Part shown: one piece after another, positions 1-33,525 of the stretch | Layout: every line of letters begins with the position of its first letter | Numbering within the stretch: position 1 is the first letter of the stretch | The notes under the pieces: generated by a model | The model's input: only the letters and a program-made list of their open reading frames with translations | The model's database searches: none | Told to the model about the DNA's origin: nothing | Translations under genes and position numbers: made by a program | DNA from: a virus | DNA: 33,525 nt | Virus record (IMG/VR): IMGVR_UViG_3300042006_000263 | Location: 1-33,525 of that record | Direction: 5' to 3' (one strand)

Positions 1-432
1 CGCGAAACGCCAGGCACAAAAATTGATCTCCGGTAACCACAGTCACCGTCCAGACATTCGGGGGTCGTCATCCAAGGCGTAATACGGGACGCTCCAGCTG
101 TCCCGGAGATGCAAATGCCGATGCTGTTGAAGCGTCGAAAAGAGACCCGACGCGAGCATCGGCAGACAAACCCTTCACCTCGCAAACAGAGCATTTGCAC
201 GCTGGATTTATCGTTTCAGCAAAGGTGTCTGGAGGGATGCTATTAATTTTGGGAAAACTTGTACAACTTTATATTTTTGTATAATCGTTGAACTTTTTGA
301 GCGGCGTGATGACGCATTGCCATCATGATTTGTGGCACATCGCTATCGGCGTGAAAAGACGATGAAAATGTCAATGCAGAACCCCGCCCCTCTGCAGCAA
401 CGGCGTGCCGCATGCCACAGAGGGACACGGGT
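1..432. other. Intergenic stretch, no convincing gene
   Basis: No reading frame here has a good start and ribosome site. The only sizeable frame is a minus-strand one overlapping the end of the DUF6124-like gene, and its composition does not look like protein. Just past the stop of that gene, arms at 388-394 and 418-424 (CCCTCTG/CAGAGGG) can form a stem with a long loop, but no T-run follows, so I do not call a terminator. Confidence 0.5.
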
Positions 433-795
433 TTACGGCTTGATTTCAACCTTATCCAACGCCTGATTCACCGCCAACTCCGCCAACATCACCACCTGCG
501 CAATGCCTAGCGCAGATTTGCGGCGCGAGTTATCCAGCGTCGCGGCAAAGTTGTTGAGCATTTCGGAGGCAGAACCCAGGGTTTCGCAGGCATTGGCCAA
601 CAGGGATTCCATGTCGTACTTGGGATTGGCGAGGTACATGCGTTCGGGCGCATCGGTGCTGGCCCTGATTAGGCTGGCGGGAAGGAGATAGTGATCAAGC
701 GCGCGCTCGGCGGCTTCGTGGAGTTTTTTGGAATTGGCGGATTCGTAGGGGGATGCGGGGTCGGTTTCTGGCGGGTTGGGTGTTGGTTTGAACAT
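433..795 (-). CDS. DUF6124-like small Pseudomonas protein
   Basis: A 120-residue soluble protein with the typical N-terminus of this Pseudomonas family (MFKPTPNPPETDP, then a helical KKLHEAAERALDHYL stretch) and a second helical half containing DACETL-like and IAQVVMLAEL segments. No signal peptide or membrane helix is visible. The molecular function of the family is unknown to me; the family name is from memory of related Pseudomonas proteins. The start is fixed by AGGAG at 803-807, seven bases before the ATG. The gene stands alone and is preceded by an unusually long, repeat-rich leader (see the regulatory entry), which suggests control at the RNA level. Confidence 0.8.
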   Translation of the reverse strand: MFKPTPNPPETDPASPYESANSKKLHEAAERALDHYLLPASLIRASTDAPERMYLANPKYDMESLLANACETLGSASEMLNNFAATLDNSRRKSALGIAQVVMLAELAVNQALDKVEIKP

Positions 796-1064
796 GGTGT
801 AACTCCTGACGGATTAACGAAAAGGAGCCATCACTCTCGCTACCAAACGAAGGGTGGAGGCCATACGCAGGTTGGTAGACCGGTCGTCAGGAACCCCGGC
901 GCATCCGAAGACGCCCCGCGCATGACCACCATAAAACGAAGACGAGAAACGTCATCGCAAGACAGTAGTCTTGTGCTTCTGACGGAGCGGGCTACCAAAC
1001 CCGATCACTGTTTTCAGTGACCCGGAGACGATAAAACCCGCAGGCTAGACGCACAAGCCGGCGG
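796..1064 (-). promoter_or_regulatory. Structured leader of the DUF6124-like gene, possible RNA switch
   Basis: Three related segments lie upstream of the start codon. In order of transcription they are A (1003-976), B (893-869) and C (849-839 plus 813-803). A and C are direct copies (TTGGTAGC ... CCGTCAG); B is the inverted copy. B can therefore pair with A or with C, but not both. The pairing with C includes eight perfect base pairs (892-885 with 811-804) that cover AGGA of the Shine-Dalgarno. Further small hairpins are at 1005-1020 (TCACTG/CAGTGA), 958-973 (CAAGAC/GTCTTG) and 1038-1064. This is read directly from sequence; a regulatory role is inferred. The promoter probably lies upstream of about 1065. 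Confidence 0.6.
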
Positions 1065-1321
1065 ATTCTGTCTTAGGTGTAGGGGGAGGCGCAAGACAAG
1101 GTAGGCTTCGGATAACTTTCACCAGTCAGATTTAAACAAGCGCCTGCGCAATCGTTTAAACGCATACTGAAGGACAGAAAACAGGCAGAAATACACTTCC
1201 TCCCATCAGGCCGAGCGCGTCGGAGCCCAGTTCAAACCACAAACAGCGCCTCGCAAGCCTTTGCCTGTTCGCAGACCTGATAAACTCTTGCGCCTTCGCC
1301 TTCTTGATCCAGATTCCTCAC

Positions 1322-1387
1322 ATGTCCCTACAACCCGTCACACTCTCCCGCCGCTTCTCCGTCGCCCCGATGATGGATTGGGTGTAG
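1322..1387 (+). pseudogene. dusA: 5' remnant of dusA (tRNA-dihydrouridine synthase A), integration scar
   Basis: The frame reads MSLQPVTLSRRFSVAPMMDW, then V and a stop. This is the start of DusA, a flavoenzyme that reduces uridine in the D-loop of tRNAs; the APMMDW motif begins its flavin-binding barrel. The DusA sequence ends abruptly after TGG at 1381. The rest of the roughly 330-codon gene is not in the window. Upstream sequence (about 1260-1321) would be the original dusA promoter and leader. The 5' end of dusA is a known attachment site for a family of dusA-specific integrases, so the break at 1382 is best read as one end of an integrated or decayed element. Confidence 0.75.
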
Positions 1388-1527
1388 TCCCTCGTCTGCC
1401 CCCCGGCCAGCCTGGCTAATCCCACGAAAACACGCTGCTTTGTAGCAATTTCTAAGCATGCAGCAATTACTGCCCACCAATGGCACTACCGGTACTATGC
1501 TTTTCTTTTTCGAAAGGAGGCGATGCG

Positions 1528-1773
1528 ATGGCAGACGAATATTCGTTGGCCGATTTGCTGGAGAGGATGTACCAGAATCAGCTCGGTCTAGAAGCAGCCT
1601 TGATGGAGCTTACGCTTCATGCTGAACAGCAAGGCTTGGTCGAAGTCGGCGATAACGTCCGGGGTGCCTTGTGGGCAATTGGCGAGAATGCAGGGCACAT
1701 CAAGCAGGGGCTTGCCAGGTTGAAGGGCCAAAAGGGACATAATGACTATACCCGCCTATTTCGACGTAGTTGA
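1528..1773 (+). CDS. Small helical protein of unknown function (paralogue of the protein at 6844)
   Basis: An 81-residue protein beginning MADEYSLADLL. AAAGGAGG at 1513-1520 precedes this ATG and makes it the start rather than an earlier in-frame ATG at 1480. It is predicted to be two or three helices, acidic at the start and basic at the end (KGQKGHNDYTRLFRRS). The pattern NQ..L.AA..ELT ... V.DN...AL..I..NA..I...L.RL is shared with the protein at 6844-7062, so both belong to one small family. It lies just after the dusA break and 57 bases before the DUF3800 gene, consistent with island cargo. I do not recognise a function. Confidence 0.75.
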   Translation: MADEYSLADLLERMYQNQLGLEAALMELTLHAEQQGLVEVGDNVRGALWAIGENAGHIKQGLARLKGQKGHNDYTRLFRRS

Positions 1774-1830
1774 CGTAACCTCTCACACACCGTATTGATG
1801 GCAGTACGCCATGGAGAAGGAAGCTTGTCG

Positions 1831-2931
1831 ATGAACCAACAAGTCGATTTTGAGGGAGATGAGGGGCAGGAAGATGCTGTCCTAGCTATCAAAGCACGGA
1901 ACGAAGCCGAGAAGATTCGTATCCTTTCTGCAATCGCGGGCAATAGCCCCACCCGATTAATTGATAGAGTCGCGTGGATTTTGAATCATTACCCACAAGC
2001 ACGAGACTCCGACGTTAAATGCCAGCTTCTCTATTGGAAAACCTTCCAACAGGACTTGTATAGCGGGGGTGACATTTCAATTGATAACTACCCCAAACTC
2101 GAACGCCTTCCTTCCATTGCTCGTGCTCGGGCCTTTATTCAAAACACGCACGGACTATTCATCGCCTCCCCCGAAGTGAGACGAACACGAGGCAAACTTG
2201 AGGAGGAAGAAAAGCAAAAAATTCTGGATGCGAGACCTGCTCACCCGGTTTATTGCATTTATGCAGACGAAAGCGGAAAAACTAGTAAATACCTCCTAGT
2301 TGGAAGCCTATGGGTTTTACGCAGTTATGATACGATGAAAATAACCCGCGCGATTAACCAAAGAAAGGACGAATTAAACTTCAAAGGCGAAATGCACTTC
2401 AAAGATATAAACAATGGAAATCTTGAAGCGTATAACCAACTACTTGAATCTATTGTTAAAAATTCTGAAGCCGTTTCATTCAAAGGCTTAGCCGTCGAGC
2501 GCCGAGGGCTTAGAAATATCGATGACACTCTCGACAAGCTTTTTTATCACATGACAATCCAGGGTATTCAGGAGGAAAACAAATCAGGCCGGGCAGTACT
2601 CCCTAGAAATTTACAATTCCGAAAGGATTCAGAGGAAGCATCCAAAGACAAGCTCTCTATAATGGAGATCGAGCTTCAGCTAAAAAATGCTGCAAAAAAC
2701 ATTTTTGACGACAAGGTCTATATAGATATTGTTGAGTGCGAAGACTCTTCGATATCCCCCCTCATGCAAATAGCCGATTTATTTGTGAGCTCTATCTCTC
2801 GAATATTGAACAAGGAAGAAGGAAAAGATGGACCTAAAGACGTCTTTGCCAGAAAGTTTTTAGCATCGTTTGGTGTTAGCACATTGAACACCGAACTCGA
2901 TATTTTTGGTGACTGTGTGCGTTTCTCTTGA
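1831..2931 (+). CDS. DUF3800 domain protein, AT-rich accessory gene
   Basis: A 366-residue protein. The C-terminal two thirds carries the marks of DUF3800: YADESG (D146, E147), EMHFKD (E187-D192) and MQIADL (Q313 to D316), with conserved acidic residues expected at the core of an RNase H-like fold. The N-terminal 140 residues are a separate helical region I cannot name. DUF3800 proteins are common on mobile and defence-related islands, but a biochemical role for this one is not established. GGAGAAGGA at 1813-1821 supports the ATG at 1831; an upstream TTG at 1795 has no ribosome site. The gene is clearly richer in A+T than its neighbours, a sign of horizontal transfer. Confidence 0.85.
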   Translation: MNQQVDFEGDEGQEDAVLAIKARNEAEKIRILSAIAGNSPTRLIDRVAWILNHYPQARDSDVKCQLLYWKTFQQDLYSGGDISIDNYPKLERLPSIARARAFIQNTHGLFIASPEVRRTRGKLEEEEKQKILDARPAHPVYCIYADESGKTSKYLLVGSLWVLRSYDTMKITRAINQRKDELNFKGEMHFKDINNGNLEAYNQLLESIVKNSEAVSFKGLAVERRGLRNIDDTLDKLFYHMTIQGIQEENKSGRAVLPRNLQFRKDSEEASKDKLSIMEIELQLKNAAKNIFDDKVYIDIVECEDSSISPLMQIADLFVSSISRILNKEEGKDGPKDVFARKFLASFGVSTLNTELDIFGDCVRFS

Positions 2932-2968
2932 GCGCAAGGTGATCATCTGAACGCAGGCGATCACCGAA

Positions 2969-3103
2969 GCAACGGATAGGGATTCGAACCCCTTCTGGAA
3001 TCTTTGCAGGCCGCTTTAGCCCACCCAAAGCGGCGCTTTCATCCTTCGCTGTTGGTCTCCAGCGGGCCTAAGCGGCCTCCTATATGCCCTAATTTTGCCC
3101 TAA
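2969..3103. other. Possible decayed attachment site: tRNA-3'-like sequence and TGCCCTAA repeats
   Basis: On the minus strand 2996-2969 reads like the T-arm of a tRNA (GGGGTTCGAATCCCT) followed by a poor acceptor end without CCA. The outer T-stem pair is mismatched and no D-arm or anticodon arm precedes it, so it is not a tRNA gene. A perfect 8-bp stem (3010-3017 with 3027-3034) follows. TGCCCTAA occurs at 3085-3092 and 3096-3103, 11 bases apart, like arm-type sites near tyrosine integrase attachment sites. The att reading is inferred. Confidence 0.4.
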
Positions 3104-3201
3104 ACATCAACGGCGGCTTCCGGCCAATAGCAGACACTCTTCTGGAACAGCGACAGCACTGCGTTATAGCCTGATACCTAGACAAAAGGCAGACTCATGG
3201 C

Positions 3202-4155
3202 TTAAGCATGCTGCGCTTTTGTCCCTCCTTCCTGGGCATGAGGCTGGCTGACCAGTACATACAAGCAGCAGACGATCAGCGCGGCGCCTATCCAGCCGAG
3301 CAAGGGTAGGCGCTCACCGACGATGGCTACGGCCAGTACCGCTGCAACCACCGGCTCGATCAGTGAAAGTGTGGTAGCGGTGGTGGCGGCTACGTGGGAA
3401 AGGCCCATGCCGAACAGGATGTAACCAAGGAACATCGGCACCAGAATCATGTACAGCCCGACCGCTGCGTTATTCCAGCTCTGCAACAGGCTCGCGCCAT
3501 TTACCAGCAGCACCGGAATCAACAGTAAACCACCTAGGCCAAACGTAGTGCCCATCGCTGCGCCAGACGAGATGCCCTTGCGCATGAGCCGGTGGGCTGT
3601 CCACGAATACAGCGCGTAGGTCGCGCCCGCTACCACTCCCAGCACTACGCCCAGAACGCCTTGCACCAATGAAGCGTGCACCGATGAATCCGCATGACCT
3701 CGCGCCTTGGCAACGCACAAAAACACCGTGCCGATTAACCCCAGCGCAGCGCCTAACGTCCACCGGGCAGTCAGATGTTTGCCGTCGAATATCCGTTCGA
3801 TGATCGCACTAAGTAACGGTGCCGAACCGATTGTGATCACCGTGCCGATGGTCACGCCCGCAATGTGCATCGAGCTGTAAAACGCCAGCGGATAGATCGC
3901 TACGGCGACGGCACCGATCAGCACTAACATCCAGTGCTCACGCAACCTGCCTCGATCAACACTGATATTGCGCACCGCCAAAAGCATTTGCAGCAAACCA
4001 CCGATGCCCATCGCTGCCGCACCGATGGCCAGCGGACTGACTTGCGGTGCGAAGGTGGCGGCAGTGCCGGTAGTGCCCCACAACACCGATGCGCCCAGGA
4101 CGCAAAAAACCCCAAAACCTCGGCCTTTCGCCTGTGAGGATGAAACGGCAGTCAT
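3202..4155 (-). CDS. EamA/DMT-superfamily transporter
   Basis: A 317-residue inner-membrane protein with about ten hydrophobic helices arranged as two five-helix halves, as in EamA-type drug/metabolite transporters. The first half starts GVFCVLGASVLWGTTG, and the second ends with the typical sequence TATTLSLIEPVVAAVLA followed by GERL, a hallmark of the family. The substrate cannot be read from sequence; members export amino acids, metabolites or toxic compounds. Its start overlaps the stop of the upstream TetR gene by an ATGA, so the two are one translationally coupled operon and the regulator probably controls its export function. Confidence 0.9.
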   Translation of the reverse strand: MTAVSSSQAKGRGFGVFCVLGASVLWGTTGTAATFAPQVSPLAIGAAAMGIGGLLQMLLAVRNISVDRGRLREHWMLVLIGAVAVAIYPLAFYSSMHIAGVTIGTVITIGSAPLLSAIIERIFDGKHLTARWTLGAALGLIGTVFLCVAKARGHADSSVHASLVQGVLGVVLGVVAGATYALYSWTAHRLMRKGISSGAAMGTTFGLGGLLLIPVLLVNGASLLQSWNNAAVGLYMILVPMFLGYILFGMGLSHVAATTATTLSLIEPVVAAVLAVAIVGERLPLLGWIGAALIVCCLYVLVSQPHAQEGGTKAQHA

Positions 4156-4733
4156 AGCGCCTCCAGTAATGAAACAGTAATCAGACGAGCCTGCTGCACG
4201 CGAGAATCGTTGCCCTCAAGCCCCGCACGTGACATCGCCCCTTCCAACAGATACGAGAGGTGCGCTGCGGTTTGGCTGACAACATCGGGGCGCCCTGGCG
4301 AAAGGTCAGTCAGATGCGTGACCAGCAATTGCTCGACTTCTTCTTTGTGCCGCCTGACGGCATCGCGCCCTACATCGCCAGCCGGCAGTTCGGCGGCCGC
4401 GTTGAGCAAACCGCAGCCGCGAAAACCCCGCTCATAGGCGAAATTGGCGTGATCTGCATAAGCATCGAAGATCGCCAACACGCGGGTCTGGGGCGTGGTA
4501 GCGTGGCACATGCGCTTTTCGTACAACGCTAGCCATTCGGCGTGCCTGACTTCGATGAACGCCGCTACCAGCTCAGCCTTGGATTTAAAGTTGTTATATA
4601 GGCTCATCTTCGCCACACCGGCCTTGGCTGTGATGGTGTCGATGCCGGTCGCGGTAATGCCGTCGTTGTAGAAAAGCGTCGCCGCAGCTTCCAGCAAGCG
4701 CGTCTTGGCGGCTTTAGTTTTAGGAGTAGGCAT
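4152..4733 (-). CDS. TetR-family transcriptional regulator
   Basis: A 193-residue regulator. Residues about 9-55 form the TetR helix-turn-helix: AAATLFYNDGITATGIDTI, then KAGVAKMSLYNNFKSK with the usual recognition helix ending in YNNF. The C-terminal part is a helical ligand-binding/dimer domain with LLNAAAELP in the region typical of the AcrR/NemR-like group. It is first in an operon with the EamA transporter. A perfect palindrome 15 bases upstream of its start codon is a likely operator, so autorepression released by a small effector is the expected mode. The ligand is unknown. Confidence 0.9.
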   Translation of the reverse strand: MPTPKTKAAKTRLLEAAATLFYNDGITATGIDTITAKAGVAKMSLYNNFKSKAELVAAFIEVRHAEWLALYEKRMCHATTPQTRVLAIFDAYADHANFAYERGFRGCGLLNAAAELPAGDVGRDAVRRHKEEVEQLLVTHLTDLSPGRPDVVSQTAAHLSYLLEGAMSRAGLEGNDSRVQQARLITVSLLEAL

Positions 4734-4748
4734 CGGGCGCCCTCATGA

Positions 4749-4772
4749 AATAGGTAGATCAGTCTACCTATT
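4749..4772. promoter_or_regulatory. Palindromic operator upstream of the TetR/EamA operon
   Basis: Perfect 10-bp inverted repeat AATAGGTAGA / TCTACCTATT around a TCAG spacer. The size and the TAGGTAGA..TCTACCTA shape fit operators of TetR-family repressors. Its place between the regulator's start codon and the upstream region fits autoregulation. Binding by this TetR is inferred. Confidence 0.75.
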
Positions 4773-5066
4773 ATTTTGAAGTAGTAAATGCCGAAAAAAG
4801 CCAGGCCTATGAAAGTCGCCAAGCTACCCAGCTAGCCCTTGGAATACACCGTTATCAAAGCCGCCAACGCACGTGCCACATTACATTTCCTTCGGATCGA
4901 CTCCCGTCTATCGTGAGCGGGAGTAGCTGGTCAATTACTGCCCTTCTTGAGAGGCAGCTTTGGGACGAAAACGAGAGTACACGGCCGAGTATCCGCTTCT
5001 GGCCGAAAGCAGTCGCATAGCAACAGCTCGTCGCCTCACCCTCGCCCACCTTCCGAGCCTCGATTA
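4773..5066. other. Intergenic stretch without a recognised gene
   Basis: The region between the TetR operator and the LexA box has no frame with a credible ribosome site. A minus-strand frame across 4855-5142 runs antisense into the next gene and is not protein-like. Promoters for the TetR operon (leftward) and the SOS gene (rightward) should lie near its two ends. Confidence 0.5.
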
Positions 5067-5082
5067 CTGTATATAAAACCAG
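5067..5082 (+). promoter_or_regulatory. LexA box (SOS operator) upstream of the coiled-coil gene
   Basis: CTGTATATAAAACCAG fits CTG-N10-CAG with the AT-rich centre of gamma-proteobacterial LexA sites; the wider sequence TACTG...CAGTA (5065-5084) is symmetric. It lies 19 bases before the GTG start at 5102, where LexA would block transcription. Confidence 0.8.
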
Positions 5083-5101
5083 TACCGAGCAAGGCATTAA
5101 A

Positions 5102-5464
5102 GTGGACCACCTTATAGATGATACCGACGATTGGCTCGGCAACCCGACCCCGCTCGAAACCTGCCGGCATCAGCTCCGGATGTATGAGAACGAATTCGAA
5201 GCGCTGACCCTCAAGCTTCAGCGCGCGTTGGAAAATATTCATGGCCTGGTTCGTGACAATGATGCGCTCAGGCAGCAGCGGGACTCTCTCAAAGCGAAGC
5301 TTCAGTACGCCGAAGGGGATTTACTAAGCGAAAGGCGAAGATTCGCAGACGTAGAACACAATAGAAACTATCTGTTCAATGAGAACCAGCGCCTGCACAG
5401 AGATGCACGGGAGAGGGGCGAATGGGAACCTCAGTGCACAAGTTGCGCCGAAAAAGGTTTGTGA
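5102..5464 (+). CDS. Small coiled-coil protein, predicted SOS-induced
   Basis: A 120-residue protein with a GTG start supported by AAGG at 5091-5094. Residues about 20-105 are almost continuously helical and charged with heptad-like spacing (MYENEFEALTLKLQRALENI; LRQQRDSLKAKLQYAEGDLL), so a coiled coil is expected. The C-terminus ends in a CTSCAEKGL tail whose CxxC could bind metal only in combination with another site. No enzyme motif is seen and I do not recognise the family. The LexA box directly upstream predicts expression after DNA damage. It is followed by an inverted repeat (5479-5504) and no cotranscribed gene. Confidence 0.75.
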   Translation: MDHLIDDTDDWLGNPTPLETCRHQLRMYENEFEALTLKLQRALENIHGLVRDNDALRQQRDSLKAKLQYAEGDLLSERRRFADVEHNRNYLFNENQRLHRDARERGEWEPQCTSCAEKGL

Positions 5465-5478
5465 CGATGCCTATTGCG

Positions 5479-5504
5479 ATGGATCTACCCTGAATTAGAT
5501 CCAT
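5479..5504. repeat. Perfect 9-bp inverted repeat after the SOS gene
   Basis: ATGGATCTA / TAGATCCAT with an 8-base loop. It could be an mRNA 3' stem or a protein-binding site; no T-run follows, so a rho-independent terminator is not claimed. Confidence 0.55.
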
Positions 5505-5597
5505 TGAAGGGCATGGCAATGTGCGGACGACTTTCCCGGCGCCGGCCGCCCACTTGGCACAGAGCGGCGGCTGGCTGGGGTCTCATAAAGAACGGAC

Positions 5598-5789
5598 TTA
5601 TGGTTGATCTAATAAGCTAGAACGCGGTTTCCGCCGCGACTCGAAATCTTCCCATTGAGCTTTCAAACGTTGTTCCCCGCAACGCATGCAAACGTAAACC
5701 TCATCAGGCAAACCCAAGTAGTACCCCTTTCGTATGTACGGATGGGAGCATTCGGATTGAGACGTTGCTCTAGGCGTGCTGATAGACAT
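5598..5789 (-). CDS. Small zinc-ribbon-like protein, unknown function
   Basis: A 63-residue protein beginning MSISTPRATSQSECSHPY. GGAG six to seven bases before this ATG favours it over a longer frame starting at 5876. A CSH pair near residue 14 and a CMRCGEQ knuckle near residue 39 give a possible Cys/His metal site, like short zinc-ribbon proteins. The C-terminus is basic. I do not recognise a specific family. It lies alone between the SOS gene and other small genes. Confidence 0.6.
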   Translation of the reverse strand: MSISTPRATSQSECSHPYIRKGYYLGLPDEVYVCMRCGEQRLKAQWEDFESRRKPRSSLLDQP

Positions 5790-6107
5790 CGGTCTCTCCG
5801 GAACGCTCGCGACCGTGTGCACTCTCAAATGAAGAAAAAGAGCCCACACGGTGTATGGGCTATAAAGGAGTTCCATGAGTGGCCCGCAAAATCTGGCAGG
5901 CTAATATTAAGACGCGGTGTGTTACCGGGGAGTTGCAATAATTTTCAGTTGCCCATCCTATCCAGACCAACGGCGCTCGGGCTTCAGAAACCTGAACCGT
6001 TTAATCACAAGGTTCTCCCCTATTCGTCGATGTCCTCTCGTCAACGCTACTGAACTGTCGGGGCGTGGCTGAGCTCCACTTGTAAACCACCTCGATAAGC
6101 GATCGCT
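5790..6107. other. Intergenic stretch, no supported gene
   Basis: A plus-strand frame (5655-6053) overlaps the zinc-ribbon gene and continues through here, but it lacks a ribosome site and is antisense to a better gene. No terminator, box or repeat stands out. Confidence 0.45.
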
Positions 6108-6359
6108 ATGAAGATCTGCAAAAATATTTTCTCCGTGGACCAGGAAGCCAAACTGCGTGCCTATGAATGTTGGCATCGAGCGCTGGATGACTACGCGCTT
6201 CGAAAAAACTGTCCGGACGCCTACCATGACGAACTGCTGCGCCTGGCGGATGAAATGGACAGGCTCGGTATGATCAATTGGCAAGAGTGGAGGGATTTAC
6301 GAATCGAAGCTGACCAAGCCTTCTTGCGTGCTGTGGCGGGCGCTGACTACCATGGATGA
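6108..6359 (+). CDS. Hypothetical small protein
   Basis: An 83-residue protein with a helical, acidic middle (YHDELLRLADEMDRLGMI, then WQEWRDLRIEADQAFLRAV). The regular amphipathic helices argue that the frame is real, although the ribosome site is weak. No membrane segment or known motif is seen. Function unknown. Confidence 0.6.
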   Translation: MKICKNIFSVDQEAKLRAYECWHRALDDYALRKNCPDAYHDELLRLADEMDRLGMINWQEWRDLRIEADQAFLRAVAGADYHG

Positions 6360-6547
6360 TTTCGGGGTCTGCTGAGGTTTTCGAAATTCACTGGTAGCAA
6401 TGATGAATAGGGCTTTGGATTGTTAACGCACCATTGATCATTGATCACCTTGGCAGCACTTCACTGTCGCGTTATTGATCGTCTGACAATTTCTTTGAAT
6501 CTTTCATCAGCACCGACCTCACTTGTTCCTATGCGTTAGGAGGTCTC

Positions 6548-6805
6548 ATGACACAAGCGGATTTTTACGTAATCGATTACCAGCTCCACGGCGAACCGAA
6601 GCGTTTCACTATCAGAGCAACTCTGATGAACAACGTCGAAGCATGGCAGTGGGCGAGCTGTGACGCAGGCCTTGTACCTATTCCCAAGCCTGGCCGGCCT
6701 CCATTGAAACGCTTTTCTAAGCCGATGGCCGAACGTTTCGGGTTAACAGATGTGCGATGGCGGGGATCCGCCTCGCTCGCTTGGGACGAGGATCGTGCAA
6801 AATGA
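6548..6805 (+). CDS. DUF6555-like small Pseudomonas protein
   Basis: An 85-residue protein starting MTQADFYVIDYQLHGEPKRF, followed by AEAWQWASCDAG-like sequence (here VEAWQWASCDAG) that I associate with the DUF6555 family of fluorescent pseudomonads. TAGGAGG at 6537-6543 sets the start. No function is known for the family. It lies 38 bases before the next small gene and may be cotranscribed with it, ending at the terminator at 7101-7138. Confidence 0.75.
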   Translation: MTQADFYVIDYQLHGEPKRFTIRATLMNNVEAWQWASCDAGLVPIPKPGRPPLKRFSKPMAERFGLTDVRWRGSASLAWDEDRAK

Positions 6806-6843
6806 TCTAGAGTCAGCCCACATCTATTTCAAGGACGAATCCC

Positions 6844-7062
6844 ATGCCAAACCAACCAGACTGCAACGTCTTCACGGCCGATGCGTTGACACTGTTGCTG
6901 CATAACCAACATGCCCTCGGCGCAGCAATCGAAGAGCTCACGCACTGGATCTCAGGAGCCGGCGCGGACAGCGTTGCTGATAACGCGACTGCTGCATTGG
7001 AAACGCTAGACCGAAATGCGCAGGCAATCACTGAGGCGATCCTGCGACTGAGAAATTCATAG
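6844..7062 (+). CDS. Small helical protein of unknown function (paralogue of the protein at 1528)
   Basis: A 72-residue protein, ATG preceded by AAGGA nine to ten bases upstream. The helical core contains HNQHALGAAIEELT and VADNATAALETLDRNAQAI, matching the 1528-1773 protein position by position (NQ, AA, ELT, DN, AL, NA, RL). The two are therefore diverged members of one family in the same window. No motif suggests an activity. It appears to be the last gene of a short unit with the DUF6555-like gene, since a terminator follows 38 bases later. Confidence 0.75.
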   Translation: MPNQPDCNVFTADALTLLLHNQHALGAAIEELTHWISGAGADSVADNATAALETLDRNAQAITEAILRLRNS

Positions 7063-7100
7063 CTGGCCAAATGACAGCCAGAACGCCGTTTATGTTCAAC

Positions 7101-7138
7101 AGGCCTCCGCACCTTGTCCCGGTGCAGAGGCCTTTTTT
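7101..7138 (+). terminator. Rho-independent terminator after the small gene at 6844
   Basis: Stem GGCCTCCGCACC / GGTGCAGAGGCC with one mismatch and a short loop, followed by TTTTTT. This is a strong plus-strand terminator. Confidence 0.85.
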
Positions 7139-7234
7139 CTGGACCGTGGAAACCACAACCGCCGGGGCAGGTCTACCATTGCCCTTTCATCTGGTGAAAT
7201 ACATCTATCGCTCTTAGCAAAAGGAACGCGGCAC

Positions 7235-7561
7235 CTGTCTTACACCTATGACGGTTTGGCAACGGTCGCCGTGCTGGCACTGTATCGCGACCAACCACCG
7301 AACAAGCTGACTACATTCAAGTTGCCCGTCCGGGTGATCAATGTCGGACCGAAGCGTTTTCGCGTTGAGTTTGCTCATTACCTCCGAGGTCCCAAGGAAG
7401 CCAATGCGCTCCAAGTGGTGTTGCCCGATAGTCTGCTGTTGCAAGGCCCCATCATCAATGGCAGCAACGAACCCGCCGGCGGTTGGCTGTTGATCAATGT
7501 TGAGCAGCATGAGTTGCCGATTGAACCGCCGGCTCTCCTAAATGGTTGGCAATGGGAGTGA
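7235..7561 (+). CDS. Hypothetical protein, first gene of a three-gene cluster
   Basis: A protein of about 108 residues, mostly beta-strand-like (TFKLPVRVINVGPKRFRVEF, later GGWLLINVEQHELPIEP). The nearest conventional start is TTG at 7256, with no ribosome site. Protein-like sequence continues upstream (SYTYDG before LATVAVL), and AAGGA at 7221-7225 is well placed for a CTG at 7235, so I place the start there. If the CTG is not used, the protein is 101 residues. I do not recognise the family. The next gene begins two bases after its stop. Confidence 0.6.
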   Translation: MSYTYDGLATVAVLALYRDQPPNKLTTFKLPVRVINVGPKRFRVEFAHYLRGPKEANALQVVLPDSLLLQGPIINGSNEPAGGWLLINVEQHELPIEPPALLNGWQWE

Positions 7562-7563
7562 TC

Positions 7564-7803
7564 ATGCACGATGTATTGATGGCGCTGGACCTGCCGCCAG
7601 CGGTTAAGGTTCAGACGATAAAACTCTTGGCCCGCATTGGCCAGGCAGCCAGCGCTGACGAGCTGTGGCGCGCCAGTGACCGTGCCGCCGGTTTTGTCTT
7701 AGGGCTGGAGACAGTCGGAGCTCTGGATTCAACACGTATTGACAGTTTGTACAGTGTCTTCGACGAAGCGGCCACGGCGCGACGGCTCGAGCACGCCCAG
7801 TGA
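7564..7803 (+). CDS. Hypothetical protein, second gene of the cluster
   Basis: A 79-residue helical protein beginning MHDVLMALDLPPAV. GGGAG at 7554-7558 supports this ATG over an in-frame one at 7546 inside the previous gene. It has an evenly helical content (LLARIGQAASADELWRASDR) and no known motif. Its TGA overlaps the GTG of the next frame, showing translational coupling in a three-gene unit. Function unknown. Confidence 0.65.
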   Translation: MHDVLMALDLPPAVKVQTIKLLARIGQAASADELWRASDRAAGFVLGLETVGALDSTRIDSLYSVFDEAATARRLEHAQ

Positions 7804-8047
7804 TCGGCGAAGGCATTCATAAACAGGTGTTGCGCGCCGTGGTCGAATCACACGCGGTACGTGAATGTTTGGTGGCCAAGGTCGGGGCGGCCCTGCCTGG
7901 GACCTCTCGGTGCGCTTGGGCGGCAGCGGCGCACGCTGGGTGCCGGTGCGCTCGCGACGCGAGCGACTCCGCACGCGGGCCAGCCTGACGGCCGTAGGCC
8001 GCTTGGCGCAAAACGTCGGCCTCCCGGCTTTCAATGTGGAGTTGTGA
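7800..8047 (+). pseudogene. Third gene of the cluster, frameshifted
   Basis: The GTG at 7800 opens a frame that reads well as protein (IHKQVLRAVVESHAVRECLV) up to about 7890, then becomes low-complexity. The frame one base back (ending at 8047) takes over with WDLSVRLGGSGARWVPVR and ends in FNVEL. The two halves join naturally near 7885-7900, so one base has been lost (or two gained) in a GC-rich run. It may be a real pseudogene or a sequencing error. The intact protein would be about 80 residues, function unknown. Confidence 0.6.
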
Positions 8048-8095
8048 CCCGCGCTTCTTAAGCTCCGCCCTGGGTGGGCCGGTCGATTTTCACTG

Positions 8096-8461
8096 CTAGG
8101 TTTTCTCACGCAAAAGCGCATCGATGGCACCGTGCAGCGTGCCCAGATCCGCCGGCTTGCTCAGAAATCTCGCGTTCGCCGGTAAAAAACCGGGTGGTAG
8201 CACGGTGTTGCCCGACATGATGATCACGGGCAGCTCAGGCCAGCGAAACCAAATCGCTCCAACCAAGTCCAAACCGTCGAGCCTGCCCGGCATGCGCACG
8301 TCTGTGATGACCAAGGCAAAACGCACCTGGCTTTCCAACGCTCTCAAGGCGTGGTCTGCACTCGGGCTTTCGGTCACGGTATAACCTAGGATTTCCACTG
8401 CCTGCGCCATCACAGAGCGAAAATTAGCGTCGTCCTCGACGAGAAGAATGTTGAGTGACAC
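8096..8461 (-). CDS. Stand-alone response regulator receiver protein
   Basis: A 121-residue CheY-like receiver domain with no output domain. It begins MSLNILLVEDD from a GTG at 8461, preceded by GGGAG; the longer frame to 8569 has no support. Acidic pocket residues are E9, D10 and D11, the phosphorylated aspartate is D54 (VITDVRMPG), the switch residue is S83 (IIMSGNT) and the lysine is K102 (FLSKP). It is divergent from the histidine kinase gene, which is the obvious partner. Without an output domain it should act through protein contacts or phosphotransfer. Confidence 0.9.
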   Translation of the reverse strand: MSLNILLVEDDANFRSVMAQAVEILGYTVTESPSADHALRALESQVRFALVITDVRMPGRLDGLDLVGAIWFRWPELPVIIMSGNTVLPPGFLPANARFLSKPADLGTLHGAIDALLREKT

Positions 8462-8605
8462 GGTGAAACTCCCACGCGTAACAATAGATAGTGAACCCTT
8501 TATCAAACACATGCTCGTCCCGTTTGCGCTCCGTTCGTTCAGGACTAACCTTAAGAAGCGCTGTGGCACGACATTACGCCTTACAAGCCCAAATCAAGGA
8601 CAACG

Positions 8606-9736
8606 ATGAGACTTCATGATTTCATCCTGAGGCACTTGGAGCAGATCCTCACGAGTTGGGAGAGTTTTGCCCGTTCCGTGCAAACTCCAATGCCGCCCAT
8701 GGATGCCAAGGGTCTGAGGAATCACGCTGGGCACATATTGAAAACAGCAGCTCAGGATATGCAAACGCTGCAAAGCGAGCGGCAGCAAATCGCAAAATCG
8801 TTCGGGCAAGGTCCGGTGACGGAAGGTGAGTCACCCGCCCAAACGCATGCGATGACCCGCTTTGCGGCAGGCTTCTCCATGGACCAGATGGTGTCCGAGT
8901 ACCGCGCGCTGCGATCGAGTGTGCTCAGGCTGTGGCTGAGCGGCTCTCGTGTCGATGATGCACATGATATGCAGGACATGATTCGTTTCAACGAAGCCAT
9001 CGACCAGGCCCTTGTCGAGTCGATTGCAACTTACGGAAAGGCGGTAGAGGACACGCGCAAAACGGTGCTGGGCGTACTCGGTCATGACCTACGCTCTCCC
9101 CTCGGGGCGGTCTTGATGGCGAGTGATCTGCTGCGTGAAAGCCAAACGGTGGCGGAAAGGGACAGAAAACTTGCCTTGCAGATTAGCGCAAGTGTTGGTC
9201 GCGCCAACCAGATGGTGGCCGACCTGCTCGATCTGGCCCGCTGCAATCTTGGTAGCGGCATCCCCGTTCACCCTGAGCAGACCGACCTCAGTACCTTATG
9301 TACGTCTGTTGTACAGGAACTTCGCACCGCCTTTCCGCACGCGCAGATCGTGACGAATATCAATGAGGCTGTGACGGGATTGTATGACCCGTTGCGCATG
9401 GAGCAGGTGTTCACCAACCTGATCAGCAATGCGGTTCGACATGGCGACTCGAAACAACCCATCAACGTGGCATTGTCGCAGGACGCCCATTATTCGGTAT
9501 TCAGCGTGCAGAATCGCGGAGAACTGATTCCCGGGAGTGTGATGCCTTATCTTTTCAATCCACAGGCGCGTTACTCCAGTTACGCCGCGAAAGAAACAGG
9601 TCCGACTGCCGGTTTGGGCCTGGGTTTGTTCATCGCGGCGGAAATTGTAACGGCACACGGGGGGAAAATTGAGGTGGTTTCAACACTTGAGCAGGGCACG
9701 GTCTTTGAAGTTCAGCTGCCGATCAGTGATCGGTGA
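8606..9736 (+). CDS. Soluble sensor histidine kinase
   Basis: A 376-residue kinase with no membrane helices. Residues about 5-145 resemble the RsbRD-type N-terminal sensory region of some soluble kinases. The dimerisation/phosphoacceptor domain has H160 (VLGHDLRSPLG). The ATPase domain has the N box N271/N275 (NLISNAVRHG), a G1 region reading NRG (303-305) instead of the usual DNG, and G2 GLGLGL (336-341). The unusual G1 may lower ATPase activity. AAGGA precedes the ATG. It faces the stand-alone receiver at 8096-8461, and the pair likely forms a cytoplasmic two-component system; the signal is unknown. Confidence 0.9.
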   Translation: MRLHDFILRHLEQILTSWESFARSVQTPMPPMDAKGLRNHAGHILKTAAQDMQTLQSERQQIAKSFGQGPVTEGESPAQTHAMTRFAAGFSMDQMVSEYRALRSSVLRLWLSGSRVDDAHDMQDMIRFNEAIDQALVESIATYGKAVEDTRKTVLGVLGHDLRSPLGAVLMASDLLRESQTVAERDRKLALQISASVGRANQMVADLLDLARCNLGSGIPVHPEQTDLSTLCTSVVQELRTAFPHAQIVTNINEAVTGLYDPLRMEQVFTNLISNAVRHGDSKQPINVALSQDAHYSVFSVQNRGELIPGSVMPYLFNPQARYSSYAAKETGPTAGLGLGLFIAAEIVTAHGGKIEVVSTLEQGTVFEVQLPISDR

Positions 9737-9955
9737 GATGCCCGGCAGCGCTCACAGCGCGCTCCGAACAGATGTCGCTTCTACACGAATAATCTAAACG
9801 ACGTCCGAAGGGTGCAAGATTTGGTAAGCCTATGAGCCATGTGCGCGATCAAGGCGCACATTTACTGGCCCCAATGACGCCAAACTAGGACACGACTTTT
9901 TCAACCGACGACACCTTAAATCGCTTAACCGAAGCCACTTCGATTTTTATCGTTG
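9737..9955. other. Junction between host genes and prophage
   Basis: No gene. It separates the kinase gene from the last phage gene and should contain one prophage end, but no core repeat can be identified without the other end. A small CGAAG/CTTCG hairpin followed by ATTTTTA lies near the right edge. Confidence 0.5.
9839..9863 (+). terminator. Possible terminator after the histidine kinase
   Basis: Perfect 8-bp stem ATGTGCGC / GCGCACAT with a 7-base loop and a short T-run. The stem is good, the T-run weak. Confidence 0.5.
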
Positions 9956-10750
9956 CTAAAAGAGTCCTCCGAGCGTGGTCGGTTCCCAATTCATGACGAC
10001 CAACTCGCCACTGACTTCCGCTTTTCCTTGCCGCTGATTGGTATTGGAGTAACGAATGTCCAGCGTCTCAAAGTAGAAGCCTTCGAACACGCGACGGATG
10101 TCGGGATGATCGTTGATGCTGACCATCACTTTGCCTTTGCAGCGGCGCATGAAGTCGGCCATCCGCTCGTAGTTCTCGAACGGAAAGTCCACGCCATAGC
10201 CGGCGGTCTGCCAATAAGGCGGATCCATGTAGTGGAAGGTGTGGGCACGGTCGTAGCGTTCAGCGCATTCAAGCCAGGGGAGGTTTTCGACGTAGGTGCC
10301 GGACAGGCGCTGCCAAGCGGCGGAGAGGTTTTCCTCGATCCGCAGCAGGTTGATGGCCGGGGCAGTCGTCGCCGTGCCGAACGTCTGACCGGAGACCTTG
10401 CCGGCAAAGGCATGGTGCTGCAGGTAGAAGAAACGGGCGGCGCGCTGGATGTCGGTGAGGGTTTCGGGGCGGGTCATTTTCTGCCACTCGAACACCTGCC
10501 GAGAACTGAGCGCCCACTTGAATTGGCGCACGAATTCTTCAAGGTGGTTCTGCACGACGCGGTAAAGCGTGACCAGGTCGCCGTTGATGTCGTTCAGGAC
10601 TTCGACCGGCGATGGCTGGGGCTTCATGAAGTAGAGCGCGGCACCGCCGGCAAAGACTTCGACGTAGCATTCGTGGGGCGGAAAAAGCGGGATGAGGCGG
10701 TCGGCCAGGCGGCGTTTGCCGCCCATCCAAGGGATGATGGGTGTAGACAT
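9956..10750 (-). CDS. Phage DNA adenine methylase (D12 class)
   Basis: A 264-residue N6-adenine methyltransferase. It starts MSTPIIPWMGGKRRL with the D12-class SAM motif (PWMGGK, 7-12), FAGG at 33-36, and the catalytic DPPY at 176-179. It likely methylates phage and host DNA at a short site such as GATC, against restriction or to change regulation; the target is not readable. A long N-terminal extension in the open frame is rejected because AAAGG precedes this ATG. A LexA box lies 16 bases upstream and a strong hairpin separates it from the lysis genes, so it looks like an independently expressed cargo gene. Confidence 0.9.
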   Translation of the reverse strand: MSTPIIPWMGGKRRLADRLIPLFPPHECYVEVFAGGAALYFMKPQPSPVEVLNDINGDLVTLYRVVQNHLEEFVRQFKWALSSRQVFEWQKMTRPETLTDIQRAARFFYLQHHAFAGKVSGQTFGTATTAPAINLLRIEENLSAAWQRLSGTYVENLPWLECAERYDRAHTFHYMDPPYWQTAGYGVDFPFENYERMADFMRRCKGKVMVSINDHPDIRRVFEGFYFETLDIRYSNTNQRQGKAEVSGELVVMNWEPTTLGGLF

Positions 10751-10766
10751 GAAAGCAAGACCTTTA

Positions 10767-10782
10767 CTGTATGGATAAACAG
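10767..10782 (-). promoter_or_regulatory. LexA box (SOS operator) upstream of the phage methylase
   Basis: On the minus strand CTGTTTATCCATACAG, matching CTG-N10-CAG with a T-rich left half and ATACAG end. It lies 16 bases before the methylase ATG, so the gene should have its own damage-inducible promoter. Confidence 0.7.
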
Positions 10783-10855
10783 GTGCTAGGCTCGCCGCGC
10801 TTTGTGCACGAAGCGAGAGCCTTGGCTGGACTTGCAGGGACATTCTGCAGGGACG

Positions 10856-10900
10856 GCGGCCGGTCCGGATGTTGACGCATCCGGACCGGCCGCTCTTTTT
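10856..10900 (+). terminator. Strong terminator hairpin at the end of the lysis cassette
   Basis: Near-perfect 16-bp stem (10856-10871 with 10878-10893), loop TTGACG, followed on the plus strand by CTCTTTTT. The T-run orientation stops rightward transcription into the late operon; for leftward late transcripts the stem starts just past the Rz stop codon and may protect the mRNA end. Confidence 0.8.
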
Positions 10901-11439
10901 CACTTCGGTGTTGAGACTTCTTTGGCGTATTCCTGACAGGCCGCGAGGGCAATCAACCCCCGGTCGCCGTCATCGGTGACGCCGATAATTCGTTGAGCAT
11001 GCGCTGGGTCAAGTTCGGCTCTTGTGGGGCCATGAACCACGCCGCCGGTGGCGGTGGTGGCTGACAGCGATCCGTTGCCGGCGCCGGTGGTGTTGAGTAG
11101 GACTGACAGGCGCAGATCAGCAGTGGCAAGGCGGTCGCGCAGGCGACCTTGATCACGTTGGACATCGCTCAAGGCTCGGTAATGGGTTTGTTCACTGGTT
11201 GCTAGGCGCTGCTCGAGCGCGAGGCGTTTGTCCTGTTCGACACGCCGCTGCGCGGCCGAGGCCAGATTCAGTTGGTTGAGGGTTTCGGTGTGGAGTCGGG
11301 CCTGTTCTGCGAGCCGTTTGCCGTAGCGCCAATCCTGGACTTGCCAAGTAATGGCCGCGGAACCACCGACTAAAACGACCAGCAACACTCCGTTTGCCAG
11401 CAGCCGATACGGTGCCGGGATCAGCTCGCCGAGACGCAT
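10900..11439 (-). CDS. Rz: Rz-like inner-membrane spanin
   Basis: A 179-residue protein with one N-terminal membrane helix (about residues 14-33, LLANGVLLVVLVGGSAAITW) followed by a long charged coiled-coil (EQARLHTETLNQLNLASAAQ) and a C-terminus with a LIALAACQEYAKEV segment, as in lambda Rz. Together with Rz1 it joins inner and outer membrane at the end of infection. It starts inside the end of the endolysin gene (about 19-base overlap). A longer frame to 11595 lies antisense-like within that gene and is rejected. Confidence 0.85.
   Translation of the reverse strand: MRLGELIPAPYRLLANGVLLVVLVGGSAAITWQVQDWRYGKRLAEQARLHTETLNQLNLASAAQRRVEQDKRLALEQRLATSEQTHYRALSDVQRDQGRLRDRLATADLRLSVLLNTTGAGNGSLSATTATGGVVHGPTRAELDPAHAQRIIGVTDDGDRGLIALAACQEYAKEVSTPK
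10953..11165 (-). CDS. Rz1: Rz1-like outer-membrane spanin lipoprotein, embedded in Rz
   Basis: A 70-residue protein in another frame, entirely inside the Rz gene. The signal sequence MSNVIKVACATALPLLICAC ends in a lipobox (ICAC, cysteine 20 as the lipidated residue). The mature part is short and proline-rich (PPPPPAAW), typical of Rz1. It should sit in the outer membrane and bind the Rz C-terminus. The nested layout is the same as in lambda. Confidence 0.8.
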   Translation of the reverse strand: MSNVIKVACATALPLLICACQSYSTPPAPATDRCQPPPPPAAWFMAPQEPNLTQRMLNELSASPMTATGG

Positions 11440-11984
11440 AGCACCGCCCTCGCCCGCCCCCACAACTCCAGCCGATCCTGCAGGCCATTGAGGCCGCCGT
11501 TGATCCTGCGGGTGATCGTGTTGAATTCGTTTTGATCGGCCAGCGCGTTCAGCCCATTCACCGACCAGAACCATGCGGCCGATTCGGCGGCCCACTGCGG
11601 CAGTTCCAGCAGTTCAGGCGTGCGCAGCAATCGCTCGTCGCCAAACAGCGCCAAGCTGCAGCGCAGGTAATTGTCGTGGCCGGTGACCTGGATCAGGCCG
11701 CGACCGCGATAGCGCTGGCCATCACCATCCGCTGCCGGCGTGTTGCCCAGTTTTGCAGCCAGGTTGCCGGTGTCGTATTTGCTCAGGTACTGATCGCCGC
11801 CCAGTTCCCGGACGTACTGCAGCTGACCCGACTCGTGACCGACTTGCGCCAGGAACGCGGCTTGGCGTTTCGGCGTGTTGATCTGCCGATTGGCCATGGC
11901 TGCGTTGAGAGCGGATACAAAAACGCCCGCTTGGCGGCGGGCGTCGGGCATGATGCTTTGCAGCTGTTGTTCAGTGATGGACAT
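11421..11984 (-). CDS. Phage endolysin, glycoside hydrolase family 19
   Basis: A 187-residue enzyme of the chitinase-like GH19 fold used by many phages to cut peptidoglycan glycan strands. The likely catalytic acid is E51 in QVGHESGQ. The YRGRGLIQVTGHDNY block is the family signature; an AAWFW segment follows. There is no signal peptide, so it needs a holin for release. The start MSITEQQLQ is set by CTGGAG nine bases upstream; a hairpin with T-run lies just before that. Confidence 0.9.
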   Translation of the reverse strand: MSITEQQLQSIMPDARRQAGVFVSALNAAMANRQINTPKRQAAFLAQVGHESGQLQYVRELGGDQYLSKYDTGNLAAKLGNTPAADGDGQRYRGRGLIQVTGHDNYLRCSLALFGDERLLRTPELLELPQWAAESAAWFWSVNGLNALADQNEFNTITRRINGGLNGLQDRLELWGRARAVLCVSAS

Positions 11985-11999
11985 ACAAACTCCAGACAT

Positions 12000-12033
12000 A
12001 AAAAACCGCACTCAGGCGGCGATAAGATGCGGC
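12000..12033 (-). terminator. Hairpin and T-run before the endolysin gene
   Basis: On the minus strand a short GC hairpin (CCGC..GCGG, or the wider CCGCA..TGCGG) followed by TTTTTT, between the gpD-like gene and the endolysin ribosome site. The short stem makes it a weak or partial terminator. Confidence 0.55.
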
Positions 12034-13082
12034 TACTGCTTCTCGATGTTCACCACCTTGAGTGGTGGTTTCGGTTCTTTCTTTTTCTTGCCCTTGGATT
12101 TACCGGCTTTGCCGGCATTGCATTCGACCGTGGTCGACCATCCGGACTGGGTGAACACCTGCTCGACCGAATCCGCCAGATATTCACCATCAAGCCCGAC
12201 CTTGAAACCCTGAGCGATGATGGGACGCTCAGCGAAGATGTCCGTGCGACCGGGCATCTCAAGCCGCACATCAGCGGTCGAGCGGTTAAACGCCGAAAGA
12301 CGGGCCTTGGCCGCCGCTTCTGCAGCGGTTTTGTTCGGGTAAATATGACGGTCGGTATGCACTGCCGGCAGGCCATCCGGAGCGTCATCATTGTCGATGG
12401 TGACCACCGCGAGCTTGCCGTTCTTTTTGTCCTGATGCTTGGTGGCGACTGCCTTGTGTGAGTTGCGATCACCGAGACTGAATTGCCAACGGCTGAGATC
12501 ACTGCGGGTCAGCGTGATAGCGCCGAACGCCTTGCCGCTGGCTGTCTGGCCGCCTTGGCGCGGCATCACCAACAGCTTGCCGTCGGCGACCTTGGCTGTG
12601 CAGTCGTACTGCTTGGCCAGACGGGTGATGAAATTAAAGTCGGACTCGTTGAGCTGGTCGACCCGGGCGACCTTGGTCGACACCGGGCAGACCGGCGTCC
12701 AGCCATTGCGCGCGGCGACGTCAGCCACGATCTTCGACAGCGGCACGTGTTCCCAGCTTCCGCTGCGGATGGTTTTGCCACTGCCACGCATATCGCTGGC
12801 CTTACCTTTGATCACAATGGTATCCGGTGGGCCTGACACCTCGACCGTGTCCACGGTGTAACTCCCCATGCGCGCCAATGAGGTTTCCGCATACCCCAGG
12901 TAGATCTCGATTGAGCTGCCACGTCGTGGCAATTTCACCTGCCCATCCCGGTCGTCGATACGCAACTCAAACTCATCGGACTCCATGCCCGGCTTGTCAG
13001 AGGTACGCAGCAACAACAACCGATCGTTGATCTTGGCCGTGACGTCGGCCCCATCGGCGACGATTCGAAACATCGGAGTCAT
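12033..13082 (-). CDS. Phage late control D/tail hub protein (gpD-like)
   Basis: A 349-residue protein starting MTPMFRIVADGADVT. The ADGADVTAKINDRLLLL opening and the SDKPGMESDEFELRIDD and LNESDFNFITRLAKQYDC segments match gpD of P2-like contractile tails, the hub under the baseplate. The C-terminus is basic (KSKGKKKKEPKPP), unusual but possible for hub-DNA or tail-tip contacts. It lies between gpX and the endolysin. The upstream extension of the open frame is rejected since it crosses a hairpin. Confidence 0.9.
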   Translation of the reverse strand: MTPMFRIVADGADVTAKINDRLLLLRTSDKPGMESDEFELRIDDRDGQVKLPRRGSSIEIYLGYAETSLARMGSYTVDTVEVSGPPDTIVIKGKASDMRGSGKTIRSGSWEHVPLSKIVADVAARNGWTPVCPVSTKVARVDQLNESDFNFITRLAKQYDCTAKVADGKLLVMPRQGGQTASGKAFGAITLTRSDLSRWQFSLGDRNSHKAVATKHQDKKNGKLAVVTIDNDDAPDGLPAVHTDRHIYPNKTAAEAAAKARLSAFNRSTADVRLEMPGRTDIFAERPIIAQGFKVGLDGEYLADSVEQVFTQSGWSTTVECNAGKAGKSKGKKKKEPKPPLKVVNIEKQ

Positions 13083-13095
13083 GGATTTTTCCCAA

Positions 13096-13118
13096 TAAAA
13101 AACCCGCACAGGGCGGGT
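13096..13118 (-). terminator. Hairpin and T-run before the gpD-like gene
   Basis: On the minus strand ACCCGC..GCGGGT with a short loop followed by TTTTTT, just before the ribosome site of the gpD-like gene. Confidence 0.65.
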
Positions 13119-13152
13119 CAGAAAAAGAGCGCGTAGTTGGGTATTGCCATAA

Positions 13153-13359
13153 TCAATCCCATAAGCTGACGCCTTCACTGGTTGGACTCGGCAGATCCGG
13201 CAGGACGATAATCACGCCAGACCGGAACGGCTGAGGTTCATCGGCCAGTCCCTGATTGGCATCGAGCACGGCCTCGACGCTGCCATTCAAATGGCCGTAA
13301 ACGTTGTTGCAAATGACATCGAGCATGTCGCCATCAGACGTCCTGCATGTCGTCGCCAT
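13153..13359 (-). CDS. Phage tail protein X (gpX-like)
   Basis: A 68-residue protein with a LysM-like fold (DGDMLDVICNNVYGH ... GVIIVLPDLP), typical of gpX, which joins the hub and tail tube during assembly. The start MATTCRTSDG has GGAG ten bases upstream and lies within the last codons of the gpU-like gene, giving about 26 bases of overlap. Gene order U-X-D matches P2-like tails. Confidence 0.9.
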   Translation of the reverse strand: MATTCRTSDGDMLDVICNNVYGHLNGSVEAVLDANQGLADEPQPFRSGVIIVLPDLPSPTSEGVSLWD

Positions 13360-14179
13360 AGCGCTCAAACTCCAAAGTGAAACCCTGTTTTCGAGCAATC
13401 CCGCCGTGCAGCAGCGCGGACTGTTCTTCGTTGATGTTTTTCAGGCACCACGTTCCGATCACCTCGCCATACCCCGTGGTCAGAGTCAGCGGTTGAAGCC
13501 TGGCACCAATAGAACGTAGGGTGTCGAGCTGCTTCAGCCCACCCTTGAAGCCCGGGTAGATCGTGCCCTTGAGCGTTAACTTTTCATCGCCCATACCGAT
13601 GGCCTGCTTCGCCGGGCGGCGCGTCAGCCGCTCCTGCGAAGCCCAGCGGAATTCGGTCGAACGGCTCAGCTCGTCGAACGCTGCCGTGTCCAGGTTGAAG
13701 TAATACGGCTCAATCTTCGGATCGCGCGGCTGAATGATCATCAGGTGCGGGAACGGCTTCACCGCCTCCGGCGCCGGCGTGGCTTCCCCGGCAAAGGAAC
13801 TGGTGGGCACGATGTTGGCCAGCGACGGACTGACCTTGCCGGCGACATTGTTGATCGCCGTGGCCGCCTTGCCCGCCTGTTCCTTCAACGTGCCCAGTCG
13901 ATCCTGCACTTCGGCCGCCGCCCGGGTGGCGCGTCCGTACACGGCCACCACCTGACCGACCTTGGCTTGAGCCGCATCGACGCCGCGCATTACCCGCTGA
14001 AGTTTGGCGCCGATGGCCGGGCCGACAAACGGGATGTTCTCCAGCTCGGACGCGGCACCGGTCAGTTCGCGGATAGCACCGTTGACCGGGCTCAGCATGC
14101 CATCTGCGCTACGCCGCCCGGTTTCCGCCGCCTCCACCAGATACTTCAGACTTGATTGCATCTGCTCCATGTAAGCCAT
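13334..14179 (-). CDS. Phage tail protein U (gpU-like) with long N-terminal region
   Basis: A 281-residue protein. The C-terminal part (from about residue 145: FPHLMIIQPRDPKIEPYYF ... WASQERLTRRPAKQ) is the gpU domain, which ends the tail tube. The first about 140 residues are helical and alanine-rich, an extension absent from the short P2 gpU and typical of the longer DNA-circulation-like versions. GGAGG eleven to seven bases before the ATG gives a strong ribosome site. It directly follows the tape measure gene. Confidence 0.85.
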   Translation of the reverse strand: MAYMEQMQSSLKYLVEAAETGRRSADGMLSPVNGAIRELTGAASELENIPFVGPAIGAKLQRVMRGVDAAQAKVGQVVAVYGRATRAAAEVQDRLGTLKEQAGKAATAINNVAGKVSPSLANIVPTSSFAGEATPAPEAVKPFPHLMIIQPRDPKIEPYYFNLDTAAFDELSRSTEFRWASQERLTRRPAKQAIGMGDEKLTLKGTIYPGFKGGLKQLDTLRSIGARLQPLTLTTGYGEVIGTWCLKNINEEQSALLHGGIARKQGFTLEFERYGDDMQDV

Positions 14180-14188
14180 GAAACCTCC

Positions 14189-16984
14189 TTACAGATGGGG
14201 TTCGTCGTACAGCTTGGCAGCGTTACTCTTCGCCGCGTCCGCCATCATTCGCTGCATATGCGGCATCAGATCCTGCGCCAAGGTTTGTGGGTCCTTGACG
14301 TCGCCCTGCACCGTCACCGGCATGCTCAACGAATATTGAATTTGCTGGTCCACCTTGGCCGGCACCGGCTTCTCCGGCTCCTTGGTCTGGATCGCCAGTG
14401 CCGCCGACTTGAGCGGCGCCGTCACCGCCATCGAGCGCGCGACATCCCCCAGCACCGGGCCTTGCTGCGCCGCTGACGTCAGCATGAGCGGCGTGGTCGG
14501 CACCGGAGCCTTCGCCGTTTGTTCGGGCTTTTCATCCTCGCCACCGAACAGCGACTTACCCAAAGATCCGCCCAGCGCCGCACCGCCCTGACTGCCGAGG
14601 TAAGCACCTATCAAGCCACCGATGGCCGTGCCGATGATTGGCACCACCGAACCAATGGCAGCCCCGGCTGCGGCACCGGCCATGGTGCCTGCCAGGTTGC
14701 CAGCGGCCGCACCGTAGCCCTCGGCTTTTTCATCCTTGGTCTTGGCGTTTTCAAACGTCTCATACGCCATAGCCCCGGACTCCAGCAACGTACCGCCCGG
14801 AATCATCTTGGCGACTTTGCCGACCTTGCCAACGGCCTGCACAACCCCGCCCAGCTTGGCCATCGTGCCCGCCGGAACGGCCGGTACCGGTAGGATGGGT
14901 GGCCGGGACATGGGAACTGCCGGACGGGGCACCGGTGGACGCGACGCTCCAGGGCGAGGCAGTGGCCGACGCCGTGAAGCATTGCGCCGCGAGCCGCGTC
15001 CACGACGGCGAGACTCGCCTTGAACATCTGCGCCACCGGAACCGCCCATAGCGCTGGCATTGACGACGAAAACCTTCCTGACCGCGTCGTCACCGCCACC
15101 CTGCCCGCCTTCATCACCACCCGAGGCAGCTTCCTTGGCCAGTGACACGACTTTGAGGCCGGTGGAAACCAGATCGAATTTGCCTGGCTTCTTGTCGTCG
15201 CCTTCCCTGGCGTTATCATCGCCATCCGCCGGCGTGCCCTTGAACGCCGCCACTGCCTTGAGGCCGGTTTCAACCAACGACAGCGCTTTACCGGCCTTGC
15301 CCTTGGGTTCGGCAATACCGCCGCCGTCGCCATCCTCGGCGTTGGTCACAAAGACCTTTTGCACTTCACCTGACTTGCCTTTACCCAAGGCTCCGCGCGC
15401 CAGGTTGAGCATCCCTTTGCCCATTTTGAAAGAGCTGTACAGACCGGACAGTCCAACCAATGCGGCACTCACCAATCCGATTCCCGTCACGACTCCGGGC
15501 GAGCTGTCCGATAGCGAAGTGATGCCCTTCGCGACCTTGGTCAGCGACTCCGCGACGACGTCGGTCACGGGCCGCAAGGCATCGCCGATGCTGCGCATGG
15601 CGTCATCCATCGACTGGGCCATTTCCGCCCATTTCTGCGATGACGACTCGCGCCGCTCGGCGAGGTTTTTGTCCAGGATCCCGGTCGCGTCACGCGAATC
15701 GTTTTTGAGCTGGCTGTACAGCGCCTTGTTCTGCATGTAGGCCGACAGCGCGGCCTTGACCTGCATATCGGCGAAAAGATCACCGGTGCGCAGGGACTCT
15801 TCCAGCGAGGCCATCATGGCCTTGGCCTTGTCCGGATCGGCTTCCTTGCTGATTTTTGACGTCGCTTCGGCCATGGCCGCCGCACGCTTCGGATCGGTCG
15901 CCTGAATGTATTTCTGAGCCAGCGCCATGCTGGTCTCAAGCGTCGACATACCGTTTTGCAAACCGGTCTGCATCGACCCCTTGTAATCGATCCCGGCCTT
16001 TTCGTAGGCCTTGACCGTGTCGGTCGAACCGATTTTGCCCATCCAGTTTTTCAGGTTGTTGGCCGCTTCGTCCGAACTGCCGGCCTGCTTCATCTGTACC
16101 TGCAACATGGCGCCCAGTTGCGTCACCGCGTCCAGGCCGGTGATGCCGTTGCTGGCCATGTTGGCCAGCAGCTCTGGAAACCACTTGGCCATGTCGGCCG
16201 CTTCAAAGCTGCCCGCTTGCCCTTGGTAGGCAATCGCCTCCAGCGCCTGCTGCATCTGCTTGGGGTCGGTGATCTTGGCGTTCTGCCCCAGCGCGTTGAT
16301 CATCTTCGCCGTATCGACGCCGCTGGATCCCTGCCCCACGACAAACTTGGCCGCGACGGGCGCGTACTCCAGCGCCTTGCTCAGATCCATGCCGGCGCCG
16401 ACCAACTGATTGACCACGTCGGCCACATCGTTGCGCGCCATGCCGGTGTCGCGTGAAGTGTCGATGATCTTGCGCGACATCTCCTGTTCTTGCGGCTTGT
16501 TGGCAATGCCGGCCTTGATCGCGATGTCACGCACAATCGCGCCAAAATCAGCGCTGACCTTGGCCGGCACCGCCATGGCACCGACACCGACCACCGCTGC
16601 ACCGACAGCGCCCTTCATGCCCTTTACACCAGAATCAATCTGCTGATGACCCTTGGCTTTCAGCTCGGCTTTGTTGGCCGTCTGTCCCATCAAGCGATAG
16701 GCTTTTTCCAGCCGGCCGACCTCGATCCCCTGCTTTTTCAAGCTGTCGAGGTTCGAGTTCAGACGGTTGAGTAATTTGGACGCGCCGGCAGCGCCGGTGT
16801 CGTGAGCCTTTTTCCATTCTTCGCGCAGGCGGATGGTGTCGCCAATCGTGCGCTGCAGCACGCGCGCTTTGTTGCCTTCTGCCTCAAGACGCTTGATGTG
16901 CCCGGTCACATCCTTGAACGCGGCGCCGACCGTGGAACTGACGGCACCGCCGATCACCAGCCCGAGGGCGAGTTTGTTTGCCAT
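14189..16984 (-). CDS. Phage tail tape measure protein
   Basis: A 931-residue protein that sets tail length and leaves the tail into the host envelope. Residues 1-110 are helical; about 120-480 form the TMP family core (ADFGAIVRDIAIKAGI, DVADVVNQLVGAGMDL). A low-complexity part around 540-720 has a nested repeat (KVFVxNA twice and LVxTGLKxV twice) and an Arg/Pro-rich run. Glycine/alanine-rich hydrophobic segments near 780-830 are likely membrane-active. By the usual roughly 0.15 nm per residue, the tail would be near 140 nm. It starts 39 bases after the frameshifted chaperone extension. Confidence 0.95.
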   Translation of the reverse strand: MANKLALGLVIGGAVSSTVGAAFKDVTGHIKRLEAEGNKARVLQRTIGDTIRLREEWKKAHDTGAAGASKLLNRLNSNLDSLKKQGIEVGRLEKAYRLMGQTANKAELKAKGHQQIDSGVKGMKGAVGAAVVGVGAMAVPAKVSADFGAIVRDIAIKAGIANKPQEQEMSRKIIDTSRDTGMARNDVADVVNQLVGAGMDLSKALEYAPVAAKFVVGQGSSGVDTAKMINALGQNAKITDPKQMQQALEAIAYQGQAGSFEAADMAKWFPELLANMASNGITGLDAVTQLGAMLQVQMKQAGSSDEAANNLKNWMGKIGSTDTVKAYEKAGIDYKGSMQTGLQNGMSTLETSMALAQKYIQATDPKRAAAMAEATSKISKEADPDKAKAMMASLEESLRTGDLFADMQVKAALSAYMQNKALYSQLKNDSRDATGILDKNLAERRESSSQKWAEMAQSMDDAMRSIGDALRPVTDVVAESLTKVAKGITSLSDSSPGVVTGIGLVSAALVGLSGLYSSFKMGKGMLNLARGALGKGKSGEVQKVFVTNAEDGDGGGIAEPKGKAGKALSLVETGLKAVAAFKGTPADGDDNAREGDDKKPGKFDLVSTGLKVVSLAKEAASGGDEGGQGGGDDAVRKVFVVNASAMGGSGGADVQGESRRRGRGSRRNASRRRPLPRPGASRPPVPRPAVPMSRPPILPVPAVPAGTMAKLGGVVQAVGKVGKVAKMIPGGTLLESGAMAYETFENAKTKDEKAEGYGAAAGNLAGTMAGAAAGAAIGSVVPIIGTAIGGLIGAYLGSQGGAALGGSLGKSLFGGEDEKPEQTAKAPVPTTPLMLTSAAQQGPVLGDVARSMAVTAPLKSAALAIQTKEPEKPVPAKVDQQIQYSLSMPVTVQGDVKDPQTLAQDLMPHMQRMMADAAKSNAAKLYDEPHL

Positions 16985-17022
16985 ATGATGGCCCTCATGT
17001 GCCCAGCACTACCGATGGCGGC

Positions 17023-17136
17023 TCAATCCGTGAGCCACCACACCATATCCGCGAACGGCATCGACTGGATCTCAGCGGCGGAAAATCCGGTTTCCGCCGC
17101 CAGACGTTTCGCTGCCGACTTGATAACGCTGGGGTT
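17023..17136 (-). CDS. Frameshift extension of the tail assembly chaperone (GpE/E'-like)
   Basis: Past the TAA of the chaperone gene the +1 (equal to -2) frame codes 37 residues: NPSVIKSAAKRLAAETGFSA, then AEIQSMPFADMVWWLTD and stop. The MPFADMVWWLTD ending is typical of GpE-type chaperone extensions. This frame has no start codon upstream before a stop, so it should be made by a frameshift from the preceding gene, giving a short and a long chaperone as in P2 and Mu. CTT TAA C at the stop resembles the +1 shift site CTT TGA C of the RF2 gene. Confidence 0.65.
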   Translation of the reverse strand, partial: NPSVIKSAAKRLAAETGFSAAEIQSMPFADMVWWLTD

Positions 17137-17734
17137 AAAGCCCGTCGTCGTTGTCCATGCGAAAATAGCCGGCCTGCAAGCGGTTAAAATCCACCAGCTT
17201 CAGCCCCTCCAGATCCGCGACAGACGCACCGGACAACGCAGCAAACAACACCAGTTCGCGCTGCTCATCATCACCACCCACTTCACGGTTGGCGGCCCGC
17301 ACGTCGCCCACGGTCGGCGAACGCAAGGCCAGCTTGTCGACCGTCACGCCGTTGATCTCACTCGGACACGACAGCGTTACCAGCACCTGATCGGTGGTCA
17401 GCGACAACCACGCCGGCATCGAGTCCGAATAATCGGTTTTCGGTACCAGGTGCGAATACGCCGTTTGCACGCGGCGATAATCAGTCAGCTTCAGGCCTTC
17501 CAGATCTTTCAGTCCGACTTCGGCGAGACCTGCGAACAGCATCAGTTCGCGCTGTTCATCATCGCCGTTGGCAGCGCGATCAACCGCGCGCACTTCACGC
17601 ACGGTCGGGTTGCGCAGGTTCAACGTCTCGACGTCGACGCTATTGGCTTGGCTTGGGCGGGTCAGCGTTACGACGGCACCGACTGCACTGAGCGACAGCC
17701 AGGCCGGGAGGTTTTTAGCGATTGCTTGAGTCAT
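17135..17734 (-). CDS. Tail assembly chaperone, internally duplicated
   Basis: A 199-residue protein made of two copies of an about 87-residue domain (10-96 and 107-193). Matching landmarks are PAWLSL, GDDEQREL (57-64 and 154-161) and DLEGLKL (77-83 and 174-180), offset by 97 residues. Single copies of this domain are the tail assembly chaperones of Mu/P2-type tails, which coat the tape measure during assembly. It lies between tube and tape measure, the standard place, and its end overlaps the frameshift extension. The duplication is what is unusual. Confidence 0.85.
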   Translation of the reverse strand: MTQAIAKNLPAWLSLSAVGAVVTLTRPSQANSVDVETLNLRNPTVREVRAVDRAANGDDEQRELMLFAGLAEVGLKDLEGLKLTDYRRVQTAYSHLVPKTDYSDSMPAWLSLTTDQVLVTLSCPSEINGVTVDKLALRSPTVGDVRAANREVGGDDEQRELVLFAALSGASVADLEGLKLVDFNRLQAGYFRMDNDDGL

Positions 17735-17747
17735 TTGGATCTATTCC

Positions 17748-18251
17748 TTACAGGCCGAGCGCCTGGCGCACTTCGAGGAGTTGGTCTTTGCCGTCGATCA
17801 CCTGAATGCCGGCGACCATGTCGATCTCGTACATCAGGCGCCCGTCGATTTCGAGCTTGTAGTACGTGACCGCAACGGCGTGCTTGATCTCGGCAGCATC
17901 GCCGGCTTTCCAGTCACCCAGATCGACCTCTTTGAGCCGGCCGCGCAGGGTGGCAACGACTGCCGTTACCGCGCCCTTCTGGCCCTTGAAGGCACCACGG
18001 AACGTGGCGTTGAACGCCGTGCCGTCAGCCAGGCCGAAGTATTTGAGCGACTCGCGGCGCACACCCTTGGTGACAAACGAGGCTTCCATTTTTTCCAGCC
18101 CCTGATCCATCTCGATGGGGCCGGCCATACCGCCCCCGCGATACTCGTCGGTCTTGGTGGTCAGCTTGGGCAGCGTCAGGCTCGGCACGTCGCCGGAGAA
18201 GTTCACGCCGTCGACGAACAGGTTGGTGTTGTACAAAGTCTGAGGAATCAT
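17748..18251 (-). CDS. Phage major tail tube protein
   Basis: A 167-residue protein of the P2 FII family: MIPQTLYNTNLFVDG start, VPSLTLPKLTTKTDEYRGGG and LADGTAFNATFRGAFK. It forms the inner tube of the contractile tail. GGGGGC precedes the ATG. It is downstream of the sheath gene with a 13-base gap. Confidence 0.95.
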   Translation of the reverse strand: MIPQTLYNTNLFVDGVNFSGDVPSLTLPKLTTKTDEYRGGGMAGPIEMDQGLEKMEASFVTKGVRRESLKYFGLADGTAFNATFRGAFKGQKGAVTAVVATLRGRLKEVDLGDWKAGDAAEIKHAVAVTYYKLEIDGRLMYEIDMVAGIQVIDGKDQLLEVRQALGL

Positions 18252-18264
18252 TTGCTACGCCCCC

Positions 18265-19431
18265 TTAGGCTGTTTCAAGCACTTCGGTCATCCATTGATC
18301 GGTGACTTCGAAAAGGAAATTCGGGTTTTCTGCCGGCGGCACGTCGGTGAAACGGATGCGCCAATACACTTTGCCTTGGGCGATCTGGCTGGCCGTGTTC
18401 AGCTCGGTGTCGGGGAACACTTCAAAGTTGATGATTGCGCCCTGGGCTTTCAGGTCGCGCATGAACGCGTCCAGACCGTTGGTGACATCGGTCACGTAGG
18501 TCTTGGTGATCGAGCGGTCGACCGCCCATTTGTGCCCGGCCTGCACTGCATCCATGAGAATGAACAGCGTGCGAACGCGAGTAACGAAGGCCCACTTCGG
18601 ATCGCTCGACAGCGTGCGGTTGCCCCACAAGCGGTAACCGTCATCGCGAATGATCGTGGCGATATTGGCGTTGTTGAGTAGGTTGGCCCGGCACGTCTCG
18701 TCGCCGTCCAGGTACTCAACCGCTCGGCCGGTACCGGTGATACCGGTCAATTCCTTGTTCGATGGCGAGGCCCAGAAACCGTATTCAGCATCCGTCCACG
18801 CAAACAGGCCTGCTGCCCAAGCCGAGCCGGGCGCGTCGACCGTCGAGCTGGTGACGGTGTCCCAATACTTCACACCCGGGTCAACCATGAACAGGTTGCG
18901 ACTGCCGAAGTTCTCGGCATAGGCCATGGCGGCCTCGTCGGTCGTGCCCGGGCCGTCGATGATGCCGATGGCGCGCAGCTTCTGCGCCAGGCTATCGAGC
19001 GCGGTGGCCACCGCCTGAGTGGCCGTGTGGCCCGGTGCGATCAACAGCCGCGGCTGGGCGTTGAACAGGCTCTTGCCGTCGAGCAGTGCCTGCAGGCCGG
19101 TACGCTGACCCGAGACCAGTTCGCCGCCGATGATCGCCGAGGTTTGCAGCGCCGCGTCTTCCAGCTTGGGCACGCCGATGGCGACGATCACCGCCTTGGC
19201 TTTGACATAGATCGCCTTACACGCCTTTGTGATCGCCGAATCAGCGCCGAAGGCGGCAATGGCTTCCCGCTCGGTGGTGATCAACTTCAGCTCGCCCGCC
19301 TTGGCCGTACCACCGCCGAGAACGCCCGGGGTGAAGGTGTCGCACAGACCGATGATCGACGACGACGGCAGAGAGATGGTGCGCGCGCCAGTGTCGACCG
19401 ACGTGGTCGTGACGCCGTGGAAAAAACTCAT
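18265..19431 (-). CDS. Phage tail sheath protein
   Basis: A 388-residue sheath subunit of the P2 FI type: VDTGARTISLPSSSIIGLCD opening, and C-terminal NFLFEVTDQWMTEVL. The sheath contracts on adsorption and drives the tube through the envelope. GGAG precedes the ATG, and a hairpin with T-run lies before that, as for the capsid gene. Confidence 0.95.
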   Translation of the reverse strand: MSFFHGVTTTSVDTGARTISLPSSSIIGLCDTFTPGVLGGGTAKAGELKLITTEREAIAAFGADSAITKACKAIYVKAKAVIVAIGVPKLEDAALQTSAIIGGELVSGQRTGLQALLDGKSLFNAQPRLLIAPGHTATQAVATALDSLAQKLRAIGIIDGPGTTDEAAMAYAENFGSRNLFMVDPGVKYWDTVTSSTVDAPGSAWAAGLFAWTDAEYGFWASPSNKELTGITGTGRAVEYLDGDETCRANLLNNANIATIIRDDGYRLWGNRTLSSDPKWAFVTRVRTLFILMDAVQAGHKWAVDRSITKTYVTDVTNGLDAFMRDLKAQGAIINFEVFPDTELNTASQIAQGKVYWRIRFTDVPPAENPNFLFEVTDQWMTEVLETA

Positions 19432-19452
19432 AAGGGTCAGTCTCCAGAAACG

Positions 19453-19476
19453 AAAAAGCCCCGCATAAGCGAGGCT
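19453..19476 (-). terminator. Hairpin and T-run before the sheath gene
   Basis: On the minus strand AGCCTCGC..GCGGGGCT with a TTAT loop, followed by TTTTT. The T-run leads straight into CGTTTCTGGAGA, the ribosome-site leader shared with the capsid gene. Confidence 0.7.
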
Positions 19477-19511
19477 GTGAGGGGTGTTGGTATTACGCGT
19501 AACGGATAAGA

Positions 19512-19537
19512 AAACGCCCCGTCAGTGCGGGGCGTTT
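19512..19537 (-). terminator. Terminator overlapping the end of the fibre chaperone gene
   Basis: Perfect 10-bp stem AAACGCCCCG / CGGGGCGTTT with loop CACTGA, followed on the minus strand by TTTTC. It overlaps the stop codon of the fibre assembly gene and may act in both directions. Confidence 0.75.
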
Positions 19538-19979
19538 AGGTGGGTTGTGCTGACAGCCAGGTCGGTGCCGGTGGCCGGTGTTCGGCGAGCGGGAATTGCG
19601 AGCCTTGCGGCCAGTCGCGCAACTGCCGGCGGTAAGCCTGCAACTCCGTGTACTGTTCGGCCGTGAGCGAAGTCGCGCCACCCTCCTCGAGCTCGTCGCG
19701 GTGGCGAGACACCAACGGATCAGTCAGCGCCAGTTGCGCGTCACGCCAAGTCCGTTCGACCGCCGCCAGCTCGTCAGCATCGAGCGGCGGCGGATCGATC
19801 AGCACCGGCTGACCATCGGGTCGTGACGACATTTTTTTAGGACTGACCGACAATTCTTCAAGCAGCGATTGCCAAACGCTTTCCGACACCTCTACCACGT
19901 CCGCCGGTATGTCGGCGCCATGCACTTCCGGGCGATAAGCCCCACACATGGACGGACTGAAAAGCACGATTTTATTCAT
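19536..19979 (-). CDS. Tail fibre assembly chaperone
   Basis: A 147-residue protein starting MNKIVLFSPSMCGAYRPEV. The C-terminal WRDAQLALTDPL and QLRDWPQGSQFP segments are the usual marks of phage tail fibre assembly proteins (Caudo_TAP type), which help the fibre trimerise. It follows the fibre gene after two bases and ends in a strong terminator, so it closes the fibre unit. Confidence 0.9.
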   Translation of the reverse strand: MNKIVLFSPSMCGAYRPEVHGADIPADVVEVSESVWQSLLEELSVSPKKMSSRPDGQPVLIDPPPLDADELAAVERTWRDAQLALTDPLVSRHRDELEEGGATSLTAEQYTELQAYRRQLRDWPQGSQFPLAEHRPPAPTWLSAQPT

Positions 19980-19981
19980 CT

Positions 19982-21955
19982 TCAATTCCCGATTGCTCGC
20001 CAATGAACCGTCCAATTCGCATCCGACGTTCCCGACGCGTTCTGCACGCGCAACCTGCAACCTGTCGAACTCAGATTCGCCCCCATAAGCGCGTGCATCA
20101 AACTCATCGACCCGACATGCGTCAGAGTGATGTTTCGCGGTGCGTTAGGGAACGGAATAGGGAATGTGACGTAAACGTATCCGTTCGCATCGGTGACGCC
20201 CGTTCCCCACTGCTCGATAAGGCCGTTCGCATTTTTGGCCCATCCCGAGCCGGAAATGCTCGATGCAAACTCCGTGGAGTATTTCAGGGCGGCGACACCT
20301 TCCTCGAACACCCAGTTGGTTTCGCCACACACCAGAACACCACTCGACCCCATCGGGATAATGATGCTGTTCACGGTCTTGGCCAGTGCGACGATAGTAT
20401 CCGTCCCCTGCCGGTTAACCACGATGTCGCCGCTCGACGAATTCTGAATGTAAAACTTCGACCCGACTGGACTGGCGGTCAACACCGGAAGCGTCCAGGT
20501 TCCCGCCAGAGAGCCGACAATGCGGCGCCCAGCCATTGTCGGCGTTAGCGTAGTAGCCGACGTGTTAATAGTCGTTTGCCCGCTAAAGTTCCCCTGCGCG
20601 CGCTGCACAAACTCCGTCGTTGCCAGCGCCTTGCCGTTATCGAACTGCGGCTGCGTGATGAAGTGCGCACCGCTCATCGTGCCCGCAAAGCGCAACAGCA
20701 CCGAACCGCCTACCAGTCGCCACTGGTCTTGCAGGCGGATAAATTCGGCCGTGTCGCCCAGGGCCAGCACCAGAGGCCCGGCCACACCGGTCGAGGTGTA
20801 CACCACGTCAGTACCCGAACCCAGGACTTTCAAGCCACCCGGGCCGGCACTGACCAGCGTGATCGTCGCCCCCTGTGCTACGCCCGCCGTCGGTGGCAAG
20901 GTTGCCGTGAGTTGCGTGGCAGCGGAGAAACTGTGCAGGCCGCCGACGTGCGTCGCCGAAAGCACAAGGCTCGCGTCGTTGGTCGTGAATCCCGAGAACT
21001 CGAAACCACGACGCCTGAGAAACTCAGTCGTCGCCAGCGACTTGCTGCTATCGAACTGTGCCGGCGTCGGGGCCGTGGGGTTGCCGGAAAACGTCGGAGA
21101 GAACAACCGGGCAAAACCGTCCGTAATGTCCTTGAACGTGAGCGCCGTAGTGCCCACGACAATCGTGCCATCGGTCACCAGTTGCCAGATCGTGTCGGCC
21201 TGCGTCGCGCCTACCTCGACCGCCACCGTCAGATTCGGCGTCACCTTGGTGCTGTTGTCCGCATCCTTGGCCCGCACCCAGGTACCCACCGCTACCACAT
21301 ACGGGCCGTTGTCCTTGGCCGCCGTCTGGTTCTTCACCAGCACCCGGTCACCGGCGTTCAGCGAAACCCCGTCCACCACCTGCAAACCGACCAGATTGAT
21401 ATTAGCCGTGGTAGCCGCGCGCACCGACTGCTTGATGTCGAGCTTGCTTAATTCCTCCAGAATCTGCGCAAGCACCCACTCACGGGTCGCCAGCACCACC
21501 GCCGGGTCAATCTTGAGCGTGATGTTGCCCGTGCTGCTGACCACGAAGTTCATGCGCACGACTTGCGTGCGGCCGGAGCCTTGCGACAGCAGCGGCTTGA
21601 AGCTCGGCGCGCAGTTGGCCACCGCCACCAGATCCCCGTCCGCGTCGTAGAGGCCGATTTCGCGAATCCACTTACCGCCCTCGTCGGCCGGAATGATTTG
21701 CTCGGCGATGATCACCGCCGGGTTGACCGGGTCAACGCGAAGCTGATTCAACGGCTTGCGGCGCCACTCGTTGAGCAACTTGGTCTGAGTGGCCGCCGGC
21801 ACTGGATTGGGCGGGTCGGCCAACCCGCCTGGGTTCGCATCGCCAACCCCCATTTCCGTGATCTTCCAGGCAATGCCGAGCGCGTCGGCGTTCGCCTGTT
21901 TGGCCATCCCCACGTTCGTGAGGATCGCGAAAAACTGCGAATTCGCATCAATCAT
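19982..21955 (-). CDS. Tail fibre/collar protein
   Basis: A 657-residue fibre. Residues about 1-160 are the baseplate-attachment domain of the DUF3751/tail-collar type (MIDANSQFFAILTNVGMAKQ; EWRRKPLNQLRVDP). The shaft contains repeats with FD..K.LATTEF at about 300-315 and 437-450. The last about 95 residues (GWAKNANGLIEQWGTGVTD onward) are a gp53-like tip that binds the host surface. Such tips are often the most variable part of the phage. It starts within the last codons of gene I. Confidence 0.9.
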   Translation of the reverse strand: MIDANSQFFAILTNVGMAKQANADALGIAWKITEMGVGDANPGGLADPPNPVPAATQTKLLNEWRRKPLNQLRVDPVNPAVIIAEQIIPADEGGKWIREIGLYDADGDLVAVANCAPSFKPLLSQGSGRTQVVRMNFVVSSTGNITLKIDPAVVLATREWVLAQILEELSKLDIKQSVRAATTANINLVGLQVVDGVSLNAGDRVLVKNQTAAKDNGPYVVAVGTWVRAKDADNSTKVTPNLTVAVEVGATQADTIWQLVTDGTIVVGTTALTFKDITDGFARLFSPTFSGNPTAPTPAQFDSSKSLATTEFLRRRGFEFSGFTTNDASLVLSATHVGGLHSFSAATQLTATLPPTAGVAQGATITLVSAGPGGLKVLGSGTDVVYTSTGVAGPLVLALGDTAEFIRLQDQWRLVGGSVLLRFAGTMSGAHFITQPQFDNGKALATTEFVQRAQGNFSGQTTINTSATTLTPTMAGRRIVGSLAGTWTLPVLTASPVGSKFYIQNSSSGDIVVNRQGTDTIVALAKTVNSIIIPMGSSGVLVCGETNWVFEEGVAALKYSTEFASSISGSGWAKNANGLIEQWGTGVTDANGYVYVTFPIPFPNAPRNITLTHVGSMSLMHALMGANLSSTGCRLRVQNASGTSDANWTVHWRAIGN

Positions 21956-22556
21956 AATAAACGTCCAGGGTATCTATGGTGTGTTCGCGGCCGACCACGC
22001 CAAAGCTGCCAGTGACCTCAATGTCACGCATGACGGGCGGATAAACGTCGATTTCGTCGCCGTCGTAGAGGGATACAGCAATGTCTAAATTGCCTTGTGT
22101 TTCCAGGCTGATCGCCAGCCCGGTCAGTTGCCGGGTGACGGGCTTGGCGTCGTCGATCAGGCGCTCAAGCTCCTGATACATTTCCTCGGTGATGCCGGTG
22201 TCGAGCACGCCAATCTTCAGCGCGAAGGTGCCCGGCACGCCCTCGGGTACAGTCTTGAACCACTCGACAATCTCGATCAGATAGCCCAGCGGCTCAACCA
22301 CGCGGCGCAGAGCGCCGATGGTGCCCTTGTGTTTGTGGATGTAATACGACGCCTTGATGGCCGCGCGCTTGGTAGCCTCGCTCCACCGGTAATCCCAGCG
22401 ATCCACCGACCACGCCCATGCCAGATGCGGCAGCAAATGCACCGGGCAGGTATCAGCGTTGTAGAGGTCGCGTAGAGGGACAATCGTCTTTTCGAAGAAT
22501 GCGGCCTCCATGGCCCGTTCGAGTTGCGTGCTATTGAGCGGCAGGAGACTTTTCAT
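21948..22556 (-). CDS. Phage tail protein I
   Basis: A 202-residue baseplate protein of the P2 gpI family: MKSLLPLNSTQLERAMEAAF, LLPHLAWAWSVDRWDYRW and KGTIGALRRVVEPLG are typical. It links the baseplate wedge to the fibre. It begins one base after the stop of J and overlaps the fibre start by eight bases. Confidence 0.95.
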   Translation of the reverse strand: MKSLLPLNSTQLERAMEAAFFEKTIVPLRDLYNADTCPVHLLPHLAWAWSVDRWDYRWSEATKRAAIKASYYIHKHKGTIGALRRVVEPLGYLIEIVEWFKTVPEGVPGTFALKIGVLDTGITEEMYQELERLIDDAKPVTRQLTGLAISLETQGNLDIAVSLYDGDEIDVYPPVMRDIEVTGSFGVVGREHTIDTLDVYYD

Positions 22557-22557
22557 A

Positions 22558-23439
22558 TCAGCTCGCCAGCCTCACGTTGTAGCGCGTGCAGAACGCCGCT
22601 TGCGCCTTGGTCGGGGCCAGATCCTGCCACCCGACCAACTCAACCCTGGCAACGCCGGCAACGTGCAGCTGGGCGTCAACAGCGGAGCGGGCGACTTCCA
22701 CACCCAGTCGCTTTCGTGGATTGATCCAGGCTGCCACGCGGCTTTTCGCCTCGGCCAAACTGGCATCCGCTTCTGGACCGGCGCTGGCCATGTGCAAAAT
22801 GGCATCAATCTCGTAGCGGATCACCTGCGCACTCTGCACAGTCACTCGATCACCCACCGGCCGCACGTCATCGTCATTAAGCGCAGCGGCCACCGTGGCC
22901 AGCAGCTCCGGCGGCGCTTCGCCTTCCCCGTCCAGACTCAGTACCGTGACCGTGACATAACAGGGTTCGGGGCTTTCGGCCGTGGCGTCTGCTACCAACC
23001 CGGAGGCATTGCGTGCGTGCAGGATGTAGCTGTTACGCGGGCCAGCCGTGGTCAAGCCCTCATAGGCCAACTGGATGCGCTCGCGAAACGGGTCGTCGTC
23101 TTCCATGACCTTGGGCACCGGTGGCACTGCCAGCAGATCCTCGGGCTGAATGACCAGGCGCTGCAGATTGACATTGGCCCCCAAGTGATCGAGGTCACTG
23201 CGAATGGCGTGCGCCAGTAAAAGTGCCTTGCCGGCGTCATTGACTCTGGCGCGGTTACCGACCTTGTTGTAAGCCCCGACCTCAAGCACTTTGACCAATG
23301 GATCGCTTTCCAGCGCGGCGGTCCAGTTGCCGCCCATGTATCCGCGAAACACGCTCAGCCCGTCCTGATAAACCTCTTCGAAGTCCAGAGGTTCCAGCAC
23401 GGTCGGCGCTGGCAGCGACGACAGATCTACGGTACTCAT
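22558..23439 (-). CDS. Baseplate assembly protein J
   Basis: A 293-residue baseplate wedge protein of the gpJ family, start MSTVDLSSLPAPTVLEPLDF. The N-terminal PLDFEEVY region, the RVNDAGKALLLAHA helix, and the SGLVADATAES and PRKRLGVEVARS blocks fit the family. GGAGG precedes the ATG, which overlaps the stop of the gp25-like gene (ATGA). The N-terminal extension of the open frame is rejected. Confidence 0.95.
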   Translation of the reverse strand: MSTVDLSSLPAPTVLEPLDFEEVYQDGLSVFRGYMGGNWTAALESDPLVKVLEVGAYNKVGNRARVNDAGKALLLAHAIRSDLDHLGANVNLQRLVIQPEDLLAVPPVPKVMEDDDPFRERIQLAYEGLTTAGPRNSYILHARNASGLVADATAESPEPCYVTVTVLSLDGEGEAPPELLATVAAALNDDDVRPVGDRVTVQSAQVIRYEIDAILHMASAGPEADASLAEAKSRVAAWINPRKRLGVEVARSAVDAQLHVAGVARVELVGWQDLAPTKAQAAFCTRYNVRLAS

Positions 23440-23762
23440 GCGGCCACCTCCAACGTGACGCTGTCGCCCAGGTACTTCCCGACGATTTGCAAATTGATTT
23501 GCCCGCCAATGACGGAAATGACGCGCACCTGATCCAACTTCAAACGCGGCTCCCATCGCCCCAGAGCGCGGGCAACCTCAGCCTGTACCGCGCTTTTCCA
23601 GCCTTCGTTGATGGGTAAATCGACGAACCGCCTGAGCTTGCTGCCGTATTCCATACGGTGCCGGCGGCTGCCCAGCGGCGTGCTCAAGATGTCGGCAATG
23701 GATTGGCGCAGGTGCTCGATGCCGGATATGGGTAGGCCGGTCTGGCGATCCATTCCGATCAT
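23436..23762 (-). CDS. Baseplate protein, GPW/gp25 family
   Basis: A 108-residue protein starting MIGMDRQTGLPISGIEHLRQ. The HLRQSIADILSTPLGSRRHR motif and RRFVDLPIN are marks of gp25/P2 gpW baseplate wedge subunits. AAGGA nine bases before this ATG selects it over a GTG three codons earlier. It overlaps both neighbours in the tight baseplate cluster. Confidence 0.95.
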   Translation of the reverse strand: MIGMDRQTGLPISGIEHLRQSIADILSTPLGSRRHRMEYGSKLRRFVDLPINEGWKSAVQAEVARALGRWEPRLKLDQVRVISVIGGQINLQIVGKYLGDSVTLEVAA

Positions 23763-23767
23763 CGATG

Positions 23768-24016
23768 TCACTCCTTGAACGGCTCGTATTCTTCGCTGGC
23801 TTTCAGGAACTTGACCGCTTCGATGTCGGAGGCCGGCACAACGACCGTCGCCTTCTCGACAGGATAGGAACGGTCAGTGCCGGGGATGATCAACAATCGC
23901 GACGTGTAGAGCTTGTCGCGGAATTTCAAGGACTCAGGTGATGAGTAAGTTGAGGATGACAATGCCGGTTCCGTAGACGCTTGCACCTCAGTGACGGACG
24001 TATCGATCTTGGCCAT
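23768..24016 (-). CDS. Hypothetical phage baseplate-cluster protein
   Basis: An 82-residue protein beginning MAKIDTSVTEVQ. The first half is Ser/Thr-rich and probably flexible (STEPALSSSTYSSPESLKF), the second half compact (VEKATVVVPASDIEAVKFL). CTGGAG gives the ribosome site, after a hairpin with T-run. I do not recognise the family. Its place between the spike and gp25 suggests a spike or wedge accessory role. Confidence 0.8.
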   Translation of the reverse strand: MAKIDTSVTEVQASTEPALSSSTYSSPESLKFRDKLYTSRLLIIPGTDRSYPVEKATVVVPASDIEAVKFLKASEEYEPFKE

Positions 24017-24033
24017 GTATTTCTCCAGGCATG

Positions 24034-24055
24034 AAAAAGCCCGCACTGGCGGGCT
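24034..24055 (-). terminator. Hairpin and T-run between the spike gene and the next gene
   Basis: On the minus strand AGCCCGC..GCGGGCT with loop CAGT, followed by TTTTT and then CATGCCTGGAGA. Confidence 0.75.
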
Positions 24056-24066
24056 GTCGTAAATGA

Positions 24067-24636
24067 TTAATGCGTGTGGTGGTTGCTGTTGCCGGTGGCG
24101 TCGATGATTGCGCCGGAGCTGGTGATGCCCTTGGTGACGTGCAACGCCCCTTCGATCATCACCGCCGCTTTCAGGTTGATGTTGCCGGTGGTCACGCTCA
24201 CGGCGCTATCGGTTACGACCGCTTCCGTGCTCGCCACTTTGATGCTGACCGTACCGGTCGGCAGGATGATGGTGTAGCTCTTGGCCTGCCAGTCGTAGAT
24301 CAGCGAGCCGCCATCATCGAAGCGCCAGACCTCGACGTGGTCGCGGTTGTCTGGCGGGGGTCCGGCGTTGCCATAAAGGCCCGGGACAAACGTGCCTTGC
24401 GACACGTCACCACTGGGACTGATCAAACTGCCCTGCTCCCCCAAAGACGGTGCCCGCCAGTGCCTGGCCTTGCCCGCTGCGATACTGTGCCAGCGCACCC
24501 AAGCGCTGACCCATTCACTGCCGTCTGACACGCGACATACCGGCGGCGAAGCGGACAGATCCACCGCGACCACGTAGCAAGCCTTTACCGCCCCCGCGAT
24601 CATGCGGTCATGCTGGGCGCTCGCGTAGCTGCTCAC
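24067..24636 (-). CDS. Baseplate spike protein V (gpV-like)
   Basis: A 189-residue spike, GTG start with GGAGG just upstream. The N-terminal part has the OB-like domain (VKACYVVAVDLSASPPVCRV ... LGEQGSLISPSGD). The C-terminal part is a beta-helix-like repeat of valine/threonine strands (STEAVVTDSAVSVTTGNI). The last residues NHHTH give the HxH motif that holds an iron ion at the tip of P2-type spikes. The spike pierces the outer membrane. It overlaps the previous gene by a GTGA. Confidence 0.9.
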   Translation of the reverse strand: MSSYASAQHDRMIAGAVKACYVVAVDLSASPPVCRVSDGSEWVSAWVRWHSIAAGKARHWRAPSLGEQGSLISPSGDVSQGTFVPGLYGNAGPPPDNRDHVEVWRFDDGGSLIYDWQAKSYTIILPTGTVSIKVASTEAVVTDSAVSVTTGNINLKAAVMIEGALHVTKGITSSGAIIDATGNSNHHTH

Positions 24637-25148
24637 ATCGCCTCCGCGGGGACAAAGTCCTCTTTGACGTCGTCCTCGAAGCCAATCAGCAACGTCCCTG
24701 GTGGTTCGTCCGACCACGGCCATTCCTCAGCGCCGAGATAAACCTGCTGAGTCCACTCCACCAGCCACACGGTGTATCCATCCAGGTGCGGCTGGGTCCA
24801 GTCCTGAAGCGATTGCACAAACTCGGCGGGTTCAACTGCCAACCCCCACGTCTGCGAACGCAGCAGCACCGCCAACTGGGTCGCCAACTGCACGGCCTGT
24901 TGATGATGGTGCGGCTTGATCGGGTCAACAATGATCCGGGCCTCGAACTTGCAGACCAGCGAGGTTTCGCCGGTGCCGATATCGGTACCCGGCTCAATCT
25001 CGGCCACCTCCAGAAACACCGCCGGCAGCAACACGCGATCCTTAATGTCTGGCCAGGCGGTGACGGCCTGCACGCCCGGCAAGTGGGTACGCAGATGCTG
25101 TTCTACCGCCCGATAAAGCTGGTCCAGGCTGAACGGTTCTTCAGACAT
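24633..25148 (-). CDS. Hypothetical phage protein in the head-tail/tail completion cluster
   Basis: A 171-residue protein beginning MSEEPFSLDQLYRAVEQHLR. It is acidic, with a histidine-rich PHHHQQAV stretch and WP/DEPPG segments near the end. The ATG overlaps the upstream gene; an upstream extension in another neighbour's frame is rejected. No family is recognised with confidence. Its place after the Z-like tail protein suggests a tail completion or terminator role. Confidence 0.8.
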   Translation of the reverse strand: MSEEPFSLDQLYRAVEQHLRTHLPGVQAVTAWPDIKDRVLLPAVFLEVAEIEPGTDIGTGETSLVCKFEARIIVDPIKPHHHQQAVQLATQLAVLLRSQTWGLAVEPAEFVQSLQDWTQPHLDGYTVWLVEWTQQVYLGAEEWPWSDEPPGTLLIGFEDDVKEDFVPAEAM

Positions 25149-25806
25149 TGCCGATCCTCTTGAGGTATTTCTGCAGCTCAAAGTTGAGTTCTTGTTTGAG
25201 AATCGCCAACAGGATCTCGTCTGCCTTTTTGACCCAGCTGTCGAAATGCGGCCGGGCTTGCTCCAGCGACACCTTGGCTTTGGCCAGCGGGAAACGACTA
25301 CCGTTTTCAGCGACCCAACCCGAACTCGGCCCGCGACCGGGGGACACCGTGCTGTCCGGGTAGTCGTCCGCGTTGAAATGCTTGCTGGCCGTGCGAATCC
25401 AGATGTCGGGCTTGTTGCCGTAGACCTTCTTGAGAAAGGCACCTTCATAACGCCGCCCCGCCACCGACACACCGCTGCCGGTCTGCCGCGCCCGGCCGAT
25501 CCGGCTGGATTCGATGCTGTTCAACCCGAACCACAGCTTGCCGCTCGCGGCCGCGCCGGAAACTGGATAGCTGCGCAACCGCTGACGCACCGCCGCTACG
25601 GCAATGCGCTCTGACCGGCTGACGGCTCGGGCGATGTGCGTGCGCAACCTTCCCAACGTCTTGTTGATCGCGCGCCGATGAGCCGCAGCAGCCGCTTTCG
25701 GCACCACCTTGGCAAAGTCCTGGAACGCCTGAAAATCTGCGGCCGAGGACTGGATAGAGATCATCCCGCCCCCGGCGGAGGGTTTGAAATAGCTGCCGAC
25801 GCTCAT
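25141..25806 (-). CDS. Phage minor tail protein Z-like
   Basis: A 221-residue basic protein. The AAAAAHRRAINKTLGRLRTH segment and GRRYEGAFLKKVYGNKPDI match the prophage minor tail protein Z family, which acts in tail tube completion. It overlaps the upstream gene by four bases. Confidence 0.85.
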   Translation of the reverse strand: MSVGSYFKPSAGGGMISIQSSAADFQAFQDFAKVVPKAAAAAHRRAINKTLGRLRTHIARAVSRSERIAVAAVRQRLRSYPVSGAAASGKLWFGLNSIESSRIGRARQTGSGVSVAGRRYEGAFLKKVYGNKPDIWIRTASKHFNADDYPDSTVSPGRGPSSGWVAENGSRFPLAKAKVSLEQARPHFDSWVKKADEILLAILKQELNFELQKYLKRIGNV

Positions 25807-26123
25807 GGGCGCAACCTCAGAATCAGGGCGACCAGACCGTCGCCGCTCGGTTCGAGCTGGATCAGGTCGTAGTCACCGCCGCCATCCAAGGCAGGCAAGT
25901 CAACGCTGACCAAAATGCCCTGCTCCAAACCTTGCGAATCGCTGACGCGGATCTCGAAACGAGGCTCGCGCAACCCGGTATTGAGCTTGCCGAACTTGGG
26001 CTGCAACCAGGGCGCGGCGAACATGCCGAACACTGGCTCGTCGCGACCCTCAATCCGCGCGGTGTCGCCCAGCGTTTCGAACACCACCGCGTCGACTTCA
26101 GCGATCAGATCGCGAAAGCCCAC
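25803..26123 (-). CDS. Probable head-tail joining protein
   Basis: A 106-residue protein beginning MGFRDLIAEVDAVVF from GTG at 26123. The helical start, then strands with VFGMFAAPW and FEIRVSDSQ, fit the small connector proteins of the lambda FII/head-tail joining type that follow the capsid gene. The GTG lies two bases after the capsid stop, so translation is likely coupled. The family call rests mostly on size and position. Confidence 0.7.
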   Translation of the reverse strand: MGFRDLIAEVDAVVFETLGDTARIEGRDEPVFGMFAAPWLQPKFGKLNTGLREPRFEIRVSDSQGLEQGILVSVDLPALDGGGDYDLIQLEPSGDGLVALILRLRP

Positions 26124-26125
26124 GG

Positions 26126-27121
26126 TTAGAGTTCCAGCAGGATCTGGGCGCGCGGTCGAGTGCACAGGTGCAGCGGGTTGGACTGCGCCTCACCTGTCAT
26201 GCCTTTGTTGAAGGGCAGCGGCTCGATCATGCTGTAGTACGGAATGCCCTGCGTGTTGACCGTTTCCATGTAATCAGCCGGCGCGAACACAGAGATATAA
26301 AGGTCGGGGACGCCTTCGGGAACCAGCAGCGCCTTGTCGTCATGAACAAAGGAAACGCCGGCCACCTTGCCACGGTAGCGCTCCCAGATGATGCCGCCGA
26401 ACTCGAAGCTTTCACGAGCATCACCGCGCAGGGCCGCTGCCTGCTGACTGTTGAGGTAGGTCTCTTTGACCGACTTGTGAACGATCAGCTTGTTCCAGAA
26501 GTTCTTGCCGCAGAAGGCGCGAGAACCGGTGCTGGTCACACTGCCGAGCGCGTCTTCCTGCATGTCCAGCGCTTCACCACACTTGACCCGCAGCTCAGTG
26601 CCCGCATCCGCCAGTCCCATGGGCAACTTTTGACGCGCCACACCGAAGCGGTCATAGAGATCCAGCAATACCGTTTTGCCATCGGCGTCGAGGATCTGGC
26701 CATTCAATGCGCCCATACGCTGGAACTCGTGCGTGGCGTCCAACTGGCGCCGCGCCTTGGCCAGGCGCGCATTGACCACGTCCTGCACCGCCTGTAACTC
26801 AGTGCGAGTGCCGAAGGCGCGGATACCTTGGATCTCATCAGCCTTGATGGTGAAGCGCTCAGGCAGATGCACGGTGTTGAACGGGATCAGGTTGCGCTTG
26901 CTGGCCGCAACTACCAAGCCTGAACCACCACGCTCGCCAGCAGGCACCAGTGCCAGGGTGTCGCCGTCCTTCTCGATCTGAACGGTCAGGGTGGTGATGC
27001 CTTCTTCGCGAAACAGGCCCAGCGCGCTGATGCGCCCCGGCAAGTAAGGTTGATCATTGAGTGCAGCGGTGAGCGAAGTAACGGTAAACGCTTCGTCGTC
27101 AAAAATGGCGATATCGGCCAT
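26126..27121 (-). CDS. Phage major capsid protein E
   Basis: A 331-residue capsid protein of the lambda gpE family: MADIAIFDDEAFTVTSLTAA, LGLFREEGITTLTVQIEKDG, and C-terminal NPLHLCTRPRAQILLEL are typical. It builds the icosahedral head. TGGAG precedes the ATG, after a hairpin with T-run (27140-27162). The longer open frame to 27166 crosses that hairpin and is rejected. Confidence 0.95.
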   Translation of the reverse strand: MADIAIFDDEAFTVTSLTAALNDQPYLPGRISALGLFREEGITTLTVQIEKDGDTLALVPAGERGGSGLVVAASKRNLIPFNTVHLPERFTIKADEIQGIRAFGTRTELQAVQDVVNARLAKARRQLDATHEFQRMGALNGQILDADGKTVLLDLYDRFGVARQKLPMGLADAGTELRVKCGEALDMQEDALGSVTSTGSRAFCGKNFWNKLIVHKSVKETYLNSQQAAALRGDARESFEFGGIIWERYRGKVAGVSFVHDDKALLVPEGVPDLYISVFAPADYMETVNTQGIPYYSMIEPLPFNKGMTGEAQSNPLHLCTRPRAQILLEL

Positions 27122-27139
27122 GGGTATTCTCCAGAAACG

Positions 27140-27162
27140 AAAAATCCCGCACGCGGCGGGAT
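27140..27162 (-). terminator. Hairpin and T-run before the major capsid gene
   Basis: On the minus strand ATCCCGC..GCGGGAT followed by TTTTT and CGTTTCTGGAGA, the same leader as before the sheath gene. Confidence 0.7.
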
Positions 27163-27184
27163 GCATATAAAAGAAGGAAACGCG

Positions 27185-27529
27185 CTAGCGGACGATCAGC
27201 GAATGTGCGGCCAAGGCTTTCTCGGCGGCCAGATCGAGGCCGGTCAAGTGCGCTTCGCTGACCTCGGCCAGCCGCACCACGGCGCGACCGCGACGCACCA
27301 CGTCGGATTCGCCGAGCGGGCCGTAGAGAATTGCGACAGCGTTTTCTGTGCCGTCCTCCGCCGTTGGGTTGTACGGTGCGAATTCGCCGCTGGCAGTCAC
27401 CAGCCCGAGAATTTGGCCCGGCCACAATGCTGGACCCGCCGCGACATTGATCGCTTCGCGCGAGATCGTGCCGGCGCCCTCGGACAGCAGGAATTCACCT
27501 GCGTGCATCGGTTCCTGTTTGATGGTCAT
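27185..27529 (-). CDS. Head decoration protein (lambda gpD type)
   Basis: A 114-residue protein starting MTIKQEPMHAGEFLLSEGAG. The GEFLLSEG and PGQILGLV motifs are characteristic of gpD-like head-stabilising proteins. The ATG overlaps the protease stop. It is followed by the hairpin before the capsid gene. Confidence 0.95.
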   Translation of the reverse strand: MTIKQEPMHAGEFLLSEGAGTISREAINVAAGPALWPGQILGLVTASGEFAPYNPTAEDGTENAVAILYGPLGESDVVRRGRAVVRLAEVSEAHLTGLDLAAEKALAAHSLIVR

Positions 27530-28680
27530 GCTCGTGCTCCTTTCGCGCCGCGCGCGGTTCCAGTTTGAGCCGCTTGGCGAGCAGCCCAAATCGAGTTGGG
27601 GTCAGGTTGTTTGGCCAGCACCTTGGGCGCTGGGTCATCCGCCAGCGGCAGACTGTTGTCGATTTCAAAGCCTTTGCCGCTGGTGACAATCTTGTCGAAC
27701 AGACGCGCCCGCACCGCCGCCGCATCAAGACCGGCCGCGACATACTCGGTGCTGAATTCCGGCAGACGCGCGGCCACGCAGAGGTCGTTCACCGCCTTGG
27801 CGCGAGCCAGGCCCGCGAGAACGACTTCCTCGCTTTCGAGCTGGGTAGAATTGAGCAGCGGCTCGATCAAATTGCTGATGCCTGCCGCCGTGCAGCGCTG
27901 AGTAATCAGCAGTGCCAACTTGGCCGAGTCGACGACAGGCGGCACCAGCGGCGGATCGACAGGTTCGAGTTCGGGATCCGGTTCAGGCAGCTCGTCGAGC
28001 TGGGCCAGCAGTTCAGCCGGTGCGTTCTGGAATCGTTGCAGCACCGCGCCTTGACCGAGACAGGCTTTGACCTTGACGCCGTCGCCCACTTCATCGGCCA
28101 GGCCCAAAGCCACCGCTTCGTTGGCGGTCAGCCAGGTTTCGGCCGCCACCAACCGCCGCAGCTCCACCTCATCAATTTCGGGGGCTTTGGCCTTGTACGC
28201 GGCAATGATCGCTTCCATGGTTTGATCGAGCACGTCGGCTATCTTGCGAAAGCCTTCGGCATCACCGGCGGCATAAGTCCACGGGTTGTGGATCATCAAC
28301 ATTGCGTTGGAGGCGATCACCACCCGGTGGGCACCGCACACGGCGACACTGGCGGCGCTCGCTGCCAGCGCATCAATCCGCCCGGTGCAGCGCTCGCCCA
28401 GACGCGACAGCGCGTTGTGCATAGCCAGACCGTCGAAAAGATCGCCGCCGATGCTGTTGAACGCGGCGACCACCGGTGAAACGCCGTCATCCATGGCACG
28501 CAGATCCTGCACGAACTGATTGGCAGTGATGCCCCATGCGCCGATCTCGCCATAGACGAAAACCTCGATCACCCGCTCGGTGGTCTCTCCGCTGGATTGC
28601 AGGGCGTACCAGGTCTTGTCCTGAACTTCGACGCGTTTGCCGGCGCGGTTGTAAATGCGCGGTCGCGCTTGGTTGCTCAT
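27526..28680 (-). CDS. Head maturation protease (ClpP/S49-like) with C-terminal scaffold-like region
   Basis: A 384-residue protein. Residues about 35-220 form a ClpP-like serine protease, with the nucleophile likely S108 (LAASAASVAVCG) and H131 (MLMIHNPW). The C-terminal part after about residue 225 is Pro/Glu-rich then helical (PEPDPELEPVDPPL), as in protease-scaffold proteins of lambda C/Nu3 type. It cuts capsid and connector proteins during head assembly. It directly follows the portal gene, with a four-base overlap. Confidence 0.9.
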   Translation of the reverse strand: MSNQARPRIYNRAGKRVEVQDKTWYALQSSGETTERVIEVFVYGEIGAWGITANQFVQDLRAMDDGVSPVVAAFNSIGGDLFDGLAMHNALSRLGERCTGRIDALAASAASVAVCGAHRVVIASNAMLMIHNPWTYAAGDAEGFRKIADVLDQTMEAIIAAYKAKAPEIDEVELRRLVAAETWLTANEAVALGLADEVGDGVKVKACLGQGAVLQRFQNAPAELLAQLDELPEPDPELEPVDPPLVPPVVDSAKLALLITQRCTAAGISNLIEPLLNSTQLESEEVVLAGLARAKAVNDLCVAARLPEFSTEYVAAGLDAAAVRARLFDKIVTSGKGFEIDNSLPLADDPAPKVLAKQPDPNSIWAARQAAQTGTARGAKGARA

Positions 28681-30158
28681 GGTTGCTCCTTGTCGTCGGT
28701 GTCTTCGACGGCATCAAGGGTGTTGTAGTTGAGGCCCAGTTTTGTGGCCCGTGCCAGATCGGCAGCGTTTTCCAGATCGACCGTTTCGGCGTCGTAGCCG
28801 GTGCGCAGCACCATCTCACTGCGAGAGGAAAAGCCGGCCTGTACTTCCATCCGGCGTGCCTGCACGTCCTGTACTGGCTGGATGTAGGCCCAGCCTTGAG
28901 GCACCCAGCGAGTGCGCAGGTACTGACGGCGTTTCTGTGCGTAATCGTCCAGCACCAGGACGCCAGACAGCACCGCCATGTCCATCCACGCCGCCCGTAC
29001 TGGACGGCAGAGCTGATGCACGTACACGCTGAATTGCAGTTGTTCCAGACGGCGCCGAAACTCGTTGAGCACCACCCGAAGCGCTCGGTCGTTGATGCCG
29101 CGCATGTCGCCCGTGAGGATCTCGTAAGGCGTTCCCGACCCTGCTGCAGCAGCCATCAGTTGCTGCCGCATGAAGTCCGGGTAGTTGTTGCCGGCGTCTG
29201 GGGGCTTGGAGAACTCAACCTCTTCGCCTGCTCCAAGTTCCTGCATGGTGCCGGGTTCGAGCGCGATCATCGGGGTGAAGCCATCGCGATCCAGATCGAG
29301 CGGTTGACCGGTCACCGGATCTCTGGGAAGTGGTCCCGAGTCTGGTGCCGGACGCTTGATGAAACCGGCAAACAGGTTGGCCACTTCCTGGCGGAACAGC
29401 ACCGCGTCGTCGTAGTTGTCCAGACTGCGAAGGCGTTTGAGCACCGGCGACAATCGCGGCACACCGCGCAACTGGCCAGGCTCCACCGGTTCGAAGATGT
29501 GCAGCACCTGAGCCGCCGGCACGCGGACCAGCTGGTTGTAGCCGGCGTTCAGCGAGACTGCATCGCGCGGATGCGACAGGTACATCCAGTACGCCACCCG
29601 CTTGCCGCCGGGAGTGAACTCGATGCCAGCGCGGATGACGTTGCCGTTTTTGGTGGTCTCGAATTTGTCGTGCGGCACAAATTCCGGTGCGAGGATCTGC
29701 AGCTGCAACGGAACTGCTAAACCTTCATCCAGACCGCGTGGACGCAACCGAACGAAGCATTCGCCCGAGGTTTCCACCGTGCGCGCCACCAGCGCCTGCT
29801 GGCCGTAGAAGTCGGTGCGATCATCCGCGTCCGACTCATCAACCCAATCCCCCCACAGCACCTGCAGCACTTTGCGCAGAGCATCGTCGTCGGTCGTTGG
29901 CCTCGGAGTGATGCCCGTGCCGATCAGGTTGCTGACACGCTTGTCGATGACGTTGAAGGCATACGGGTCATTGCGAACCGCCGCCCGCGAGCGCGACCGA
30001 AGATTGCGCAGAGCCGGGGTGTTGATGCTGTTGATCCCATTGTCGGGAGCGTCCCAACCAGTGGAGCGGCGCCCTTCACCAGCGCCTTCGTAACTGGCCT
30101 TGATGTTGGACGGCAGAACAAATCCGCTACGGGTCAGCGTGGGGAAGTGTCGGGCCAT
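28677..30158 (-). CDS. Phage portal protein (lambda gpB family)
   Basis: A 493-residue portal subunit: an RNDPYAFNVIDKRVSNLIGT motif near the start, QILAPEFVPHDKF and DDYAQKRRQYLRTRWVPQGW, as in lambda-family portals. Twelve subunits form the DNA entry channel at one head vertex. It overlaps gpW (TGATG) and the protease gene. Confidence 0.95.
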   Translation of the reverse strand: MARHFPTLTRSGFVLPSNIKASYEGAGEGRRSTGWDAPDNGINSINTPALRNLRSRSRAAVRNDPYAFNVIDKRVSNLIGTGITPRPTTDDDALRKVLQVLWGDWVDESDADDRTDFYGQQALVARTVETSGECFVRLRPRGLDEGLAVPLQLQILAPEFVPHDKFETTKNGNVIRAGIEFTPGGKRVAYWMYLSHPRDAVSLNAGYNQLVRVPAAQVLHIFEPVEPGQLRGVPRLSPVLKRLRSLDNYDDAVLFRQEVANLFAGFIKRPAPDSGPLPRDPVTGQPLDLDRDGFTPMIALEPGTMQELGAGEEVEFSKPPDAGNNYPDFMRQQLMAAAAGSGTPYEILTGDMRGINDRALRVVLNEFRRRLEQLQFSVYVHQLCRPVRAAWMDMAVLSGVLVLDDYAQKRRQYLRTRWVPQGWAYIQPVQDVQARRMEVQAGFSSRSEMVLRTGYDAETVDLENAADLARATKLGLNYNTLDAVEDTDDKEQP

Positions 30159-30364
30159 CAGACCCCCTTCCCTGCATGGTACAGCCGGACCACGCGCGAA
30201 CGTGGCCCAGCTGCACTTGCCAACGACGCACGTATTTCTTCCCGCGCCTTGAGCAGCTCATCGACCGTGCGGTATTCCACGGTGCGGTCGGTGTAGCGCA
30301 CAGTTTTCTCACCACGAGCAATGGCCGCCTCAACCGCGTCGAGGTGCTTTTTTGTAAAGGACAT
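30158..30364 (-). CDS. Head-tail connector gpW
   Basis: A 68-residue protein starting MSFTKKHLDAVEAAIARGEK. This and VRYTDRTVEYRTVDELLKAR are the gpW signature. gpW plugs the portal after DNA packaging. It starts one base after the terminase stop and overlaps the portal start. Confidence 0.95.
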   Translation of the reverse strand: MSFTKKHLDAVEAAIARGEKTVRYTDRTVEYRTVDELLKAREEIRASLASAAGPRSRVVRLYHAGKGV

Positions 30365-30365
30365 A

Positions 30366-32384
30366 TCAGCGTCTCTTCAGATAGCCGCTGGCAGAGCTGC
30401 GGCGTTGAGGGGGTGCTGCCGGTCGCGCTTGCGTAACCGGTGCAGCGGGTGGTTGTGCGGGCTGGGCTTGGCGTACAGCAGCAGGCGCAGGTGATTGTTC
30501 AGCATCAAGCCGCTCGCCCTGGACAGGCTTGATGACGTCATCGAACAAGCCGGACTGGGCCAGTGCTTGTCGCACCCTGTCCCAATCGTGTTCCTGATAG
30601 CGATTGATGCCGAGGTAATGCGCCATCGCCAGGCAGTACACCATCAGGTCGAGCGCTTCGTTGCGCTCAGCCTTGCCCTTCACCCACTCGATGCGCTTGT
30701 GTCCGCGTACGTATCGCACGACTTTGCGCTCGGCGACGCACTGGGCGAAGAATTCGTCCGACAGGTCGTTGGCAAAGTGCAGCGATCCCGGACCGTCCGG
30801 GAATGGATAACGGTTGTAGATCCAGTCTTTGGCGGTGTCGGTACCGACAAACCACAGCTCGGCGCCGTTGCGTTCGGTCTGTCCCTTCCATGTCACGTCG
30901 ACCATGGACGGGCGCTGTGCAATGACCGGCCTGCCCGGCTTGCTCGCCCCCTTGATGGCGAAGATATTGCGCCAGCGACGAACGCGGCAGAACTGGTAGA
31001 CCTCATCGGTGTGGTGACCACCGGAGTCGACACCCACGGCGAGAATCGCCAGACCCACACCACAAGGATGCCGGTAACGAGCCTTAAGCTTCTCATCCAG
31101 CACCGCCCAGGTGCGGTCGTCTGCCGGATCACCCCAGATGACTTGGTGATCAACCACCCAGCGCTCCATGCCGACGCCGAAGCCCATCACCATCAGTTCC
31201 AGACGATTGGCCTGAACGTCGACGGCGCCGGTCAGCATCAGCACGCCTGACGGCATAGCGCCGAGGGTGTAGGTTTCCTGACGAGCCCTGGCGATTAACA
31301 CTTCAGCCTTGGTCTGCTCGAGCGAGCTGTCCCATACTTTGGCCAGACGGGTGTTGTAAAACACCTGCATAAGGCTGGTATCGCCCTGCGCCTGAGCTTT
31401 TTTCGCGTCCTCGAACTCGATGGCGAGCGATGTCCAGTCCATCCAGCCGGTCGGCGAATACAGGGCGCTGAGATGAAAGCCAACCGTCTTGCCGTCGCCG
31501 GTACCATGCGCACGCCATTCACCGCGAGCGAGCATGTCGGTTTTGTGGTGCTCCTCGATCAGAACGTCACATTCAGGGTCTCCGCACTCGTAATGGACGG
31601 TGCTGAAGTCCGCGCTGTAGTGCAGCCGTTCCCACTCAAGCACCTGCATGTGTCCACAATGCGGGCATGGCACGTAGTAGTGACGCTGATCGCTGGACTC
31701 GAACATATCGGCGATTCGCGAGGCGCCCTTGATCGTCGGCGAGCTGGAAAAGTAAATCTTCGCATTGCGGCCGAAGTTGGTCGCACGCGTCTCTGCCAGC
31801 CTGATGGGATCACCCTCCTGGCCGACGTCGTTCTCCCAGCGGTCGACTTCGTCGCCGTAGATGTAGCGTGCCGACAGCTCCGATAGGTTGGCCGCAGAAC
31901 CGGCGGTAGTGACGTACAGCGAGCCGCCTTCGAACTCCTTGGTGTCCATCGTGTTGCGTGCGTCCCGCGAGCGGGTGGCCGCGACCCGCTCGCGCAGCAC
32001 GGGAGTGGCTTTGATGGTCTTGCTGATCCGCCCCGACACCCGCTTGGAAAGGCCGAGGCTGGGCAGCAGCGCCAGGATGTTCGACGGTGCCATGTGAATC
32101 AGGCCGCCCATCCAGTTGAGCGCGATCTGGGTTTTCATCAACTGCGAAGCCACCATGGTGACCACGCGTCTGCAGGGATGAGCCGGCGACAGGCAACGCA
32201 TCGGCTCGCGGGCATAAGGTGTCCGTGAGGTGCGGTACTGGCCGGGCTCAGGAGCACCGGTGTCACGCGGGATTCGCATGTACTCGTCGGCCCATTCATC
32301 GATCCAGAGATCGGGGTCGGGACGCAGCCCACGGAAGTAGTTCTCACGGTACACCTGTGCACCGTCAGAAAATTCCGTGTGCAT
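30366..32384 (-). CDS. Terminase large subunit (GpA family)
   Basis: A 672-residue packaging motor. The ATPase has a degenerate Walker A (VASQLMKTQ) typical of GpA and Walker B YIYGDEVDR. A zinc-ribbon CPHCGH...CGDPEC lies near residues 235-270. The nuclease half has GAVDVQANRLELMVMGFG with a catalytic-type aspartate. The C-terminal tail is Pro/Gln/Ala-rich. It starts four bases after the small subunit stop, with no Shine-Dalgarno, so translation should be coupled. A further GTTCAC copy lies at this junction (32392-32397). Confidence 0.95.
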   Translation of the reverse strand: MHTEFSDGAQVYRENYFRGLRPDPDLWIDEWADEYMRIPRDTGAPEPGQYRTSRTPYAREPMRCLSPAHPCRRVVTMVASQLMKTQIALNWMGGLIHMAPSNILALLPSLGLSKRVSGRISKTIKATPVLRERVAATRSRDARNTMDTKEFEGGSLYVTTAGSAANLSELSARYIYGDEVDRWENDVGQEGDPIRLAETRATNFGRNAKIYFSSSPTIKGASRIADMFESSDQRHYYVPCPHCGHMQVLEWERLHYSADFSTVHYECGDPECDVLIEEHHKTDMLARGEWRAHGTGDGKTVGFHLSALYSPTGWMDWTSLAIEFEDAKKAQAQGDTSLMQVFYNTRLAKVWDSSLEQTKAEVLIARARQETYTLGAMPSGVLMLTGAVDVQANRLELMVMGFGVGMERWVVDHQVIWGDPADDRTWAVLDEKLKARYRHPCGVGLAILAVGVDSGGHHTDEVYQFCRVRRWRNIFAIKGASKPGRPVIAQRPSMVDVTWKGQTERNGAELWFVGTDTAKDWIYNRYPFPDGPGSLHFANDLSDEFFAQCVAERKVVRYVRGHKRIEWVKGKAERNEALDLMVYCLAMAHYLGINRYQEHDWDRVRQALAQSGLFDDVIKPVQGERLDAEQSPAPAAVRQAQPAQPPAAPVTQARPAAPPQRRSSASGYLKRR

Positions 32385-32388
32385 AGGT

Positions 32389-32979
32389 TCAGTTCACTGT
32401 TAAGGCGTGATCAAGGTCCGCTGAAGAGAGTCGCTCGGCTTCCTCCAGCGTTCGACGGATCGTCGCGGTGAGATGTTTTTCGATCTGCCAGGGATCCGTC
32501 ATTGCCGCAAGGTCGTAGGACAGCTGAGGTAGCGGTCCGAACAACTGGTCACGCAACAACCGGCCGGCGTCATAGGCGCCAGTCTCGACTGCCTCTCTCG
32601 ATACCAAAGAGCCTTGCGCCTTGCCCAGCTCGATCTCGGCCAACTTGGCCATGTTGTGTTCGCGCAGTGCACGGGATTTCTGGTAGTCGGGGTGTTTGCC
32701 GTCGCTAGGCATCAGCTGCGGCGGCGCAGCCGTGGAAGTCGGCGCCGTCAGGGGCGACAGTTGGCTGTAAACGTCACGTTGAATCCGGTCTTGCTGGTGA
32801 CGGTCGGCGACGGCGGCCTTGCTGGGGTCGCCGGTTTTATCGAGTAGCGCCTCAGTGGCTTCCAAGTCGATCTTGCCATTTTCGGTAAGCACCAGCCGAT
32901 CCTGACTCGCCAATTTCGAAACATAGGATTTGGCCCAGCCGCGCCGGGCCGCGAACTCCGTTTTACTGATGATTGTCAT
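32389..32979 (-). CDS. Terminase small subunit/DNA packaging protein (Nu1-like)
   Basis: A 196-residue protein starting MTIISKTEFAARRGWAKSYV. Residues about 4-45 form a winged-helix DNA-binding domain (KTEFAARRGWAKSYVSKLAS); the middle is flexible, and the C-terminal helical part (DAGRLLRDQLFGPLPQLS) should bind the large subunit. It recognises the phage packaging site. CTGGAG sets the start; the longer frame crosses repeats and is rejected. Confidence 0.9.
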   Translation of the reverse strand: MTIISKTEFAARRGWAKSYVSKLASQDRLVLTENGKIDLEATEALLDKTGDPSKAAVADRHQQDRIQRDVYSQLSPLTAPTSTAAPPQLMPSDGKHPDYQKSRALREHNMAKLAEIELGKAQGSLVSREAVETGAYDAGRLLRDQLFGPLPQLSYDLAAMTDPWQIEKHLTATIRRTLEEAERLSSADLDHALTVN

Positions 32980-32991
32980 GGTTATTCTCCA

Positions 32992-33051
32992 GTTCACCCG
33001 CGAGTTCACCGCGAGTTCACCTGTTCACCTCAGTTCACTAAGCTGGTGAAC
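32992..33051. repeat. GTTCAC repeat cluster upstream of the terminase genes
   Basis: GTTCAC at 32992, 33004, 33015, 33023 and 33033 (spacings 12, 11, 8, 10) and an inverted copy GTGAAC at 33046-33051. The spacing is near one helical turn. A protein binding site, such as a cos/pac recognition region for the small terminase, is inferred from position. Confidence 0.7.
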
Positions 33052-33121
33052 CGTCTGCTAACACAGACCCGCGGGTTTCCGACCCCGTACCCACGGAATA
33101 ACCCCAGGGTCCCCGGCGGTT

Positions 33122-33466
33122 TCAGGCTGGCCCGCCGCCATTCGGCGGGACATCGCACACGCCAAGCCGCTTGGCGGCCCATCGTTCGTACAACCCAATG
33201 GCCACGTCCGCGCCGGCCATTGCCGTTAGGCAACCCAAGGCGCCCGCCGTCCAGAGCGACATGCCCGCCGCGATCATCAGCATCATCGCCGTCACCCCGC
33301 AGACAATGCAGGCACCCGACCGAAGCGCGAGCCTGCGCAACAACGCCCAGCCCCGCGCCCCATCCTTGTCGGCCCGCCACATCTCTCCCGATACGCCACC
33401 GACCAGAGCCAGGACGATCACTAACCAGATCGGCATTTCTGCCAGTGCTTGTTGCTCGCTTGTCAT
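33122..33466 (-). CDS. Putative phage holin
   Basis: A 114-residue protein with three hydrophobic segments (about 12-26 MPIWLVIVLALVGGV, 50-68 ACIVCGVTAMMLMIAAGM, and 70-90) and a hydrophilic C-terminus (KRLGVCDVPPNGGGPA). Size and topology fit a phage holin. It heads the late genes, far from the endolysin at 11.4-12 kb. A hairpin with T-run lies just upstream, and TAGGCG is a weak ribosome site. Confidence 0.8.
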   Translation of the reverse strand: MTSEQQALAEMPIWLVIVLALVGGVSGEMWRADKDGARGWALLRRLALRSGACIVCGVTAMMLMIAAGMSLWTAGALGCLTAMAGADVAIGLYERWAAKRLGVCDVPPNGGGPA

Positions 33467-33484
33467 CGCCTACCCCATGAACGC

Positions 33485-33509
33485 AAAAACCCGGCGCAAT
33501 GGCCGGGTT
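33485..33509 (-). terminator. Hairpin and T-run upstream of the holin gene
   Basis: On the minus strand AACCCGGC..GCCGGGTT with loop CATTGC and TTTTT. It probably ends transcription from genes beyond the right edge or limits entry into the late genes. Confidence 0.75.
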
Positions 33510-33525
33510 TGGTGGTGTGGTGCCT

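Follow-up and report, generated by a model that had tools for sequence, protein, structure and literature searches.

The leader of the DUF6124 gene in IMG/VR record IMGVR_UViG_3300042006_000263 (positions 1 to 33,525; this whole 33,525-nt stretch is referred to here as the window) is a C4 antisense RNA module of the phage P1 type, an already known class of regulator. It is very probably a chromosomal module of the P1/P7 type in which a C4 RNA excised from the leader serves as an antisense to the ribosome site of the DUF6124 gene. What is less expected is not the class of the element but the scale on which it occurs, with tens of self-addressed modules in single genomes. With more modest confidence, we favor a broader picture in which Pseudomonas chromosomes carry a large set of C4 RNAs, often 20-40 per genome, that comes from phage immunity. 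Each would control one small gene of the DUF6124 or DUF3077-like kind by means of a two-part address not shared with other modules. Tens of modules would thus operate in parallel with little cross-talk between them, and addresses would be exchanged at fixed positions in the chromosome in the course of evolution. If borne out at the bench, this would amount to a naturally occurring collection of antisense regulators insulated from one another. It would be an easy system for following the divergence of RNA specificity and would give access to the role of the many uncharacterised DUF6124 and DUF3077 genes.

Identity of the leader element

A scan of the whole window against Rfam produced a sole match, to C4 antisense RNA (RF01695), at 936-850 on the minus strand, the strand on which the element and all features described here are read. 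This match scores 75.6 bits (E = 3e-13) against a gathering score (cut-off) of 45 bits and is full length, covering model positions 1-87 of 87. A permissive Rfam search also revealed a full-length match to the c4-a1b1 motif (RF03163) at 1034-984, with a score of 43.4 bits (E = 1.3e-9) that lies slightly below the gathering score of 46.7 bits; 7 of 20 paralogues scanned reach that score. Rfam describes RF03163 as 'a1, b1 targets of C4 antisense RNA', and both motifs appear in Weinberg et al. 2010 (PMC2864571), the one paper in the literature searched that names c4-a1b1. A sequence-only reading of this DNA had recognized no named class in the leader, a view that fails because the C4 RNA and its upstream target are both Rfam families. 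The three further hairpins noted in that reading correspond to the stem-loops of C4 and the hairpins of c4-a1b1. Two other candidates were rejected. IsrK of Gifsy-1 (RF01394) matches the a1b1 part with only 26.8 bits against a cut-off of 50 and, unlike the window module, acts with orf45, anrP and antQ. A metabolite riboswitch was ruled out by the lack of a match to any known aptamer class, the Rfam search reporting no riboswitch family in the leader even at E values up to 1.

The same reading had proposed three segments upstream of the gene, A, B and C in the order of transcription, and the sequences read off the minus strand confirm their locations. In the nomenclature of P1, in which b denotes the Shine-Dalgarno side (the labels in our covariation and pairing scripts are the reverse, with 'a' standing for the loop and 'b' for the second arm), A is the a1/b1 target, B provides the antisense segments a' and b' of C4, and C is the a2/b2 target. 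The a1 site is UUUGGUAG (999-992) and the b1 site is CCGUCAG (985-979). Within C4, the b' loop is GGUUCCUGACGA (895-884) and the a' segment is CUACCAA (878-872). The a2 site is a second UUUGGUAG (847-840), and the b2 site, CCGUCAGGAG (812-803), includes the Shine-Dalgarno AGGA (807-804); past it lies the ATG start codon of the DUF6124 gene at 795. As had been proposed, B is able to pair with either of the other two segments. With C, the loop forms an 11-pair run with b2 (8 Watson-Crick and 3 G-U pairs) and a' forms 7 pairs with a2. With A, there are 6 pairs at the loop arm, where b1 is complementary to b', and 7 pairs between a1 and a'. The 11-pair run takes in the Shine-Dalgarno and would hide the ribosome site, again in agreement with the earlier proposal. 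The element lies well outside chance expectation, given the E values of the two Rfam matches and a leader fold at z = -4.55 against dinucleotide shuffles.

We compared this arrangement with that of P1, taking the P1 facts from the annotated P1 record and later papers. The annotated immI region contains the promoters P2c4 and P1c4, followed by a1, b1, C4 (77 nt), a2, b2, icd and ant; icd starts 51 nt after the end of C4, b2 covers the icd ribosome site, and a1 and b1 are labelled putative. In P1, the a2 sequence UUUGACAG is matched by CUGUCAA in C4, and b2, within CCUGUUAGUGAGG, is matched by UUUCACUAACG in the C4 loop. Judged by its sequence, the window element is the P1 design with other letters. 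It shares with P1/P7 C4 and c4-a1b1 the RNA fold, the order a1-b1, C4, a2-b2, the distances, the placement of b2 over the Shine-Dalgarno and a small open reading frame that comes first, and the positions of its a2 and b2 sites match those of the P1 record. Unlike P1 immI with its icd and ant genes, the window module precedes a DUF6124 gene and no ant gene was found downstream. It also differs from immI in being probably host-chromosomal, in occurring in many copies per genome and in having a candidate promoter without a known C1 operator.

C4 modules and their targets in Pseudomonas genomes

The sequence-only reading had allowed that the element might be a dispersed Pseudomonas repeat, and the module is indeed dispersed in Pseudomonas in many copies per genome. 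The genome of Pseudomonas sp. CROZ-RG-20F-R04-15 (G001) holds 42 C4 RNAs (loci L117-L158), all above the cut-off, and 37 DUF6124 matches, while the complete genome of Pseudomonas sp. DTU12.3 (G002) holds 26 C4 RNAs and 27 DUF6124 matches. Twelve genomes searched jointly contain 18-43 C4 RNAs each. Among 119 sampled Pseudomonas species, for which the copy counts are lower bounds, C4 was found in 110, with a median of at least 13 copies; at least 10 copies are present in 73 species and at least 33 in 16. The C4 RNA lies just upstream of a DUF6124 gene in 32 of 42 cases in G001 and 21 of 26 in G002, with a spacing to the family match that is nearly always 200-230 nt. Elsewhere in G001, C4 RNAs stand before genes of other kinds: DUF3077-like ones, small ones with no Pfam match and, once, a Bro-N gene. 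Bro-N is a kind of domain found in antirepressors, and the layout at this last locus (L121, C88:45839-45924) is near the ancestral antirepressor layout.

Our search of the literature produced no account of such sets of C4 modules in Pseudomonas, and DUF6124 was not named in it. The group 1 C4-like sRNAs of A. baumannii likewise have many members in one genome and variable loops (PMC5320573). In the passages covered, neither a matched target in cis nor a family of downstream genes is described for them, whereas each Pseudomonas C4 comes with a cis target of its own and, as a rule, with a gene of one recurring family downstream.

To quantify the match between C4 RNAs and targets, every C4 was paired in turn with all downstream targets of its genome and scored, with 5000 permutations. 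In G001, the mean score of the 42 C4 RNAs is 37.3 against their own a2b2 and 23.2 against other targets (z = 22.8; 0 of 5000 permutations), and 34.0 against their own a1b1 compared with 23.9 for others (z = 19.1). The corresponding values for a2b2 in G002 are 36.9 and 23.5 (z = 15.9), with z = 13.3 for a1b1. A reversed-loop control was near chance (z = 2.2-2.5). Each arm of the upstream target covaries with its partner in C4: z is 15.9 in G001 and 10.5 in G002 for a' and a1 ('b vs b1' in the scripts), and 12.3 and 9.6, respectively, for the b' loop and b1 ('a vs a1'). The module's own downstream target is uniquely the best for 38 of 42 C4 RNAs in G001 and 22 of 26 in G002, and its own upstream target for 25 of 42 and 19 of 26. 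The specificity loops are all distinct (42 of 42 and 26 of 26), and the median self score is reached by only a single cross pair out of 1722 in G001 and by 3 out of 650 in G002. Homologous leaders thus show compensatory changes across A, B and C: the core is present in 90 of 114 DUF6124 leaders, with about 45 distinct antisense sequences, each a pair of segments, most of which have matching downstream and upstream sites. At the level of sequence complementarity, C4 and both its targets change together, and the predicted pairing suggests that the modules are insulated, with little cross-talk expected.

Positions with shared flanks could be compared between the two genomes. The address is kept in the pairs L118/L159 and L130/L166 and replaced in L141/L165, where identical flanks in the two species enclose different C4 loops, as though one address had been exchanged for another at a constant location. 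Separately, one C4 of G001 (L144, C1:42464-42550) is an apparent orphan, followed by a terminator-like hairpin and no DUF6124 gene. Its match to the target of the L151 module is better than that to its own, and it may therefore act in trans.

Proposed control of the DUF6124 ribosome site

Family membership, layout and the coordinated variation of C4 and its two targets are observed directly. Building on these, we infer a promoter, processing of C4, repression of the gene and action of C4 in trans. The candidate promoter (1094-1065) consists of a -35 element TTGCGC (1094-1089), an 18-nt spacer and a -10 element CAGAAT (1070-1065), with a start predicted near 1058. It is part of a block, TTGCGC-18 nt-CAGAATCCGCCGGCTTGTGC, that stands upstream of A, so the transcript would start before A, B and C. 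In the two genomes, most C4 leaders of the DUF6124 type carry this block at the equivalent position; a strict consensus promoter scan did not call it at 1065-1094, and it is weakly sigma-70-like. A single transcript from near 1058 would carry a1-b1, C4, a2-b2 and the DUF6124 coding region. C4 would then be excised from the leader, presumably by RNase P as in P1, and its two single-stranded segments would pair with a2 and b2 on the DUF6124 mRNA, covering the Shine-Dalgarno and blocking translation. The a1-b1 site would serve as a second binding site for the same C4, and may soak it up or affect its processing or transcription. As cited in PMC5320573, P1/P7 C4 is processed by RNase P from a longer transcript to an RNA of about 77 nt, and the A. 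baumannii C4-like RNAs are highly expressed and appear processed.

In favor of this mechanism, the RF01695 and RF03163 matches occur in the expected order, the P1 record shows the corresponding layout, C4 RNAs fit their own targets best in two genomes, and most of them precede a DUF6124 gene at a near-constant spacing. Against it stand the a1b1 match under the cut-off, the weakly sigma-70-like promoter, a controlled gene that is neither icd nor ant, and the placement of the Shine-Dalgarno in a local hairpin of the predicted fold. That fold also has C4 folded on itself. As a mask of the Shine-Dalgarno, the local hairpin was set aside, since it is present in the fold but covaries weakly (z = 2.3 and 0.9).

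An unlikely alternative to a translation block is that C4 pairing mainly stops transcription within the leader. The P4 CI RNA, which acts by transcription termination, has the same layout of an antisense RNA between an upstream and a downstream target, seqA and seqC, on one transcript (PMC4825925), and covariation of the upstream target pairing would be compatible with such a role; no sequence match to P4 CI was reported for the window. However, in most modules by far the downstream target covers the ribosome site, in keeping with a translation block, and a terminator scan of the leader found none.

Considerably less probable is a translational switch in cis, in which B remains part of the mRNA and the site is open when B pairs with A and closed when it pairs with C, possibly in response to a ligand or to the speed of transcription. 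The three segments would lie on one transcript and both pairings are conserved. Nevertheless, B forms part of a conserved, self-contained C4 fold, which wins in the predicted fold, no aptamer-like conserved core accompanies C4, and the experimentally studied C4 members work as processed antisense RNAs. Of the switch described in the sequence-only reading, RNA control over the ribosome site is supported, whereas a ligand switch in cis is not, since the known mechanism of the class is that of a processed antisense RNA. Least probable of all is a decaying, dispersed prophage relic without present function: copies are many, and some lack a downstream gene (L144) or lie beside a broken DUF6124 frame (L150, C6:54161), yet the loops differ in every copy and stay matched to two targets each, which requires selection or concerted exchange.

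Two further features of the promoters deserve mention. By simple patterns that miss some modules, two promoter types recur, in 33 and 12 of 68 modules, and a second type, TTTTCAGGTTGTCCGTCGGAC, marks other modules than the TTGCGC...CAGAATCCGCCGGCTTGTGC block. That block is near-identical before dispersed modules and longer than a plain promoter requires; its excess conservation makes a shared regulator site possible.

The DUF6124 gene and its genomic setting

The presumed controlled gene (795-433) encodes a protein of 120 amino acids that matches DUF6124 (PF19619, 67.7 bits, E = 8.6e-19), as the sequence-only reading had suggested. Its AlphaFold model is confident only for a C-terminal helical hairpin (mean pLDDT 69), and a Foldseek search of the PDB with this model returned nothing at E <= 0.001. 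Kinship to the DUF3077-like proteins was not supported (HHalign probability 9.9%). We also rejected DUF6124 as a phage or plasmid gene: it occurs in 1 of 50,697 phage records, at the edge of that record, and none was found in the plasmid collection searched. A contig (L001) with an identical DUF6124 protein and a nearly identical leader extends past the left end of the window, where the next gene is chemotaxis-receptor-like. Given the near-absence of DUF6124 from the phage and plasmid collections and this continuation, the module most likely belongs to the host chromosome at the edge of a prophage and was included by the prophage caller. Judged from translations, positions 10000-33525 of the window hold prophage tail, portal and terminase-like genes. 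The DMT transporter and TetR-like genes at 3202-4733 are of host type, and the left several kb of the window resemble host flank.
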